Below are positions 1 to 64,000 of a stretch of DNA of 64,000 bases, one piece after another. Positions within the stretch are counted from its first letter, which is position 1, and every line of letters begins with the position of its first letter. The stretch lies in NCBI GenBank assembly GCA_001768235.1, contig MENK01000030.1, forward strand, positions 36,387-100,386. Direction: 5' to 3'. The stretch comes from Bacteroidetes bacterium GWB2_32_14 (GTDB lineage Bacteria > Bacteroidota > Bacteroidia > Bacteroidales > UBA12077). A program made the translations under genes and the position numbers. A model generated the notes under the pieces. That model did no database searches and had not been told where the DNA came from. It saw only the letters and a list, made by a program, of their open reading frames with translations.

Positions 1-521
1 TAAATTTTGGGCCCGCTTTTATCCTTATACTCTCCTTTGCTTGCACGGTCGCTGAGAGTAATAATCTGGATTTTAATAACCCTGGGTAAATATTTTACTT
101 CATCACCAGCTTTAATATTTCCTGTTTTTAATACTTTTGCAAAGATTCCTTCTTTAGGCATAACACATTGGCCAACTTTGCTGAAAATTTCACAACCATC
201 ACCGTGGCATTTTTTACCAATCTGGGTGATTTCCAGTTTAACATCTCCAATGTACAGCATGTCGCCAGGTTTGGTTTTGTACAAGGTAATTCCTTCGGTA
301 GTAATGTTTTCGGCAAATTCACCATATTCAATTTTGCGTCCCAGAACGGATTCAAATTTTTCAATGCTTTCTTTACCTAATAAACTCACCTGACGATGCC
401 AGTCGCCTGCATGGGCATCGTGTTCAACACCTCTTTCTGTTAAATTGATTGTTTCTACAGGTTTTTTTATGGTTCCTTTTTTCTCGGATATATTAACTGA
501 AATAACTTTTATAGCGCTCAT
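1..521 (-). CDS. MOSC domain fused to MogA/MoaB-type molybdopterin domain, partial at left edge
   Basis: The frame opens with ATG at 521 and runs off the left edge after 173 codons. Residues 1-150 read as a MOSC domain: an early ERGVEHDAHAG segment, a GEFAENITTEG segment and the cysteine-bearing KKCHGDGCEIFSK loop. About residue 155 onward, IQIITLSDRASKGEYKDKSG is the typical start of MogA/MoaB, the enzyme that adenylylates molybdopterin before molybdenum insertion. The gene is thus a two-domain fusion, and the MogA half lies mostly outside. MOSC domains are known as sulfur or metal-sulfur carrier modules of the molybdenum cofactor. The moaC, moaA and moeA neighbours support a Moco role. The fusion is read directly; the exact activity of the MOSC half is inferred. 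Confidence 0.88.
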   Translation of the reverse strand, partial: MSAIKVISVNISEKKGTIKKPVETINLTERGVEHDAHAGDWHRQVSLLGKESIEKFESVLGRKIEYGEFAENITTEGITLYKTKPGDMLYIGDVKLEITQIGKKCHGDGCEIFSKVGQCVMPKEGIFAKVLKTGNIKAGDEVKYLPRVIKIQIITLSDRASKGEYKDKSGPKI

Positions 522-576
522 CAGGATTTAAATTTTTAAGATGCTACAAAAGTAATAAATCGGATAGATTTATCTA

Positions 577-608
577 TTGCTAAAAGAATTCAAAAAACAG
601 TATTTTTG
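577..608 (+). promoter_or_regulatory. Bacteroidota-type promoter of the gene at 621
   Basis: TTG at 577-579 and TATTTTTG at 601-608 are separated by 21 bp, matching the Bacteroides sigma-ABfr consensus (TTG near -33, TAnnTTTG near -7). Transcription would start about 613, just before the ATG at 621. Confidence 0.55.
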
Positions 609-620
609 TAAAAATAATTT

Positions 621-1547
621 ATGACTGCAATTCAAAACCAATATAAATTTACTGAAGGTGATGTTCATCTTTTTAAGATTATTGGTTTTACGGAAATTCC
701 GGATTCTGAAGAATCATTTTTTATCCTGGAAAATCCTTTTGGAGGGAAACATCTTCTTAAATCAATTTATTACAAACAGTATAATTTAAAGATAGGTGAT
801 ACGATAAATTGCACGATTGATAAAATTAATTGTAGCGGGAAAATTTATCTTGAACCGGAGAATCCTTATTATAAACAAGGTGTAATTTATGAATTTGAAG
901 TTATCAGGATAATTGATCAAACAAATTCGGTTGGTGAAAATGAAAAAGTTATTTTAGTTAAAGATAGTTTGGGGCGTGAAAACAGGTGTTCTTTGCCCGA
1001 TAATATTTCTTCTTCGCAAATCAAACAAAAAATTAAATGCAAGGTTGTTCGGATAAAGAAAGGAGTGTTGTACTTGATTTACCCTGAAATGGAATCAACC
1101 AAAAAGCTCTTGCAAGTTGGTAAGATTTATAGTTTTACAGTAAAGGAGATAAAAAACCTGGATGGTATTGATTATTATATTTTGAATGATGATTTTAACA
1201 ATTCATATTCTTTAAAAGCAGATATGTATAAGCAGTATAATTTGTGCATCGGAAGGCAGGTTAATTGCACGGTTACTAAATTCAATACCGACGGACACCT
1301 TAAAATTGAACCAGAGCATCCGTATTACAAAGTTGGGAGAACCTATGCGTTTAAGTTCCTGAGAATTGAAAATGACAATAACTTACTTGATAAAGATTCG
1401 AAAGTTATTATTGTGCTTGATGTGTATGGAATTGAAACAAAGGTGAGCCCATATAAACCAGAGATATTTGACAAACCTATGCCCGAATACTTGCATTGTT
1501 TGGTGGAAGGAGTTCGCAAGGGAAAAGCGATTCTCAGTATTTTGTAG
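621..1547 (+). CDS. Uncharacterised protein with two tandem beta-rich (OB/S1-like) units
   Basis: I do not recognise a named family. The 308-residue protein has no signal peptide or membrane segment, so it is probably cytoplasmic. It is an internal duplication: the segment near residue 50 (YKQYNLKIGDTINCTIDKIN, then LEPENPYYKQG) recurs near residue 204 (YKQYNLCIGRQVNCTVTKFN, then IEPEHPYYKVG). Each half is followed by a second shorter beta unit ending in a basic VRIKKG/VRKGKA-type turn. The alternation of G-x-x-xxC-x-V strands resembles S1/OB-fold nucleic-acid binders, but that is only a resemblance. It interrupts the minus-strand molybdenum genes and has its own promoter, so it may be unrelated to them. 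Confidence 0.7.
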   Translation: MTAIQNQYKFTEGDVHLFKIIGFTEIPDSEESFFILENPFGGKHLLKSIYYKQYNLKIGDTINCTIDKINCSGKIYLEPENPYYKQGVIYEFEVIRIIDQTNSVGENEKVILVKDSLGRENRCSLPDNISSSQIKQKIKCKVVRIKKGVLYLIYPEMESTKKLLQVGKIYSFTVKEIKNLDGIDYYILNDDFNNSYSLKADMYKQYNLCIGRQVNCTVTKFNTDGHLKIEPEHPYYKVGRTYAFKFLRIENDNNLLDKDSKVIIVLDVYGIETKVSPYKPEIFDKPMPEYLHCLVEGVRKGKAILSIL

Positions 1548-1571
1548 AAAAACAGAACGCTGATCTGCCTG

Positions 1572-1665
1572 CCTGCCGGCAGGTAACGCAGATATTCTAG
1601 CGCGGATTTACGCAGATTATTTATCAGTGATTACCTGCGATGCTTGCATCCGCATCATCTGCGTT
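1572..1665. repeat. REP-like intergenic dyad element
   Basis: The gap between two converging genes contains a perfect 12-bp palindrome CCTGCCGGCAGG (1572-1583) and an outer inverted pair AACGCAGAT (1585-1593) / ATCTGCGTT (1657-1665), plus extra CGCAGAT-type half copies. This GC-rich patch stands out from the AT-rich surroundings. Similar short dyads occur as dispersed repeats in Bacteroidota; copy number cannot be judged from this window. It may also help terminate the two converging transcripts. Confidence 0.55.
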
Positions 1666-1669
1666 CAAT

Positions 1670-2125
1670 CTATTCCAAATCAGATTTTGTTTTTTCGATA
1701 AGCTTAATTTCATCAATATTCATTGATTTATCGACTGCTTTGCACATATCGTAAACTGTTAGAAGCCCCACTGACACTGCGGTTAACGCCTCCATCTCGA
1801 TTCCCGTTTTCCCCGTGCATCGTGCTTCGGAATTAATTCTCACCCCGGTTTTATCAAGCGTGGCTTTTACATCCAGTTTTGTAATTTGTAAGGGATGACA
1901 TAAAGGAATTAATTCGCTGGTTCGTTTGCCACCCTGTATGCCAGCAATTTCGGCAATGGTAAGCACATCGCCTTTTTTCATGGAGTTGTCCTTGATAAGC
2001 TTAATCGTTTCCTTTGTTAAAGCAATATGTCCTGTAGCTTTTGCAGCACGGTTTTGGTCAGGTTTTGCTCCAACATCAACCATATTGGCTTTTCCTTTTT
2101 CATCAACATGACTTAATTTACCCAT
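1670..2125 (-). CDS. moaC: Cyclic pyranopterin monophosphate synthase MoaC
   Basis: MoaC converts the MoaA product (3',8-cyclo-dihydro-GTP) to cyclic pyranopterin monophosphate, the first committed molybdenum cofactor intermediate. At 151 residues it has the usual family length. Visible family motifs are MVDVGAKPDQNRAA near the N-terminus, GKRTSELIPLCHPL around residue 66, and EMEALTAVSVGLLTVYDMCKA with KSMNIDEIKLIEKTKSD at the end. It lies 57 bp downstream of moaA in the same direction and is probably co-transcribed with moeA and moaA. Nothing looks damaged. Confidence 0.97.
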   Translation of the reverse strand: MGKLSHVDEKGKANMVDVGAKPDQNRAAKATGHIALTKETIKLIKDNSMKKGDVLTIAEIAGIQGGKRTSELIPLCHPLQITKLDVKATLDKTGVRINSEARCTGKTGIEMEALTAVSVGLLTVYDMCKAVDKSMNIDEIKLIEKTKSDLE

Positions 2126-2182
2126 AGTAAAAAGAATTATAAGTTATAAATGAAAATATATGCTAATAGCTGGAAGCTTTCT

Positions 2183-2983
2183 CTATCCTCCAATATTATA
2201 AAATTTACCTGTTAAATTTACATGCCCGCTTTGGGGTTTGTTCCCAACAGCCAGATCAATAGCTTTTTCGGCACCTAACTCACGAACATTGTACTGAATA
2301 TCGCTGAACAAACAGGGTTTAATCATACCATTTGCTGTTAACCGGATACGGTTACAATTTCCACAATCACCACCTGTACCACCGTGAACAACAGAAAAGT
2401 CGCCTTTCTCAAGATTCATTTCCTGAATAAACCGAACATGCAAATTGTTTTCATCGCAAAATTTTGCAACTGTTAAGGCATCGGGTTCATGATGATCTTT
2501 CTTAATAACACAATTGATTTTTATTGGTTCCAATCCGGCATTTTTTGCTGCTTCAATGCCTGCAAATACTTTTTGAATATCACCACCACGTGTAATCTGA
2601 CTAAATTTTTCAGGATCGATGGTGTCAAGACTTATATTTACTCTGTGTAATCCCGCTTTTTTCAAATCTTCTGCAAATTGATCTAAAAGAATTGCATTGG
2701 TAGTCATTGAAAAATCAGAAATCCCTTCAATTTTGCCAATCATTCTGATTAAATCAACAATTCCTTTTCGTACCAATGGTTCGCCACCGGTAATTCGTAT
2801 TTTATCAATTCCCTTTTGAACAGCTATTTTGGTTACAGTTACTATTTCGTGGAAGGATAAAATATCATCGTGTTTGAGTAATGGTACACCATTTTCCGGC
2901 ATACAATATACACATCGTAAGTTACACCGATCGGTAACCGAAATACGGAGATAATTTATTTTGCGGTTATAGCTGTCTAACAT
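2183..2983 (-). CDS. moaA: GTP 3',8-cyclase MoaA, compact form
   Basis: This radical-SAM enzyme starts Moco synthesis by cyclising GTP. The N-terminal cluster motif C20-x3-C24-x2-C27 (DRCNLRCVYC), ITGGEP near 65-69, and the C-terminal cluster C207-x2-C210-x13-C224 inside CGNCNRIRLTANGMIKPC are all present. The NRIR arginines that bind GTP are kept, as is the functionally important terminal Gly-Gly (ends YNIGG). The protein is only 266 residues, against about 320-340 normally. The loss is mainly between the RFIQEM strand and the C-terminal cluster, where roughly 45 residues are missing. The start overlaps the end of moeA by 17 bp, indicating translational coupling. Confidence 0.93.
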   Translation of the reverse strand: MLDSYNRKINYLRISVTDRCNLRCVYCMPENGVPLLKHDDILSFHEIVTVTKIAVQKGIDKIRITGGEPLVRKGIVDLIRMIGKIEGISDFSMTTNAILLDQFAEDLKKAGLHRVNISLDTIDPEKFSQITRGGDIQKVFAGIEAAKNAGLEPIKINCVIKKDHHEPDALTVAKFCDENNLHVRFIQEMNLEKGDFSVVHGGTGGDCGNCNRIRLTANGMIKPCLFSDIQYNVRELGAEKAIDLAVGNKPQSGHVNLTGKFYNIGG

Positions 2984-4139
2984 GAACAGTTTCTCCTTTT
3001 AAAAGGGTATCCACACCAATCGGGAAATAGATTATTCCCTGTGCAAAGGTTAAAGCATGAATGTGAGCAGACCCGTGATATTCAACAGGGAAAACTTCTC
3101 CATCCTCTATAAAAACAGGAATATATGCTTTACGATCTGATTTCTTGCGTTTGTATTCAATTCCCATGGGCATTTGTATGTCCAACGGTTGGAAAACAAG
3201 GCCCATTAATTTGTATATCAATGGTTTTACCAATAGTTCAAATTGAATGAACGATGAAACCGGATTCCCGGGTAATCCAAAACAGAGTTTTTTGCCTGCT
3301 GTTCCGAAGGTTGTTGGTTTTCCAGGTGTTACAGCGATTGAATCGAACAGGATTTCTATTCCGGCTTTTTTAAGTACTTCAGGAACAAAGTCGAACGAAC
3401 CCATGGAAACACCACCGGTTAATAGTACAATGTCATTCTCAGCCAATGCTTTGCTTACTTTATCGAACGTATCTTCAGGTGTATCGTCGGCAATACCCAT
3501 GTAACTTGGAATAGCTCCACAAGCTTTCACTTGTGATATTAACTGATAACCATTGCTGTTTCTGATTTGTGATATGGCTGGTTTCAAGTGTGGCTCAACC
3601 AATTCATCACCGGTAGAAATAATCCCGATTTTAGGTTGTTTGGTTACCAGAACCTGAGTATATCCAACCGATGCAAATACGGCAATATGTTGTGGCTTTA
3701 TTTGTATTCCTTTTTTTAGAACTACCTGTCCTGCTTTTACGTCTTCTGCCTTATAGCTGATGTTATTTCGTTGTGTTACTTTTAAAATCTTAACAAATTT
3801 ATTGTCAGTTTCTTCACAAAATTCAACCATGGCAATAAAATCGGCACCTTTAGGAACAGGTGCCCCGGTCATTATTTTTGCACACTGGTTGGGGCCTATT
3901 TCTTTTTCAGGTGTTTTGCCTGCAGGAATAACTTCAATAATTTCAAGAATATTATTTATATCAGCACGTCGACAAGCATATCCATCCATTGATGATTTAT
4001 CGAAAGGAGGCATTTCTATATCAGACGAAACATCTTCGGCAAGAATTCTTCCTACAGAATCAATAAAATCAACCTTTTCTGTTTCTAAAAGATAGGCTTT
4101 TTCAAGTACCTGCTGATATGCTTTTTCTATGGTAATCAT
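2967..4139 (-). CDS. moeA: Molybdopterin molybdenumtransferase MoeA
   Basis: MoeA inserts molybdate into adenylylated molybdopterin to form active Moco in the cytoplasm. The 390-residue protein has the usual length and domain order. It has the N-terminal PPFDKSSMDGYA signature, a metal-associated APVPKGAD segment, the MoCF-binding ISTGDEL and LLTGGVSMGSFDFVPEVL motifs, TPGKPTTFG and GLPGNPVSSF, and a small C-terminal beta domain. It is first in the moeA-moaA-moaC run and overlaps moaA by 17 bp. The partner adenylyltransferase domain is in the fusion gene at the left edge. Confidence 0.96.
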   Translation of the reverse strand: MITIEKAYQQVLEKAYLLETEKVDFIDSVGRILAEDVSSDIEMPPFDKSSMDGYACRRADINNILEIIEVIPAGKTPEKEIGPNQCAKIMTGAPVPKGADFIAMVEFCEETDNKFVKILKVTQRNNISYKAEDVKAGQVVLKKGIQIKPQHIAVFASVGYTQVLVTKQPKIGIISTGDELVEPHLKPAISQIRNSNGYQLISQVKACGAIPSYMGIADDTPEDTFDKVSKALAENDIVLLTGGVSMGSFDFVPEVLKKAGIEILFDSIAVTPGKPTTFGTAGKKLCFGLPGNPVSSFIQFELLVKPLIYKLMGLVFQPLDIQMPMGIEYKRKKSDRKAYIPVFIEDGEVFPVEYHGSAHIHALTFAQGIIYFPIGVDTLLKGETVHVRQL

Positions 4140-4277
4140 TTACAGAATTTTTAGCAAAAATAGTTATTCTTTGGTTTTATAACAGGTATTATTGGGCAAA
4201 TGTTTTATATGCTTCGTAAAATTACGTGAGTTCAATTTAAATTAGTTTGTATATTATTAAGTGTTTCTCGATTTTTA

Positions 4278-4334
4278 GTGCCTTTGAGCCTTTGTGGCAT
4301 AACTGAAAATGCCACTAAGCCACCAAGACATTAA
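4278..4334. repeat. Short REP-like dyad between HD gene and moeA
   Basis: GTGGCAT (4294-4300) and ATGCCAC (4309-4315) form a perfect 7-bp stem with an 8-nt loop. Flanking pyrimidine- and purine-rich sequence extends the imperfect symmetry. It sits in the 198-bp gap between HD gene and moeA, outside any open frame. It may be a dispersed intergenic repeat or a weak terminator for the HD gene. Confidence 0.35.
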
Positions 4335-4337
4335 GTT

Positions 4338-5153
4338 TCACAATGTGTCAATAATAAGAAGTTGGTTCTTTATCGAACTCTCTTTAAAATATGAATCTAC
4401 AAGAGTTTTAACCTGATTTACCTTGTTGTTTTGCGGTAGAGTTTTTAGTATTTTTTCAAGATATTTCTTTTCGTAAAGTCGTTGAACGGAGTACTCGAAA
4501 TTCAAATCGAAAAGCCATGCAATTTGCAACAGTTTAAAATCGTTCAGCGTTTTCATCGATTCTTTTAAAATTACCTTACGATTCATAATCGCATGATAAA
4601 CTTCGTCAGTAATTTCGTCAGTATCAGGTAACTCAAGCTCAATGGTTTTGTTTTCTTTTTCTTCTTTTATTAGGTAATATTCGGTAATCAATCGCCAGAT
4701 ATCGAGTTTGTCTGCATCGCGAATCAGTTTTGAAAAGAAAATGACTTTGGGATTTATGTCGGGCTCTATTTCAGCACGATTATGGTTTAAAATGGATTTG
4801 TAAATAATTTCTTTTTGTTCTTCTGCAAGATTTTTTAACAGGTTATTCTCTTTCAGAACTTCCACTCCAAGTTCAGCATGATTCTGTGATTTTGAATCGG
4901 AAAAGGTCTTGTACTTTACATATTGTTTAAATCGTCCGATATCGTGAAAAAGCCCAATGGTTTCGGCTAAAAATGTACCTTCTTCGTTAAGCTTCAGATT
5001 TTTCGCTATGCCAATAATTTCGTCATGTACTTTTCTACTGTGGTCGGCTTTAAGCTCAATGTTTTCATACAAATCAGGATGTGTTTCCAGAAAGTGATTT
5101 ATATAACTGTTAAACCATCGTGTATAGATTGTAAACGTATCAGTATAATTCAT
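4338..5153 (-). CDS. HD-domain phosphohydrolase
   Basis: The 271-residue protein carries an HD domain in its N-terminal half: a histidine in KADHSRKVHDE, the metal-binding pair in ETIGLFHDIGRFKQ, a histidine in SQNHAELG, and a later RDADKLDIWR aspartate. HD enzymes hydrolyse phosphomonoesters or phosphodiesters of nucleotides, but the substrate cannot be read here. There is no signal peptide. It follows the TonB receptor gene by 65 bp and precedes moeA by about 200 bp on the same strand, so it could belong to either unit. I see no direct evidence tying it to molybdenum metabolism. Confidence 0.82.
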   Translation of the reverse strand: MNYTDTFTIYTRWFNSYINHFLETHPDLYENIELKADHSRKVHDEIIGIAKNLKLNEEGTFLAETIGLFHDIGRFKQYVKYKTFSDSKSQNHAELGVEVLKENNLLKNLAEEQKEIIYKSILNHNRAEIEPDINPKVIFFSKLIRDADKLDIWRLITEYYLIKEEKENKTIELELPDTDEITDEVYHAIMNRKVILKESMKTLNDFKLLQIAWLFDLNFEYSVQRLYEKKYLEKILKTLPQNNKVNQVKTLVDSYFKESSIKNQLLIIDTL

Positions 5154-5218
5154 TCTTAGTTTATAGATTCAAAATAAATGTGCTGCAAAATTGCATCAAA
5201 TTTTTTTAATTGAAGTAA

Positions 5219-7504
5219 TTAAAACTTATAAGCCAACTCAAAAAGGATAAACCTACCGGGCGATAAACGTTGTTTCTTGTCGATATAAACCTTGTCGAAA
5301 ATATTCTGAACATCGAGTGCAACAAAGAAATATTTGCCAATCATTCTTGATAATCGGATATCAGCAGTTACATAGTCATCAATAATCTGGATATTCTGGT
5401 CGTCGGCATATTCCTCGCCAGTATAATTCACAACCAATGTAGAGTTAACAAATTTATTTTTCCAGAATAAGCCTGCAAAAGCCTGATGCCATGGAATCTC
5501 TACCAGTTGTTTCCCGGTTAAGTCATCACCTGCATATTCCGATAAATCGAAATCTTTAATAAGCGAACTATTGTATGTGTAACTTGTTTTGATGGTTAGG
5601 TTTTTTGTGAAATCGTACTGAAAGAAAAACTCACATCCAATGATTTCTATCTGTGCTATGTTTTCTCTTGTGAATTCGGTTTGCCCATCAACATAATTGC
5701 CTGTTTCGACAAAATACTGAAAATCTTTACCCAGTGAATAATAAACTGCTGTTTTAAATTGTGCATTTTTGAATGGATTGGTATTAAAACCCAATTCGTA
5801 ATTGGTTAAGGTTTGTGGTTGCAGTTCAGGATTTGCCTGTTTAAATCCCTTACTTATTTTTCGTGATGAGATTAAATCGTCGAGTTTGGGTGGCATAAAA
5901 CCTGTAGATGCTGAAACATACGATTTTATTGCAGGCGATATTTCATATTGAAGCGCCAACTTAGGACTAAATGCTGTCCAGTTAGATGTTTTATAAGTAT
6001 CAGAAAACGAAGTTTCGAAGCCTGTATTTGCAGTTGGTGCACCTACTTTTATCGAGCCGTCATAAAATCGGGCAAAGTCGAATCGTAAACCTGCAATTAT
6101 CTTGAGTTTATTATTAAACAAACCATATTCATCCTGTAAAAATGTAGCATACGATTGCACTTTCCCTTCGCGAATGAGTGTATCGGTTGATGTAAGGTAA
6201 ATATCCGACGCATCCATAAATCCCTGCTTAATATCTATTCCAAAAGTAAACCAGTTATTCTCTGAGAATTTATGAGTTGCATTCATCCAAACACCATAAT
6301 CTCTTGAAACCTGATCCTGGTAATACAACTTGTAATTTCCATCGTCATTAATAGATTCGCCTAGCTTGTAGTACAACTCATTCTGAAAATAAGCATCAGC
6401 TTCTACTTTAAGTTTTTTAATTTGTCCATTATACTTAGCCCGTGCAAAATGAGTGGTGTACTTTGTGTAACCTCCGTCTTTTTCATAAACCTGAACACCG
6501 TCGCCACGTTTATCGTCGAAAAAACTGTATTCTACTTCAACTTTGTTATTATCGTTGAATTCATACCCCAGCGATGCTCCCAAACGATTTTCTTTAAGAT
6601 AAATTTCTGTATCTGTTGAATCTCTTGAAACTTTAGGTTCAATTACATAACCATCACCTTGTCTGTAAAATCCATTCAGTCCCCAGTACAGATTCTTCCC
6701 TTTTACTTTTTCATTTCCTTCGATATCGAATTTACCGCCTAAAGTTGCATAACTTCCACCAAATGTTCTGATATCACCCGAAAATTGATTCTCTGTTTTT
6801 TTTGTGATGATATTGATTACTCCACCCATGGCATTATTTCCGTATAATGCAGAGCTTGGGCCTTTAATTATTTCAATGCGATCGATGCGTTCAGGCGAAA
6901 TAATACTCCAGTTAATTGAACCACCTGCGGTTTTATTTAATGGAACTCCATTGTACAAAATTAAAACTCCCTGAGCAGCATCCAGGCCACGCATGGTTAC
7001 TGAAGAATTCTTTGAAAAAATACCCCAGCTTCTGTTTACATTAATATTCGCGATTGATTTTAAAATATCGTCGGTGCTTGTTGCAGGATAAACATCGATT
7101 TCTTCTTTTTCAACCACTTCGTTTTGTCCGGGTAAATCATCAACCTGATGTTCTGTTAATGTAGCAGTAATAATAACCTTTTCAATCTCTATGGATGAAG
7201 AAATCATTTTTATTTCAAAAAATGGATTTGAATCTGGTGTTATATTTAGTTTAATCAGCTGGTCATCATAACCCATGAAAGATACACGAATAGTTAACTC
7301 CCCTTCAGGGATGTTTTCGAAAGTAAATTCACCATTGGAATTTGTTGATGTACCTTTTTCGAATTCAGAAATAAAAATATTGGCTCCAGCCAAAGCAAGA
7401 TTCATTTCTGCATCAATAACTCTCCCTTTTATGCTGTTTTGTGAAAAAACAAAAACCGGCAGGAGCAAGGTAAAAAGAAAAGTATAAATAGACTTTTTAA
7501 ACAT
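5219..7504 (-). CDS. TonB-dependent outer-membrane receptor, candidate molybdenum/tungsten compound receptor
   Basis: The 761-residue protein has a signal peptide (residues 1-21, ending VFSQ), a CarboxypepD_reg-like domain (about 24-110), a plug with SVTMRGLDAAQG, LYNGVPL and GPSSALYGNNAMGGVINIIT (about 125-235), and a beta barrel ending in the C-terminal aromatic FELAYKF. Such receptors import large or scarce ligands across the outer membrane using TonB energy. It lies 10 bp after the lipoprotein gene, at the end of a run that starts with a ModE-like regulator and continues toward moeA. The ligand is inferred from context only; the barrel itself does not reveal it, and another metal chelate is possible. 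Confidence 0.85.
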   Translation of the reverse strand: MFKKSIYTFLFTLLLPVFVFSQNSIKGRVIDAEMNLALAGANIFISEFEKGTSTNSNGEFTFENIPEGELTIRVSFMGYDDQLIKLNITPDSNPFFEIKMISSSIEIEKVIITATLTEHQVDDLPGQNEVVEKEEIDVYPATSTDDILKSIANINVNRSWGIFSKNSSVTMRGLDAAQGVLILYNGVPLNKTAGGSINWSIISPERIDRIEIIKGPSSALYGNNAMGGVINIITKKTENQFSGDIRTFGGSYATLGGKFDIEGNEKVKGKNLYWGLNGFYRQGDGYVIEPKVSRDSTDTEIYLKENRLGASLGYEFNDNNKVEVEYSFFDDKRGDGVQVYEKDGGYTKYTTHFARAKYNGQIKKLKVEADAYFQNELYYKLGESINDDGNYKLYYQDQVSRDYGVWMNATHKFSENNWFTFGIDIKQGFMDASDIYLTSTDTLIREGKVQSYATFLQDEYGLFNNKLKIIAGLRFDFARFYDGSIKVGAPTANTGFETSFSDTYKTSNWTAFSPKLALQYEISPAIKSYVSASTGFMPPKLDDLISSRKISKGFKQANPELQPQTLTNYELGFNTNPFKNAQFKTAVYYSLGKDFQYFVETGNYVDGQTEFTRENIAQIEIIGCEFFFQYDFTKNLTIKTSYTYNSSLIKDFDLSEYAGDDLTGKQLVEIPWHQAFAGLFWKNKFVNSTLVVNYTGEEYADDQNIQIIDDYVTADIRLSRMIGKYFFVALDVQNIFDKVYIDKKQRLSPGRFILFELAYKF

Positions 7505-7514
7505 CGGTGCAATC

Positions 7515-8429
7515 TTATTTTTGAATTTTTACATCGATAATAATGTACCCGTTATCTGTCCCGCTGGTACTAACTACTTTGAATAATCCTGTTCTGCTGC
7601 CCCGGACAAATGAGTAAATATCATCAGGCACAAGGCTTTTCGCTTTTCTTTTCCCGCTTTCAAAAGCAAACGAGTTTGCAATAAGAATACTATCGTTAGC
7701 TGCAGCATCAAACTCTTCAGGTGTAATGCTTAGTTTTGCAGCACTATATCGGGTTGTGTTTATGGTATCCCAGTTTGCAATTGCAAATTCACCAGGGAAA
7801 GCCGTTTCACCTATGTTTGCTCCCGGTGATGCCAGAACACATTCATCCATAGCATCGAAGTTATCATAATAATAAACAATATCGATTAGCCCGGAGTTGT
7901 TGTATGCTTCTTCAAGATTATAAACCAGTCCATTGGATAAGGAAAGGAAGCTTCCAAACCCGGTATTATTTTGTGCCCCCAGCGTAATATTCAAAAATTC
8001 ATCGATTTCACCGTACTCTACAATCGGGTTTTTTGTAATTGTAAATCCAATACTGGCAGAGTGCCCGGCTTTATCACGAACAATGAATTCCCATTCTTCA
8101 ATATCAGCCAAACCTTTAACTAATGTAAGTTCTTCTTCAATTATTTTGTGATTATAACCAAGACTTATATATGATTCACCATTAACATTAGCAATCAGGT
8201 TTGTCAAATAATCGGTTCCGTTATATTCCGCAGCAATTCCAACTTTTATAGAATCGCCAACAGAAATCATTGTGTCCGACGAAATATAATCAGCATTTAT
8301 AATAAATTGAATTGTAGGATTTGGCCCTGATGTTTCTTCATCTTCACAACTATAAAATATTGTCAGAATAAAAGAAATTAAAATAAAAAAACGAATATGC
8401 TTTTTTATTGGATGTGTTAAGTTTTTCAT
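7515..8429 (-). CDS. Lipoprotein in the ModE/TonB-receptor cluster
   Basis: The 304-residue protein has a type II signal ending at a lipobox cysteine (LTIFYSCEDEE, Cys near residue 28), with acidic residues after it that in Bacteroidota often mark surface export. The middle (about 40-135) looks like beta-sandwich repeats. The C-terminal part has an NYSGLIDIVYYY-like region and ends in a strand pattern GYIIIDVKIQ. I recognise no named family. It is packed 10 bp before the TonB receptor gene, the arrangement of a surface-exposed binding partner. A substrate-capturing role is inferred from that position. Confidence 0.7.
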   Translation of the reverse strand: MKNLTHPIKKHIRFFILISFILTIFYSCEDEETSGPNPTIQFIINADYISSDTMISVGDSIKVGIAAEYNGTDYLTNLIANVNGESYISLGYNHKIIEEELTLVKGLADIEEWEFIVRDKAGHSASIGFTITKNPIVEYGEIDEFLNITLGAQNNTGFGSFLSLSNGLVYNLEEAYNNSGLIDIVYYYDNFDAMDECVLASPGANIGETAFPGEFAIANWDTINTTRYSAAKLSITPEEFDAAANDSILIANSFAFESGKRKAKSLVPDDIYSFVRGSRTGLFKVVSTSGTDNGYIIIDVKIQK

Positions 8430-8473
8430 ATCGATATTTATAAAAATTCTATTTTATTAAATAGAAAAAATAA

Positions 8474-9049
8474 CTATTTCCTGAGTCTCTTGATTGAATA
8501 TACTAAACCTGCTCCCAATAACGCTCCGGCAAGTCCAAAAACAAAGTGTGATGCAATTGGAATAACAAACCCCCATTTAATAAATGATGATTCCATAATT
8601 CCGGTAAACATATAAATACCCAGCCTGCTTATTGGAATTACCATGTAAGTTAAACCACCAATTAACGTGAGTATTGCCAATCGGTTCGATGGGTTTCTGA
8701 AAACAAAATATAAGCTGTCTAAAACAATACCCATGAGTAAATAGGTTACAGGCAAAAAAGGGTCTTTAATACCTATAAATGGAACAAACATAATGCTTGA
8801 TGCTCCAACCATTGCAATAACAGAAGCAAAAGGAATTTTTGAAACTCTGCGGCCTATGATTAAAATTGCCATAAACTCCAAACCATGACGCCCGGGAATA
8901 TTTAAAGGAATTCTAAGATACGATCGGAGCATTACAGCGCTAATACCCAGAAGCAATAAAAATAAAATTTCAAGTACTGTTGAAAGTGTATTAGTTTGAA
9001 ATGTTTTTGATAAACTCTTTTGATACATGCTGCCATTCATGGTTTTCAT
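8474..9049 (-). CDS. Multi-pass membrane protein resembling ECF-type S components
   Basis: At 191 residues with about five or six hydrophobic helices and no soluble domain, it has the size and shape of an ECF transporter substrate-binding (S) component. RIPLNIPGRHGLEFMA in the first loop is the most distinctive segment. No ECF ATPase or T component is in the window. The frame overlaps the upstream TiaS-like gene by 59 bp; methionines at residues 4 and 8 would shorten the overlap, and I cannot decide the start. Its place between the TiaS-like gene and the lipoprotein/TonB pair suggests it is the inner-membrane part of an uptake route. The S-component assignment is tentative. Confidence 0.6.
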   Translation of the reverse strand: MKTMNGSMYQKSLSKTFQTNTLSTVLEILFLLLLGISAVMLRSYLRIPLNIPGRHGLEFMAILIIGRRVSKIPFASVIAMVGASSIMFVPFIGIKDPFLPVTYLLMGIVLDSLYFVFRNPSNRLAILTLIGGLTYMVIPISRLGIYMFTGIMESSFIKWGFVIPIASHFVFGLAGALLGAGLVYSIKRLRK

Positions 9050-9731
9050 TATTTTTAGATTTTTCTACAATTACAGTTATTTCTTTATTTTGGATAACCG
9101 GACGTAACCAGTTTCCGACATCTATTCGTTCGTTATCATTAATTAATTTGCCATCAACAGACTTAATGACCTGAATATGGCTAATCTTTTTAAGTTCTGA
9201 GCCTGAAAATATTCCGCTAATTTCGCGTAATTCTTTTCCTTTTACCCAGATATTTCTTCCGTCGTTTCCTGCTTTTCGTAATCCGACAGCAGCAAGGGAA
9301 CCAATAACACCAATTTTTGTCCCAGTATATCCTTCTAAGAAAATACCGGTTTCTTCAGCTAGCTTATGAGCATTTTTTTTGTAAAGAATTTCTTTTTTTG
9401 CCCGATTGCCCCAATCAATGATATGGTCATTAATTAAATCTTCTCTTGCAATGCAAAGTCCGGCATCAGAACCTTCTGCAGCTTCACGAATCAAATATTC
9501 AGAGCATAGTTTTTGTAAAGCATCGTATTTATCGGAATTTACAATTAAGCACGCCGAGCTGTTATGGGATGTATAAGGGATTTTCTCGTGTACATACAAT
9601 TGATGCCGTGATATGGATTCAACATCACCGAGACCCTGCTCAACAATAAGTTTCCCCATCTCACGTGCTCTAAAACCTGTACCTCTGGAGTCTAAATTAT
9701 CGGTATCATCAATTCCCACGAGAAATCTCAT
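8991..9731 (-). CDS. TiaS/DUF1743-like protein with N-terminal GIDDTD motif
   Basis: The 246-residue soluble protein begins with FLVGIDDTDNLDSRGTG (GIDDTD at residues 6-11). This matches the start of archaeal TiaS, which uses ATP to modify C34 of tRNA-Ile2 with agmatine. A second conserved stretch is YTSHNSSACL, and GTKIGVIGSLAAVGLRK follows near residue 140. The zinc ribbon and OB domain of archaeal TiaS are absent. Bacteria normally use TilS for that tRNA, so tRNA modification is not expected. It lies 8 bp after the ModE-like gene and overlaps the membrane-protein gene, which points to a different, possibly metal-related ATP-dependent role. Family resemblance is moderate and function unknown. 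Confidence 0.65.
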   Translation of the reverse strand: MRFLVGIDDTDNLDSRGTGFRAREMGKLIVEQGLGDVESISRHQLYVHEKIPYTSHNSSACLIVNSDKYDALQKLCSEYLIREAAEGSDAGLCIAREDLINDHIIDWGNRAKKEILYKKNAHKLAEETGIFLEGYTGTKIGVIGSLAAVGLRKAGNDGRNIWVKGKELREISGIFSGSELKKISHIQVIKSVDGKLINDNERIDVGNWLRPVIQNKEITVIVEKSKNNENHEWQHVSKEFIKNISN

Positions 9732-9739
9732 ATACTTGT

Positions 9740-10117
9740 TTATGTATTCAATTTGTTAAAAAATCTTTTTGTTATTAAGTGAATAGCATCATCAAATTCG
9801 GTTAACAATTCTTTATATGCTTCGATTAATTTTTTGCCTTCAGGCGTAAGAACAGAATTTCCGCCGTGTGCTCCACCTCTATGTTTTTCAACAAGCAAGA
9901 AACCTAATTTTTCTTCAGCTTCTTTCACGTTTCCCCATGCTTTTCGATAACTTATTCCCATTTTATCGGCAGCGGCACTCAACGAACCATACTTGTCGAT
10001 CATTTCAAGTAATTCGAATTTGCCATCACCTAAAATTCCATGACCCTTTGTATTCTCAAGCCATACCTTGAATTTCAGGAAAATATCATAATATTTTGAA
10101 CCTTTTGAGCCTGCCAT
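9740..10117 (-). CDS. ModE-like winged-helix transcriptional regulator without molybdate-binding domain
   Basis: The 125-residue protein matches the N-terminal DNA-binding domain of ModE: KFELLEMIDKYGSLSAAADKMGISYRKAWGNVKEAEEKLG is the helix-turn-helix (about 32-72), followed by a wing with HRGGAHGGNSVLTPEGKKLIEAY. Full ModE carries two C-terminal mop (TOBE) domains that bind molybdate; this one stops before them, so direct sensing is unlikely through that route. It is the first gene of the cluster and 8 bp ahead of the TiaS-like gene, so it probably regulates its own operon. The link to molybdenum rests on the ModE resemblance plus the Moco genes downstream. Confidence 0.88.
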   Translation of the reverse strand: MAGSKGSKYYDIFLKFKVWLENTKGHGILGDGKFELLEMIDKYGSLSAAADKMGISYRKAWGNVKEAEEKLGFLLVEKHRGGAHGGNSVLTPEGKKLIEAYKELLTEFDDAIHLITKRFFNKLNT

Positions 10118-10163
10118 AAGATTTTGCTTTAATCAACATGAGAAACAAAACATATCGCAAAGT

Positions 10164-10199
10164 AAAAAAATACCATGTAGTTAAAAAAACTTCATGGCA
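10164..10199 (-). terminator. Rho-independent terminator after ppnP
   Basis: TACCATGTAGTT (10171-10182) pairs imperfectly with AACTTCATGGCA (10188-10199), 10 of 12 positions. On the minus strand the hairpin is followed by a run of T (A run at 10164-10170 on the plus strand). It would separate ppnP from the ModE-like operon. Confidence 0.6.
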
Positions 10200-10228
10200 T
10201 TATTTTTATTAATTTACAGAAAATCTAA

Positions 10229-10510
10229 CTATTTGTAAAGACAACGGTATGAAGTATCGCCATCAACTTTTACTTTGAATTTAACATCTTTAGCAACTAC
10301 AAAGGTTTCAAATTCTTTATACGTTTTCCATTCGGTTTCGCCTGGTTGTTGTATAATCATTTTACCAGATGTAACAGTCATGTATTCTACTGTTGATGTT
10401 CCGAATATATATTCACCTTTTGCCATTACACCAACTGTTGCCGGACCTTCGGCTGTTTCGAAAGCAATTGATTTTACTTTTCCGTCGAAATATTCGTTTG
10501 TTTTAAACAT
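10229..10510 (-). CDS. ppnP: Pyrimidine/purine nucleoside phosphorylase PpnP
   Basis: The 93-residue protein is a small cupin of the former DUF1255/YaiE family, whose Escherichia coli member phosphorolyses a broad set of nucleosides. Length matches the family. Characteristic segments are NEYFDGKVKSIAFET at the N-terminus, ATVGVMAKGEYIFGT, YMTVTSGKM, PGETEWKTYKEFETFVV and the terminal YRCLY. It is a single-gene unit with its own terminator, divergent from pruA across a 138-bp shared control region. A TAnnTTTG box on the minus strand (10538-10545) is its likely -7 element. Confidence 0.93.
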   Translation of the reverse strand: MFKTNEYFDGKVKSIAFETAEGPATVGVMAKGEYIFGTSTVEYMTVTSGKMIIQQPGETEWKTYKEFETFVVAKDVKFKVKVDGDTSYRCLYK

Positions 10511-10578
10511 AGCTCAAATTTTTTTGTTAATAGGTTACAAAAATAAAGATTTATAATCTTTTTTAAATGATAAAAATC

Positions 10579-10617
10579 TTGTTTTTAAATTAAGCGATAT
10601 GCATATATTTGCATATC
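10579..10617 (+). promoter_or_regulatory. pruA promoter with overlapping 22-bp operator-like dyad
   Basis: TTG (10579-10581) and TATATTTG (10604-10611), 22 bp apart, fit a Bacteroidota promoter. Exactly over the -7 element lies a perfect inverted repeat: GATATGCA (10596-10603), 6-bp centre, TGCATATC (10610-10617). A dimeric regulator bound there would block RNA polymerase. The likely target gene starts 32 bp downstream. Confidence 0.6.
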
Positions 10618-10648
10618 GAAAAATAAAATTTATTTAAACAATTTATTT

Positions 10649-12277
10649 ATGCAACAAAGTTTATATTTTGCCCCACCGGCAAAGAACGAACCGGTAAAAA
10701 CCTATATAAAAGGTTCACCCGAGAGGGAACAAATAATGAAAGCCATTGAATGGGCACGATCACATGTAGTTGATATTCCGATGATAATTGACGGGAAAGA
10801 AGTACGAACTGATAAAAAAATAGAGATTCATCCGCCACACGATCATCAGCATTTATTGGGCTATTATTACAGGGGCGACGAAAGTCATGTGAAAGACGCC
10901 ATTGATGCTGCTTTAAGAGCACGTGAAAAATGGAGTACTATGTCATGGAAACAACGTGCATCTATATTTTTAAGAGCAGCAGGAATGATTGCCGGGCCTT
11001 ATCGTGCCCGTATTAATGCGGCTACTATGCTTGGCCAGTCGAAATCAGTACATCAGGCTGAGATTGATTCTGCATGCGAATTTGCTGATTTTCTAAGGTT
11101 TAATGTTCAGTATATGACTGAGATATACAATCAGCAACCCAATTCAAGCGAGCTGGTTTGGAACCGCTTGGAACAAAGACCCCTTGAAGGGTTTGTGTTT
11201 GCATTAACACCCTTTAACTTTACTGCTATTGCGGGCAACTTGCCTTCAGCACCTGCAATGATGGGTAATACAGTAGTATGGAAACCATCAAATACACAAA
11301 TTTATTCGGCAAGGATAATTATGGAAATATTCATGGAAGCTGGCTTACCTGATGGTGTAATTAACCTGGTATATGTTTCAGGGCCGGTAGCAGGAAATGT
11401 GATTTTCTCTCATCCCGATTTTGCAGGAATTCATTTTACAGGTTCAACATCGGTATTTCAAAATATATGGAAAGAGATTGGGAATAATATTTCAAAATAC
11501 AAATCATACCCACGCATTGTTGGTGAAACAGGTGGTAAAAACTTTGTGATGGTACATGAATCAGCAAATGCAGCACAGGTTGCTACGGCATTAACCCGAG
11601 GAGCTTTTGAATACCAGGGCCAGAAATGTTCTGCTTTATCACGTGCTTACATTCCTTCAAATTTATGGGATGAAGTACTTTGCGAAATCAAATGCGATAT
11701 GGATACTCTAAAGATGGGGCCTGTTGAAGATTTTACAAATTTCATGAATGCTGTAATCGATGAGGCATCCTTTAATAAACTTGCAGGTTTTATTGATCGT
11801 GCAAAGAAAGATAAAGATGTGGAAATTATTCATGGTGGAAACTATGATAAATCGAAAGGATATTTTATTGAACCAACGATTATTCTTACCAAAGATCCCC
11901 ATTATATAACCATGGAAGAAGAATTATTCGGGCCTGTTCTTACAATCTATTTATATGATCCAGCAAAATTTGAAGAAACACTTGACCTGATTGATACAAC
12001 ATCAATTTATGCACTGACAGGATCAGTGTTTTCTAAAGACCGTTATGTAATTGAACGGGTAATGGAACGATTAAAACACGCGGCGGGGAATTTTTATATT
12101 AACGATAAACCTACAGGAGCAGTAGTGAGCCAGCAGCCATTTGGCGGAGCACGCGGCTCAGGTACTAACGATAAGGCAGGTTCATACTTAAACCTTTTAC
12201 GATGGGTATCACCACGAACGATTAAGGAGTGTTTCTTACCTCCAACAAGTTATAAATACCCGTTTTTGGAAGAATAA
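10649..12277 (+). CDS. pruA: L-glutamate gamma-semialdehyde (delta-1-pyrroline-5-carboxylate) dehydrogenase
   Basis: This 542-residue aldehyde dehydrogenase oxidises glutamate semialdehyde to glutamate with NAD, the last step of proline and part of arginine degradation. It is a stand-alone P5CDH like those of mitochondria and Bacteroidota, not a PutA fusion. Visible features are the N-terminal extension, TPFNFTAIAGNLPSAPA, the HFTGSTSVF nucleotide-binding segment, catalytic Glu in ETGGKNF and catalytic Cys in YQGQKCSALSRAYI, then EELFGPVLTIYLY and QQPFGGARGSGTNDKAG. The proline dehydrogenase gene is not adjacent. The overlapping dyad at its promoter suggests repression or substrate-dependent control. 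Confidence 0.96.
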   Translation: MQQSLYFAPPAKNEPVKTYIKGSPEREQIMKAIEWARSHVVDIPMIIDGKEVRTDKKIEIHPPHDHQHLLGYYYRGDESHVKDAIDAALRAREKWSTMSWKQRASIFLRAAGMIAGPYRARINAATMLGQSKSVHQAEIDSACEFADFLRFNVQYMTEIYNQQPNSSELVWNRLEQRPLEGFVFALTPFNFTAIAGNLPSAPAMMGNTVVWKPSNTQIYSARIIMEIFMEAGLPDGVINLVYVSGPVAGNVIFSHPDFAGIHFTGSTSVFQNIWKEIGNNISKYKSYPRIVGETGGKNFVMVHESANAAQVATALTRGAFEYQGQKCSALSRAYIPSNLWDEVLCEIKCDMDTLKMGPVEDFTNFMNAVIDEASFNKLAGFIDRAKKDKDVEIIHGGNYDKSKGYFIEPTIILTKDPHYITMEEELFGPVLTIYLYDPAKFEETLDLIDTTSIYALTGSVFSKDRYVIERVMERLKHAAGNFYINDKPTGAVVSQQPFGGARGSGTNDKAGSYLNLLRWVSPRTIKECFLPPTSYKYPFLEE

Positions 12278-12299
12278 TTCAACATTAAAAATTCATCAA

Positions 12300-12370
12300 G
12301 TCATTCTGAGCAATGCGAAGAATCTTTTTGCAAGGTAATGAAAATCAGATTTTTTGTTTCTTTCAGAATG
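12300..12370. repeat. REP-like repeat overlapping the upstream part of an extended frame
   Basis: TCATTCTGA (12301-12309) has an inverted partner TCAGAATG (12363-12370), and GCAATGCGAAGAATCT follows the left arm. The pattern resembles the dispersed CATTCTGAGCGAAGCGAAGAAT element common between genes in this phylum. It lies in the gap between pruA and the next dehydrogenase. An in-frame ATG inside it (12338) would append 18 repeat-derived codons to the downstream gene, so that start is rejected. Confidence 0.55.
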
Positions 12371-12391
12371 GCAATACAAAAAAATAAATTA

Positions 12392-13948
12392 ATGACTACA
12401 ATAGATTTTAATATTAAAGAATTACTGTTACGATTAGGAATTAAAGATATCAATTCGGGTGTAACCACCGGAACAAAATGGTTCGATGTTCATGGTGCTG
12501 TAACATCATCGGAATCGCCTATTGATGGTAAAGAAATTGCAAAAGTAAAGAATGCCACAATCGATGATTATGAAATGATAATTTCTAAAGCACAGGAAGC
12601 ATTTAAGATATGGAGAGAAATACCAGCGCCCAGTCGCGGAGAAATTGTTCGCCAGATTGGACTTGCTCTTCGTGATGCCAAAGAAGATTTAGCTAAACTG
12701 GTAACACTGGAGATGGGTAAAATATATACCGAGGGTCTTGGCGAAGTACAGGAAATGATTGATATATGTGATTTTGCTGTCGGTCAATCGCGTTTGCTAA
12801 ACGGATTTACAATGCATTCTGAAAGAAGAAATCACAGGATGTACGATCAGTATCATCCGATTGGTTTGGTAGGTTTGGTAACATCATTCAATTTTCCTGT
12901 TGCCGTGTGGGCATGGAACTCTATGCTTGCAGCTATTGCAGGCGATGTGGTAATCTGGAAGCCAAGTTCAAAAACACCCATCTCGGCAATTGCAACTATG
13001 AATATTATTCAGAATGTACTTAAAGCGAACAATGTTCCCGAAGGAGTTTTTAGTTTGATTATTGCAAAATCGTCTGTTTTAGGCGATAATTTTCTTGCCG
13101 ATAAACGAATACCCCTGTTTTCTGTAACAGGTTCAACTGCTGTAGGAAAACGTGTTGGTAAAATTGTTGGTGAACGATTGGGAAAAACAATTCTTGAATT
13201 AGGTGGTAACAATGCAGTAATTGTATCGGATTCGGCTGATTTGGAAATGGCTATTCCTACCATTGTTTTTGGTGCAGTAGGAACAGCAGGGCAGCGATGT
13301 ACATCAACGCGCCGTGTAATTGTTCATGAGAAAGTTTATGAACAGGTTAAAGAGCGATTGGTAAATGCCTACAAACAAATCGTGTATAAAATAGGAAATC
13401 CCTTAAATACAGAGACCCTGGTTGGGCCACTTATTGATATCCATTCGGTAAATGCATTTAAACATGCTGTTGAAACTGTTGAAAAGGAAGGTGGCAAAGT
13501 GATTTTCGGGGGTCAGGTTTTGGAAGGTGAAAAATATAAATCAGGGAATTATGTTGTACCAGCTATTGCCGAAGCTCAGAATCATTACCAGATTGTTCAG
13601 GAAGAAACTTTTGCACCCATTGTTTACCTGATTAAGTACACAACTTTTGATGAAGCAATTGAATTGAATAATGGCGTTCCACAAGGATTATCATCAGCAT
13701 TGTTTACAATGAACATGCGCGAGAGTGAACAGTTCCTGGGCGAAGTGGGTTCCGATTGTGGTATTGCAAATGTGAATAGTGGTACATCAGGAGCCGAAAT
13801 TGGTGGTGCATTTGGCGGGGAGAAAGATACAGGTGGTGGACGGGAATCCGGTTCCGACTCTTGGAAAGCGTACATGCGGCGACAAACCAACACGATTAAT
13901 TATGGTACAGAATTACCGCTGGCACAAGGAATTCGGTTTGAGTTTTAA
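12392..13948 (+). CDS. ALDH7-family aldehyde dehydrogenase (alpha-aminoadipic semialdehyde dehydrogenase type)
   Basis: Starting at MTTIDFN (12392) gives about 518 residues, close to antiquitin/ALDH7. These enzymes oxidise alpha-aminoadipic semialdehyde (piperideine-6-carboxylate) in lysine breakdown and clear other aldehydes. Motifs are TSFNFPVAVWAWNSMLAAIAGD, the VTGSTAVGKRVG nucleotide site, catalytic Glu in LELGGNNAV and catalytic Cys in GTAGQRCTSTRR, with EETFAPIVYLIKY and GGAFGGEKDTGGGRESGSDSWK near the end. An upstream in-frame ATG at 12338 lies in a repeat and is unlikely to be used. It follows pruA in the same direction; both act on amino-acid semialdehydes, and co-transcription is plausible. 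Confidence 0.93.
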   Translation: MTTIDFNIKELLLRLGIKDINSGVTTGTKWFDVHGAVTSSESPIDGKEIAKVKNATIDDYEMIISKAQEAFKIWREIPAPSRGEIVRQIGLALRDAKEDLAKLVTLEMGKIYTEGLGEVQEMIDICDFAVGQSRLLNGFTMHSERRNHRMYDQYHPIGLVGLVTSFNFPVAVWAWNSMLAAIAGDVVIWKPSSKTPISAIATMNIIQNVLKANNVPEGVFSLIIAKSSVLGDNFLADKRIPLFSVTGSTAVGKRVGKIVGERLGKTILELGGNNAVIVSDSADLEMAIPTIVFGAVGTAGQRCTSTRRVIVHEKVYEQVKERLVNAYKQIVYKIGNPLNTETLVGPLIDIHSVNAFKHAVETVEKEGGKVIFGGQVLEGEKYKSGNYVVPAIAEAQNHYQIVQEETFAPIVYLIKYTTFDEAIELNNGVPQGLSSALFTMNMRESEQFLGEVGSDCGIANVNSGTSGAEIGGAFGGEKDTGGGRESGSDSWKAYMRRQTNTINYGTELPLAQGIRFEF

Positions 13949-13974
13949 TTTTTTTTAGTCTTTAAATTTTAGTT

Positions 13975-14014
13975 AAAAGACTTGTAAGGATTTTAATCCT
14001 TCAAGTCTTTTTTA
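13975..14014 (+). terminator. Rho-independent terminator after the ALDH7 gene
   Basis: AAAAGACTTGTAAGGAT (13975-13991) pairs with ATCCTTCAAGTCTTTT (13996-14011) with one bulged T, then continues into T. This ends the pruA-ALDH7 transcription unit. Confidence 0.8.
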
Positions 14015-14066
14015 ATTTATACAAATGAATTAAATTGTTTATTTAAATTTGAAGTAAATACATAAA

Positions 14067-14492
14067 ATGAATAGCAGCAGCAATATAAATTCTTCGTTAA
14101 TTGCCCCTTGCGGAATGAATTGCGCTATATGTTCAGGCTTTTTAAGAGAAAAAAACAAATGTCCTGGATGCAATTCTGAATCAATTCATAAACCAAAATA
14201 TTGTATAAGTTGCAAAATAAAAAATTGTGACTTACTCAGGGATACTAATTCTAAATTTTGTTACGACTGCAAGAAAATTCCCTGTGCTCGATTAAAGCAA
14301 CTCGATAAACGATACAGAACTAAATATGCAATGAGCATGATTGAAAACCTGAACTTTATTAAAGAATCAGGGACAGACAAATTTATTGAAAGCGAAATAA
14401 AACGTTGGACATGTACTATTTGTGGAGAAACAATCTGTGTACACAGAGGATATTGCCTTACATGCAAACCAAGTAAAAAAAGAAGTAACTAG
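14067..14492 (+). CDS. DUF3795 cysteine-rich protein
   Basis: The 141-residue protein starts with the DUF3795 hallmark IAPCGMNCAICSGF and continues with a series of CxxC or CxxxxC pairs (KCPGC, YCISC, FCYDC, CTIC, YCLTC), enough for two or three zinc or iron-sulfur sites. There is no signal peptide. The biochemical role of DUF3795 is unknown to me; zinc-ribbon-like structure is inferred from cysteine spacing. The basic tail (SKKRSN) is notable. It is a single gene between the terminator at 14014 and the convergent lipoprotein gene, 26 bp away. Confidence 0.8.
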   Translation: MNSSSNINSSLIAPCGMNCAICSGFLREKNKCPGCNSESIHKPKYCISCKIKNCDLLRDTNSKFCYDCKKIPCARLKQLDKRYRTKYAMSMIENLNFIKESGTDKFIESEIKRWTCTICGETICVHRGYCLTCKPSKKRSN

Positions 14493-14518
14493 AATCTCTT
14501 TTGCATTAATATTTAAAA

Positions 14519-15241
14519 TCAATTAATAAATCCGAAGTTTATAATAATATTTATTTCTTTTGGTATTTCATTGTTGTTTGTTTCGGAACTACAAATTTGA
14601 ACTATCAAGGTTTCATTTGTATAAGTGCTGCAAACTTCAGAAACATTTAGTTCGTCGAGTGTAAATCCTTGTTCAGTAAGTACATTTGATATTTTATTGA
14701 CAACATCAGATGCATTAACAAATTCCCCGGCTAATATAACGTTAGTTTCAATTTTAATACCAGCAATTGTAAGGGTTTCGTATTTATCATCAAAAGTCCT
14801 TGAATTATATGTAAAATCAACAGGGATCTGGTCTCCAAAGTCAAGTTCAGGGAATACCTTTAGAAGTTCTTCCAATTCTGTAAATAGCTCGTCTGTATGG
14901 TTTGTTTTTTCAGTGTAATATTTTAATTTTATGGTTCCATTATTCAGAAAAATACTGTCATTTTTGAGTTCAATAAGAAATATACATGAAACTCCACCCG
15001 GATAAAACAAAGTAAGTAAGCTGTCTTTCAATTGATATTCGCCGGTTTGAAATATCTTTTGATTCTTGTAATTATAAAACTCAAAACCTGCTTTTGACTC
15101 GCTAAATACGTAAAATTCAGCATCACACCCAGAAACGCATTCCCACTGGCCAATTATTGAATTTTCAGTAAGTTGATTCTTGTTTTGACTACAAGAGATA
15201 ATTAAAATTGAAAGGGTACAGATTTTAAATATAGTTTTCAT
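14519..15241 (-). CDS. Uncharacterised lipoprotein
   Basis: The 240-residue protein has a short type II signal with lipobox LIISCSQNK (Cys near residue 17). After it comes a lipocalin-like beta segment: IIGQWECVSGCDAEFYVF and GEYQLKDSLLTLFYPGG, a pattern common in Bacteroidota copper-resistance/NlpE-like or lipocalin-type lipoproteins. The C-terminal half (about 115-240) has a different alpha/beta character. No family assignment is secure. It is a monocistronic gene convergent with the DUF3795 gene. Confidence 0.65.
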   Translation of the reverse strand: MKTIFKICTLSILIISCSQNKNQLTENSIIGQWECVSGCDAEFYVFSESKAGFEFYNYKNQKIFQTGEYQLKDSLLTLFYPGGVSCIFLIELKNDSIFLNNGTIKLKYYTEKTNHTDELFTELEELLKVFPELDFGDQIPVDFTYNSRTFDDKYETLTIAGIKIETNVILAGEFVNASDVVNKISNVLTEQGFTLDELNVSEVCSTYTNETLIVQICSSETNNNEIPKEINIIINFGFIN

Positions 15242-15341
15242 TTTAATCAGGGCTAAATAATATCAAAATTTAACTTGTATGGGTTTAAAATATAAAATTA
15301 CATCTATTTTAAGTTATTTTAAAATTAGCAGGAATGAAAAT

Positions 15342-15364
15342 AGCCGGTATTATTAATACCGGCT
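15342..15364 (-). terminator. Hairpin after the small secreted Cys protein
   Basis: AGCCGGTATT (15342-15351) and AATACCGGCT (15355-15364) form a perfect 10-bp stem with a 3-nt loop. On the minus strand it is followed by ATTTTCATT, a weak T tract, so termination is likely but not certain. Confidence 0.5.
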
Positions 15365-15408
15365 CTAACCTAATTACCCAAGAAAATTACCTAATCAAAA
15401 AGAGCAAT

Positions 15409-15630
15409 TTATTTTTTTTCTACTTTAGTTTCTTCAGTAGTTTTGGGTTCTTCTTTAGCTTTTTTATCACATGCTGTAGAACAATCTTTAGATTTTTCTT
15501 TAGAGCAGCAACCTTCTGTTTTAGCCTTAGTTTCTGTAGCTTTTTTCTCAGGTTCTTGTGCATTTACTACTGATAATGTAATAAATGTAAAAAATACTAT
15601 GGCTGATAATAATGCATAAATTCTTTTCAT
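15409..15630 (-). CDS. Small secreted Lys/Glu-rich protein with four cysteines
   Basis: The 73-residue product has a clear signal peptide (MKRIYALLSAIVFFTFITLSVVNA, cleaved before QEPEKK) and a mature part of about 49 residues. The mature part is rich in Lys, Glu and Thr, with cysteines in GCCSKEKSKDCSTACDKK. No family is recognised. The C-C-x7-C-x3-C arrangement could bind a metal or form two disulfides in the periplasm. It is divergent from the RprX-like kinase gene across 139 bp, so it may be a target of that system; this is inference. The low-complexity composition leaves some doubt. Confidence 0.6.
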   Translation of the reverse strand: MKRIYALLSAIVFFTFITLSVVNAQEPEKKATETKAKTEGCCSKEKSKDCSTACDKKAKEEPKTTEETKVEKK

Positions 15631-15731
15631 AATTTTATTTTTTTAGTTTTTAACTTACAGAACAAATATAAGCAGAGATATCCTGGTAATTAGTTATCCT
15701 GATGTTAATTCGTGTTAAGGCGATGTTAAAA

Positions 15732-15764
15732 TTTGTGCAACTCGCATTTTTCTGGTTACATTTG
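15732..15764 (+). promoter_or_regulatory. Promoter of the RprXY-like operon, predicted near-leaderless
   Basis: TTTG (15732-15735), 21 bp, TACATTTG (15757-15764) is a near-perfect Bacteroides promoter. A start about 5-6 nt later coincides with the ATG at 15770, so the mRNA would have almost no 5' leader. Confidence 0.6.
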
Positions 15765-15769
15765 TAGAG

Positions 15770-17032
15770 ATGAAAAATAAGAGATTACAAATAATTCTAA
15801 TTGCACTCACTGTTATTAGTCTTGTTGCACTTCTGGCTATACAGGTTTCATGGATATATAAAGCTGCTGATATCCAGGAAAAGCAATTTAGCCAGACAGT
15901 GAATCTTGCCCTAAATAATATAGTAGATAAAATATCCCAGGATGAATCGATTTGCAAAGAAGTGGTAAGTTGTATTGGTAAAGGTAATTCCATATCATGT
16001 TTTCGAAAAATGTATAATAATGACGAGTGGCATAAAGTCGATTCAATAATAAAAAGCACGCTTAAATTGTACAAGATTAATATAAATTACGAATTTGATA
16101 TTGTTGATACACGTAGAGATGTAGATTACAACGTGTGTAAAAAAACCTATTTCTCTAATAATCTCGAAAAAACACTTCTTCAAAATGGTATTGAGTTAAA
16201 AATTAAATTTCCCAAGAAAAGTGAATTTATAATTGCACAAATAGGTACATTATTTATAAGTTCCGTTCTTCTCATTGTTTTAATAAGCATATCATTTTTA
16301 TTAATATTAAAATATTACAGAAGGGAGAAAGCTTTATATCTTGGTACACGCGATTTTATTAATAACATAACTCACGAATTTAAAACACCAATTACAAATA
16401 TTGCCCTGGCTAATAGCATGATTTCAAAAAATGAACGAATTGCTCAGGATGAAAAATTAAATCAATATTCAAACATTATAAAAGCAGAGCATAAGAAATT
16501 AAGAAACAGGGTAGAAGCGTTGCTTGATATTGCACGAATAGAAAATGGTAAATCAGGATATTGTGAAACTATTGATGTTTGCAATCTAATCAAATGCACT
16601 GCCGAATCGTACCAGGTTCAGGTTCAACAATTAAATGGTAAAATAAATTTTGAGAAATTGACAGACAAATGCTCTGTTCATGCCGATAAGGAACAATTCC
16701 AGATTGCAATCTCAAATTTAATTGACAATGCCATAAAATATTGTGATAAAGAACCAGAAATAAAAATACGTGCATACGATAAGAACGAACACATCATCAT
16801 CGAAATAGAAGATAACGGTATTGGTATTAAGAATGAACATAAAAAACAGATTTTTGAAAAATATTACCGGGTACCAACAGGCGATTTGCATAATGTAAAA
16901 GGTTTTGGTATTGGATTATCAACTGTTAAGTCAATCATCGATTCTTTGAATGGAGAAATAGATGTTCAGAGTAAACCGGGGAGAGGAACAAAGTTTATTA
17001 TTAAACTATTGATTTGTAATCAGGCAGAATGA
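15770..17032 (+). CDS. Membrane sensor histidine kinase, RprX-like
   Basis: The 420-residue kinase has transmembrane helices at about 7-28 and 160-183 flanking a periplasmic sensor of roughly 130 residues that contains several cysteines (SICKEVVSCIGKGNSISCF). The dimerisation helix carries the phospho-acceptor His202 in NNITHEFKTPITN, and the ATPase domain shows N (NLIDNAIKYC), G1 (EIEDNGIGI) and G2 (GFGIGLSTVKSII). Architecture and N-terminal sequence resemble RprX of Bacteroides. It overlaps the regulator gene by 4 bp, so the two are translationally coupled. The signal sensed is unknown; the periplasmic cysteines may matter. Confidence 0.9.
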   Translation: MKNKRLQIILIALTVISLVALLAIQVSWIYKAADIQEKQFSQTVNLALNNIVDKISQDESICKEVVSCIGKGNSISCFRKMYNNDEWHKVDSIIKSTLKLYKININYEFDIVDTRRDVDYNVCKKTYFSNNLEKTLLQNGIELKIKFPKKSEFIIAQIGTLFISSVLLIVLISISFLLILKYYRREKALYLGTRDFINNITHEFKTPITNIALANSMISKNERIAQDEKLNQYSNIIKAEHKKLRNRVEALLDIARIENGKSGYCETIDVCNLIKCTAESYQVQVQQLNGKINFEKLTDKCSVHADKEQFQIAISNLIDNAIKYCDKEPEIKIRAYDKNEHIIIEIEDNGIGIKNEHKKQIFEKYYRVPTGDLHNVKGFGIGLSTVKSIIDSLNGEIDVQSKPGRGTKFIIKLLICNQAE

Positions 17033-17730
17033 AAGATAAGAAAGTAAAAATATTACTTGTTGAAGACGACACCAATCTTGGCTTTTTGTTGTTTGAATTC
17101 CTGGAATCAAACGATTTTGATGTAAAGTTATATCGTGATGGAGTTTCGGGGCTTAATGGTTTTAATTCGTCTGATTTTGATTTTTGTATTCTCGATGTGA
17201 TGTTACCCCAAATGGATGGTTTTACACTGGCCGAAAAAATAAGAGAAAAAAACAAAAAAATCCCGGTTATATTTCTTACAGCCCGTTCTATGAAAGAAGA
17301 CAAGCTTAGGGGCTTTCGTATTGGTATTGATGATTATGTTACCAAACCATTTGATGAGGACGAACTGTTATTCAGAATTCAATCTATATTAAACAGGGTG
17401 AGTCAGCCAGAACAAAATAAGCAACAAAGACAAATAATACAATTAGGGCAATATACTTTTGATGTTCAAAATCAGGAATTAAAAATTGGTAACGAATCAA
17501 AACGCTTAACATCAAAAGAGAGTAAAGTGCTTGCAATGCTTGCAAAATCAAAAAATACTATCGTTAACCGCGATGATATTATGAAAGAAGTTTGGGGCGA
17601 AACAGGTTATTTTATTGGCCGAAGCCTGGATGTATTTATTTCAAAACTGCGTCGTTACTTACAAGCTGAACCAGGTATTAAAATTGAAACTATTCCAACT
17701 GTTGGCATTATTCTTTCTATTACAGAATGA
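17029..17730 (+). CDS. OmpR-family response regulator, RprY-like
   Basis: The 233-residue protein has a receiver domain (1-120) with acidic pocket VEDD, phospho-acceptor Asp56 in FCILDVMLPQMDGF, switch Thr in VIFLTARS and Lys in DDYVTKPFDEDELLFRI. A C-terminal winged helix (about 140-233) with LTSKESKVLAML and SLDVFISKLRRYL follows. It binds DNA after phosphorylation by the kinase encoded 4 bp upstream. Genes around it that could be targets are the divergent small secreted protein and its own operon. Functional assignment to RprY rests on similarity and pairing only. Confidence 0.93.
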   Translation: MKDKKVKILLVEDDTNLGFLLFEFLESNDFDVKLYRDGVSGLNGFNSSDFDFCILDVMLPQMDGFTLAEKIREKNKKIPVIFLTARSMKEDKLRGFRIGIDDYVTKPFDEDELLFRIQSILNRVSQPEQNKQQRQIIQLGQYTFDVQNQELKIGNESKRLTSKESKVLAMLAKSKNTIVNRDDIMKEVWGETGYFIGRSLDVFISKLRRYLQAEPGIKIETIPTVGIILSITE

Positions 17731-17842
17731 TTTAATCTAAAATCAATAAATTTGTTCAAAATCAGTTCAACATAAATTGAATTTACAGATTGCTGAACCA
17801 TGAAGGATGTATATTTGTTTTTAAGATTAGCATTAAAACAAA

Positions 17843-19015
17843 ATGAGAAATATAATTTTAAAAAAAACCATCTGCTTTTTCTTAGGATTATTCCTGCTAA
17901 TACTAATTCTATCTTTTAATTCTGTTGACATTGAAGATGAACCAATAGATCCGGTTTTAAATGAGCAAAACAATGCCGATTTTTTTAAAAACAGGAATGT
18001 AACAGATGGGCCTTATATTTTTTATGAAAGTAATAAGATTGTAGTTCGATGGATTAAAAAAAACAGGCTTATTGAAAGAACAATAACCGGAGATAATTCA
18101 AGATTGTTCAAACGGAAATTTGGTTTTGAAATCAGCTCCGGAAATTTAAAACAAGAAACACCTGATAGTACTGATTATTCTCAGAATTTTCAGAATGTTG
18201 AAAAGTTTATAGCCATAAGTGATATTCACGGGCAGTTTGATTTATTTAAAAAATTGCTTATAAATCATGGTGTTGCTGATGAAAATTTAAACTGGAATTA
18301 TGGAACAGGTCATCTTATAGTTCTTGGAGATATATTTGACAGAGGTGATAAAGTTACTGAATTGTTATGGTTTGTTTATCGTGTAGAAGAGCAAGCAATA
18401 CAAGCAGGAGGGAAAGTACATTATATCTTAGGAAATCATGAACTAATGATTTTAAATAACGATTGTCGCTATATTCATGATAAATATATTTCTTCGGCAA
18501 ATAAAATGAATATGGTTTATAGTCAGTTTTATGATGAAAATACATTTTTAGGCAAATGGCTTCGAACAAAACCTGTTCTTGTAACTATTAATGATATTCT
18601 TTTTGTACATGCAGGAATTTCTCCTGAATTTGCTTCTAAAAGATATACTCCTGAACAAACGAACAGATTATTCCATGAAAATATTATTGGGAAATCATGG
18701 GATAATATTTTAAATGATTCATTGTCTTCATTTTTAATGGACGATTTTGGGCCAATTTGGTACAGGGGATATTTTAAATCAAATGTAAGTGAATACCAAA
18801 TAGACAGCATACTTAGTTGTTTGAACACAAAACATATTGTTGTTGGACATACATCTTTGCCTAATATTATTTCATTCATTAATGGAAAAATTATTGCTAT
18901 TGACTCGAACATTAAAGATGGTAATTCTGGTGAAGTTTTAATTTTTGAACATGGCGAGTTTTACAGAGGTACATCAAATGGAGATAGAATAAGACTAGAT
19001 GTAAAATCAAAATAA
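17843..19015 (+). CDS. Calcineurin-like metallophosphoesterase, secreted or membrane-anchored
   Basis: The 390-residue protein has an N-terminal hydrophobic segment (about 8-27), then an N-terminal region of 90 residues, then a PPP-type phosphoesterase core: SDIHGQFD, LGDIFDRGD, LGNHELM, FVHAGIS and VVGHTS, supplying the Asp/His/Asn ligands of a two-metal site. These motifs match Shewanella-like PPP phosphatases that dephosphorylate proteins or small phosphoesters. Its gene converges on the CotH-like gene with only 12 bp between stops. That neighbour belongs to a polyphosphate/kinase-like operon, so opposing phosphorylation functions are possible but unproven. Confidence 0.9.
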   Translation: MRNIILKKTICFFLGLFLLILILSFNSVDIEDEPIDPVLNEQNNADFFKNRNVTDGPYIFYESNKIVVRWIKKNRLIERTITGDNSRLFKRKFGFEISSGNLKQETPDSTDYSQNFQNVEKFIAISDIHGQFDLFKKLLINHGVADENLNWNYGTGHLIVLGDIFDRGDKVTELLWFVYRVEEQAIQAGGKVHYILGNHELMILNNDCRYIHDKYISSANKMNMVYSQFYDENTFLGKWLRTKPVLVTINDILFVHAGISPEFASKRYTPEQTNRLFHENIIGKSWDNILNDSLSSFLMDDFGPIWYRGYFKSNVSEYQIDSILSCLNTKHIVVGHTSLPNIISFINGKIIAIDSNIKDGNSGEVLIFEHGEFYRGTSNGDRIRLDVKSK

Positions 19016-19027
19016 AAGTTTGTAAGA

Positions 19028-20104
19028 TTAAAAGCAAGTAGTTCTTATTTGGTCTTCAATAAAATCAGGTTTGTTAATTTCTTCATAAAACTCTTCGATG
19101 TAGCTAATTACATATTTCTTATTTTTTTTATCTAAATACTCACACGAATAAATAAATTCAAATATTTCGTCTTTTTTCTCAAAAAATATATCAATAACAT
19201 GATTATAAGTATCATTGTTTCTACAAATTCCCCTATAATATCTTTCTGTAACATTTTTAATTGTAATTCCTTCCATTGGAGAAGCATAATGGGTATTAAC
19301 AAATCCTGAAAAATCAAAATCATAAGGTATAGGAATAATTGAAGGTTTGGTGAAATCTTTAAGCTTAATAAGTTTTATATTATGCCGGCCAGTTAGAGAA
19401 AAATCGGTATTTCCAATCATATATTGAAAAAAAGTCATTATTGTTGCATTTAGAGTATCCAGATAATTATGGCTCATTTTATCCATTTTAATTGGATATG
19501 CATTCAATCTTTCTGCCAGCATGTTTTCTGGTTCAATCAGAAATGCCCATTTTGTGTAAGTCTTGTTTTTACGTCCAGTATCAATGTATTTAATTCTTGC
19601 AAGCCTCACTTTAAAGCTATAGTCTGTGATTATATTAAATAACTTATATGCAATATATTCTTTTAACAAATAATTTTCATATTGTTTAGAATTAAAACAA
19701 TGGGTAACTACTTTAATTTTATTAACTTCTGATGGGAGTCTATCTTTAATTTCAGATTTCTTGAAGTTTAATAATAAGGGAGGAATATTGCAATATTCCT
19801 CTCGAAAAATTCCTCTTGATTTAACCTGTATCGATTTTCTAATCTCAACTGAATCTTCTAAAAAATAAGTAATAATCGCGGGTAAATAATCTTCAGAATT
19901 TTTGTTAATTGTAATTTGTTTAATATCAAATTCTAATTGCAACTCAAAGGTTTTTCCCTTATCAAAGAAATCAGATGGAAAATGAATGGTATCATTTATA
20001 ATTGTTGGATCAGTTACTGTCTGGGCAGATAAAAAATAACTGTGAATCAGAAAACAAGATACAAACAACACAATCCTTTTTAATATTGTTTTAAGTTTAA
20101 TCAT
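19028..20104 (-). CDS. Secreted CotH-kinase-like protein
   Basis: The 358-residue protein has a signal peptide (about 1-28, ending LSAQ). The core shows features I associate with CotH-type kinases: a Lys/Arg strand region KSRGIFREEYCNIPPLLLNF, LLKEYIAYKLFN, and a catalytic-like block MIGNTDFSLTGRHNIKLI followed by IIPIPYDFDFSGFVN. CotH kinases are atypical secretory kinases; the bacterial spore-coat CotH phosphorylates other coat proteins. It is the third gene of a run after VTC and DUF4956 genes, the company in which CotH-like proteins often occur. Family call is moderate because overall similarity is distant. Confidence 0.6.
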   Translation of the reverse strand: MIKLKTILKRIVLFVSCFLIHSYFLSAQTVTDPTIINDTIHFPSDFFDKGKTFELQLEFDIKQITINKNSEDYLPAIITYFLEDSVEIRKSIQVKSRGIFREEYCNIPPLLLNFKKSEIKDRLPSEVNKIKVVTHCFNSKQYENYLLKEYIAYKLFNIITDYSFKVRLARIKYIDTGRKNKTYTKWAFLIEPENMLAERLNAYPIKMDKMSHNYLDTLNATIMTFFQYMIGNTDFSLTGRHNIKLIKLKDFTKPSIIPIPYDFDFSGFVNTHYASPMEGITIKNVTERYYRGICRNNDTYNHVIDIFFEKKDEIFEFIYSCEYLDKKNKKYVISYIEEFYEEINKPDFIEDQIRTTCF

Positions 20105-20127
20105 TTCCTGAATTGCAGTAAAGTAAT

Positions 20128-20796
20128 TTATTTCGTTGAATCAAAAAAACCTATTCCATCTACGTTCTTAAAATAAATGATTAATTCTGCTTTATCTCGT
20201 ATTAAATCAACAGGTCCAATATCCGCTTTTTCAACATCTAAACCAAACCTGTCAGAAAGATCTTTTAACAAATCCTGGTATTTTTCAGGTTTTATTAAAT
20301 CAACTCTGTCGTAAATAATTCTTTTTCGCTGAAGTCTCATTTTTGAAAAATAAACTTCGATTGTGTATGCAATTAGAATAGTTAAAAAATCGGTAATAAT
20401 TAATTCGGCAAAGCTAATATTTACATTTGCTACAGCATTTTTCACTGAGATTCCGATTACCAAGAACAAATAGGTTAATTCTCGGGGAGGAATAGAGTTT
20501 GTTCTGTATCTCAATATTCCAAATACAGCAAATAGTCCAATTGCAAATCCAAATCGTAAACTTACTGAACCAAGTAAAATGCAAATTTGAAATACTATGA
20601 TGCTGGCTATCATATATGTGAAGAAATATTCCCGGTCACCTTTTCTTCGAAAATAAAGAAAGTATGAAGGAATAAATACCCAAAACAAATTATACCCAAA
20701 CCGGGCAATTAATTGAACAAATTCTTCGGTGTGTAAAAAATCCAAACCAAAGATTTTTGTTGTTTCTAATGTTCCGTTTAAAATACTAAGTAGCAT
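20128..20796 (-). CDS. DUF4956 membrane protein
   Basis: The 222-residue protein has three or four transmembrane helices in its first 140 residues and a soluble C-terminal domain of about 80 residues. The conserved RYRTNSIPPRELTYLF loop with the following helix (VIGISVKNAVANVNI) identifies DUF4956. Its start overlaps the end of the VTC gene by 11 bp and the CotH-like gene follows 23 bp later. DUF4956 function is unknown; because VTC polymerases move the polyphosphate product across a membrane, a channel or partner role is a reasonable guess. Confidence 0.85.
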   Translation of the reverse strand: MLLSILNGTLETTKIFGLDFLHTEEFVQLIARFGYNLFWVFIPSYFLYFRRKGDREYFFTYMIASIIVFQICILLGSVSLRFGFAIGLFAVFGILRYRTNSIPPRELTYLFLVIGISVKNAVANVNISFAELIITDFLTILIAYTIEVYFSKMRLQRKRIIYDRVDLIKPEKYQDLLKDLSDRFGLDVEKADIGPVDLIRDKAELIIYFKNVDGIGFFDSTK

Positions 20797-21541
20797 AGCA
20801 TATTTTATTTATGGTGTTTATTTTGTACAAAAAACGATTGTGTTTAATACGGGGAGTTAAAAGTATGTTGCCAAGTATATATTTACTTATTCCTAAAGGA
20901 CATACCCTTGAATCTTTAAGGATTTTTGTAAAAGCGCTAATCCCTTCTGCTTTATTGCACTTTACTTCAATAATTGATAAATAGGGTAAGTTAATTTGAT
21001 TAAAATTGTTTTTAAAATGTATCCCTGTATCAATTGTAATTCTTTCACAACGATTTTTCCCTGTGAGAGTTATTCGATTAAAATTGGTATAGATAGCTGG
21101 AGTAAAACCTGATTTAGGAACTTCAATATAATTGTTTAAAAAATCGATATGTTGATTGTTTAACGATGTGCAGAAATCAAATTCCTTTCTTTTTTTATCC
21201 GTTCTGATATCGTTTTTTTTCTTTTTTATTTCTAAAAATACATCCCCGGAATCAAGATATTTTCTGAATCTTATTTTATAACGAATTCTTTTTCCCTGAT
21301 GGTGATCAAAATAATTTTTCATATCAGGAGTATCAAAGTATAGAGATTCGTAACCAAAAATGCGATTTCCTCCTGATGTTTGAATTTTAAAATCCGTAGA
21401 TGCTAAAGATAAAATTTGTTGAAGTTGTTGAACATGACATATAAATTTAGTGTCAATTCTGTTAAGCAATCTATAATCTTCCATTTCAGCCAAACTAATC
21501 GGATCAAACAGAGAAAGTGTATCTTTGATTAATCGTGTCAT
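20786..21541 (-). CDS. VTC-domain polyphosphate polymerase-like protein
   Basis: The 251-residue protein has the VTC tunnel-fold pattern: LLNRIDTKFICHVQQL at the N-terminus, YFDTPDMKNYFDHHQGKRIRYKIRFRKY, VFLEIKKKKND with the acidic-basic strand, and IEVKCNK near the C-terminus. VTC4 in yeast makes polyphosphate from ATP inside a tunnel lined with Arg and Lys; the bacterial relatives are annotated as polyphosphate polymerases. No signal peptide or membrane helix is present, so the active site is presumably cytoplasmic with DUF4956 as the membrane partner. It is the first gene of the three-gene operon, divergent from the DUF1028 gene across 163 bp. Confidence 0.87.
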   Translation of the reverse strand: MTRLIKDTLSLFDPISLAEMEDYRLLNRIDTKFICHVQQLQQILSLASTDFKIQTSGGNRIFGYESLYFDTPDMKNYFDHHQGKRIRYKIRFRKYLDSGDVFLEIKKKKNDIRTDKKRKEFDFCTSLNNQHIDFLNNYIEVPKSGFTPAIYTNFNRITLTGKNRCERITIDTGIHFKNNFNQINLPYLSIIEVKCNKAEGISAFTKILKDSRVCPLGISKYILGNILLTPRIKHNRFLYKINTINKICYAT

Positions 21542-21704
21542 AATATGGGATATTTCAATTCTAATAAAAGAAATTAGAGCAAATATAAAAATATGCTTTT
21601 TTATGGTAAATTTGATATAAAATCAAAATAAAAGAAAGACCGATTTTATTATTTGCATCGATGAAAATATGAGAACAACTTATTAATTAAAAATCAATCT
21701 AATC

Positions 21705-22700
21705 ATGAAAGCATATTATACAATTTCTTTGACAGTACTCCTGAGTATTATTCTTAATGTTTCGAATGCGCAATTCTATAAAACAGAAGAACCATTTGCA
21801 CATACTTTTTCTGTTGTAGCTATTGATCCTGTCAGCGGAGAAATGGCCGTGGGAGTACAGAGTCATTGGTTTTCCGTAGGATCAATTGTTTCGTGGGGCA
21901 AATCAGGGGTTGGAGTAGTAGCTACTCAGTCGTTTGTGAATCCTGCCTATGGCCCCGATGGATTAAAACTTATTTCAGAAGGTAAAACAGCAGAACAGGC
22001 ATTACAAATGCTTGTCGAAAAGGATGCCGGAAGAGATTACAGGCAGGTTGCATTTCTCGATGCAAAAGGAAATATTTCGGCATTTACGGGGGATAAATGT
22101 GTTCAGTCGGCAAGTCATATTACGGGTGAAAATTTTTCTGTTCAGGCAAATATGATGCTTAACAACGACGTTGTACCTGCAATGGCTAAAACTTTCCGCG
22201 AAAATGCAAATTTGCCTTTAGCTGAAAGAGTGGTTAAAACAATGCAGGCTGCACAAGATGCCGGTGGTGATATTCGTGGGAAACAGTCGGCAGTATTACT
22301 TGTTTTTAACACAAAGGCAGTTGAGTTTGAGTGGATGGATAAAAAGATTGACCTGCGTGTTGATGATCATACTGCCCCACTTATAGAATTAGAACGATTA
22401 TTGAATGTTTACAGGGCTTATGAACACATGAATAATGGCGATTTGGCCATTGAAGCTGGTGATATGGCTAAGGCTCTGGATGAATATGCAACTGCTGAAA
22501 AAATGTTCCCCGATAATCTCGAAATGAAATATTGGAAGGCTGTAGCTTTAACCAATAATAACAGGTTGAATGATGCGTTACCAATCTTTATGGAAATATT
22601 TAAAAAGGATAGTAATTGGAAAGAACTGACAAAAAGGCTGCCTGCATCCGGTTTATTGAATGTTTCGGATGAAGAATTGCTGAAAATTGTTGGCAAATAA
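21705..22700 (+). CDS. Secreted DUF1028 protein with C-terminal TPR region
   Basis: The 331-residue protein has a signal peptide (about 1-22, ending SNAQ). Residues 25-225 match DUF1028, a family with an Ntn-hydrolase-like core: HTFSVVAIDPVSGEMAVGVQSHW, GVGVVATQSFVNPAYG, DYRQVAFLDAKGNISAFTG. The remainder (about 235-331) has helical TPR-like repeats (AYEHMNNGDLAIEAGDMAKA, YWKAVALTNNNRLNDALPIF). The enzymatic activity of DUF1028 is not established to my knowledge. It is probably periplasmic and precedes the M48 protease gene by 87 bp in the same direction. Confidence 0.88.
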   Translation: MKAYYTISLTVLLSIILNVSNAQFYKTEEPFAHTFSVVAIDPVSGEMAVGVQSHWFSVGSIVSWGKSGVGVVATQSFVNPAYGPDGLKLISEGKTAEQALQMLVEKDAGRDYRQVAFLDAKGNISAFTGDKCVQSASHITGENFSVQANMMLNNDVVPAMAKTFRENANLPLAERVVKTMQAAQDAGGDIRGKQSAVLLVFNTKAVEFEWMDKKIDLRVDDHTAPLIELERLLNVYRAYEHMNNGDLAIEAGDMAKALDEYATAEKMFPDNLEMKYWKAVALTNNNRLNDALPIFMEIFKKDSNWKELTKRLPASGLLNVSDEELLKIVGK

Positions 22701-22787
22701 GGAAATGTTCTTTTTTAGTTAAGGATAAAAATTGTAACAAATCATTGTTTTAATCGTCAGTAAATGTATTAACTCAATTAAAATAAC

Positions 22788-24065
22788 ATGAAAAAAGTTG
22801 TTCTAATATCACTTTTCATCCTGAATATAGTTTTTACAGGATTCTCCCAGGAGTTACCTGTTGGTTCGGTTTCAGCACCAATTGTTGAAAATGAAACGTT
22901 TAATCAAGATATTGCCACAGAACAATATCTGAATACATTAACATCTGAGCAAAAAGAAAAGTCAGATGCTTATTTCGAAGGAGGTTATTGGCTAAGCCTT
23001 TGGGGATTCATAATGGAGTTAGTAATTGCATTTATCTTTCTTTCTCTGGGCTTATCGAAATGGATTAAGAATATTGCCGAAAGGGTTCGTAATATTCATG
23101 TTCAATCGGTTATATACATAGGTTTCTATTTTTTGTTTTCGTATATTTTATCTTTTCCTCTTACCATTTACCAGGGATACTTTCGCGAACACAAGTATGA
23201 ATTATCAAACATGGATTTTGGCGGATGGTTTTCGGAAGAGATGATAGGGCTTGCTTTAACAATAGTCTTGGGTAGCATATTTATCGCATTTCTTTATGCG
23301 GTTATTCGCAAAGTAAAACAAAACTGGTGGATTTGGGGCAGTGGAATAATGGTATTGTTTCTGGTGTTTTCAATGTTTATAAGTCCTGTTTTTATAAGCC
23401 CGTTGTTCAATGAATATAAACCTCTCGAAAACCAGGAAATAAAAGAAGAAATATTATCAATGGCCCGTGCAAACGGAGTGCCGGCTGATAATGTTTACCA
23501 GTTTGATGCATCAAAACAGAGTAATCGTATCAGCGCCAATGTAAGTGGATTTGGAAGTACAATAAGAGTTTCATTAAACGACAATTTATTAAATCAATGT
23601 TCACCTACCGAAATAAAAGCGGTTATGGCACACGAATTAGGCCATTATGTGCTAAACCATGTCTATGAAATGCTAATTTATATTGCAATTCTTATATTTA
23701 TAGGGCTTGCTTTTATAAACTGGGCTTACAATAAATTAATTAATAAATTCAAAAAGAAATGGGCTGTTTCCGGAATTGCCGATATTGGCGGACTACCTTT
23801 GTTTGTATTCCTTTTTGTAGCTTTCTTTTTTGTTGCAAGTCCTGTAATGAATAATATTATTCGCTCGAACGAAGTGGAAGCTGATTATTTTGGATTAAAT
23901 ACAGCACGCGAGCCCGATGGTTTTGCATCGGTATCTATGAAGCTTTCAACGTACAGGAAAATCAACCCCGGAAGATTCGAAGAGATATTCTTCTTTGATC
24001 ATCCAAGTGGAAAAACACGGGTTTCAAATGCCATGAAATGGAAAGCGGAACATCTTGAAGAATGA
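22788..24065 (+). CDS. M48 family Ste24-type endopeptidase
   Basis: The 425-residue membrane zinc protease has a signal or first helix, several transmembrane helices (about 67-90, 104-130, 150-175, 185-205, 300-320, 335-360) and the zinc motif AHELGHYVLNH near residue 283. A third ligand Glu lies in NEVEADYFGLN. The layout matches Ste24/CAAX prenyl protease 1. In bacteria such proteins act in membrane-protein quality control rather than prenyl processing. The C-terminus has DHPSGKTRVSNAMKWK, a conserved Ste24 segment. It ends 3 bp before the convergent dioxygenase-family gene. Confidence 0.93.
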   Translation: MKKVVLISLFILNIVFTGFSQELPVGSVSAPIVENETFNQDIATEQYLNTLTSEQKEKSDAYFEGGYWLSLWGFIMELVIAFIFLSLGLSKWIKNIAERVRNIHVQSVIYIGFYFLFSYILSFPLTIYQGYFREHKYELSNMDFGGWFSEEMIGLALTIVLGSIFIAFLYAVIRKVKQNWWIWGSGIMVLFLVFSMFISPVFISPLFNEYKPLENQEIKEEILSMARANGVPADNVYQFDASKQSNRISANVSGFGSTIRVSLNDNLLNQCSPTEIKAVMAHELGHYVLNHVYEMLIYIAILIFIGLAFINWAYNKLINKFKKKWAVSGIADIGGLPLFVFLFVAFFFVASPVMNNIIRSNEVEADYFGLNTAREPDGFASVSMKLSTYRKINPGRFEEIFFFDHPSGKTRVSNAMKWKAEHLEE

Positions 24066-24067
24066 TT

Positions 24068-24901
24068 TTAAGCTTTATCAATTTTTAAGCTGGTCATGCT
24101 TAACGAACCTCCAAGCAGTTTATCGTTAAAAAGAATAATTTTTTCATTTTTACCTTTTAATGCCAGGCTATAAAGTAATGGTAAATAGTGGTCGGGGGTT
24201 GGTATAGCTAATTTTGCAGGTGAACCTAACTTTTCATATTTAATAAGTTCTTTGAAATTATAATCAAGGATATGTTTATTAATTGTTTCTCGGGCTTCAA
24301 TAGCCCAGTCGTAACCATAATTATCTTTATCGAAATTCTGAAAATCTACTAAACCGAGATTATGAATAATATTTCCACTTCCAATAATCAACACCCCTTT
24401 ATTGCGAAGAGAAGAAAGTTCCTGAGCCAGTTCAAAATGGTATTGTGCCGATTTGGTATAATCAATACTTAGTTGAATAACCGGAATATCAGCCTTTGGG
24501 AATAAATGTTTAATTACACTCCATGCCCCGTGGTCGAGTCCCCATTTTTCGTCTGGTTCTATTGTTGTTTTATGTATAAGTTCTTTTGTTTCTTTTGCCA
24601 AAAGTGGACTTCCGTTGGCGGGGTATTGTACCTGATACAATTCTTGTGGAAATCCACCAAAATCATGAATGGTTCTTGGTTTCTGCATTGCAGTAACATA
24701 AGTTCCATTGGTGTACCAATGTGCCGAAATACAAAGTATGGAATTCGGTTTTGGTAATGTGTTCGCTAAAGTTTTAAACCCTTGTACAAATTCATTATCT
24801 TCAATTGCATTCATCGGACTGCCATGCCCCAGAAACAGAACAGGCATTTGTTCTGTTTTTTTAATATCACTATATGGAGTGGTTATATCTTTTAAAGTCA
24901 T
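24068..24901 (-). CDS. ygiD: YgiD-type extradiol ring-cleavage dioxygenase family protein (4,5-DOPA dioxygenase)
   Basis: The 277-residue protein belongs to the class III extradiol dioxygenase family of YgiD/LigB. Visible candidates for iron or zinc ligands are His in LFLGHGSPMNA, CISAHWYTNG, KWGLDHGAWSVIK and PTPDHYLPLLY. The E. coli enzyme opens DOPA at the 4,5 bond in vitro; the physiological substrate is not known in Bacteroidota. Length equals the family norm. There is no signal peptide. The gene is monocistronic between convergent htpX-like and divergent MORN-repeat genes. Confidence 0.92.
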   Translation of the reverse strand: MTLKDITTPYSDIKKTEQMPVLFLGHGSPMNAIEDNEFVQGFKTLANTLPKPNSILCISAHWYTNGTYVTAMQKPRTIHDFGGFPQELYQVQYPANGSPLLAKETKELIHKTTIEPDEKWGLDHGAWSVIKHLFPKADIPVIQLSIDYTKSAQYHFELAQELSSLRNKGVLIIGSGNIIHNLGLVDFQNFDKDNYGYDWAIEARETINKHILDYNFKELIKYEKLGSPAKLAIPTPDHYLPLLYSLALKGKNEKIILFNDKLLGGSLSMTSLKIDKA

Positions 24902-25106
24902 GATTAGATTCTTTTAATTATAACAATAATTCATCAGTTTGGTTTTGTAAATAACATATTTGCTTGATTATAAGATTGAAAATCCATATTGTTTATATCA
25001 TTCATGATTTAAGAAAATCTGTTAGGATTTATGTTGAATCTTAAAATTTGTTTTTTGAATTGCAGATTTTTGCTACTTTCGGGAATAATTTAAAGAGATT
25101 ACTAAA

Positions 25107-26321
25107 ATGAGAAATTTTTATTTACTAGTTGTATGTACACTATTAATAAATAACACCTATTCACAAAAACTTAGAAAAGAACAGGTTTCTGATGATAAAG
25201 CCCGGACATCGCAAACATTTTACGTGTTAAAAGATAATCCTGATATTAAGCAAGGAGAATATACATATAAATTTAAAGGCAATGTACAGGTTGCCGGCCA
25301 GTTCGAGAATAACTTGCCAAGTGGCGAATGGGTTTATATTCCCGGTGATGATCTTAAAATAACAGGTACCTTTTCGAATGGAAAAAAGGTTGGTACCTGG
25401 AAATATTTCTTAAATGAATATTTAATTTCAGAAATGAACTACGAAAACGGAGTTCTTCAGGGGCCATCAAAGGGATATTATAAAAACGGCCAATTGGCTT
25501 GTGAATTAAACTATAAGTCAGATAAAAGAGATGGAACAAGAACATCGTATTATCAAAATGGATCGATTAAAGAGATAATAAATTATAATAATGGAAATCA
25601 GCAAGGCGAGTATAAATCGTATTCCCCTGATGGTAAATTACTATTTGTTATTCAATATAAAGATGATAAACCATTTAATTTAGAGATTCTTACTACAAAT
25701 ATTGATAGTATTTTATATGGAGGTGATTTAAAGAATGGAACAGGTAAGTTTGAGCAATACGTAAAAAACAAAGAAGGAAGACTTATTCGTTCAGTTAAAG
25801 AATATACAGATGGAAATCTAAACGGGCAAATTCAACTTTTTGATAGTAAAGGAGAATTATTCATCAGGGGGCAATACAAAGAAGGATACATGATAGGAAT
25901 GTGGGACTTTTACATTAATAGCCCTGAAAAAAAATTCTCGGAAGTTTATAAATATTCCGATAGTTTAATTACTGATTCTACAAAATGGTTTTTAAATGAT
26001 TCCAAAATCAGTTTTAGTAATGAAAATAACAGGCCCCAATTTAATGATCAGCTAACTGATGAGTTTCGAAAACATATTTCTCAATCACTTACATATCCAA
26101 TACAAGCTCAAAAAAAGAGAATCTCGGGACGGGTTTTAACTGAGTTTAAAGTAAATAAGTTTGGCTTGGTGTATGATGTAAGAGTTTTAGAAAGTGTAAA
26201 CGAATTGCTTGATAAAGAAGCCATCAGGGTTGTAAAATCATCTCCTTTGTGGACTCCCGGATTTCAGGATCAGATTCCTGTTGATGTGTCCTTTACTTTT
26301 CCAATAGTTTTTCAATTGTAA
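25107..26321 (+). CDS. MORN-type repeat protein with C-terminal TonB domain
   Basis: The 404-residue protein has a signal peptide (about 1-19, ending TYSQ). Residues 40-290 contain MORN/YwqK-type repeats of about 23 residues (GQFENNLPSGEWVYI, GTFSNGKKVGTWKYF, NYENGVLQGPSKGYY, NYKSDKRDGTRTSYY). The C-terminal 80 residues (ISGRVLTEFKVNKFGLVYDVRVLES, KSSPLWTPGFQDQIPVDVSFTFPIVF) match the TonB C-terminal energy-transducing fold. No transmembrane anchor precedes the TonB-like domain, so it is probably periplasmic, perhaps attached to the outer membrane rather than driving transport. The gene ends 6 bp before trmO. Confidence 0.88.
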   Translation: MRNFYLLVVCTLLINNTYSQKLRKEQVSDDKARTSQTFYVLKDNPDIKQGEYTYKFKGNVQVAGQFENNLPSGEWVYIPGDDLKITGTFSNGKKVGTWKYFLNEYLISEMNYENGVLQGPSKGYYKNGQLACELNYKSDKRDGTRTSYYQNGSIKEIINYNNGNQQGEYKSYSPDGKLLFVIQYKDDKPFNLEILTTNIDSILYGGDLKNGTGKFEQYVKNKEGRLIRSVKEYTDGNLNGQIQLFDSKGELFIRGQYKEGYMIGMWDFYINSPEKKFSEVYKYSDSLITDSTKWFLNDSKISFSNENNRPQFNDQLTDEFRKHISQSLTYPIQAQKKRISGRVLTEFKVNKFGLVYDVRVLESVNELLDKEAIRVVKSSPLWTPGFQDQIPVDVSFTFPIVFQL

Positions 26322-26327
26322 TTTTTC

Positions 26328-26810
26328 ATGGAAAAAATCTTTTATAACCCAATAGGTATAATTCGTACTCCTTTTAACAATATTGAAGGAATGCCTATTC
26401 AGCCTACAGGGGCAAAAGGAGTAAAAGGTGTTATTGAAATTTATCCCGAATTTACCGAAGGGCTTAAAGATTTAAATGGATTTTCCCATATTATTTTGCT
26501 TTATCATTTTCATTTATCGGGGGATTTTAAATTACATGTTAAACCATTCATGGATGATGAGTTACATGGAATATTTGCAACACGTGCACCAAAAAGGCCC
26601 AACCCAATAGGGTTTTCTGTTGTTAAGTTAAATAAAATACAGAATAATATTATCTATATCGAGAATATTGATGTTTTGAACCAAACTCCCCTGCTTGATA
26701 TCAAACCATTTGTATTTGACTTTGATTCGGTAAGCAAAACAAAAAAGGGATGGCTTGAAACAAATGCACATAAAGCAAAAACAACAAAATCAGATAAACG
26801 ATTTAAATAA
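26328..26810 (+). CDS. trmO: tRNA (adenine(37)-N6)-methyltransferase-like protein TrmO/TsaA
   Basis: The 160-residue protein matches the TrmO (YaeB/TsaA) fold: NPIGIIRTPF at the N-terminus, KGVIEIYPEFTEGLKDLNGF, ILLYHFH, and FATRAPKRPNPIGFSVVKLNKI, the signature for SAM-dependent N6-methylation of t6A37 in tRNA-Thr. It is shorter than the E. coli enzyme (about 235 residues), lacking the C-terminal domain, as in archaeal and many Bacteroidota homologues. The 6-bp gap to the preceding gene suggests co-transcription. Substrate is inferred from the family. Confidence 0.92.
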   Translation: MEKIFYNPIGIIRTPFNNIEGMPIQPTGAKGVKGVIEIYPEFTEGLKDLNGFSHIILLYHFHLSGDFKLHVKPFMDDELHGIFATRAPKRPNPIGFSVVKLNKIQNNIIYIENIDVLNQTPLLDIKPFVFDFDSVSKTKKGWLETNAHKAKTTKSDKRFK

Positions 26811-27001
26811 TTCTAAAAATGATAATTTATGGTTGAATTCTATTTTATAGGCATTGTTTAGCACAGTAACCCAAAAATCAACTTTGTATTTTTGTTTTCA
26901 TTTTATTATATCTATTTGAATTTTAAAATAGTATAGTTAATTTTAACTGATATAATTTTGATAATTAATTCTTTTGCCAGATAGTTCCCAATTTATACAA
27001 T

Positions 27002-27919
27002 ATGGAAACAATATTTGAAACTTTAAAAAGCCTGTTCAATTCAGAAAATGAATTTTTTACTTTAGCTCGAAAAGGAAAAAGAATCACACATATTGCTTTG
27101 GCTATTCCATTGCTTATCGTTTTTTTTATAGCAGGATTCTTTGTTAGTGAATTTGTTATTTATCAGTTTGTTCTTTTACCCTTGGGAATTACAGGCGCAT
27201 TCAAGGCGTTTTATACACTTACCCTTTCATTTGGTTTTGTTACATTTTTTTTATGGTTATGGGTAAGTTTTTTCGAAAAACGCTCATTCAGAACCTTGGG
27301 ATTAACTAAAAATGGTGCCTTTAAAAAATACATTACAGGATTTTTAATTGGTTTCATCATGCTGAGTATTGTTATAGGATTAATGGCAATATTTGGAATA
27401 CTTGGGATTAGGGAAAACGTTGAACCATTCAGTTTTAACTTTCTGGGGATTATGTTCCTTTTATTGCTTGGATATGTTATTCAGGGTGCTACAGAAGAAA
27501 TTATTGCACGAGGATGGCAGTTTCAGGTTATAGGAGCTCGTTACCGGCCTTGGTTAGGTGCTGTAATTTCTTCTGTTATTTTTGCTTTATTGCATGGATT
27601 AAATACAGGCGTTTCGGTTCTTGCGATTATAAATTTACTTTTATTTGCTCTTATGCTTATTCTTTTCATATTGTATAATCAAAGTATATGGACTGCATGT
27701 GGGTGGCACACTGCATGGAATTGGGCAATGGAAAATATTTATGGTTTAAAAGTGAGCGGGACAGAAGGATTTGGTTCTATTCTAAATTTATCAGCACAAG
27801 GGCCAAACTATTTAACCGGGGGAGAATTCGGACCTGAAGGGAGCATTTTAACTACTTTTGTTCTTTTAGGAGGCATGTTAACAGCGATCTTGTTCAAAGC
27901 AAAAGAAAAAAATAAATAA
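27002..27919 (+). CDS. CPBP family intramembrane metalloprotease
   Basis: The 305-residue membrane protein has about eight transmembrane segments. The three CPBP (Abi/Rce1) motifs are clear: EE-x3-R in ATEEIIARGW (near 165), F-x3-H in FALLHGLN (near 197) and H-x3-N in WHTAWNWAMEN (near 238). These residues form the glutamate/histidine metal site seen in Rce1. Substrates are unknown. It is monocistronic or paired with the NimA-like gene 54 bp downstream. The 191-bp gap upstream shows AT-rich sequence and no further gene. Confidence 0.9.
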   Translation: METIFETLKSLFNSENEFFTLARKGKRITHIALAIPLLIVFFIAGFFVSEFVIYQFVLLPLGITGAFKAFYTLTLSFGFVTFFLWLWVSFFEKRSFRTLGLTKNGAFKKYITGFLIGFIMLSIVIGLMAIFGILGIRENVEPFSFNFLGIMFLLLLGYVIQGATEEIIARGWQFQVIGARYRPWLGAVISSVIFALLHGLNTGVSVLAIINLLLFALMLILFILYNQSIWTACGWHTAWNWAMENIYGLKVSGTEGFGSILNLSAQGPNYLTGGEFGPEGSILTTFVLLGGMLTAILFKAKEKNK

Positions 27920-27973
27920 TTGAAAAATTACATTTCGTATCCGAAAAATCCCCGATATACTTTATAAGAAATT

Positions 27974-28441
27974 ATGCGACGAAGCGATAGAGAAATTTCT
28001 AATCAAACAGATATTGAAACCATTATTAAAAAAGCAGATGTATGCCGTATAGCTCTTATTGATAGAGAAATGCCATATATTGTAGCCTTAAATTTTGGTT
28101 ATAAAAACGGAAATCCTGCTGTTTTGTATTTTCATTGTGCAAATACAGGACGTAAAATTGATATTATCAAAAAAAATAATACTGTATGTTTTCAGATGGA
28201 TGTGGATCATGAATTAATTACTGCAGAAAGAGCCTGTGGATTTTCGATGAAGTATAAAAGTATTGTCGGGTATGGTAAAATATACAAAGTAGATGACATA
28301 AATGAAAAAATGGAAGGTTTAAATTGTATTATGAATCAATATGCAGGTAAAAGTAATTTTGAGTTTGATAGTAAAATATTGAATGTTACTACAATTCTTA
28401 GACTTGAAATTAGAGGGATTACTGCTAAACAGAAAATCTGA
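27974..28441 (+). CDS. Pyridoxamine 5'-phosphate oxidase-family flavoprotein, NimA-like
   Basis: The 155-residue protein resembles NimA-type split-barrel flavoproteins: MRRSDREISNQTDIETIIKKADVCRIALID at the start, YIVALNFGYKNG, LYFHCANTGRKIDIIKKNNTVCFQMD, and KSIVGYGKI. Nim proteins bind a flavin or haem and can reduce 5-nitroimidazoles. Most chromosomal homologues have no proven link to resistance, so I do not claim one. The short size and lack of a signal peptide are typical. Confidence 0.88.
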   Translation: MRRSDREISNQTDIETIIKKADVCRIALIDREMPYIVALNFGYKNGNPAVLYFHCANTGRKIDIIKKNNTVCFQMDVDHELITAERACGFSMKYKSIVGYGKIYKVDDINEKMEGLNCIMNQYAGKSNFEFDSKILNVTTILRLEIRGITAKQKI

Positions 28442-28479
28442 AAATTAATAAACTCATTATTTTTTAGGAGAAAATAATT

Positions 28480-28562
28480 ATGAAAATAACAGCATTTCAA
28501 TACTTTCTTTAAGTGTTGTTTTTTTAGCTGTTACAGTTGTTTTTACTATGAATAATGGATAA
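28480..28562 (+). other. Possible micro-ORF, or frameshifted remnant of a small hydrophobic protein gene
   Basis: An AGGAG stretch lies 9 nt before an ATG at 28480, but the frame ends after 10 codons (28512). Shifting by one base after the third codon would give a continuous hydrophobic peptide reading NSISILSLSVVFLAVTVVFT to a stop at 28562. This could be a decayed small-membrane-protein gene or chance. Confidence 0.2.
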
Positions 28563-28673
28563 GATATTTAGTTTTTGTGATGAGATAAATTGCAATTGGT
28601 TCGCTTATTACAAGATGCATTATTGCTATAAAATACAAGGGGGAAAACAATTAAGTTCTGATCTAAAAAATAA

Positions 28674-28708
28674 AACAGGTGTCCAGAGAATGGACCCCTG
28701 TTATTTTT
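28674..28708. terminator. Bidirectional hairpin terminator
   Basis: AACAGGTGTCCA (28674-28685) and TGGACCCCTGTT (28691-28702) pair with one mismatch. A-rich sequence lies on the left and ATTTTTTATT on the right, so it can end transcripts from both sides: any from the NimA-like side and the small membrane protein gene on the minus strand. Confidence 0.7.
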
Positions 28709-28720
28709 TATTCTTTGGTT

Positions 28721-28891
28721 TTAAAATCCTTTAAATGTTGTTCCTAATGCTAATAGCACAAACCCGCCTGCCAATAGCCAGAAACTGTATTCTGTTATAT
28801 ACTGAATATCTACAAAATGACCTACAAGACCTAGTATTCCGATAATAAGTCCAAGAATCCAAACGATTGTTTTGGGTGCTGTTGCTTTCAT
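28721..28891 (-). CDS. Small two-helix membrane protein
   Basis: From the ATG at 28891 (MKATAPKTIVWILG) the product is 56 residues: one helix about 8-25 (VWILGLIIGILGLVGHFV) and another about 32-52 (SFWLLAGGFVLLALGTTF). A frame extension to 28939 adds 16 residues (MITSFYT...) that look like untranslated leader. The sequence pattern is common among small Bacteroidota membrane proteins with no known function. It is transcribed alone, with the bidirectional terminator immediately downstream. Confidence 0.65.
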   Translation of the reverse strand: MKATAPKTIVWILGLIIGILGLVGHFVDIQYITEYSFWLLAGGFVLLALGTTFKGF

Positions 28892-29043
28892 AATGATTTG
28901 AATTTTAGTTAATAATTGAGTATAAAAAGATGTTATCAATACAAATGTAAAAATTTACTTTTTAAAAGTAAACCCCTATTTTATGATTTATAAATCTTAA
29001 CATTATTGTTAGCAGCATTAAGGCCTGTTTCTGCTGATTTGGG

Positions 29044-29502
29044 TTAAATTAAACTTAATCCCAATTGATCGCTTAATTTATGAAGTTCGACTTTTGCAGA
29101 ATCCAGGGTGTCAGTTTTCTTAACAGGTATAATTTCTTTATTTCTTGAATTATAAAGTATTAGTCTGTAATCAGAATCGGTAATATTAAGGGTTCGATTG
29201 CCTCTGCTATAGGCCCGCCAAACTTTTTTTGATTTTTTTATTCGAATTATCATATCCGGTTCAACACGAATCCATTTTCCGATTTTTATAAACCCAAATA
29301 GGTTGTTCGAAAATTTAATTTGTTTTTTTTCAAAATCAATGAACGTGCTTGTATATGAAAACCCGATGAATGCTCCAATAAGTACAAGGATTAATCCTAA
29401 AAACGAAAAAAAGGTTACTGCTAAACCGGCAAAAAACAATAACATGCCAGCAGAAGTTCCTACCGGCCCAAACGATTTATCGAGCTTATTATTTTTTAAC
29501 AT
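29044..29502 (-). CDS. Uncharacterised membrane protein with two helices and a C-terminal PH-like domain
   Basis: The 152-residue protein has two hydrophobic helices (about 14-50: GTSAGMLLFFAGLAVTFFSF, LGLILVLIGAFIGF). The soluble remainder (52-152) alternates beta strands: FIDFEKKQIKFSNNLFGF, IRVEPDMIIRIKKSK and YRLILYNSRNKEIIPVKK. This resembles the bacterial PH-domain membrane proteins, but the match is structural-looking only. It is downstream of nothing in its direction within 70 bp and may be monocistronic. Confidence 0.6.
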   Translation of the reverse strand: MLKNNKLDKSFGPVGTSAGMLLFFAGLAVTFFSFLGLILVLIGAFIGFSYTSTFIDFEKKQIKFSNNLFGFIKIGKWIRVEPDMIIRIKKSKKVWRAYSRGNRTLNITDSDYRLILYNSRNKEIIPVKKTDTLDSAKVELHKLSDQLGLSLI

Positions 29503-29575
29503 TTTTTACTTTTTTTATTAATTACAGCAATATATTGTTGTACGGGGTGTTTAGCTCACCATAACCAATTAGTTG

Positions 29576-31927
29576 TTAAACGGGTTTATTTGGAATTGAA
29601 AAATAAAATATTGATCCCTTTTCAGGTTCTGAATGAATCCAAATTTTACCACCATGTTTTTCCACAAAATCTTTACACAGTATGAGGCCTAATCCGGTTC
29701 CTTTTTCACCGGAAGTTCCTTGTAAAGACTCTTGTTCACCAATTAAAAATAATTTATCTATAACATCTTTACTCATTCCTGTTCCATTGTCTGAAACAGA
29801 TAATTCTGTATGAGTTTCTTTTTTAATAGCTTGAATTTCAACTCTTCCTCCGGTATTTGTGTATTTAATTGCATTTGAAACGAGATTTCGAAGAATTGTT
29901 TCTAATATATTTTGGTCGGCAAATACATATATCTCTTCAGATTGAAAATAATTAATTGAAATGTTTTTGATTTCTGCAGCAAAAATTTGAACATCAATAA
30001 TTGGATGAATAATTTCTGATAACAATAAAAGCCTGGGAGTAAAGCTCAATTGCCCGGTCTGCGATTTTGCCCAATCCAACAGGTTGTTTAATAAATTGAA
30101 CGTGTTTTTTGCCGAAGAACTTATAAAGGAAATTAAACTTTCTGATTTTTTGAAATTGCGATTATGTATGTGTTCAATTAATAAATCAGTAAATCCTAAA
30201 ATAGAATTAAATGGGCTTTTTAAATCATGTGCAATAATAGAAAATAGCTTGTCTTTTGTTGCATTCAATTCACCGAGTTCTTTTTCACTTAACTCGGCTT
30301 TTTCTTTGGCTTTGTTTAGTTTATCAATAAATGATATTCGTTCAGATATTTTCCAAACATTGTCCATAAGTAATGTCAACTGGCGAATATCAGAGTTGTC
30401 ATAATCGGTTTTTTTATTAGCAACACCTGCTACTGCAACAATTTTGTTATCAATAATTACGGGTATAGTAAGAAATTTGTACAATTTTACATGGCCTTCT
30501 GGTGTTCCTTTTTTAAATGGATTCTCTGCCTGATACTCATTAATTACAATTGGTTTTCTTTGTCTTACTGCTTCGCCCCAACATCCTGTAGAATCTAAAT
30601 CGTAAACTGTTTGGGTATCTATAACAGAACATTCTGTCATTACTTCTTTTGACCATGTATTTAGAATAAATTGTCGGGATGTTTCATTATAAAAATAGAT
30701 GTATCCAATTTTACTTGTTGTTAATTTAATCGCTTCTTCTAATGCAAAATCCAATAATTCTTGAATTGAGTTTGTTTGGAATTGTGAAATACGAAGCAAA
30801 CTTTCCAGTCGTTCGTTTTGTAATTCTATTTCCAGTTTTTGTTCTTTTATTTTGTTTTCGCCTTGTTCTGCTTTTTCTTTTGCATTTATAATTTCCTGTT
30901 CAGCATTTTTTTGTACAGTGATATCAAAAATTTCGACCAGGATATATTCAAATTCCCCGTTAAGATTATAATTTATGTTTGCATTTAATTGAACCCAGAT
31001 TATATTGCCATTTTTGTGAATTATCCTGATTTGATCATCAAAACAGGTAATTACTTGTGAACCCATTTGTGTTAATGCAGTTCTGATTTTATCAAGGTCG
31101 TCGGGATAAGTTATTATTCCCATGCTTTTTTCAATCATTTCCGATAAGGAATAGCCGGTAATTTTTGAAAATGTAGGGTTTATATCTAAATATTTACCTT
31201 CTTTATTAATTAATAGGATCCCGGAAAATGTATTGGAGTATATTGAAAGGTATTTCTCTGCGCTACGTGCTAATTCATTGGTAAGCCTTTGATTTTGCAA
31301 TACAAAGAACATGGTTGTCCATGTTATATCAATCACCAAACTCGAAAGGAATTGCATATTATTTATAAAAGCAGATTTAAATAAATCTCTGACTTCAGGA
31401 AATAAAACCCATCCTAAAACCCTGCTTATAAAAATAAGTGAAAACAGAAAGAATACTGTTGCCGTGAAAATATAACTGAATAGATTTTTGCCCGATTTAT
31501 TTTTAAGAATTTGAAGACCTGTTATAATCGCTATTCCACTCAAAAAGATGCAACTAATAATTGTTCTCGCGAATAAGTTGTTTTGCAGGTATGTGTAACT
31601 GGAAATCAGCAAAAGAAAAACAATTATGCTTGTTGCTGAAATTATATTTAACCAAAGACTAATTTTTTGGTTAAAAAAATTCTTTAACCCATAAATTCGA
31701 GTAATACCTGCTAATAAGAAAAGACATTGAGCAATAACTATCGAAACATAATCGGGAATTAAGTTACGCTGAGAGAATAACAAATAACCAAAGGCAATAA
31801 ATAAATTTGAAACAATCCAAAAGTTAATTCCCGGAAATGTTGTTTGTGTTTTTTTTATTGCAAAAGTAAATATGCCCAAAAAAAGGTTTATAACAAATAA
31901 GCAGATAAAAATGGTTTTCAAATCCAT
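29576..31927 (-). CDS. Membrane histidine kinase with PAS and GAF domains
   Basis: The 783-residue protein has about seven transmembrane helices (1-215), a PAS domain (about 225-345) with LLINKEGKYLDINPTFSKITGYS and a PAC tail, a coiled linker rich in Glu/Lys, a GAF-like domain (about 380-535) with GYIYFYNETS and VIDNKIVAVAGVANK, then HisKA with phospho-acceptor His in FSIIAHDLKSPFNSILGF (near 562). The ATPase domain has NAIKYTNTGG, DNGTGM and KGTGLGLILCKDF. No response regulator gene is adjacent, so it is an orphan kinase. The signal is unknown. Confidence 0.93.
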   Translation of the reverse strand: MDLKTIFICLFVINLFLGIFTFAIKKTQTTFPGINFWIVSNLFIAFGYLLFSQRNLIPDYVSIVIAQCLFLLAGITRIYGLKNFFNQKISLWLNIISATSIIVFLLLISSYTYLQNNLFARTIISCIFLSGIAIITGLQILKNKSGKNLFSYIFTATVFFLFSLIFISRVLGWVLFPEVRDLFKSAFINNMQFLSSLVIDITWTTMFFVLQNQRLTNELARSAEKYLSIYSNTFSGILLINKEGKYLDINPTFSKITGYSLSEMIEKSMGIITYPDDLDKIRTALTQMGSQVITCFDDQIRIIHKNGNIIWVQLNANINYNLNGEFEYILVEIFDITVQKNAEQEIINAKEKAEQGENKIKEQKLEIELQNERLESLLRISQFQTNSIQELLDFALEEAIKLTTSKIGYIYFYNETSRQFILNTWSKEVMTECSVIDTQTVYDLDSTGCWGEAVRQRKPIVINEYQAENPFKKGTPEGHVKLYKFLTIPVIIDNKIVAVAGVANKKTDYDNSDIRQLTLLMDNVWKISERISFIDKLNKAKEKAELSEKELGELNATKDKLFSIIAHDLKSPFNSILGFTDLLIEHIHNRNFKKSESLISFISSSAKNTFNLLNNLLDWAKSQTGQLSFTPRLLLLSEIIHPIIDVQIFAAEIKNISINYFQSEEIYVFADQNILETILRNLVSNAIKYTNTGGRVEIQAIKKETHTELSVSDNGTGMSKDVIDKLFLIGEQESLQGTSGEKGTGLGLILCKDFVEKHGGKIWIHSEPEKGSIFYFSIPNKPV

Positions 31928-31979
31928 TTCAAATAAATTATTGTATTATTTTTAGTCTCCCTTTAGATTTTTTACCCAA

Positions 31980-33326
31980 TTATTTTATATTATCCAATCC
32001 TAGTTTAAATAACTTTCTATCCAGTGCATTGCAGAATTCTGTAAATGCTTTTTCTTTAGCTTCTTCAGTATTATAACCAACTCCCTTAAAGTTTTCGGTA
32101 TGCTTAGTCCAGATAAGGTTTTTGTCCTTGCCGGTAATTTTTAGTTCGCCCGATAAATATACCGAAACCAATCCTCCGGCACTTTCTCCGGGTTTTATAA
32201 CATAGCTTAATTCAAAAATGTAGTCGGCATCAGCTTTCGATGTAGTTTTAAAATTGTTTTGATTCATGTTTTGGTTAAAAATGCCTGTAATACGGTTACA
32301 CTCGCTTCCATTACATGTTTTATCTGCAACAACTAATGCAAATGAAGGGTTCGAAATATTTACAACTACAATGGCTGGTTTTAGGTTACGCTTTAAAATC
32401 AATCCGCGAATAAATAAGTCGTCAACAGCCTTTTGGGCAATTTCTTTAAGGTTTATTGATGCTGCTATTTGTTCAGTACTGTTTTTCGAATAGATTGTTT
32501 CTGGTTCGAGTTGTACATAACCTGTTGCATCGGAGTTTTGACGATCTTTTTTAAGATATCCTCCTGTATATGTAAATTCAACCGGAATATCCCGGGCCGG
32601 TTTGTTTTTGTAAAGAACTTTAAACAATAGGTTTCTATCAAAACTTTTCCCGCGTTTAATATTTATTTCTTTTGTTTCGGCCTCGATTGTAAGCAGGTTT
32701 ATGATTTCATTTGCCGATGAATAGAGAGCATTGCCAATATCAACAGAATTTCCGTTAAGTTGAGTTGGCGTTTCTTCATTTAAATATTTTTTTATAGCTT
32801 GTAATCCTTGTAAATAAAATGCTAAAGCTTCTTTGGGTTTGTTTGCCTGTTGTTCCTGTAACCCCGACTGGTATTTAGCCAAAGCGGCAGCAATTGCTTC
32901 CCGCTTTTTCTTTTCCTTCATTTCATGATAAGTACTTTTTTCAATTTTAAAATATACCCAGTACGAATCAGGTGTTTCGTAAAATGCTACTGGTTCAAAT
33001 CCCTCGAGGTAATCATCGGTAGAAACTTCAATGCGTTGATCAAAAGTTTCTGAATGCCCGTATTGTGTTTCTATAGTATGCAATACTGATGTAGCACTCA
33101 CGTTCGATGATACTTCTTCTGCTAAATCGGTAAGTGCTTCCTGACGGGCTTTTGCCGTATATTCTGCAGATGTGCCAATTTTTTTTACTGAACCCACACC
33201 AACATAATAACCTTGTATGTATGGTTTTTGCTTTACCCAGTCGGGTTGCATTTCAAGCTCTGCTGCCTTTTTCTTGGCTGTACAAGACACAAAAAGGATA
33301 AATATTAAAATTAAATAACGCTGCAT
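31980..33326 (-). CDS. LPP20-type lipoprotein
   Basis: The 448-residue lipoprotein has a lipobox at LFVSCTAKK (Cys near 15). Residues about 25-140 match the LPP20 domain: QPDWVKQKPYIQGYYVGVG, ARQEALTDLAEEVSSNVS, and YWVYFKIEKSTYHEMKEKK. Next come a helical TPR-like stretch, a beta region near 245-290, and a C-terminal domain with YVIKPGES and VYLSGELKITGKDKN that resembles a second ligand- or partner-binding fold. The gene starts at the last base of the preceding lipoprotein gene, so the two proteins are likely made together and may form one complex in the outer membrane. Confidence 0.8.
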   Translation of the reverse strand: MQRYLILIFILFVSCTAKKKAAELEMQPDWVKQKPYIQGYYVGVGSVKKIGTSAEYTAKARQEALTDLAEEVSSNVSATSVLHTIETQYGHSETFDQRIEVSTDDYLEGFEPVAFYETPDSYWVYFKIEKSTYHEMKEKKKREAIAAALAKYQSGLQEQQANKPKEALAFYLQGLQAIKKYLNEETPTQLNGNSVDIGNALYSSANEIINLLTIEAETKEINIKRGKSFDRNLLFKVLYKNKPARDIPVEFTYTGGYLKKDRQNSDATGYVQLEPETIYSKNSTEQIAASINLKEIAQKAVDDLFIRGLILKRNLKPAIVVVNISNPSFALVVADKTCNGSECNRITGIFNQNMNQNNFKTTSKADADYIFELSYVIKPGESAGGLVSVYLSGELKITGKDKNLIWTKHTENFKGVGYNTEEAKEKAFTEFCNALDRKLFKLGLDNIK

Positions 33327-34684
33327 TATTTTTCGGGATTATATTTATTTACTTTATCTGATATTCGTTGAACCGACTGTTTTATCACTTCGTCTAACAG
33401 TTCAGTTGTCGATTTAATATCCTTTGATGCATTTAACAGATTTTTTAACCTGTTAATATCACTCTGATTATCTTTTACATTATCTTCAGGTGATTTCCTG
33501 TCTTTGTATTTCCAATACCCGGGTACGAGAGTTTTCTTTTCACCACTGAAACTTGCATAATGCATTTTATCATTATTTGTAAGGCTTACCAAATCCGATA
33601 CCAAAATCTCGTTGTTTTCTGTTGATATAAGCTTAAAATTTAATTCCACACTTGCATAATTCTCTGCTTCATATTCGTAATATGTAGTCTTAAAATATTC
33701 AACTTTATCAATATCTTCGCCCTTATCGTTTTTTACTTTTCTTACTTCTTTTATATATCCTCTTTTCTCTGTTTTGTTTAATTTACCTGTATTTTCAACT
33801 ACACGGGATACATTGCCTGTTAAAATTGCTTTTATCCCCGACAAATTTGCAGCTTGCATATTTAATCTTCCATCCTGGTATATGTTTGCATTAATTGCAG
33901 ATACATCAATAATTTTTATAAATGGATTTTCTGATGTACTAAGCTGTGATCTTACTTTAGATGTAACGGCTTGTGATGTATTTCTGGTATATGTATTTGA
34001 ATATTGGAAATCGGTTACAAGTATTGTTATTGTTCCTTTTTGTAAAGCTTCTTCTTTTAAGGTGTTTGCTTGTTTATAACCTCCGGTACCTTTTAAAATA
34101 TTATCAAACGTGTAATACGCTTTTCTGTACAAACCATTGTCGAGATTTGTATTTGCTTCGCGATAAAAGGGTTCGTATTTAGCTGTAATGTACAAGTCTT
34201 TAACATCCTTGTAATTTCCATCTATTTTTTTTATTTCTTCGAAAACAAGTAACGCGGCTGCAAAATCATCCCGATTTAACTTGTCAACTCCATCGGTATA
34301 TTTTTTATTGAGATAGTCATTTTTAGATTCTTCGTAATATTCTTTATAATACTCAGGAAAGTTTAACTCTACATTTACCGCTTTTATTTTATTAAAGTAA
34401 TTTTCTGCATCAATGTAGTTGTAAACAGCTTTTTTGTAATCAGCCTGTTTGTAAGCAATATTAAACTCCGATAATTTCTTATCTAATGTTTGTTGGCCGG
34501 TTTTTCGTAATCCCAACTTGGCATCAACATTTGAATCTTTTTTCCTGACGGCTTCATAATAATATGCAGCAGCATCCTCGTACAATCCTGCTTCTTCAAA
34601 TTTTGCTGCTTTTTTTGTATAACGCTTCGATGCACAACCTGCTATAAGTAATATTACACTTAGGAATAGTAAAATTTTTTTCAT
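33326..34684 (-). CDS. TPR lipoprotein with CsgG/LpoB-like domain
   Basis: The 452-residue lipoprotein has a lipobox LLIAGCASK (Cys near 17). The first half (20-210) has TPR-like repeats (FEEAGLYEDAAAYYYEAV, FNIAYKQADYKKAVYNY, LDNGLYRKAYYTFDNI). From about 215 onward, TITILVTDFQYSNTYTRNTS and IIDVSAINAN with GIKAILTGNVSRV resemble the CsgG/LpoB fold, in which TolB-like N-terminal sheets bind partners. The tail is rich in Lys/Asp. Partner LPP20-type gene follows with a 1-bp overlap. Function in envelope assembly is inferred from this pairing. Confidence 0.75.
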   Translation of the reverse strand: MKKILLFLSVILLIAGCASKRYTKKAAKFEEAGLYEDAAAYYYEAVRKKDSNVDAKLGLRKTGQQTLDKKLSEFNIAYKQADYKKAVYNYIDAENYFNKIKAVNVELNFPEYYKEYYEESKNDYLNKKYTDGVDKLNRDDFAAALLVFEEIKKIDGNYKDVKDLYITAKYEPFYREANTNLDNGLYRKAYYTFDNILKGTGGYKQANTLKEEALQKGTITILVTDFQYSNTYTRNTSQAVTSKVRSQLSTSENPFIKIIDVSAINANIYQDGRLNMQAANLSGIKAILTGNVSRVVENTGKLNKTEKRGYIKEVRKVKNDKGEDIDKVEYFKTTYYEYEAENYASVELNFKLISTENNEILVSDLVSLTNNDKMHYASFSGEKKTLVPGYWKYKDRKSPEDNVKDNQSDINRLKNLLNASKDIKSTTELLDEVIKQSVQRISDKVNKYNPEK

Positions 34685-34845
34685 GCGAATAATATTTTTT
34701 GAATGTGAAAAATACTAATATTAATAGATATTTAAAAACGATAAAATAAAATATCAACTCTATTTACAAAATGTGTGCTATTTTGATTATAAAATAAAAC
34801 TTATTTTGTTCTTTTAAATACTGATTTTATATGTTTCCAACAAAC

Positions 34846-34887
34846 ATAACTATAAAAGTAGTTGTATAATTATAAAAATAGTTATAT
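34846..34887 (+). promoter_or_regulatory. Tandem BlaI-type operators upstream of the blaI-like gene
   Basis: Two 22-bp copies of one pattern, at 34846-34867 and 34866-34887, share ATAAnTATAAAAnTAG followed by TTnTAT. They are spaced 20 bp apart, two helical turns, so repressors would bind the same DNA face. The copies cover the -33 region and abut the -7 element, so the gene likely represses itself. Each copy is an imperfect inverted repeat (AACTA...TAGTT), as expected for a dimeric BlaI/MecI repressor. Confidence 0.65.
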
Positions 34888-34892
34888 GTTTG
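34862..34892 (+). promoter_or_regulatory. Promoter of the blaI-like gene, predicted leaderless
   Basis: TTG (34862-34864), 20 bp, TATGTTTG (34885-34892) fits the Bacteroidota promoter. The start of transcription would fall at or next to the ATG at 34897. The operator copies overlap both boxes. Confidence 0.6.
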
Positions 34893-34896
34893 CGGT

Positions 34897-35277
34897 ATGA
34901 AAGAATTAACCAAAGCTGAAGAACAAGTTATGCAATATCTCTGGGAGATCGAAAAAGGATTTCTTAAAGATATTGCAGATCAATTCCCTGATCCAAAACC
35001 TGCATATACAACTATTTCGACCGTTGTTCGAGTACTTGTAAGTAAAGGATTTATTGGATTTAAAACTTATGGGAAATCTAACGAGTATTATCCTTTGATA
35101 AGTAAAAAAGACTATACAAAAGTTTTTTTTAAAGGAATAGTAAAAGGATTTTTTAATAATTCAGCCAGCAAGCTGGTTTCGTTTTTCGCATCGGAAAATG
35201 ATTTAAGCCTGATAGAGCTGGAACAATTAAAAAAACAAGTCGAAGAACAAATTGAAAAAAAGAAAAAATCAGAATAA
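34897..35277 (+). CDS. BlaI/MecI family transcriptional repressor
   Basis: The 126-residue protein has a winged helix: LTKAEEQVMQYLWEIEKGFLKDIADQFPD, then PAYTTISTVVRVLVSKGFIGFKTYGKSNEYYPLISKKDY, a close match to BlaI/MecI. The C-terminal dimerisation helices include NDLSLIELEQLKKQVEEQIEKKKK. BlaI-type repressors dissociate from DNA when the linked M56 metalloprotease is activated. The stop codon overlaps the start of the M56 gene by one base. Tandem operator-like repeats lie directly upstream. The system in this organism is not necessarily beta-lactam related. Confidence 0.93.
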   Translation: MKELTKAEEQVMQYLWEIEKGFLKDIADQFPDPKPAYTTISTVVRVLVSKGFIGFKTYGKSNEYYPLISKKDYTKVFFKGIVKGFFNNSASKLVSFFASENDLSLIELEQLKKQVEEQIEKKKKSE

Positions 35278-36644
35278 TGAATTCATTTATAATATATCTT
35301 ATAGAATCAGCCATATCGGCATCTCTATTTTACACGTTTTATGAGTTATTTCTTAAAAGAGATACGTGGTTTCGGTTCAACAGGTATTTTTTATTATTCA
35401 GCTTGATATTTTCCTGCATACTGCCAATTCTTGATTTTTCAGTGTCTGGGTTTATGGTTAATTCTCAAAATCAATTTGTATTTAATGAATACATGAACTT
35501 TGGTTCAACAATTAATTCTCTTGAAACAAATACAATTGAATTGATTCACAAACCAGATTTTCTTGTACTCTTATACTTTGTATTTGTTAGCATATTTCTT
35601 ATACGATTATTTTATCAACTATTTCAATTATTAAAAACTATAAATGCCAATGAAATAATAAATTATAAAAAATTTAAATTAGTGTTGTTGAATAACAGCA
35701 GTTCACCGTTTTCTTTCTTTAACTATATTTTTATTGATAAAGATGATTATGGTTCAATTGGATCAAATGAATTGCTGTTGCATGAAATTACACATGCGCG
35801 GCAGAAACATTCATTTGATGTTATTCTTCTTGAACTAGTTCTTGTTCTTCAGTGGTTTAATCCTTTCATTTACAGGTACAGACAAGCATTTAAAGAAATT
35901 CATGAATACTTGGCCGATAGTGGAGTTTTACAAGCTAATTATGATAAAATTGCTTATCAGAAATTAATTATAGGCCAAATTGAAAAGAGTTTTGATGTTC
36001 GTCTTGCCAGCCAATTTAATTATTCATTAACTAAAAACAGAATAAAAATGATGACAAGAATAAATTCAGGAAAACTAACAAAACTAAAAGGGTTATTAGT
36101 TCTCCCATTAATCGCCATAATGTTAATGGCTTTTTCAAATAATACTACAAACAAAAGTATTTTAAGAGCAAAACATTTTCAACTGAAAACAGATTCGAGT
36201 ACAATCCCATCAATTTTCCCTGTAAAAATGGGTGATGGAGTAGAAGTATCTTCTGGTTTTGGAATGAGAATTCATCCTATTTCGAAAAAGGAAACTATGC
36301 ATTATGGAGTTGATTTCAAAGCTCCAGAAGGAACTCCGGTTTATGTTACAGCCGACGGGATGGTTCGAAAAGTGGAGAAAGATTTCAAGCAGGGTGAGGG
36401 CTATGGTAAATATATCATTATTGATCACGCAAATGGTTTTTCCACACTTTACGCACAGCTTTCTGATTATAATGTTGTTGAAGGGAAAGAAGTAAAACAA
36501 GGCGATGTAATTGGTTATGTCGGGCAAAGCGGGTTATCAACAGGTACTCATTTGCATTACGAAGTAATGAAAGAAGGTAAGAATGTAAATCCGGCAGATT
36601 ATTTTATAAAATGGGCTTTAGCCCGATCAACTGAAAGAAGGTAA
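35277..36644 (+). CDS. M56 (BlaR1-type) membrane metallopeptidase fused to an M23 peptidase domain
   Basis: The 455-residue protein has transmembrane helices at about 4-22, 36-56 and 93-115, then a cytoplasmic zinc protease with HEITH (169-173) and the conserved FNPFIYRYRQAFKEIHEYLAD. A fourth helix (about 271-288) is followed by a periplasmic M23 (LytM-like) domain (about 318-450) with zinc ligands H342 and D346 (MHYGVDF) and H425/H427 (THLHYEV). BlaR1 carries a penicillin-binding sensor in that place; here a peptidoglycan-hydrolase fold sits there. It may sense, or cut, wall peptides. The gene overlaps the repressor gene by 1 bp. Confidence 0.92.
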   Translation: MNSFIIYLIESAISASLFYTFYELFLKRDTWFRFNRYFLLFSLIFSCILPILDFSVSGFMVNSQNQFVFNEYMNFGSTINSLETNTIELIHKPDFLVLLYFVFVSIFLIRLFYQLFQLLKTINANEIINYKKFKLVLLNNSSSPFSFFNYIFIDKDDYGSIGSNELLLHEITHARQKHSFDVILLELVLVLQWFNPFIYRYRQAFKEIHEYLADSGVLQANYDKIAYQKLIIGQIEKSFDVRLASQFNYSLTKNRIKMMTRINSGKLTKLKGLLVLPLIAIMLMAFSNNTTNKSILRAKHFQLKTDSSTIPSIFPVKMGDGVEVSSGFGMRIHPISKKETMHYGVDFKAPEGTPVYVTADGMVRKVEKDFKQGEGYGKYIIIDHANGFSTLYAQLSDYNVVEGKEVKQGDVIGYVGQSGLSTGTHLHYEVMKEGKNVNPADYFIKWALARSTERR

Positions 36645-36730
36645 TATTTCTCTTACAATTTATTAATAAGTGTAACGAATTATTTTCTCATTCGTCTTTT
36701 AGAAAAGTTAAATTTTAAAAATCGAATGTT

Positions 36731-37210
36731 ATGAAAAAATTAATATCAGTTATTATTGTAATAATGCTCTCAGCACCAGTATTATTTGCCCAGGAAACTC
36801 TTAAAGAAGTAGTTCGCGATTACCAAAGAAATAATTCTGAGTACACTTTTGTTATTCCAGGTTTCCTGATAAAAATGGGATTGGCATTTGGAGAAATGGA
36901 AGATGAAGAACGTGAAGTTCTCGAAATGATTGATGATATGAAAATTGTAATTTGTGAAAACAACTTTAAGAAAGGCGACTTTTCAGTTTTGGATAATGGA
37001 ATTAAAAACGGAACTTTTTCTGAATTAATGACAGTAAATGACGGTGGTGATAAAGTTAGAATGATTATGAACCAGAAATCAAAACAAAAATCAAAACAAA
37101 AATCTGAATTACTAATGATCGTTGAAGGAGTTGACAATGAAAATGTAATGATGTTGTTTGATTTTCATGGAGAACCCGATTTCAGAAAATTTATAAGTAT
37201 GACCGATTAA
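36731..37210 (+). CDS. DUF4252 secreted protein
   Basis: The 159-residue protein has a signal peptide (about 1-20, ending LFAQ) and the DUF4252 arrangement: VIPGFLIKMGLAFGEMEDEER, an alpha/beta core, a charged segment with a repeated KSKQKSKQKSE stretch, and a VEGVDNENVMMLFDFHG C-terminus. DUF4252 proteins are small Bacteroidota envelope proteins of unknown function. It lies 86 bp after the M56-M23 gene in the same direction and could be part of that response, ending at a strong bidirectional terminator. Confidence 0.85.
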   Translation: MKKLISVIIVIMLSAPVLFAQETLKEVVRDYQRNNSEYTFVIPGFLIKMGLAFGEMEDEEREVLEMIDDMKIVICENNFKKGDFSVLDNGIKNGTFSELMTVNDGGDKVRMIMNQKSKQKSKQKSELLMIVEGVDNENVMMLFDFHGEPDFRKFISMTD

Positions 37211-37219
37211 ATACCTAAT

Positions 37220-37256
37220 AATGAGAAAAGGGAAGCATTGCTTCCCTTTTCTCATT
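37220..37256. terminator. Strong bidirectional terminator
   Basis: A perfect 17-bp stem (37220-37236 with 37240-37256) and a 3-nt loop separate the convergent DUF4252 and VWA-protein genes. The arms include AAAAGGGAAGC / GCTTCCCTTTT, with T-rich sequence downstream on both strands. Confidence 0.85.
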
Positions 37257-38417
37257 TTATTCAAATTTAAATTTCTTAGCTTTTGCCTGCGTTTTAATTG
37301 CTTTTAACATCACATCGTCCAATACATTTTCTTTTGCTGTTTCTGATTGTTGTTTGCTTACATACTCTTCGCGTTTTTTATTCAATTCAATAATTTCTTT
37401 TTGAATTTGCTCCCGTTCGTTTTTCTTGGCTTCAATATATTTTGTTTTTTCTTCGTCATTCATTTCTTTCATTTCTTCAGGAAGTTCTTCTTTTATTATT
37501 TTATCTATTTCGAAATCTGTTTGTCCTGAGGCATCAACCAGGTCCCACGATTCATTCTTGTACACGTGTGATGCTTTCGATACAGCACGTTTTACAGAAT
37601 TAACCTGGCTAATACCACTTGCATTTACATCCTGGGCTTCCTGATTTTCTTTTTTCTGTTTGCCTTCTCTTCCGTATGTAACATAGGTATTATTTAGTTT
37701 GATATTAAGCTGCGAAATACGATCATCATAAGGAGAAGAGATATAAATGGTTCTGAAATCCTGATTTATACTCATATATTCGCCACCGGTTATTTCAGCT
37801 CCCTGTTTCCAGCTTGTGTTTATTCCTTCGTGGTAATCGCCGCAAAAGATAGTGTTAACAACAATACCCGAATTTTTTGCACGATAGCAGGCATCCCTGA
37901 AATCAACAGAACCTTGTGTAAATGGCTCATTCCCGGCAATAAATACCAGTTTTAAATCATCAGTTGAATTGCTCCAGTCTAGTTGCTCCAATGATGTTTT
38001 AATTACCTGCCCGCAGAATTCATCTCCGCCATTGGTTTTTAATTCAAAAAGTTTTTGCGAAACTAAATCCAGATCTTTTGTTAAAAAAACAACCTGTCGT
38101 ATATAACCTTCGTACGGATTTAGCCAGTTATTGCCATATTCATACAATGCAATTTGTAATTCAGGTTTTGCCCCATCACAACTTGCCTTTGCAAGCTCAT
38201 TCACAATAGTCCATAGTTGCGATTTAGCCTGTTCAATTAAACCATCCATGCTATTACTTGTATCTAAAAGCAAAGCAATTTTTATTGATTTTTTATCCTG
38301 ATTATCAGGTGGTGTGTTTGCATTTGCACACATGGTAAGTAACGAGAGAGTAAGTAGAGAAACTAATCCCGATTTTAAGAGATTCCTGATTGCTGAACTT
38401 TGATTTTGTGTTTTCAT
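37257..38417 (-). CDS. Exported von Willebrand factor type A domain protein
   Basis: The 386-residue protein has an N-terminal signal, with a possible lipobox cysteine (LTMCANA, near 30). The VWA domain (about 45-235) has the MIDAS motif DTSNS in IALLLDTSNSMDGLIEQ and supporting Thr/Asp residues. It includes GNEPFTQGSVDFRDACYRAKNSG and GGEYMSINQD. The C-terminal third is a charged coiled coil (EEMKEMNDEEKTKYIEAKKN). VWA domains bind partners through a metal. No transporter or protease gene is adjacent, so the partner is unknown. The stop codon lies next to the terminator. Confidence 0.85.
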   Translation of the reverse strand: MKTQNQSSAIRNLLKSGLVSLLTLSLLTMCANANTPPDNQDKKSIKIALLLDTSNSMDGLIEQAKSQLWTIVNELAKASCDGAKPELQIALYEYGNNWLNPYEGYIRQVVFLTKDLDLVSQKLFELKTNGGDEFCGQVIKTSLEQLDWSNSTDDLKLVFIAGNEPFTQGSVDFRDACYRAKNSGIVVNTIFCGDYHEGINTSWKQGAEITGGEYMSINQDFRTIYISSPYDDRISQLNIKLNNTYVTYGREGKQKKENQEAQDVNASGISQVNSVKRAVSKASHVYKNESWDLVDASGQTDFEIDKIIKEELPEEMKEMNDEEKTKYIEAKKNEREQIQKEIIELNKKREEYVSKQQSETAKENVLDDVMLKAIKTQAKAKKFKFE

Positions 38418-38654
38418 TTTTATTTGTTTTTAATTGGTTTCTGAAGTAAAAGTATATCCAAAAAAAAGCAGAAAAAATATAAAATTAGGCAACAGCGTAA
38501 CCCATTTAGTAAAATAGCCGAATAAACGAGTTAAGTGGAAAACTGGGCTTGAAAATACTGATTTATAAGGACTTTTAAGATTCGGGTGATTTTTAAAACT
38601 CGAATTTTGTTTGTACTTTTACTCTGTATTTGTTTTGGATTAAAACCAATGTGA

Positions 38655-40592
38655 ATGAAAAAGGGAGTTTATATAGTATTTGTTTTAACTGGGCTATGCA
38701 TTTCAACTTATTCTCAGTCGAAGTTAACCAGAAATAAGGTATCGGGGATATCAGAATTGCTTGATTCAGCCGAAGTCTATTCAAAAAAAGATGCTGTAAA
38801 AGCATATAATTTTATTGAAGAAGCTTTAGAATTGATTATTCAAAATGATGATAAAGGGAATGAAATAAGGGCATATTCAATTTTAGGAGATATTAACTTC
38901 TTTTCTGAACAATATGATTTATCTACTGAAAATTATATTAAAGCAATTAGCTTAGCTGAAAAAATAAATAAAAATAATTTATCGTATGATTCACGTAAAA
39001 AACTTGGTGTTGCATTTAAAGCAAATAACGATTACGACAAAGCTATTTTTTATTTTAATTCTTTTTTAACACATACTGCAAAAAATTTACCTAACAACGA
39101 TATTGTTTTTATTAAAACTCATTTAGCCGAAACTTACGAGTTAAAAGGAGAGTATGCATTGGCAGAACAAACCTATAAAGAAGTGCTGTCAATAGAACAA
39201 AGCAGGAACAATAGAGAAGGAATCATGCTAATTCAGGATCGATTGGCTAATATTAATCTTCAGCAGAACAATCCTGCCGGGGCAATTCAGTATTACGAAA
39301 AATCGGAGAGAATGGCTGAAGAGTCGTCAGATAAAAGATCGCTGGCAAATGCTTTACGCGGGAAAAGTGCAGCACTTAAAAAGCAAAACAAACCAGAAGA
39401 AGAATTAAGTGCCCGTCAACAGGCCCTGGATATTAACGAAGAACTTGATGATGTTGAAGCTCAGAATGAAGATTTGGTTGAAATTGGTAAAATATATGTT
39501 GAACAAAAACAGGAAGAAAAAGCTATTCCTGTTTTACAAAGAAGCATTACTCTTTCGGATGAAACTAAAAATATTACTCAAAAAAAGGAAGCTCTTTACA
39601 CTTTATCTAAGGCCTATGAACGTTCTGATATAGCCAAGGCCTTTTCAACCTATAAGGAATTTGTGAAAGTAAATGACAGTATAAATAGTATTCGTGAGCA
39701 GGAATTACTCTCGAGGCTTGAACTGGCAACATCATTAAACAGAAAACAACAACGGATTGATTTGTTGGAAAAAGACAAAGAACTGAACGATAAAACCATT
39801 GAACTCCTTATGCAGGATCAAACAATGCAGGAGGAATTTATTAAAAATCAGAAACGAACAATTTACTTTTTAATTATCATTCTGTTTATTCTTAGTATCT
39901 CATCAATTTTCATATTGCGTAGTGCAAAACAAAAGCGATTGGCAAATCAGTTGTTGGCACTTAAATCGTTGCGCAGCCAAATGAATCCGCATTTTATTTT
40001 TAATGCCTTAAATTCGGTAAATAGTTATATTGCAAAAAAAGACGAACTCTCTGCAAACCGCTATTTATCAGATTTTGCATTTCTAATGCGCTCGGTAATG
40101 GAAAACTCGAAACATGATTTTATTCCATTAACCGATGAAATTAAAATAATTGATTTGTATTTAAAATTAGAGCACGAGCGATTTAAAGAAAAGTTCGATT
40201 ATCAATTTGTTGTCGATGAAAACATAAACACGGAGTCGTTTCAAATTCCTCCAATGCTGATTCAGCCCTATATCGAAAATGCTGTTTGGCACGGGTTGCG
40301 TTATAAAGAAGAAAAAGGCTTTTTAACTGTTGAGCTTAAACCGGTTGATAAGAATCTCCAGATAATAATTATTGATAATGGAATTGGAAGGAAAAGGTCG
40401 AATGAAATAAAAACTAAGAATCAACAACAAAATAACTCGACAGGGATAAAAAACATTGAATCCCGGCTGAAGATTATCAATGAAGTACACCGTTTGGGAA
40501 TACAGATTGATGTTTCAGATTTAGATTTGGAAAATCATTCAGGCACAATTGTCAGTATTTTAGTTCCAATGCAGAAAAAAATAACTCAATAA
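38655..40592 (+). CDS. TPR sensor histidine kinase of the LytS/YesM type
   Basis: The 645-residue protein has a signal peptide (about 1-21), about seven TPR units (30-345), a transmembrane helix (about 400-420, TIYFLIIILFILSISSIFIL) and a His_kinase domain with LRSQMNPHFIFNALNSVNSYI, where the conserved His precedes Phe. The ATPase part shows MLIQPYIENAVWHGL, IIDNGIGRKRS and TGIKNIESRL. It reports on an unidentified periplasmic or protein signal and passes phosphate to the LytTR regulator encoded directly after it; the stop and the next start share one base. Confidence 0.93.
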   Translation: MKKGVYIVFVLTGLCISTYSQSKLTRNKVSGISELLDSAEVYSKKDAVKAYNFIEEALELIIQNDDKGNEIRAYSILGDINFFSEQYDLSTENYIKAISLAEKINKNNLSYDSRKKLGVAFKANNDYDKAIFYFNSFLTHTAKNLPNNDIVFIKTHLAETYELKGEYALAEQTYKEVLSIEQSRNNREGIMLIQDRLANINLQQNNPAGAIQYYEKSERMAEESSDKRSLANALRGKSAALKKQNKPEEELSARQQALDINEELDDVEAQNEDLVEIGKIYVEQKQEEKAIPVLQRSITLSDETKNITQKKEALYTLSKAYERSDIAKAFSTYKEFVKVNDSINSIREQELLSRLELATSLNRKQQRIDLLEKDKELNDKTIELLMQDQTMQEEFIKNQKRTIYFLIIILFILSISSIFILRSAKQKRLANQLLALKSLRSQMNPHFIFNALNSVNSYIAKKDELSANRYLSDFAFLMRSVMENSKHDFIPLTDEIKIIDLYLKLEHERFKEKFDYQFVVDENINTESFQIPPMLIQPYIENAVWHGLRYKEEKGFLTVELKPVDKNLQIIIIDNGIGRKRSNEIKTKNQQQNNSTGIKNIESRLKIINEVHRLGIQIDVSDLDLENHSGTIVSILVPMQKKITQ

Positions 40593-41344
40593 TGGAGAAT
40601 AAACTTAAAGCTGTTATTGTTGATGATGAACTTGCCAGCAGGGAAACTCTTGCCAGTTATTTAAAAAATTATTGCCCCGATATCTATTTAGTTGCCGATG
40701 CTGATTCTGTAAAATCAGGGCTCGAAATCATAAAAAAAAATAAACCAGATGTCGTTTTTCTCGATATTGAGATGCCCTATGGCAATGCTTTTGATTTATT
40801 AGAACAGGTCGATAATATTGATTTTGATTTAGTGTTTGTCACGGCTTATAGCAATTATGCTATAAAAGCACTTAATATGAGTGCTTCGTATTATATTTTA
40901 AAACCAATATCTATTGATGAATTAATTCATGCAGTTGAAAAAATAAAGTCGGAGAGGAACAGTGGAGATATTTCTATTCATTCAAAAATATTAATAGAGA
41001 ACATACAATCGGTAAATAAGCAGAATCATAAAATCGTTTTACCACAACTCAATGGATTCGATGTAATTAAAGTAAACGATATTATTCGCTGCCGGGCTAA
41101 CGATAATTTTACCGAGTTTTACTTAACAAATGGTACAAGAAAATTAATATCACGAACACTTAAATTTTACGAGGATATTTTAAAAGATTTTGATTTTGTA
41201 CGGGTACATAAATCACATTTAATAAATCTTCAATATGTTACCAGATATATGAAAGGCAAGGGTGGGCAGGTAGAAATGACCGATGGATCGGTTGTTGATG
41301 TTTCGGTAAACCAAAAAGCTGCATTTTTAGAAAAGTTTAAATAG
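40592..41344 (+). CDS. LytTR-family response regulator
   Basis: The 250-residue protein has a receiver domain (1-125) with VDDE, phospho-acceptor Asp58 in VVFLDIEMP, Thr in VFVTAYS and Lys in YYILKPISIDEL. A LytTR DNA-binding domain (about 148-248) follows, with KVNDIIRCRANDNFTEFYL and FVRVHKSHLINLQYV. It pairs with the TPR kinase upstream by a 1-bp overlap. The pair is followed by a terminator shared with the T9SS protein gene. Targets cannot be seen from this window. Confidence 0.94.
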   Translation: MENKLKAVIVDDELASRETLASYLKNYCPDIYLVADADSVKSGLEIIKKNKPDVVFLDIEMPYGNAFDLLEQVDNIDFDLVFVTAYSNYAIKALNMSASYYILKPISIDELIHAVEKIKSERNSGDISIHSKILIENIQSVNKQNHKIVLPQLNGFDVIKVNDIIRCRANDNFTEFYLTNGTRKLISRTLKFYEDILKDFDFVRVHKSHLINLQYVTRYMKGKGGQVEMTDGSVVDVSVNQKAAFLEKFK

Positions 41345-41355
41345 CCATGAAACAT

Positions 41356-41385
41356 AAAAAAACAGCCAAAAATGGCTGTTTTTTT
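41356..41385. terminator. Bidirectional terminator
   Basis: AACAGCCA (41361-41368) and TGGCTGTT (41373-41380) form an 8-bp stem with A-rich 5' and T-rich 3' flanks on both strands. It separates the LytTR gene from the convergent T9SS repeat-protein gene. Confidence 0.75.
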
Positions 41386-41402
41386 ATGAAAAAATGAATC
41401 TT

Positions 41403-44400
41403 TTATTCAATAATTAATTCGTTTGTAAATGATTTTTCGTTTACTATAATTTTTACAAAGTACATTCCTTTTGGCATTGTTGATAAATCAATGGTATGCA
41501 CAAAATCAGTATTGTTCTGTAAATTTTTAATATACACCTTGCTTCCTGTTGAATTATATATATCAATTGACCCATAAGAAATATTATCAATTTCAATAGA
41601 AATAATAAAAATTCCATTTGATGGATTTGGATAAATATTGATATTGTTATTCAAACTAAGTTCATTTACAGAAGTAGATATAGTAAAGTTGACACTATAA
41701 TTTTTAGTTGTTGTTTCATCTTCAGCTGTTACAATAACTAATGTTGTTCCTGGTAATGTTGTTGCATCTGTAATTGAAACATCAGCATTTGCATCTGTCG
41801 CTGTTGCAGTAACATCTGGTACAACTGTTGTTCCTGATGGTAATTCTACATTGTAAATTAAAGTAGCAGAATTAAATCCGGCAATAGTTGTTGCATTAAC
41901 TTTTAAATCACTTAATGTAGCATCAGAATTTGGTGCAACAGTAAAATTAACTTCATATGTTTTTTCAGTTATTTCATCCTCTGCAGTTACAACAATTGTT
42001 GTTTTACCTGGGAGAGATGTTGCATCAGTAATATCAACTTGAGCATTATCATCAGTTGCAGTTGCTGTAACGTCTGGTACTACTGTTGTTCCATATGGTA
42101 ATTCTACATTGTAAGTTAAAGTAGCAGAATTAAATCCGGCAATAGTTGTTGCATTAATTTTTAAGTCACTTAATGTAGCATCAGAATTTGGTGCAATAGT
42201 GAAATTAACTTCATACGTATTTTCAGTAAATTCGTCTTCTGCAGTTACAACAATTGTTGTTTTGCCTGGTAAAGAAGTTGCAGCAGTAATATCAACTTGA
42301 GCATTACCATCAGTTGCAGTTGCTGTAACATCTGGTACAACTGTTGTTCCATATGGTAATTCTACATTGTAAGTTAAAGTAGCAGAATTAAATCCGGCAA
42401 TAGTTGTTGCATCAACTTTTATATCGTTTAATGTTGCATCACTGCTAAGGTTGTCGAAAGTAAAATATACAGAATATTCCGAAGTCGATCCGTCTTCAGC
42501 AGTTACAGTAATGGTACTTGTACCAGGTACAGATGTAGCATTGACAATTACTTTTGTTGCTTTTGAATCGTAAACAGTAGCTGTTACTGATGCAGGTATT
42601 GTAGTACCTACAGGTAATTTATACATATAATTTAATATGTTTGGATTAAAATCATCAATTGTAACTCCATCTACTTTCAAATCACTTAACAACGAAATAT
42701 TACTTAATGGCCTGTATGTAAAGTTTACCAGATATATAAGTTCTGTAACCCCATCTTGTGCTGTTACTGCAATTTCGGTTGTTCCTGGTAAGGAACCTGC
42801 CGGTGTTATAACAACAATTGCGCTATCATGTGTAGCTTCTGCAACAACAGTTGGAACTACGGTAACCGAAGGCTCTAATTCTATATCGTAAGAATAAACA
42901 GAAGGATCAAAACCAAATATAGGTGATCCATTAACTTTTATTTTAGATAGTGTTGCATCTGTTGATGCTGCAACCAATGTAAATTCTATGGTATATGTTT
43001 TTAACGAACCATCTTCTGCATAAACATCAAGAGTTGTTGTACCAGGCATAGATGTAGCATCCGTTTGATCAACAAATGCATTTGCATCATCCGGAATAGC
43101 TAAAACCATGGGAACAGAAGTTGTTCCATAGGGATATTCAATAGTATAATCTAATACTTCAGGATCGAAAGTCGCAATTTCTTCACCATCAACAATAATC
43201 TTATTCAAATTATTATTGGTTGACGCACTATTTATGAAATATTCAATAATGTATAATTGTTCTGTAATTCCATCTGTTGCGGTTACTGTTATTGAATCTT
43301 TACCCGGAAGACTTACTGTTTGATTTACAGCAATACCAGCCAGTTCATTTGTTGGAACTGCTAAAACTGTTGGAACTATAGCAGTACCATAAGGTAAATA
43401 CTTCGTGTACTGGTACTTTATTGGAGAAAATCCATCTATTGTAGCTCCATCAAGTTTCAGGTCTTTTAAACTTGCATCATTGTCGGCATTTACACTATAA
43501 ATGAATGTTACCAAATAAGTATTTGTAGTTACTCCATCTTCGGCAGTTACATCAACAGTAGTAATACCAGACAAAGAATCTGTTTCATAAATATTAACAA
43601 TTGCTTTATCGCTTTCAGCTGTTGCAGTTACTGTTGGTGCAGTCAATGCACTTGCATTCAGTACGCATGTATAATGTAATGAATCTGCCCTGAAACCGGT
43701 AATTGTTGTTCCAGAAGTGTCCAGATCACTTAAATTTGCATTGTTACTTAAAATATACAGTTCAAATGATGATTGATTTTCGCTAAAACCATCTGAAACT
43801 GTTACCGTGATATTAACGGCTCCAGATTTAACTGCAAATGGAGTTGCTTTTAAATAACGGTTACCAGTGGTACCCATTAGTTCGATAAGCGTATTATTAA
43901 GTATTGTTTCATCGGATGAAACGGCTGTAACTTCTATTTTTGATATATCAGAGTCCGTATCACTTATAGTAAATGGAATCCATTCGGTAGAAGTACCTTG
44001 TACAATTGTATCTTTATCGAATACTGATATAACCGGGGCATCATTTATAACATCAATTATTAGAGATGTTGCATTGTTGTCCATGTTATTATCAATTGCA
44101 GATGAAGCAATAATATTTGAATATGTAGTAATATTTCCTCCACCATCTTCAATAGTTCCATCTAAAATAAGATCAATACTTTCGCCTGATGCAATATATG
44201 GTATATTCCAGGTTCCTCCATAAGGAAGGAATTCTCCTTTGTCAACAGTATAATTTTCAAGCTTAAATAAACCAGGTAAAGCACTTTTTAATACAATATC
44301 ACTGGAATTATTTGGCCCGTTATTAGTTAAAGTAAATGTGTAAGTTATTGATTCGCCTACATGTGGATTTGATTTATTTGAAGTTATTAAAATTCGTAAA

Positions 44401-46631
44401 TCTGCGGTATCTGTTGGTAATTCACCATAAATCATTACCCTGTGCATATCCCTGCCATTAACATAAAGCCTTCCGTTCAAATCAAAATTAATTCCATATG
44501 GACTTCGCATTGATTTTTCACTTATACCTCCATTAAATGCTGTATTCGAATTAAAATCGGGTTGCCCTAAAACAATGTTTGCAGGAGTCCCATTCGTATC
44601 AGGTATTTTATTGTATATAAGTACTCTATTATTACTAAATTCTCCAATGGCTAGTTCACCTTTAGGTGATATAGTAACACCAATTGGTATATTCAATTTT
44701 GTATCAGATGTTCCGGAAGAATTGCTTACAAAGTCAGTTTGTCCAATAACAACGTCAGCTGATGCACCATTATGTGTTGGGAGCTCATTAAAAACAAGTA
44801 CCCTGTTATTCATCCTGTCTGTGACAATCAATTTACCATCCAAAGATACGTCTGAGTACCATGGACCATTTAATTTGTTGGCAGCTATTCCGCTAGAATT
44901 ACTATAAAAATCATCTTGTCCAACAACAACATCAGCAGATGCTCCATTTATTGTAGGAATTTGATTGTATATTAGTACCCTGTTATTATACAGCTCAGTA
45001 ATTATTAGTTTACCATCAGAAGATATAGCAACGCCACCAGGATAATTTAATTTATCAGGTCCTATACCCGAAGATCCGGAAGTGAAATCTGTCTGCCCAA
45101 TAACAACATCAGCAGGAGTATTACTAGTATCGGGAATACTATTCCAAATTAAAACCCTGTTATTGTTACCATCACTGGCAATAAGTTTTTCACCGTCAGG
45201 CGAAAAACAAACTCCTTCAACATTTCTAATATAAGAAGCTGTTGGTCCATTATTAAGTGTATAAAAATCAGGATTCCCTAATACAATATCGGCAGGAGTA
45301 CCATTTGTATCAGGAATTTCGTTCCAAATTAATATCCTTCCCCTTGATTGTGATCCTACTGCTAAAACTCCTTTTGAACTTACGGCTGAATTATTTGAGC
45401 CAACTCCGGTATATTCATCCAGAGTAGTATTTTGTGTATAAAAATCAGGTTGCCCAACCACAATACTTGCAGGCATGAAATTGTAATACTTTGGTTTTTC
45501 TATAATTGCTCTTTTTCCAAAGGGTTCATTCATATTTGGATAATATTTGGCACCGCTTATAACCAAATAATCACAAGTTACTTGAATTATATTTTCAATT
45601 TGTGCAATATCTGAAACATCTACTGCAACCCAGTAGTAATTACTACCACTATTTAGAGAGGAATCAATAAATATGGCTTCGTCAAGGGTTGTCCCTTCCC
45701 AAACCAATTCTGTATTATTGAAACTGTTAACATCTTCTGTAGAGTAAATTTTAATTTTGGTAACATCAGTAATAAAATTGTCGGAACCAACAGGGTTTAA
45801 TTTTATACTGTCGAGAGTATATGTAATAGGATCTAATTTGGTATTTATATTTATACCCAATATTTCATTATCTTCTGAACTTAAAAAAAGATTTGAAGTA
45901 TCATTTGTAAAAATTGAAACTGCTGGTGCAATATTTAACTCATAGATTAATGTGTCATTAAGAGTATTCTCATCAGTTCCTCCATTTGGGGTTTCAGACC
46001 AGACAGTTAATAGATAGCTTGTACCAGTCTCAAAAGTATAAGAACCAAGAAGTATTTGTTCTGTTTCATTAGAAGCGAGTGTATCTGACCAGCTAACGGG
46101 AGTTTGGGAAATACCATCAATTTTCCATCCAATAGTTGAATTAAATATTGTATCGTTACCTATATTTTTTAAAGTAGCATAAATTTCATGTTCACCAGCG
46201 TAATCGTTTGTACTTATTTCGCTAATAGTAGCATCTAAATCCAAAGGGCAATTTGCTATAATTGGTATTGAAATCCCAGATGGTGTTATAGTTTTTGTGT
46301 TATCGCCATCGGTAGCTATAATACTCCCAATAGCATCTTTTATTTCATACCAGTTTTCTTCAGGCCAGTTTCCTTCTGTATAATTAGTTGTTATTTCGTC
46401 TCCTGTATTTGCATCAAAAGTATATGTGGCGGGTCCGCTACCACTAGAAAGGGTAATGTTGGTTAAAACTGCTGAGCCGTTAACATAAACAGTTAAAGAA
46501 CCTCCATTCCATCCATCTCCATAAGAATCATACAATTCAACAGAAAATGAACATGCAAGGGATGTCATTTTAAATAAAAAAAACAAACTAAGTAAAAGAC
46601 CTAGTTTTTTAATAAAGTAAATTTTCATCAT
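41403..46631 (-). CDS. Large T9SS-exported surface protein with NHL, DUF11 and cadherin-like repeats
   Basis: The 1742-residue protein has a signal peptide (1-26). Residues about 385-740 hold NHL-type beta-propeller repeats (IVLGNPDF, VVIGQTDF, VVVGQDDF, each followed by N-NRVLI-x-N). Next come a DUF11-like domain (about 740-855, FTLTNNGPNNSSDIVL), then a long run of cadherin-like beta-sandwich repeats (about 960-1650, DATLSDLK-x-N-x-TIAGFN... pattern). A T9SS type A sorting domain forms the end (about 1655-1742, NIYPNPSNGIFIISIE and GMYFVKIIVNEKSF). It is therefore secreted by type IX machinery and anchored on the surface, probably an adhesin. The machinery itself is not in the window. Confidence 0.9.
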   Translation of the reverse strand: MMKIYFIKKLGLLLSLFFLFKMTSLACSFSVELYDSYGDGWNGGSLTVYVNGSAVLTNITLSSGSGPATYTFDANTGDEITTNYTEGNWPEENWYEIKDAIGSIIATDGDNTKTITPSGISIPIIANCPLDLDATISEISTNDYAGEHEIYATLKNIGNDTIFNSTIGWKIDGISQTPVSWSDTLASNETEQILLGSYTFETGTSYLLTVWSETPNGGTDENTLNDTLIYELNIAPAVSIFTNDTSNLFLSSEDNEILGININTKLDPITYTLDSIKLNPVGSDNFITDVTKIKIYSTEDVNSFNNTELVWEGTTLDEAIFIDSSLNSGSNYYWVAVDVSDIAQIENIIQVTCDYLVISGAKYYPNMNEPFGKRAIIEKPKYYNFMPASIVVGQPDFYTQNTTLDEYTGVGSNNSAVSSKGVLAVGSQSRGRILIWNEIPDTNGTPADIVLGNPDFYTLNNGPTASYIRNVEGVCFSPDGEKLIASDGNNNRVLIWNSIPDTSNTPADVVIGQTDFTSGSSGIGPDKLNYPGGVAISSDGKLIITELYNNRVLIYNQIPTINGASADVVVGQDDFYSNSSGIAANKLNGPWYSDVSLDGKLIVTDRMNNRVLVFNELPTHNGASADVVIGQTDFVSNSSGTSDTKLNIPIGVTISPKGELAIGEFSNNRVLIYNKIPDTNGTPANIVLGQPDFNSNTAFNGGISEKSMRSPYGINFDLNGRLYVNGRDMHRVMIYGELPTDTADLRILITSNKSNPHVGESITYTFTLTNNGPNNSSDIVLKSALPGLFKLENYTVDKGEFLPYGGTWNIPYIASGESIDLILDGTIEDGGGNITTYSNIIASSAIDNNMDNNATSLIIDVINDAPVISVFDKDTIVQGTSTEWIPFTISDTDSDISKIEVTAVSSDETILNNTLIELMGTTGNRYLKATPFAVKSGAVNITVTVSDGFSENQSSFELYILSNNANLSDLDTSGTTITGFRADSLHYTCVLNASALTAPTVTATAESDKAIVNIYETDSLSGITTVDVTAEDGVTTNTYLVTFIYSVNADNDASLKDLKLDGATIDGFSPIKYQYTKYLPYGTAIVPTVLAVPTNELAGIAVNQTVSLPGKDSITVTATDGITEQLYIIEYFINSASTNNNLNKIIVDGEEIATFDPEVLDYTIEYPYGTTSVPMVLAIPDDANAFVDQTDATSMPGTTTLDVYAEDGSLKTYTIEFTLVAASTDATLSKIKVNGSPIFGFDPSVYSYDIELEPSVTVVPTVVAEATHDSAIVVITPAGSLPGTTEIAVTAQDGVTELIYLVNFTYRPLSNISLLSDLKVDGVTIDDFNPNILNYMYKLPVGTTIPASVTATVYDSKATKVIVNATSVPGTSTITVTAEDGSTSEYSVYFTFDNLSSDATLNDIKVDATTIAGFNSATLTYNVELPYGTTVVPDVTATATDGNAQVDITAATSLPGKTTIVVTAEDEFTENTYEVNFTIAPNSDATLSDLKINATTIAGFNSATLTYNVELPYGTTVVPDVTATATDDNAQVDITDATSLPGKTTIVVTAEDEITEKTYEVNFTVAPNSDATLSDLKVNATTIAGFNSATLIYNVELPSGTTVVPDVTATATDANADVSITDATTLPGTTLVIVTAEDETTTKNYSVNFTISTSVNELSLNNNINIYPNPSNGIFIISIEIDNISYGSIDIYNSTGSKVYIKNLQNNTDFVHTIDLSTMPKGMYFVKIIVNEKSFTNELIIE
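41850..42420 (-). repeat. Near-identical 258-bp tandem repeats inside the surface-protein gene
   Basis: The marker GCAGAATTAAATCCGGCAAT recurs at 41866, 42124 and 42382, exactly 258 bp (86 codons) apart, with long nearly identical flanks such as GTTGTTCCATATGGTAATTC. The unit encodes one cadherin-like repeat. Older copies toward the N-terminal side diverge far more. This indicates recent duplication and possible slippage between strains. Confidence 0.85.
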
Positions 46632-46730
46632 ATTCTATTTTTTTTTTTATAATATATTTGTTTTGTTAAAGTTAGCATTCTTTAAATTATATAAAAATGT
46701 ATTTACCCATTCGTGTTGTATAACATAAAT

Positions 46731-46764
46731 AAAAAATCCGCCAAAGATATTTGGCGGATTTTTT
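46731..46764 (-). terminator. Terminator after the M64 peptidase gene
   Basis: AAAAAATCCGCCAAA (46731-46745) and TTTGGCGGATTTTTT (46750-46764) form a perfect 15-bp stem with a 4-nt loop. In the minus direction it follows the M64 stop and precedes the promoter region of the large surface protein. Confidence 0.85.
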
Positions 46765-46780
46765 ATTTATCATTTAAAGT

Positions 46781-48253
46781 TTACTCTGAATACTGATCAA
46801 TTACATTACTTATACTTCTCTGGCAAACTTTGCAGAATACTAAATGCCGGGTGTACATGATACAATCTAACTGCGAACGGTATAAACCGTATTGTTGATA
46901 TCCGGCTCCTTCGAAAGCACCAATTGCATCTTTGTACTGTTCCTTACTAAAATATTCATCTTCTTGATTGTATTGACGTAAGAACAAATCTTCCATTACT
47001 TCTTCGGGAACTTTCGCGGCTCTTAAACTATCCCGCTCTCGCTGAATTTGATATCCGTGTTTGTCGAACGCTTCTTTATTCCAAGGTGTTGGTAATGGAG
47101 TTCCTTCTGTTACAATTTCTTTCCATTTTAAATTTTCTTTATCTTTCAAAGCAGTAATATTCGTTTCCCAGGGCTCAACAGTAACAGGCATTGCCTCGTA
47201 TGAAACCGATGATGTATAATATTCGTCAGCCAATGCAGCCATGTGATGCCCCATTTCGTGAATCATAATGTAATCCGAATATTTATTGTCAGATGAAACA
47301 GTGGTGTATAAATTGTAAATTCCACCACCACCATAAGTTCTTTCATTCACAAGAATAACCATAAACTCATAAGGTACAGCAGAAGCAACATTACGAATGG
47401 TTCTGTTGTCATAACTCAAAACGTAACGTTCTGAGTCAAAACTTCCATAATGTGCCGATAATGGTGTGCGTTTAAAAACTCCCGGGTGTGGTTTATGGAT
47501 TCCCGATTCCTGGGCAGGTGTTTCAACCGCACGAATATTAATATTGTTTCTTTGTGTATTAAAGGGTTCAGCATTTAATAAAACGTTTCCTAACCGTTTG
47601 GCATCAGCAATAAACTTATCCATTTCTTTTGTTGAATAGCCGTCTCCTAAAATTACGATATCCAGTTTCTCCCGGGCGGGGCCATTTTCACAAATGACTG
47701 TTGTTTTTTCTGTATGAGTAATATCGGCAGGGTTTACCTGTCGTGACGCAGGATCAATTTCTGTAGTCCAGATAGTTTGAAATTTATTCTGTGAATCGCG
47801 TTTTTTAATAACTAGAGTTACAGGTTTTAATGGCCATGGAAAACGTAAAGATTCATGAAATGTTCCCCAAACTTCATCAGCTTCAGGTGTTGTTTGCCAT
47901 TCACCAAATATATTGGCAAATCCCCTGGAATAAAGCAATGTATTTGATTCTTTATCTACAACTTCGTAAAAATAAGGCCCTAATTCGAGTTTATCGATTA
48001 AAATTGTTGTACTTCCACTCCATGCTCCATCAGATTGGATTTTATCAATCGCAAAATATTCTGTTTTTGAATTTCCGGTATGAAAAAAATCAAAACGCAT
48101 GGTTTTATCCGTAAAATAATCGGCAAAGCTTACATTGCCTTTATTTTCAACTTTAATGTCGGTAGCTGGCAGGCTTTCATCTTTCGGGTTCTGCTTTGGC
48201 GTACAACCGAACAGAATAAAAAGAATTAAATTAATCAGGACTAAATTTTTCAT
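46781..48253 (-). CDS. M64 family (IgA-peptidase-like) metallopeptidase, lipoprotein
   Basis: The 490-residue protein has a short type II signal with lipobox LFGCTPKQ (Cys near 17). Residues about 30-170 match the M64 N-terminal domain. The catalytic part has KLDIVILGDGYSTKEMDKF and the zinc motif MIHEMGHHMAALADEYY with HExGH geometry. M64 peptidases in Bacteroidota are surface or outer-membrane proteases; the type member cleaves immunoglobulin A, but substrate here is unknown. The strong terminator follows the gene. No operon partner is evident. Confidence 0.93.
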   Translation of the reverse strand: MKNLVLINLILFILFGCTPKQNPKDESLPATDIKVENKGNVSFADYFTDKTMRFDFFHTGNSKTEYFAIDKIQSDGAWSGSTTILIDKLELGPYFYEVVDKESNTLLYSRGFANIFGEWQTTPEADEVWGTFHESLRFPWPLKPVTLVIKKRDSQNKFQTIWTTEIDPASRQVNPADITHTEKTTVICENGPAREKLDIVILGDGYSTKEMDKFIADAKRLGNVLLNAEPFNTQRNNINIRAVETPAQESGIHKPHPGVFKRTPLSAHYGSFDSERYVLSYDNRTIRNVASAVPYEFMVILVNERTYGGGGIYNLYTTVSSDNKYSDYIMIHEMGHHMAALADEYYTSSVSYEAMPVTVEPWETNITALKDKENLKWKEIVTEGTPLPTPWNKEAFDKHGYQIQRERDSLRAAKVPEEVMEDLFLRQYNQEDEYFSKEQYKDAIGAFEGAGYQQYGLYRSQLDCIMYTRHLVFCKVCQRSISNVIDQYSE

Positions 48254-48323
48254 GGTGGTTTTTGTTTTTAAAAGATAAAAATATTTTAAACGCGAATTAA
48301 AAGCAGAAATTTAATTAAAAATA

Positions 48324-49172
48324 TTAAAATTCATACCTTAAATGATAATCAACAAGTTCTTTTATTGGATTTTTAATAATTAAATCGATTTCAACTGCAT
48401 ATTTTTTTGCAACTTCTTTAAGCTGTTTTTCAAAATAAAACCCCGTGCTTCCTAAAACACGAATCTTATACTTTTTATAATCAGGATACTTACAAATATG
48501 GTTTTTAAATAACTGGTTAAATGATGATTTAATAATAGAATCTATTTGCTCATTTTCTGAATTACCTGAAATAAACTCACAGAACGATGCTAAAAAACTG
48601 TTTGGAAAAGGTTCCCTGTAAACTTTACGCAAAATATCATCTTTTGTATAGCTAAAAGTGGTTATAAATTTCCGGGTTAAATCATCAGACAGATTATCAT
48701 TTAGAAAATCAGAAATAAATAATTTGCCGATATGATCGCCGCCTCCTTCATCACCAAATAGATACCCCAGAGACTTAATGGTTTGGATAATTTCATTTCC
48801 ATTATATAAGCAGGTACTGGCTCCTGTTCCAAGAATTACTGCAATTCCTTGTTCATTTTTAAACAGAGCACATGCTGCTGCCAAAAGGTCTGTTTCTACA
48901 GTAATTTCAGCATTACTAAACACCGGTTTAACACCATCAATTATTACTTTTTTCATTTGTTCCGAGGAACATCCTGCGCCATAAAAGTATATTTTCTGAA
49001 TTGTTTTAATTATGAGTTCATCAGTAAATGTAGTTTTAATAATTTTTGTGATTTCTGAGCTGGTTGTGAAGAATGGATTTAGCCCAGGGGTTGCGTATGA
49101 AACGATATTCTTTTTATCTTTTATAATAACCCAATCTGTTTTTGTTGATCCGCTGTCGGCTATTAATATCAT
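48324..49172 (-). CDS. BadF/BadG-type N-acetylglucosamine kinase-like protein
   Basis: The 282-residue protein is an actin-fold kinase of the BadF/BadG/BcrA/BcrD type: ILIADSGSTKTDWVI at the start (phosphate 1), VETDLLAAACALF, VILGTGASTCLYNG (phosphate 2), and GYLFGDEGGGDHIGK. Members of this subgroup phosphorylate N-acetylglucosamine or N-acetylmuramic acid. The upstream gene (overlap 4 bp) encodes an oligopeptide-binding lipoprotein, suggesting salvage of peptidoglycan-derived sugars and peptides. The kinase assignment is firm; the sugar is inferred. Confidence 0.85.
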   Translation of the reverse strand: MILIADSGSTKTDWVIIKDKKNIVSYATPGLNPFFTTSSEITKIIKTTFTDELIIKTIQKIYFYGAGCSSEQMKKVIIDGVKPVFSNAEITVETDLLAAACALFKNEQGIAVILGTGASTCLYNGNEIIQTIKSLGYLFGDEGGGDHIGKLFISDFLNDNLSDDLTRKFITTFSYTKDDILRKVYREPFPNSFLASFCEFISGNSENEQIDSIIKSSFNQLFKNHICKYPDYKKYKIRVLGSTGFYFEKQLKEVAKKYAVEIDLIIKNPIKELVDYHLRYEF

Positions 49173-50794
49173 TTTTTTACATATTTTAAATTCAGTAAAT
49201 TCATGGGATTACTTTCTAATCCTGAAATATGGAGATTTGTAAAAAGGATAACTTCGTCATAATATAACGGAACTACAACAGCATCGTTCATTATGAGTTT
49301 ATCCATTTCTCTGTAAATTCTGTCTCTTTCTGAATCATCAATTTCATTTAATGATTTTAGATAAAGATTATCGAATGCATCATTTTTATATTGAGTGTAA
49401 TTAGGGCCCGACGGGCTAAGGTTCTTACTGTAAAACAGAGCCATGTAATTTTCGGCATCGGGATAGTCGGCTATCCATGATCCCCTGAAAAATTCAAGTT
49501 TTGAGTTAGCAACCATTTCTCTATAAGTGGCACCGGTATTAACATCAATATTTATTATTATTCCAAACTGCGATAATTGTTGTTGAATATATTCGCATAA
49601 ATCGAGATAATCATTTGTGGTTGTGAGTATTACTGGTTTTAAACCATTGCCATTCGGGAATCCTGCCTCTTTTAATAATTCCCTGGTTCTGTCGGGATTG
49701 TAAGTGTAATAGATAATACTATCTGAAAATGCAGGCAATCCTTTAGGAATAAAACCATTTATTGCAGGTGTTCCAATATTGTTTCGCAGGTATTTCATCA
49801 TTTTCACCCTGTCGAAACCATAATTTATTGCTTGTCTTATTTTCGTATTAAAAACAGAATTTTTTGTATCGGTACTTTTCGAAGAATCAACTAAAAACCC
49901 TAAATATTCAGTATTTAAATAGGGCTGATTTATTATTTTAATTTTATCTGAATATTTCGGGTTTAATTTACCTGATTTTGTAATTAACTCGTCTTTATTT
50001 GCCGAATTTAATCCCGAAATAAAATCGATATTGCCTTTTAAAAACTCAAGAAACTCTGATTGCTTGTCGTTTATAAATGTTATGGAAATTGCATCTAAAT
50101 AAGGGAGCGTGTTTCCGCAGCTGTCTTTTTCAAAATAATTGGAATTTTTAACAAGAATCAATTTTTCATTTTCTTTCCAAAGTTTAAACATGAACGGGCC
50201 GGTACCAACAGGGTGTTTCCTAAAGTCGCTTCCATAATATTCGACTATCTCCCGTGGAATAACCGAGCAATATTGCATGGTTAATAATCCAAGAAAAGCG
50301 GGGAAAGGTGTTTTCAACTCGATTTGCAGCAGGGAATCATTAATTGCAACAATTCCACCTTCTTTAACATTATTTAAAACCCAGGCTCCGGGCGAAGCAG
50401 TTTTGGAATCTGTTAACCTGGTAAGACTAAAAACAATATCCTGAGAAGTTACTTTGCGCCCTTTGCCATTTTCGAAAAGCTCATTGTCATGAAAATAAAC
50501 ATCTGTTCTTAAATGAAACCGGTATATTTTACCATCTTCAGAAATTTCCCACTTGTATGCAATTGACGGCTTAACATGTAACGAGTTATCCATTTGAACC
50601 AACCCATTGTACAATTGGTTGGCCGGCCAGATTAAAACCTGGCTCTTGGCAAAGGCTGGATCAAGTGTGGTTATTCCTTTTGATTCGTTATACCTGAATA
50701 CTGTTTTTTGGTTATGAATATTATTATCTGAATGTGAACAGGAAAAAATTATGAATATTAAGATATAAAGAATATGTTTTTTGGATTGATGCAT
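49169..50794 (-). CDS. Family 5 extracellular solute-binding lipoprotein (oligopeptide type)
   Basis: The 541-residue lipoprotein has a lipobox IIFSCSHSD (Cys near 19). The SBP_bac_5 pattern is clear: YNESKGITTLDPAFAKSQ, LVQMDNSLHVKPSIAYKW, YRFHLRTDVYFHDNELF, and RQAINYGFDRVKMM. No ABC permease or ATPase genes accompany it, and the next gene is a sugar kinase overlapping it by 4 bp. It may therefore work with a permease encoded elsewhere or act as a standalone binding protein. Peptidoglycan-derived muropeptide is a plausible ligand. Bacteroidota rarely use this family, which makes the pair noteworthy. Confidence 0.85.
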   Translation of the reverse strand: MHQSKKHILYILIFIIFSCSHSDNNIHNQKTVFRYNESKGITTLDPAFAKSQVLIWPANQLYNGLVQMDNSLHVKPSIAYKWEISEDGKIYRFHLRTDVYFHDNELFENGKGRKVTSQDIVFSLTRLTDSKTASPGAWVLNNVKEGGIVAINDSLLQIELKTPFPAFLGLLTMQYCSVIPREIVEYYGSDFRKHPVGTGPFMFKLWKENEKLILVKNSNYFEKDSCGNTLPYLDAISITFINDKQSEFLEFLKGNIDFISGLNSANKDELITKSGKLNPKYSDKIKIINQPYLNTEYLGFLVDSSKSTDTKNSVFNTKIRQAINYGFDRVKMMKYLRNNIGTPAINGFIPKGLPAFSDSIIYYTYNPDRTRELLKEAGFPNGNGLKPVILTTTNDYLDLCEYIQQQLSQFGIIINIDVNTGATYREMVANSKLEFFRGSWIADYPDAENYMALFYSKNLSPSGPNYTQYKNDAFDNLYLKSLNEIDDSERDRIYREMDKLIMNDAVVVPLYYDEVILFTNLHISGLESNPMNLLNLKYVKK

Positions 50795-51231
50795 GTAATA
50801 AGTATTATTACGAGCAAATTTAGATAAAAAAATTGATTAGAGTAAGTTAATTCATCATGTTCAGGAGATTGATTTGATGAAAGTATTAAAAACAGGCTGG
50901 TATGAAATTTGTAAGGCGATAATTTATTAAATTAAAAAAGCCAGAAACCTGTTGTTCCTGACTTTCTTAATACCCTAAAAATTAAACCTAAAATTAAATG
51001 AAAAAACTGTTTCTGTTTAAATTTTCTTGCAGATGCTGAGTAAGTTAAACAGAGTTGTTCATTTAATTACTATAACGTTTAACTCTACTTTTTGTTTCAG
51101 TTTTGATTTAAATTTTAAGTTTGTTTTTAAAAGTTATATGTGAAATGCTCGTTTAAGTAAGATTTCAAATCGAAAAAAATTTTAAATTATTTCCATGTTA
51201 TACAACATGAAAATAATACTCTTCACTAAAT
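50795..51231. other. 437-bp intergenic region, no gene seen
   Basis: Apart from the terminator at 50932-50964, the region is AT-rich with stops in all frames. A loose inverted pair GTTAAAC (51044-51050) / GTTTAAC (51077-51083) is visible but unexplained. The promoter of the solute-binding gene must lie in the part nearest 50795. Confidence 0.5.
50932..50964 (-). terminator. Terminator after the thiamine-type TonB receptor gene
   Basis: On the minus strand AAGTCAGGAAC pairs with GGTTTCTGGCTT through 11 positions (two G-U wobbles) and is followed by six T. It ends the riboswitch-controlled receptor transcript before the solute-binding protein gene. Confidence 0.7.
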
Positions 51232-53685
51232 TTAGAATTTAAGATTAATTCCTGCAATAATATTTGTTCCTGCCTGAGGGAAATATCCATCCATCGTGTA
51301 TTCTGTATTTTCATATATGTATGAATAAACCCAGGCATTCGATTCGTACTCATGATTTAAAATATTATTTATTTTAATATTGAAGCTAAGTTCCTTAATA
51401 CCACTAAAGAATAGTGAATACGATAATTTTAAATCATTTACAAAATAGGAATCAAGCATTTTTGTATTGTTAGATGTATTATCGATAAATTGTTTCCCTA
51501 CAAATTTTGATATTAAACCAATAGTAAAGTTTCTAAATATTTCAAATTCTATTGTTGAGTTTGCAATAATATTTGGTGAAAATGAAATATCGGTTTCTCC
51601 AAGTTCCCGTACTGTTTGTTCTCCTGTTTCCCAGTTATCCCAGTTGTCGATATACTCCGTAAAATTTTTAATTTTATTTTTGCTTAATGTTGCATTCAAA
51701 TCAATATTTAGCTTGTTAATTGGTTTAAACCCAAGCGATAATTCCAGGCCTAACCTGTAACTTTTATCAACATTTGTCATAATGGGTGAACCAACATCGT
51801 TTATTTCACCTGTAAGAACCAGTTGGTTTTTATAGTTCATATAATATAAATTACCCGAAAAATAAAGTTTTGAATAATACATATTATATCCAAGTTCATA
51901 ATTATATAATGTTTCATGTACAGGTTCATTTCCGGGTAATGCGTCGGTATAATTACTTCTGTTTGGTTCCCTGTTAGCAATTCCAAAAGTTGCATAAATT
52001 GATTGAATATCAGATACCTGGAAATTTACACCGGCTTTCGGGTTGAAAAATAAAAAATAGTGTTCTTGTGTAATATCTCTTAAATCGTCATCAATACCGT
52101 TTATGGTGTATCCAATTCTCCTGATTTGTAAATCAATAAATGAATTTAACTTATTAAAAAATACATACTTTGCTTTAGTATAGATGTTTAAATCACTTTT
52201 ATTGCCATAATTATCGTACCAACGGTAGCGCATATTCCCGTTACTTGCATACTGAGCCCAGATTATTTCGCCAAAATGATTTCCAAGATATTGGTTCCAT
52301 CCACCACCTAAAGTTAAATTCAGATTATTACGCAAATAGTCTAATGAAAAAACAAAGCCATAAAACTGGTTATCAAGCCATTTTTGTTGAACTAAATCTG
52401 TTGATGTTATTGTATCTGACGAGAGTATCAAATCGTTTAAGTTGTAATCGTTTAAATCTTTATCTTTTTTATATTGCTCGTAATAACCTTTGCCCGGTGT
52501 GTAATGAGCAGCCGTGTTTAAATGCAGATTTTTATTAAACTCGTATGAAAAAAACAACTGGTAATGATTTTGATTGTAATTATCCGTTTCATTTTCATAA
52601 GTATATAAATTATATGTCCTGCTATTGGAGTTAATTAAATTATCGTACTCTTCTTCGTCAATCAACCAATGATCCAAGTAGCGCTGCATTCCTTCATAAT
52701 CGTTTTGCAACCGAACTTTCGGAACACCGTTCCAGGCCTGGTAAGTTATTTCCTTTCCTGAGATAATATTAAATTTTAATAAACTCTTGCTTGTTAAATA
52801 GGCTCCTGATAAATAAAATGAATTTAAATCTGATGATGCCCTGTCAATAAACCCGTCTGAAGTAATTTTTGATAATCTTCCATCGAATGTAAAGTGGTTG
52901 TTTATTAACCCTGTACCAAAGCTTATTGAGTTTCTAAACGAATTATATGAACCTGCAAATGAACTAATATCTGCGTAAGGGTCCCTGTTAAAAGTTTTTG
53001 TCTGCAGGTTTAATGTAGCTCCAAAAGATGCTGCTCCATTTGTTGATGTTCCAACTCCACGTTGTATCTGAATATTATCTACCGATGATAAAAAATCGGG
53101 CATATTTACCCAAAAAACCCCATGCGATTCAGAATCATTTAGTGGAATACCGTTGACAGTTATATTTATCCGGTTCATATCAGTTCCCCGAATTCTGAAA
53201 TTTGTGTATCCAATGCCTGTTCCTGCATCTGAAGTTGATACAATTGAAGGTGTACCTGATATTAAATAAGCAATATCCTGTCCAAAATTATTTTCTTTTA
53301 TTTCATTATTCGAAATATTGGTAAATGATACAGGATCGTTCTCTTTTACCCGGGTAGCTGTAATTATTACTTCTTCCGATAATATTTCAGACGGAGTAAG
53401 TACAAAATTTATTTTTTTAATTTTATCTAAATCAATAGTTTCTTCGATTGGGTTATAACCCACATAAGAAATAATAAAAGTGTACGTTTGGGGACTTACT
53501 TTCGATAAAGTGAATTCTCCTTTACTATTTGTAGATGTTCCTTTGAAAGATTCTTTCAATACAACATTTGCCCCTGCCAGGGCTTCTCCGTTTACATTTT
53601 TTACTGTTCCTGTAATAACAACTTGTTGTGCATCAACTTCCGATAAAAGGAATGATAACATAAAAACAAATACAATTCTTTTCAT
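51232..53685 (-). CDS. TonB-dependent receptor under TPP riboswitch control, probable thiamine (OMR1-type) transporter
   Basis: I place the start at MKRIVFVFMLSFLLSEVDAQ (53685); an in-frame extension to 53709 adds 8 basic residues before the signal peptide. Then come a CarboxypepD_reg-like domain (about 20-105 of the mature frame), a plug with NFRIRGTDMNRINITVNGIPL and GVGTSTNGAASFGATLNLQT, and a barrel to the terminal INLKF. A TPP riboswitch lies about 165 bp upstream on the same strand. Rodionov and colleagues named such Bacteroidota receptors OMR1 for predicted thiamine uptake. The riboswitch makes thiamine or a precursor the likely ligand; transport itself is inferred. Confidence 0.88.
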   Translation of the reverse strand: MKRIVFVFMLSFLLSEVDAQQVVITGTVKNVNGEALAGANVVLKESFKGTSTNSKGEFTLSKVSPQTYTFIISYVGYNPIEETIDLDKIKKINFVLTPSEILSEEVIITATRVKENDPVSFTNISNNEIKENNFGQDIAYLISGTPSIVSTSDAGTGIGYTNFRIRGTDMNRINITVNGIPLNDSESHGVFWVNMPDFLSSVDNIQIQRGVGTSTNGAASFGATLNLQTKTFNRDPYADISSFAGSYNSFRNSISFGTGLINNHFTFDGRLSKITSDGFIDRASSDLNSFYLSGAYLTSKSLLKFNIISGKEITYQAWNGVPKVRLQNDYEGMQRYLDHWLIDEEEYDNLINSNSRTYNLYTYENETDNYNQNHYQLFFSYEFNKNLHLNTAAHYTPGKGYYEQYKKDKDLNDYNLNDLILSSDTITSTDLVQQKWLDNQFYGFVFSLDYLRNNLNLTLGGGWNQYLGNHFGEIIWAQYASNGNMRYRWYDNYGNKSDLNIYTKAKYVFFNKLNSFIDLQIRRIGYTINGIDDDLRDITQEHYFLFFNPKAGVNFQVSDIQSIYATFGIANREPNRSNYTDALPGNEPVHETLYNYELGYNMYYSKLYFSGNLYYMNYKNQLVLTGEINDVGSPIMTNVDKSYRLGLELSLGFKPINKLNIDLNATLSKNKIKNFTEYIDNWDNWETGEQTVRELGETDISFSPNIIANSTIEFEIFRNFTIGLISKFVGKQFIDNTSNNTKMLDSYFVNDLKLSYSLFFSGIKELSFNIKINNILNHEYESNAWVYSYIYENTEYTMDGYFPQAGTNIIAGINLKF

Positions 53686-53854
53686 TTTTTTAAATTTATT
53701 GTTTAACATCTGAATAGTTGATGTGCTGAATTAAAAAAAAATGAATTGAGGCCTCTAAAGCAATTCATTGTTTTTATTAAATAATGATAACTATCTACCA
53801 TTAGTAAACAGTACACATCAACTTAATGAAAAACAATGGGTTATTTTGATTTTT

Positions 53855-53945
53855 ACTCTTTTCCCTATCTGGAATTACCCGGACGAGGTTCTAAGGGTTT
53901 GATCTCAGCCTGTAATTTTTAAGGCACCCCCATTGATCGGTTCAA
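53855..53945 (-). promoter_or_regulatory. TPP (thiamine pyrophosphate) riboswitch
   Basis: Read on the minus strand, the element has the THI-box parts in order: a 5' helix, GGGGTGCC, GGCTGAGATC, AAACCCTTAGAACCT, then CGGGTAATTCCAGATAGGG. CTGAGA and the ACCCTT-GAACCT region form the pyrimidine-binding side; GGTAATTCC forms the pyrophosphate side. It lies in the leader of the TonB receptor gene. When TPP is bound the leader should shut expression, at transcription or translation level. Confidence 0.93.
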
Positions 53946-53971
53946 AATTAGGCCTATTTTTGACATAAAAC

Positions 53972-54003
53972 AAAAAAAGCCGGAATTAATTCCGGCTTTT
54001 TTT
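53972..54003 (-). terminator. Terminator after thioredoxin
   Basis: Seven A, the inverted repeat GCCGGAATTAATTCCGGC (53979-53996), and seven T form a symmetrical hairpin. It ends the thioredoxin transcript just upstream of the TPP riboswitch and isolates the two units. Confidence 0.85.
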
Positions 54004-54014
54004 ACTCTTTATTT

Positions 54015-54380
54015 TTAGTTATCTAAATCTACTTTTAGTACATCTTTAATAGCTTTTTGAAAAGTATCTTTAGGCAAAGCACCCATAGCCATTTGTGGTT
54101 GCCCGTCTTTGGGAACAAATAAAAGTGAAGGAATACTTCGAATTCCAAACATGGCTGCAAGTTCTTGCTGATCTTCTGTATCAACTTTGTAAACATTAAG
54201 CTTACCTTCGTATTCTTTCGATAATTCTTCAAGTATTGGAGCTACCATTTTACAGGGCTGACACCAATCTGCGTAAAAATCGATTAAACAGGGTTTATCA
54301 CCTTCAAATTTCCAATCCTTATTTGCTTCAAAGTTGAAAACTTTTTCTTTAAATGTTTCTTTGGTTAAATGTTCTAACAT
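54015..54380 (-). CDS. Thioredoxin with CQPC active site
   Basis: The 121-residue protein has the thioredoxin fold: an N-terminal helix, PCLIDFYADWCQPCKMVAPILEEL with the redox pair near residues 40 and 43, the VDTEDQQELAAMFGIRSIPSLLF segment with the cis-proline, and a C-terminal helix. The active site is Cys-Gln-Pro-Cys rather than the common Cys-Gly-Pro-Cys, which can shift redox potential. No signal peptide is visible, so it is cytoplasmic. It is transcribed alone, divergent from the CCA-adding enzyme gene. Confidence 0.93.
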   Translation of the reverse strand: MLEHLTKETFKEKVFNFEANKDWKFEGDKPCLIDFYADWCQPCKMVAPILEELSKEYEGKLNVYKVDTEDQQELAAMFGIRSIPSLLFVPKDGQPQMAMGALPKDTFQKAIKDVLKVDLDN

Positions 54381-54515
54381 CGTGGTTTAGTTTATGTGTT
54401 ATTACTTGTATTTATTATTCTAAAGATATAAATATATGAATTTGTATATTAAATGTCAAAACTCATTCCAAACAGTATTTTTAGATGATAGAACAAAAAA
54501 AACAGCAAATAGTTG

Positions 54516-54523
54516 TAATTTTG
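54516..54523 (+). promoter_or_regulatory. Likely -7 element of the CCA-adding enzyme gene
   Basis: TAATTTTG (54516-54523) matches TAnnTTTG. Transcription starting near 54529 would exclude ATG codons at 54436 and 54526, which supports the ATG at 54556 as the real start. No good -33 TTG is visible at the usual distance, so confidence is moderate. Confidence 0.4.
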
Positions 54524-54555
54524 TCATGAATAATAACGAATTGTCATATCTATAT

Positions 54556-55965
54556 ATGAAGAAATGTCTTAACGAGCCTGTTTTCAAAATAATATCCCGG
54601 ATTGCTGATGAAAATAATCTTCCAACTTATGTAATTGGAGGATATGTTCGTGATGCAATTTTGAAGAGGAATTCCAAGGATATTGATATTGTTACTTTAG
54701 GAAGCGGAATTGAATTGGCAGAGAAAGTAGCTTTAAAGTTAGGGAACAATGTTAAAGTAAATGTTTTTAAGAACTTTGGTACAGCAATGCTCAAAACGAA
54801 CGATTTGGAAGTTGAATTTGTTGGTGCCAGAAAAGAGTCATATCGTGAAAACTCCAGAAAACCTATAGTTGAGAATGGAACTCTTATAGAAGATCAGGAA
54901 AGAAGAGATTTTACAGTTAATGCCCTGGCTATTTGCTTAAACTCAGATAATTTTGGAGATTTAATTGATCCATTTAATGGTATTGAAGATATTAATAACA
55001 AGATAATCCGGACGCCTCTTGATCCAAATACAACATTCTCAGACGATCCCTTACGTATGATGAGGGCAATCCGGTTTGCAAATCAACTTAACTTTACAAT
55101 TGAAGAAACAACATATAAAGCTATTCATGAAAATAAGTCGCGTTTAAGTATAGTTTCAAACGAGCGAATTATTGATGAGTTTAATAAGATACTCCAAACA
55201 TCAAAACCATCGGCAGGAATAAAATTACTTGAAAATACAGGCTTGCTGGCCGAGTTTTTTCCTGAAGTAAGTAATTTAAAAGGGGTTGACGAAATGATGG
55301 GAAAAATGCATAAGGATAATTTCTATCATACCCTTGAAGTTCTGGATAATGTTTGCCAAAAATCCGACGACCTTTGGCTTCGATGGGCTGCTTTGCTTCA
55401 TGATATTGCAAAACCAAGAACCAAAAAATTCATTACTGATATTGGTTGGACATTTCACGGGCATGAGTTTCTGGGTGCTAAAATGATTCATGGTATTTTT
55501 CGAAGATTAAAATTACCTCTTAATGAAAAAATGAAATATGTTGAAAAACTCGTTCAGTTGCATTTACGCCCAATTGTTCTTTCACAGGAAATTGTTACCG
55601 ATTCGGCTGTTCGCAGGTTGCTTTTTGATGCAGGTGATGATATCGATGATTTGATGTTGCTTTGCGAGGCAGATATCACATCAAAGAATGAAAAAACGTA
55701 TTCAAAGCACCTGAATAATTTTAAACTTGTTCGGGAAAAGTTAATTGAAATTGAAGAAAAAGATGCTGTTCGCAACTTTCAACCACCTATTTCGGGTGAG
55801 CTTATTATTGAAACCTTTAATATTAAACCGGGTAAAGAAGTTGGCATAATTAAAAGTGCGATTAAAGAAGCTATTTTAGACGGGGTAATTCAAAATAATT
55901 ACGCCGAAGCTTTTCAGTTTATGCTAAATAAAGGAGATGAAATTGGTTTAAAAGCAAAAAAATAA
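54556..55965 (+). CDS. CCA tRNA nucleotidyltransferase / polynucleotide adenylyltransferase with HD domain
   Basis: From [12 protein letters not shown] (54556) the protein has about 469 residues. The nucleotidyltransferase domain shows [22 protein letters not shown] with the catalytic DxD, then [10 protein letters not shown] and the linked [13 protein letters not shown] helix. An HD domain follows ([30 protein letters not shown]), as in Bacteroidota CCA-adding enzymes that also trim 2',3'-cyclic ends. It adds or repairs CCA at tRNA 3' ends; the sequence alone does not exclude a poly(A) polymerase role. Upstream in-frame codons to 54436 lie before the predicted promoter and are left out. Confidence 0.9.
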
Positions 55966-57015
55966 TTATTCCTGATTAAAATTAATAATTAGATAAGTGG
56001 GTAAATGATCGCTAAAACCACCTATATAACTGTAACCAGAGAAAGTTCGTTTAGGCCTGAAACCAAAATTTCCCTCGTCTGGTTCAAGTAAGAAATCAGA
56101 ATTATGTATGTATATGTCGTTTTGTGTTGTATATAATTTATTGTTTGGATTTAACAATGCACCTGAAACTATCATTTGATCAAGAACACCCCATACACCT
56201 TGATACTTATGACTTCCAACATTTTGGTTTTTAAAAATTGCCGATAAATTATAAAGATTTTTATTGTTTATTTCATCAAAACTGCTTTTGGCATTTAAAG
56301 TTAAGCTTAAACTCGTGTTTTCAGGATAGTCATTAAAATCACCCATAATAACTATTTTGGCTGAATCAGAAATATTTAATATTGAATCTACTTGTAATCT
56401 TAAAACAGAAGCAACAAAAATACGGCGGTCTTCCGATTCCAGTTGTCCTCCCCAGCGCGAAGGCCAATGATTCACAAAAATATGCAGTGTATCAAGATTA
56501 TTTGCCAGGCCCTTAACGTACAAGATATCACGTGTTTTATTATCTGGCTGATCGGGGTAATTTATTGGAATAGCTCTATGCATAATTGGACTAAATAATT
56601 CTGGCCTGTATAACATTCCAACATCAATACCTCTTCGGTCAGGTGAATTTTTGTGAATTATTTTGTATTCGAATTTTACTAAAGGAGTATTATTTACCAA
56701 ATCGGTAAGAACTTTTCGGTTTTCAATTTCGCATAAGCCTATAATAGCAGGAGGATTCCATTCACCAATAGATACAATAACTTTGTAAATATTTTTTAAT
56801 TTGCTATAATATTTATTCTTGTTCCAGAAACGTTCTCCTTCAGGAAGAAATTCCTCATCATTTACCAGGGAATCATTAACTGTATCAAATAAATTCTCCG
56901 TATTATAGAACATTATTTTATAAGCATTCTTATTCGATGGTTCATTACTTTGAGCTTTTACTCCGGTAATAATTAATGAATTAATAATGAAAACATATAG
57001 AATAAAGAATTTCAT
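55966..57015 (-). CDS. Exported endonuclease/exonuclease/phosphatase (EEP) family protein
   Basis: The 349-residue protein has a signal peptide (about 1-21). EEP-superfamily motifs are MFYNTENLFDTV (Asn and Glu metal ligands), IIGLCEIENR, NSPDRRGIDVGML, FVNHWPSRWGG and IMGDFNDYPEN, and a C-terminal GFSDHLPTYLI with the catalytic Asp-His pair. Substrates in this group include DNA, sphingomyelin and inositol phosphates, so the target is uncertain. The stop overlaps closely with the convergent CCA-enzyme gene, and the gene follows the beta-helix lipoprotein by 6 bp, probably one operon. Confidence 0.9.
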   Translation of the reverse strand: MKFFILYVFIINSLIITGVKAQSNEPSNKNAYKIMFYNTENLFDTVNDSLVNDEEFLPEGERFWNKNKYYSKLKNIYKVIVSIGEWNPPAIIGLCEIENRKVLTDLVNNTPLVKFEYKIIHKNSPDRRGIDVGMLYRPELFSPIMHRAIPINYPDQPDNKTRDILYVKGLANNLDTLHIFVNHWPSRWGGQLESEDRRIFVASVLRLQVDSILNISDSAKIVIMGDFNDYPENTSLSLTLNAKSSFDEINNKNLYNLSAIFKNQNVGSHKYQGVWGVLDQMIVSGALLNPNNKLYTTQNDIYIHNSDFLLEPDEGNFGFRPKRTFSGYSYIGGFSDHLPTYLIINFNQE

Positions 57016-57021
57016 AAAAAT

Positions 57022-58431
57022 CTAGTTTAGTTCAACACGTTCAAAAGCACCAAGGTCAGGGCCGTTATCAATTGTTCTATTGTTTAAATTTATATCAAGA
57101 GGAAATTGTTGTCCAATTTCAATTTTTCCATAGTCTTTGGCTATCGAGAGTGTATCCAATTTGTAATTATATTCATACGGGTCTTTAAATTTTGGATCTT
57201 CGTTTTTTAGAATGTTTTCAAAAAAGTCAGGATCGCTTGTATTGAAATTTGCATCAACCTTAATCAGGCTGTGATCGAAGTAATAATTAAAATCTCCTGT
57301 GGCGTTTTCATCCAGAATAATCTCGGTTTCTTTATTCCCATATATGATGCTGTTCCCAAAAAAAGCTTTATTCAGTGGACGCACCTGTGTATTGCCATGA
57401 ATATCGATATAATAGTTATTTAATAATACGGATGGAGTTGAACGGGTAGAATATCCCCAGTAGTTTGCAAAAGTGCAGTGATTAAATTCATATGAACCAC
57501 CAAGGGTAAGGGCTGCTGTAAATTGTCCGCAATTTGCTATCAGGGTATTAAATGCTTCAATAGTTGTACCTTGTGCATACAAACCGGTTGAAGTCATATT
57601 TTCAATTTTTGAGTTTGAAAGCATTAACGTAGGTTTATCGAGGCTGGCTAATGTATCAACCTGAATGCCAATAATGGCATTACGTATCTCGGTAAAATTA
57701 ATAGCATTATCTCGGCTGCCAGGCAACATCCAAATACCATCCCATTGGCCGGGAATGTCTTCATATATTTTCTCTAGCCTGTCCCCTTCAAAAATTATGG
57801 GTGATTCAAAAGTTCCATTACAAACTAATGTTCCGGCAACATACATTCGGGATTCTTTATGGAAATGAAGTTTTACTCCTTGCTCAATAGTTAAAGTACT
57901 TGCAGTATCAACAAATAAGTAATTATATATAAGGTATGGTTTGTCATTAATCCAGGTTTCCGTTTGAATAATTTTACTATTTAGTATATGAACGTCTTGT
58001 CCCCATGAAATTAAATCTACATCCTGTACCTTCTGATTTATCGAAAATAGTATAGAATCATTAACCACCATTGGTAAGTTGTGATTTAATGGGTCGATAG
58101 TAACTTCAATAAATATATATAAACTGTCTTTTGATCTGAGCTCAATATTATTCACTTTTGTCCCGGATAACCCGTCAATATTTAACCTGTAAGGTGATGT
58201 TTCTCCTCCGGCAAGAGAAATAGATGATATTTGAACCGATTTGGTATAAGGATTTTTTACAACGAGTTTTTTTGTTGATGAACCGATAGTTGTAAAAACA
58301 GTATCGAATAATATGGTGTCGTTAGAAAATTTTAGTTTTACATCTGATGAAGTATAAAAATCATCTTTTTCGCACGAAAAAGTGAAACAGAATATAAAAA
58401 AAGGAATGATTAATTTTAAGATAAACTTCAT
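57022..58431 (-). CDS. Lipoprotein with right-handed beta-helix region
   Basis: The 469-residue lipoprotein has a lipobox FTFSCEKDD (Cys near 20), with acidic residues following, typical for surface lipoproteins here. An N-terminal beta-sandwich-like stretch (VVKNPYTKSVQISSISLAGG) is followed by a right-handed beta-helix (about 165-370) with ligand-like turns: VDTASTLTIEQGVKLHF, AGTLVCNGTFESPIIFEGD, NAIIGIQVDTLASL. Beta-helices often bind or cleave polysaccharides, but no catalytic set is evident. It lies 6 bp ahead of the EEP gene, suggesting joint function at the cell surface. Confidence 0.8.
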   Translation of the reverse strand: MKFILKLIIPFFIFCFTFSCEKDDFYTSSDVKLKFSNDTILFDTVFTTIGSSTKKLVVKNPYTKSVQISSISLAGGETSPYRLNIDGLSGTKVNNIELRSKDSLYIFIEVTIDPLNHNLPMVVNDSILFSINQKVQDVDLISWGQDVHILNSKIIQTETWINDKPYLIYNYLFVDTASTLTIEQGVKLHFHKESRMYVAGTLVCNGTFESPIIFEGDRLEKIYEDIPGQWDGIWMLPGSRDNAINFTEIRNAIIGIQVDTLASLDKPTLMLSNSKIENMTSTGLYAQGTTIEAFNTLIANCGQFTAALTLGGSYEFNHCTFANYWGYSTRSTPSVLLNNYYIDIHGNTQVRPLNKAFFGNSIIYGNKETEIILDENATGDFNYYFDHSLIKVDANFNTSDPDFFENILKNEDPKFKDPYEYNYKLDTLSIAKDYGKIEIGQQFPLDINLNNRTIDNGPDLGAFERVELN

Positions 58432-58556
58432 AATTTTAGAAATGAATTATTCACGAAATAACATAAAATAAACGACAGAACACGATTTAAATTATAAGAA
58501 AATAAAATTGCTAAGTTTTTTACAAAAAATTTCAATGACAAATTTAAATATTTGTT

Positions 58557-58564
58557 TACATTTG
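58557..58564 (+). promoter_or_regulatory. Possible -7 element upstream of the GNAT gene
   Basis: TACATTTG (58557-58564) matches TAnnTTTG, but no TTG lies at the usual 19-22 bp upstream. A start near 58570 would leave a 45-nt leader to the ATG at 58615. Confidence 0.3.
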
Positions 58565-58614
58565 TTATAATTTGAACAGAGTTCTATTTAAGAGTATCAA
58601 TACCCCTTCAGATA

Positions 58615-59115
58615 ATGAAAGTACAAAAAGCAATATCCGATAATATTCTTGAGATTATGTATTTGTTGCAACATTGCATTGAAGATTTTAATAAAAATAG
58701 TATTTATCAATGGAATGTTGCTTATCCTGATTATTTTAGGCTTTTACATGAAGTTGAAAATGGTTCGCTATTTATAATAAAACAAAAAGGTGTTTGTATT
58801 GGAACCATTACATTAAGCGAAGAACAAGATCCAGTTTTTGAAAAAGTTGAATGGGAAAATAATAATGATAAATTTATTGTGATTCAACGAATAGCGGTAT
58901 TTCCAACATGGCAAAAAATGGGTGTTGGTAAAAAACTAATTGAATTTGCAGAACAATATGCAAAGGAAAACAATTATAAATCGGTACGATTGGATGTAGC
59001 CAGTTCAAGTGAAGCTCTATTTAAACTTTACGAAAGTATTGGGTTCAAGTTTACAGGCGAAGTTCACTATCCAAAACAAAAAGAACCATTTAAATGCCTT
59101 GAAAAAGTAATATAG
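58615..59115 (+). CDS. GNAT family N-acetyltransferase
   Basis: The 166-residue protein has the GNAT fold, with the acetyl-CoA-binding motif A segment VIQRIAVFPTWQKMGVGKKLIEFAEQYA (Q-x-x-G-x-G form) near 88-115 and the motif B segment SVRLDVASSSEALFKLYESIGFKFTGE. The N-terminal half (IYQWNVAYPDYF, LFIIKQKGVCIGTITL) sets substrate specificity, which I cannot infer. It is a single gene in front of the convergent TolC gene, sharing the hairpin at 59152-59176. Confidence 0.9.
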   Translation: MKVQKAISDNILEIMYLLQHCIEDFNKNSIYQWNVAYPDYFRLLHEVENGSLFIIKQKGVCIGTITLSEEQDPVFEKVEWENNNDKFIVIQRIAVFPTWQKMGVGKKLIEFAEQYAKENNYKSVRLDVASSSEALFKLYESIGFKFTGEVHYPKQKEPFKCLEKVI

Positions 59116-59151
59116 AAAGGAAGTTTTGCAACTCCTTTTATATTTAATAAA

Positions 59152-59176
59152 ATAAGCCCGGTAAAACCGGGCTTAT
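59152..59176 (-). terminator. Terminator after TolC
   Basis: ATAAGCCCGGT (59152-59162) and ACCGGGCTTAT (59166-59176) form a perfect 11-bp stem. On the minus strand it is followed by TTATTTTATT, whereas the plus side lacks a T run, so it mainly serves the TolC gene. Confidence 0.7.
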
Positions 59177-59266
59177 CAGGAAAAGCAATCGTAATAATTA
59201 ACAAGTAATCCTAAACTAAAAACGTTGAATAATTTAACCCCTAATAATTACCTAAAATTTAAAGAT

Positions 59267-60694
59267 TTACAGTACAATTTGCTCTCCTTTATAGAAATCT
59301 AATATTTTTGATCTGAAAATATATTCGAATTTTGCTTGCAATGCATCCGATTTGGTTTTGTTTAAATTATTTTTTGCTGTTTTGTACTCTAAAATGTCAA
59401 CCAAACCAACCTGGAATTTTTGTTCAGTATATCTGAAAGCTTCTTCCATAGCTTCAACAGCTTGTGAATTTGCTTTGTATCTTTCTAGTGCAGCTATAGC
59501 CTGAACTCTTGCTTGTTGAATACTCTTGTATAAGTTTTGCTTTTGCAAATCAAGGCTTAATTTCGAGTCCTGTAACATTATTTTTGATTGACTAACGCTA
59601 TTCATTGTTTGCCAGTTGTTAAATATTGGAATACGTAATGCTACATAGACAAAGTGACTTGCATTATCGCTAATCTGATCCATGTATGGATACGATGAAG
59701 AATAGTTATACGTAGGTATGTAACTATAAGTATCTTCGCCACTTTGTGTTTGACCTGTTGCATAATCAGAAAGGCCAACAGAACTGCTCTCAATCCTGTT
59801 GGAAAGTTCATTGTATCTGGAACTATATTGATACCCCAGAGATATCGTTGGACTTATTCTTCCGTGTGAAATAGCCAGACTTCTTTCCGAACTTTTTAAG
59901 CTGTATTCGGCTCCTTTGATTTCAGGTAAAAACTCAATAGCTGTTCCGTAAATTGAATCTACACCTGAGAAATAACCAGCGAGATTAATTTCCAGGTTTT
60001 CAGGAAACAGAATCTCGAAATTTTCTGATGACTCAAGATTTAAAAGTTGAGAAAGATTTAAATAAGCAACTTTTAAATTATTTTCTGTATCTGTTAAAGC
60101 AGCCAATTCTCCGGCAGCCTGGGCTTCAATTTGTAAAAGATCGCCTTTTGCCGCATTACCTATTTCAACCAACCTTTTTGTTTTTTCAATTTGCTCAAGC
60201 GTTATATCGAGTTGTTTTTTTGCATTATCGCGCAATTCTTTGTTCAATAATATTTGTAAATATGCAGTTGCTACATTTAAAGTGATATCGTTTTTTACTT
60301 TATCAACACTTTCGAGCTGAGCCATTAAATCAAGTTTACTTTTTCTAATTGTATTAAAAGTTTGTAACCCGTTAAACAGGTTCACTTCTGATGAAAGTGA
60401 AATACTTCCACCCTGGAAAGCTTCATTAACATACGTATATGTTTCGTAGTTAATTGCTTTACCGGAATTTAAATAATGCTGTCCATTAGCATTTAAATTG
60501 GGTAATATTTCCATTTTCGATTGTAAATGATTTTTTTCAGCACTATAAGCCGATAGTTCTTGTCGTTTAACTTGAATGTTATTTGAAATAGCATAATTAA
60601 TGCATTCTTCTAATGTCCACTCTTTTTGAGCATTAGATGGTAATGACATGGAAATAACGACCAGGAAACTGAGTACAAATTTTAAAGATTTCAT
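59267..60694 (-). CDS. TolC family outer-membrane efflux or secretion channel protein
   Basis: The 475-residue protein has a signal peptide (about 1-22) and the TolC helical repeats: WTLEECINYAISNNIQVKRQ near the N-terminus, the matching LDLMAQLESVDKVKNDITLNVATAYLQILLNKE, a mid-region duplicate EIKGAEYSLKSSERSLAIS, and the C-terminal AFRYTEQKFQVGLVDILEYKTAKNNLNKTKSDALQAKFEYI. TolC proteins join RND, MFS or ABC pumps or type I secretion; no pump or adaptor gene lies in this window. The partner therefore cannot be named. Confidence 0.93.
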   Translation of the reverse strand: MKSLKFVLSFLVVISMSLPSNAQKEWTLEECINYAISNNIQVKRQELSAYSAEKNHLQSKMEILPNLNANGQHYLNSGKAINYETYTYVNEAFQGGSISLSSEVNLFNGLQTFNTIRKSKLDLMAQLESVDKVKNDITLNVATAYLQILLNKELRDNAKKQLDITLEQIEKTKRLVEIGNAAKGDLLQIEAQAAGELAALTDTENNLKVAYLNLSQLLNLESSENFEILFPENLEINLAGYFSGVDSIYGTAIEFLPEIKGAEYSLKSSERSLAISHGRISPTISLGYQYSSRYNELSNRIESSSVGLSDYATGQTQSGEDTYSYIPTYNYSSSYPYMDQISDNASHFVYVALRIPIFNNWQTMNSVSQSKIMLQDSKLSLDLQKQNLYKSIQQARVQAIAALERYKANSQAVEAMEEAFRYTEQKFQVGLVDILEYKTAKNNLNKTKSDALQAKFEYIFRSKILDFYKGEQIVL

Positions 60695-61009
60695 TTAAAG
60701 AATTTTAAAAGATTAATGTTTGATTTTTATCACATATTATGCCAAAAACAATATTGTATTGTCTTGCAGTTTGTTAATGTATTATTTGTAAATATTTTAT
60801 TATTCAGATGTGAACGAAATTGAAACAATGTATGTTCGAATCTGAACAATTCAAATATCAAATCCAAATTTCAATAAAGTTACGATAATTTGCAATTCGG
60901 ATACGATTATTTATATAATCCTTACGATAAAAAAGTCATGAATTGATTTGATCCATAAATCTCTATTTTAGCAATGTTAAAATATCAGGGGATTTTTATT
61001 TTAAAACCA
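60695..61009. other. AT-rich stretch upstream of TolC, no gene seen
   Basis: The roughly 310 bp upstream of TolC are AT-rich with no open frame or hairpin of note. They must contain promoters for TolC (minus) and for the plus-strand genes that follow. Confidence 0.5.
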
Positions 61010-61138
61010 ATGAAAAGTTTATTTCAATCAATTAAGAAAAAAATAATAATTACATCTCATTTTGATATAGGTGTAATTATCTTATTTTCAATAATTACCA
61101 TTGTTTTTTTGTTTTCATTTGTTAGAATGTACTTCTAA
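61010..61138 (+). CDS. Small single-pass membrane protein (42 residues), tentative
   Basis: An ATG at 61010 opens a 42-residue frame: a basic N-terminus (MKSLFQSIKKKIIITSHF) followed by one hydrophobic helix (IGVIILFSIITIVFLFSFV) and RMYF. An in-frame ATG at 60974 would extend it to 54 residues. It lies 49 bp ahead of the 94-residue gene, in the same direction. The helix-plus-basic-head layout is plausible for a real membrane microprotein, but short AT-rich frames arise by chance, so this is tentative. Confidence 0.35.
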   Translation: MKSLFQSIKKKIIITSHFDIGVIILFSIITIVFLFSFVRMYF

Positions 61139-61187
61139 AAAGATTTAATAAGTTATAGCTGAAAAGTAAAATGCATAAATCAATAAT

Positions 61188-61472
61188 ATGAATAGATTAA
61201 CATTACAGGTAAGAGTGAAAGATAAAAACGAACTTGAATTGATAGTTCTTGGTTATAAGATTTACTCAACACCTGAAGGTATTATTCATTATTGGTCAAC
61301 GAATGCGAATAGCAAATTAAGGCTTGAAATAAAGTTAGATGTAAAAGATTTTACATTACGTCCCAATATTATTACAAAGGATTTAGAAATAATAAACTCA
61401 GATATTGAAATTGCAGAGCAGTTTATTACAAAATTCTATGAAAATAGAATTTTACAAATGCAAAATGCTTAA
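61188..61472 (+). CDS. Uncharacterised 94-residue protein next to a protease-like gene
   Basis: I do not recognise a family. The 94-residue product has a beta-rich start (LTLQVRVKDKNELELIVLGYKIY), a loop GIIHYWSTNANSKLRLEIKLDVKDF and a C-terminal helix (EIAEQFITKFYENRILQMQNA). No signal peptide or membrane segment is seen. It lies 32 bp before the trypsin-like gene and probably shares its transcript, so a partner or regulator of that protein is possible. Confidence 0.6.
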   Translation: MNRLTLQVRVKDKNELELIVLGYKIYSTPEGIIHYWSTNANSKLRLEIKLDVKDFTLRPNIITKDLEIINSDIEIAEQFITKFYENRILQMQNA

Positions 61473-61504
61473 TAGTTGAATATTTAACATAATACCTGCG
61501 AAAT

Positions 61505-62341
61505 ATGTACAGATCAATATGGAAAAATTGCCAAAAATCAGTTTGCCAGCTAAGTTTTTACAGTGCATCTGGCATTAAAATTATTTCAATATCCGGGTTT
61601 AAAGTAAATGGGAATATTCTTGTTACCGATGAGTCGATATATAAAACATATAAAGCAACAGATGTTGTACTCAGGTTTGTTACTGATGATGGTTGTACAG
61701 ATTCGGTTAGTGTGAAAATTTCGATGAATGAGTTAAAATGCAGGATGATTAAAAGTCTGGATAAAGAAAAGATACCATTTGCGGCAATAAATATTGATTT
61801 TGATGAATTTAAAAATATACCTTCGTTGAAATTAGATTTATCAGGTAAATTTGAAATAGGTCAGCCGATAGCAATATTTGGTTACCAGTTGGAACAAGAT
61901 AATCTTGCGATAAAAACAGGTATTGTTTCATCATCTTTATTGCATGATAAAGGCTACAAGTATTTGCAAGTTGATTCTTCAATTAAACAGGGAAACTCCG
62001 GCGGGCCTGTCATTAATGCAGAAACTTGTGAAGTAGTAGGAATAATTGGACATCGTTTAGCAAATATTACTCAATCGTATAAACGAATGAAACAAATTAT
62101 GAATAATAATCTTACTATTTTAAAGAAATCACAAGGCAAGTTTAATGTAGAAGAAATAGATCCAATTCAGGTTCTGATTGCAAATCAAAATCAGATTAAA
62201 TACATATCAAACGAAATATACAAATCAGCAAATATGCGAATAGGTTATGCATTAGCTGTTGATCATGTACAAGAACTTTTTGAAGAATACATTGATTTTG
62301 AAGCTTCGGGATCAAATCACGGGTTTCAGATTAATGCATAG
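61505..62341 (+). CDS. Trypsin-like fold protein with apparently incomplete catalytic triad
   Basis: The 278-residue protein has the S1/DegP-like core: GFKVNGNILVTDESIYK (where DegP has LTNNHVV), PFAAINIDFDEF (where DegP has DLAVLKI), IGQPIAIFGYQL, TGIVSSSLLHDKG, and SIKQGNSGGPVINAE with Ser165 as nucleophile candidate. The histidine and aspartate expected at the first two sites are not there: Ser and Ala/Phe stand in. There is no signal peptide, so it seems cytoplasmic. It may be a binding protein rather than a protease. It follows a 94-residue gene by 32 bp and ends before a strong terminator. Confidence 0.75.
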   Translation: MYRSIWKNCQKSVCQLSFYSASGIKIISISGFKVNGNILVTDESIYKTYKATDVVLRFVTDDGCTDSVSVKISMNELKCRMIKSLDKEKIPFAAINIDFDEFKNIPSLKLDLSGKFEIGQPIAIFGYQLEQDNLAIKTGIVSSSLLHDKGYKYLQVDSSIKQGNSGGPVINAETCEVVGIIGHRLANITQSYKRMKQIMNNNLTILKKSQGKFNVEEIDPIQVLIANQNQIKYISNEIYKSANMRIGYALAVDHVQELFEEYIDFEASGSNHGFQINA

Positions 62342-62368
62342 TTCCTTAATGTAAGATGGTTTAGGTTT

Positions 62369-62405
62369 AAAAATGTTTGGCAGGCGACTGTCAAACATTT
62401 TTTTT
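62369..62405 (+). terminator. Terminator after the protease-like gene
   Basis: AAAAATGTTTGGCAG (62369-62383) and CTGTCAAACATTTTT (62388-62402) pair along 15 bp with one G-U, with a 4-nt loop and a T run continuing to 62405. Confidence 0.85.
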
Positions 62406-62466
62406 ATGTAGTTGTTTTACTATTACTTTGTAAAATAAATAATTGATACTGCTAAAATTAATAATT

Positions 62467-64000
62467 ATGGAAACAAATAAAATATATGATTTCATTCGTG
62501 GGATAGAACTTTTTAAAGGCCTTGACGAAAGTGAACTTTTGATACTTACTACGAATATCCAGGAAAAGAATTACTCGAAAGGACAACTACTATTTGAAGA
62601 AAATGGACCCCGAAAAGATATTTTTATTATTTACAAGGGCGAAGTAGAATTATTTAAAACTATTCATTTTGGTGCAGAAACCCGATTATCTTATTTTAGC
62701 AAGGCAGATTTTTTAGGAGAAGGTTCGTGGGCAAGTGATTCGCCTCATTCAACATCGGCCAGGGCTGTTGAAGATACTACCGTTTTTAGTATTAATAGAA
62801 AATACTTTGATGAAAATGGCCCCGCTACGGTTAAGATTTTCAGTAATATAGCAAGAGTAATATCACGAAGAATGCGTTACTCGAACAACAGGATGTTAAA
62901 TGTGGCAGCACAATACGAATCGGGAAGAACAAGACGGGAGCATGATTTACTTGGCGACAGAGATGTTCCGAACGAATACTTGTATGGTGTTCAGACTTTA
63001 AGGGCTATAGAAAATTTTAATATAAGTGGTGTAACATTAAACTTTTACCCAATTATTATTCAATCATTGGCGATGGTAAAACTTGCAGCCGCGCAGGCAA
63101 ATGCTGAACTTGGGATTTTAGATCAACCGATTACAAATGCTATAATCAGGGCCTGTAATGAAATCATAAATGGAAAATACCATAACCATTTTGTAGTTGA
63201 TATGATTCAGGGTGGTGCCGGAACATCAACAAATATGAATGCAAACGAAGTAATTGCAAACCGGGCATTAGAAATATTAGGTTACGAAAGAGGGCAGTAT
63301 GAATATTGCCATCCGAATAATCATGTTAATTTATCGCAATCAACAAACGATGCTTACCCAACATCGGTAAAAATTGCGATTATAAAAAGTAATGAAAAGC
63401 TGATATCTGTATTAAAAGAGTTAATTGACTCATTTCGCAAAAAAGCGAATGAGTTTTCGCACATCCTGAAAATGGGGCGCACCCAGTTGCAAGATGCTGT
63501 TCCGATGACACTTGGGCAGGCATTTGAAGCTTATGCGGTAACACTTGAAGAAGAAATTGAGCGTTTACAACAGAATGCAAATTTATTTTTAGAGGTAAAC
63601 ATGGGAGCTACAGCTATTGGTACGGGTATAAATTCTGAACCCGAGTATGCTGAAAAGGTAATTAAATATCTTCAAAAAATAACCGGGCTCAAAATTATAA
63701 ATGCTAAAAACCTTGTAGAAGCGACTCAGGATACTGGCGCTTTTGTAATGTATTCATCGGCATTAAAACGTATGGCCGTGAAATTGTCAAAAATATCGAA
63801 TGACTTGCGTTTGTTATCATCAGGGCCAAGAACCGGTTTTAATGAAATTAACTTACCCCCGATGCAACCGGGATCGTCAATTATGCCAGGGAAAGTGAAC
63901 CCTGTAATACCTGAAGTTGTTAACCAGATTGCGTTTAAAGTAATTGGGAATGATTTAACTGTTACATTGGCAGCTGAAGCAGGACAGCTTGAGCTAAATG
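62467..64000 (+). CDS. Cyclic-nucleotide-binding domain fused to aspartate ammonia-lyase, partial at right edge
   Basis: The frame starts at 62467 and runs off the right edge after 511 codons. Residues 1-135 are a CRP/cNMP-binding domain: [73 protein letters not shown]. After a short linker the aspartase fold begins at about 155 ([30 protein letters not shown]), with [39 protein letters not shown], and [12 protein letters not shown] near 469-480. About 110 C-terminal residues are missing. Aspartase deaminates aspartate to fumarate. The attached regulator-like domain could make it respond to a nucleotide; the fusion is seen, the effect is inferred. Confidence 0.92.

Follow-up and report, generated by a model that had tools for sequence, protein, structure and literature searches.

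Stand-alone kinase-like proteins of the TiaS TCKD fold recur in tungsten and molybdenum gene neighbourhoods and probably act in metal acquisition

An open reading frame of Bacteroidetes bacterium GWB2_32_14 encodes a protein that is predicted to consist of one kinase-like domain, with the fold of the TCKD domain of TiaS, and relatives of this protein recur beside genes for the import and use of molybdenum and tungsten. Our preferred reading, to which we assign a probability of about two in three, is that this stand-alone domain works in the acquisition of tungsten, and also of molybdenum, and not in tRNA modification. The evidence favors tungsten as the likelier metal, in view of riboswitches that lack the P3 stem, tungsten-type aldehyde oxidoreductases (AOR) and TupA-like binding proteins. 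The molybdenum and tungsten context is well supported; the reaction is a proposal. The window, which is the whole stretch of DNA that was analyzed, comprises 64,000 nucleotides of contig MENK01000030.1, and its relevant features are collected in Table 1.

Table 1. Positions of the kinase-like gene and its neighbors, counted from the first nucleotide of the window.
Feature	Position	Strand	Evidence
ModE-type HTH protein (125 aa)	9740..10117	-	TIGR00637 E=1.7e-22, 79.4 bits, below cut-off 98.5; PF00126 HTH_1
TiaS-TCKD-like protein	8991..9731	-	ORF, 52-row alignment, AlphaFold2 model pLDDT 94.2, TiaS Z 24.1
GIDDTD codons (residues 6-11), motif common to TiaS	9699..9716	-	alignment to TiaS; D8 D9 T10 D11 invariant 52/52
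Membrane protein MEM3 (191 aa), ECF S-component-like fold	8474..9049	-	model pLDDT 88.4; best PDB match 5edl
Lipoprotein-like protein (304 aa)	7515..8429	-	no Pfam match at E<=1; relatives in 12/66 loci
TonB-dependent outer-membrane receptor (761 aa)	5219..7504	-	Plug E=1.9e-25, barrel E=1.7e-35
HD-domain protein (271 aa)	4338..5153	-	PF01966 E=2.6e-9
MoeA	2967..4139	-	NF007960 E=1.4e-87, below its cut-off
MoaA (266 aa)	2183..2983	-	TIGR02666 E=1.2e-87, over cut-off
MoaC	1670..2125	-	TIGR00581 E=7.6e-57, over cut-off
MOSC-domain protein	3..521	-	NF011069 positions 163-306, E=1.1e-55, below cut-off

The kinase-like frame starts with an ATG at position 9731 and encodes 246 aa with the N-terminus MRFLVGIDDTDNLDSRGTG. 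It is a real gene of a conserved family and not a chance motif. Six peptide patterns, run once over GTDB genomes, recovered 66 loci that encode relatives, a count that is a lower bound, and when 51 of these homologues were aligned with the window protein, 19 positions were invariant across the 52 rows. Residues D8, D9, T10, D11 and N12 were the same in all 52 rows, among them the putative catalytic acids D8, D9 and D11, and every row had Thr (45) or Ser (7) at residue 18. The window protein matched no Pfam family over its cut-off, and the 52 members matched only the models of methanogenesis marker protein 11 and TiaS (NCBIfam, E<=0.001). The TCKD domain itself is already known, and it is the family that has no name in the Pfam and NCBIfam libraries searched; the single plasmid record that annotates a member calls it a hypothetical protein. 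A phage origin of the gene was set aside because no match to the family was found in 50,697 phage records.

TiaS is the tRNA(Ile2) 2-agmatinylcytidine synthetase, represented by PDB entries 4rvz, 3amt, 3amu and 5xob, with PF22641 as its TCKD domain. The kinship of the window protein to TiaS is weak in sequence and strong in predicted structure. The Pfam TiaS_TCKD model gave E=0.0085, below cut-off, and the NCBIfam TiaS model NF040849 gave E=3.1e-4 over residues 1-151 only, where its 19.4 bits stay far below the cut-off of 600; the latter model matched 46 of the 52 members at E<=0.001. When the AlphaFold2 model (mean pLDDT 94.2) was used as a Foldseek query against the PDB, all nine matches at E<=0.001 were TiaS chains, and comparison with 4rvz by VIA gave Z 24.1 and rmsd 1.6 over 154 residues with 25% identity, against Z 7.7 for the best row outside TiaS. 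Weak matches to HPPK (VIA, Z about 7) and to PII proteins (Foldseek, E about 0.004) were taken as the common ferredoxin-like arrangement. Family residues D8, D9, T10, D11, R42, N57, G91, G141, I143 and G144 are the same in 4rvz, eight that are invariant in the family (N12, G17, Q44, T54, S55, S58, D89 and L151) differ there, and G158 falls outside the alignment. In TiaS the acids bind Mg-ATP and Thr18 is phosphorylated. We read the window protein as one in which the nucleotide side may be kept and the acceptor side rebuilt, and which may work like the TCKD kinase; kinship to TCKD does not prove kinase activity, which is here a prediction.

The remaining domains of TiaS were also sought. PF08489 (TiaS_FLD, formerly DUF1743) had no match in the window's genome at E<=0.001 and did match in four archaeal controls. 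Where a zinc ribbon or OB region would be expected, the window protein ends at residue 246, and it holds no C-x2-C. With no FLD detected and a chain that stops short of the later TiaS domains, the protein is a stand-alone kinase-like domain of predicted TCKD fold and is not TiaS. The original prediction had described a TiaS/DUF1743-like protein without the RNA-binding zinc ribbon. Its TiaS half is borne out for the TCKD domain, by the overlay and by the conserved acids and Thr/Ser18 alike, and its DUF1743 half is wrong, since PF08489 has no match in the genome; the GIDDTD motif does align with that of TiaS, and the ribbon is absent as proposed. A role other than AUA decoding, which it also proposed, is supported by TilS, whose model scored over cut-off in the window's genome and in 44 of the 49 others searched.

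A midpoint-rooted tree of the window protein and 62 loci, with rows in six bacterial phyla, split into clades A and B with support of 100/100. Clade A (28 rows, including the window) contains Bacteroidota, Pseudomonadota, Planctomycetota and Chloroflexota, and clade B (35 rows) contains Bacillota, Thermodesulfobacteriota and three Pseudomonadota. Members were also found on two haloarchaeal plasmids (L070 has 36% identity over 218 columns). On the annotated haloarchaeal plasmid the member adjoins an iron-type ABC transporter, whose binding protein has its nearest match in 2etv, annotated for iron (E=1.6e-67), and is only weakly related to MolA (E=6.9e-8). Furthermore, a plasmid of the actinomycete Pimelobacter simplex with three annotated genes (L071; NZ_CP097987.1, 3820 bases) carries a family member, a MEM3-like gene (hhalign to MEM3, E=3.4e-8) and a glycine-rich frame.

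In 26 of the 35 clade B rows the kinase-like gene is followed by a small ORF that encodes four Cys residues and the motif SCYNCRYRRW. Two further rows, L023 and L041, have the motif within the frame of the kinase, which brings the rows with the motif to 28 of 35; the seven without it are Desulfobulbaceae/Desulfocapsaceae, and a pattern search found no such ORF in clade A loci. The ORF is mostly 65-75 aa long (L026:6762-6974 and 26 further loci), and two members matched no Pfam family. Its product may be a partner protein that binds zinc or an iron-sulfur cluster. In L041 (3701-4768) the kinase frame continues through the Cys motif and reaches the first part of an FAD oxidoreductase-like domain, where the contig stops; this long frame may reflect a fusion, an assembly fault or another genetic code.

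In the window, the gene lies in a run of nine on one strand, which reads ModE-type HTH, kinase-like gene, MEM3, lipoprotein, TonB receptor, HD, MoeA, MoaA and MoaC. The ModE-type gene and the kinase-like gene are 8 nt apart and the MEM3 ORF overlaps the end of the latter by 59 nt. With this overlap and with mostly short gaps (198 nt before MoeA), the run is probably transcribed as one or a few units. The MOSC-domain gene is parted from MoaC by a plus-strand ORF (621-1547). Profile searches detected no molybdate-binding domain in the ModE-type HTH protein, and the nearest solved relatives of the plug part of the TonB receptor are the colicin I receptor, PhuR and BtuB. The MoaA frame is short, covering only positions 1-198 of the 336 in its profile. 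Two aldehyde-dehydrogenase-like genes, named by eye (10649-12277 and 12338-13948), lie divergently beside the cluster, and a number of Bacteroidales loci (L001-L005, L017 and L027) retain the pair. A PpnP-type nucleoside phosphorylase (10229-10510; PF06865, E=1.1e-31) is encoded just upstream of the ModE-type gene, and its relatives are likewise placed in some related loci.

The predicted model of MEM3 (pLDDT 88.4) was closest to the ECF S component 5edl (VIA Z 13.8, rmsd 3.6, 164 aligned; Foldseek E=0.096), with a Z near the noise level of helical bundles. The S components for thiamin, biotin and riboflavin gave Z 10 to 12, BtuM gave Z 8.3, and methane/ammonia monooxygenase chains gave Z 10 to 11, as helical bundles easily do. 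In L029 a MEM3 relative adjoins an ECF ATPase (over cut-off), CbiQ and TonB, and protein clusters showed the same order in L034. EcfT (CbiQ, PF02361) had no match in the window genome, so the MEM3 of the window would act without an ECF module. By tblastn, MEM3 relatives were present in 31 and TonB receptors in 27 of the 66 loci; MEM3 was missed in two of the 27 clade A loci, L025 and L051, of which L025 has it by protein clusters. The MEM3 relatives searched against Pfam gave no match over cut-off.

Searches of the 66 loci with 28 query proteins (tblastn) and with the riboswitch model RF01055 revealed at least one molybdenum- or tungsten-linked gene or riboswitch in 56 of them, a figure that is a description and not a test, as the neighbor queries were drawn from the same loci. 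The elements were MolA-type binding proteins (23 loci), ModE-type proteins (21), TupA-type proteins (15 to 17), RF01055 (11), MoeA (8), MoSto (7) and a tungsten radical SAM maturase (2). Ten loci had none (L007, L008, L010, L019, L028, L030, L037, L050, L051 and L065); in two of these the contig is 7.3 or 6.4 kb long. Among solved structures, the binding protein of L031 was most closely related to MolA HI_1472 (PDB 3psa/3psh; E=8.7e-25), which binds molybdate and tungstate as the naked oxyanion, and the same locus encodes a protein that matches the model of the tungsten cofactor oxidoreductase radical SAM maturase, below its cut-off (E=2.8e-101; 339 of the 380 bits required). The TupA model matched in L034 (E=1.4e-48) and L015 (E=1.1e-16), in both cases below cut-off. 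A MoSto-like protein (276 aa, named by eye) is encoded divergently beside the kinase-like gene in L043, L044, L046, L049, L057 and L061; these loci belong to Desulfobulbaceae/Desulfocapsaceae, and UMP-kinase-type matches were obtained for L043.

Regulator-type matches, either ModE-type or an HTH with a binding-protein-like part, lay near the gene in 22 of the 66 loci. ModE as the defining partner is too narrow a view, with ModE-type tblastn matches in only 21 loci, some of which are not ModE and represent an HTH joined to a binding-protein-like part (L009). Taken together, the kinase-like gene is a recurring cytosolic-type member of metal-import loci that are otherwise different: TonB receptor with ECF-S-like protein, MolA-type ABC, TupABC, ECF with TonB, and MoSto/ModA/TupA. 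The original prediction named a ModE-like regulator and a membrane protein as neighbors, which is what the window holds. The linkage to ModE and transport genes that it suggested was found, with metal-linked elements in most loci, and is broader than ModE; the outcome that it named as a refutation, a wide bacterial distribution lacking ModE or transport neighbors, did not occur. Its guess of a molybdate-related kinase-like protein was largely right, with tungsten now the likelier metal, and its phrase "in a bacterium" undersells a family of six phyla, one actinomycete plasmid and two haloarchaeal plasmids.

Tungsten is needed by aldehyde oxidoreductases and some formate dehydrogenases. For 49 of the 66 loci, we compared the host genomes with 14 control genomes. 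MoaC was present in 48 of the 49 carriers, which says little because 11 of the 14 controls have it too. AFOR_C, the marker of tungsten-type aldehyde oxidoreductases, matched in 42 of the 49, and is not proof of tungsten use because five of the 14 controls match, E. coli among them. TupA-like matches, none over cut-off, were found in 34 of the 49 carriers and two of the 14 controls. Six of the seven carriers without AFOR_C had FDH-alpha-type matches, five of them over cut-off, and these were set aside, as they say nothing on the metal used. In 296 sampled Bacteroidota, the family was found at E<=1e-10 in the window genome only, and AFOR_C in three genomes, including the window genome with two genes. 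When the window genome and six Bacteroidota loci were taken as carriers, AFOR_C was present in six of these seven and in two of the 295 others (Fisher p=2e-10), with the reservation that the carriers are mostly MAGs and their sampling thus differs. Two of the three sampled Bacteroidota with AFOR_C lack the kinase-like gene, which therefore is an accessory and not a requirement.

The presumed action of molybdenum and tungsten riboswitches is to shut genes down once enough cofactor is available. Among the 66 loci and the window, RF01055 gave 14 matches in 11 loci; at the gathering score there were none in the window, in any Bacteroidota locus or in the proteobacterial loci of clade A. Ten of these loci are in clade B, and the eleventh (L062, Eubacteriaceae) has the same make-up and was too short for the tree. 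One copy in L034 ends 96 nt before the kinase-like gene, and in L023, L026, L029, L047, L048 and L062 the riboswitch precedes a stretch of mostly co-directional genes, the kinase-like gene among them; operon membership in L026 and L029 is presumed, because mechanical opposite-strand ORFs intervene. In L036, L040 and L052 it comes after the kinase-like gene and before ABC genes. The P3 stem is absent in 13 of the 14 copies, as judged from printed alignments (six copies), by pattern (four: L029 twice, L036 and L040) and by eye where the pattern gave nothing (three: L034:1-120, L047 and L048). The sole copy with P3, in L031, precedes moeA. P3-less RNAs go with tungsten-cofactor organisms according to section 11 of PMC2408646, where this is a correlation. 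The gene in some clostridial and Geobacter/Desulfuromonas-type loci is downstream of a tungsten-cofactor-linked type of riboswitch. Over 11 genomes (~37.5 Mb), 12 of the 48 RF01055 matches over cut-off fell in family loci against 0.17 expected at random, an enrichment that is overstated because nine of the 11 genomes were picked for an RF01055 match in their locus.

A cytosolic step in tungsten scarcity is the simplest account of these results, because the gene recurs beside differently built importers and, in several loci, behind presumed off-switch RNAs. We propose that the protein would be made when the tungsten cofactor is scarce and would bind Mg-ATP, and that ATP might be used to capture or activate incoming tungstate or molybdate, or a cofactor precursor that receives the oxyanion. 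The product could then pass to MoeA-type insertion. The reaction would be a phosphotransfer, with the oxyanion, a pterin or a carrier as candidate acceptor. That oxyanion capture is itself the step is a tentative suggestion, which we hold to be doubtful. A bolder form, that this is the first ATP-using enzyme to capture or activate tungstate on entry (a tungstate/molybdate kinase), together with TonB-dependent tungstate uptake, strikes us as unlikely. If it were true, marker 11, the TCKD relative in methanogens, would be a metal-handling enzyme for tungsten/molybdenum formylmethanofuran dehydrogenase or a similar step.

The alternative that survives best, itself rather improbable, is a pterin or cofactor kinase that would transfer a phosphate or adenylyl group to molybdopterin, tungstopterin or a related pterin compound taken up from outside, either for salvage or on a branch that leads to the tungsten cofactor, with transporters that carry an organic compound. 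TonB receptors, FecCD-type ABC and ECF-S-like proteins are typical cofactor-uptake transporters, BtuB is among the nearest solved relatives of the TonB receptor, BtuM is among the fold matches of MEM3, and the pterin pyrophosphokinase HPPK is among those of the kinase model. However, the HPPK rows are at the level of the common fold arrangement, the L031 binding protein has its best solved relative in MolA, an oxyanion binder, and TupA-like proteins lie beside the gene in several loci. Salvage would also not replace synthesis, given MoaC in nearly all carriers, and an imported pterin as a substitute for de novo synthesis is therefore disfavored.

Improbable to a greater degree is a sensor or regulator with no turnover of its own, which would bind both ATP and the oxyanion and act on the importer or on the ModE-type/HTH regulator. 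It would fit the regulator-type matches noted above, the window HTH protein with no detected metal-binding domain of its own and the PII proteins among the weak fold matches, but most loci have no regulator match, the PII matches are weak, and the preservation of D8-D11 and Thr/Ser18 over 52 members suggests catalysis. Finally, a TiaS-like tRNA or RNA modifying enzyme that sits in metal loci by chance is very improbable and is rejected as the main role, since the shared fold and a small four-Cys ORF that could supply a zinc ribbon in trans are outweighed by the missing FLD and lack of room for later domains, the eight residues unlike TiaS, the prevalence of TilS, the metal-gene context, a patchy distribution that goes with AFOR_C (one of 296 Bacteroidota) and the absence of the Cys ORF, by pattern, from clade A.

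Acquisition of tungsten thus remains our preferred role for the family, and several consequences follow. An unnamed family gains a testable role in microbial tungsten acquisition, a TonB-dependent route for tungstate or molybdate becomes possible, and methanogenesis marker protein 11 gains a functional lead. Our literature search found the phrase "methanogenesis marker protein 11" in no paper and nothing on TunR; papers that matched COG1571 or TIGR03280-type terms were archaeal by title, and among the matches listed, of far larger sets, no title or abstract start described the family. The string "mmp11" in the excerpts of PMC12584684 belongs to the locus tags MMP1169/MMP1168 and not to marker 11. 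A table of methanogen proteins in PMC1852104 includes the COG1571 protein MMP1593, which may be marker 11.

Among known systems, the molybdenum and tungsten riboswitch regulon comes close in that 11 of the 66 family loci carry RF01055, nearly all copies of which are P3-less; such a protein is not named in the portion of PMC2408646 that we consulted. Marker 11 (TIGR03280) is the profile nearest to the window protein, nearer than TiaS (E=7.7e-11, residues 2-153), and 49 of the 52 members match it at E<=0.001. However, the score of 41.6 bits misses the equivalog cut-off of 255.8, the match begins at profile position 134, so that positions 1-133 have no counterpart, and the family hosts found here are not methanogens. 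With TiaS the window protein has in common the TCKD kinase-like fold, GIDDTD, T18 and the GxIGxLAAVG motif; in contrast, it has no detectable FLD, stops short of the later domains, does not reach the full-length equivalog NF040849, departs from 4rvz at eight family-invariant residues and is surrounded by genes of molybdenum/tungsten type. To our knowledge, the MolBCA and TupABC transporters have not been described with such a kinase-like protein, whereas in many of the loci presented here their homologues are its near neighbors.
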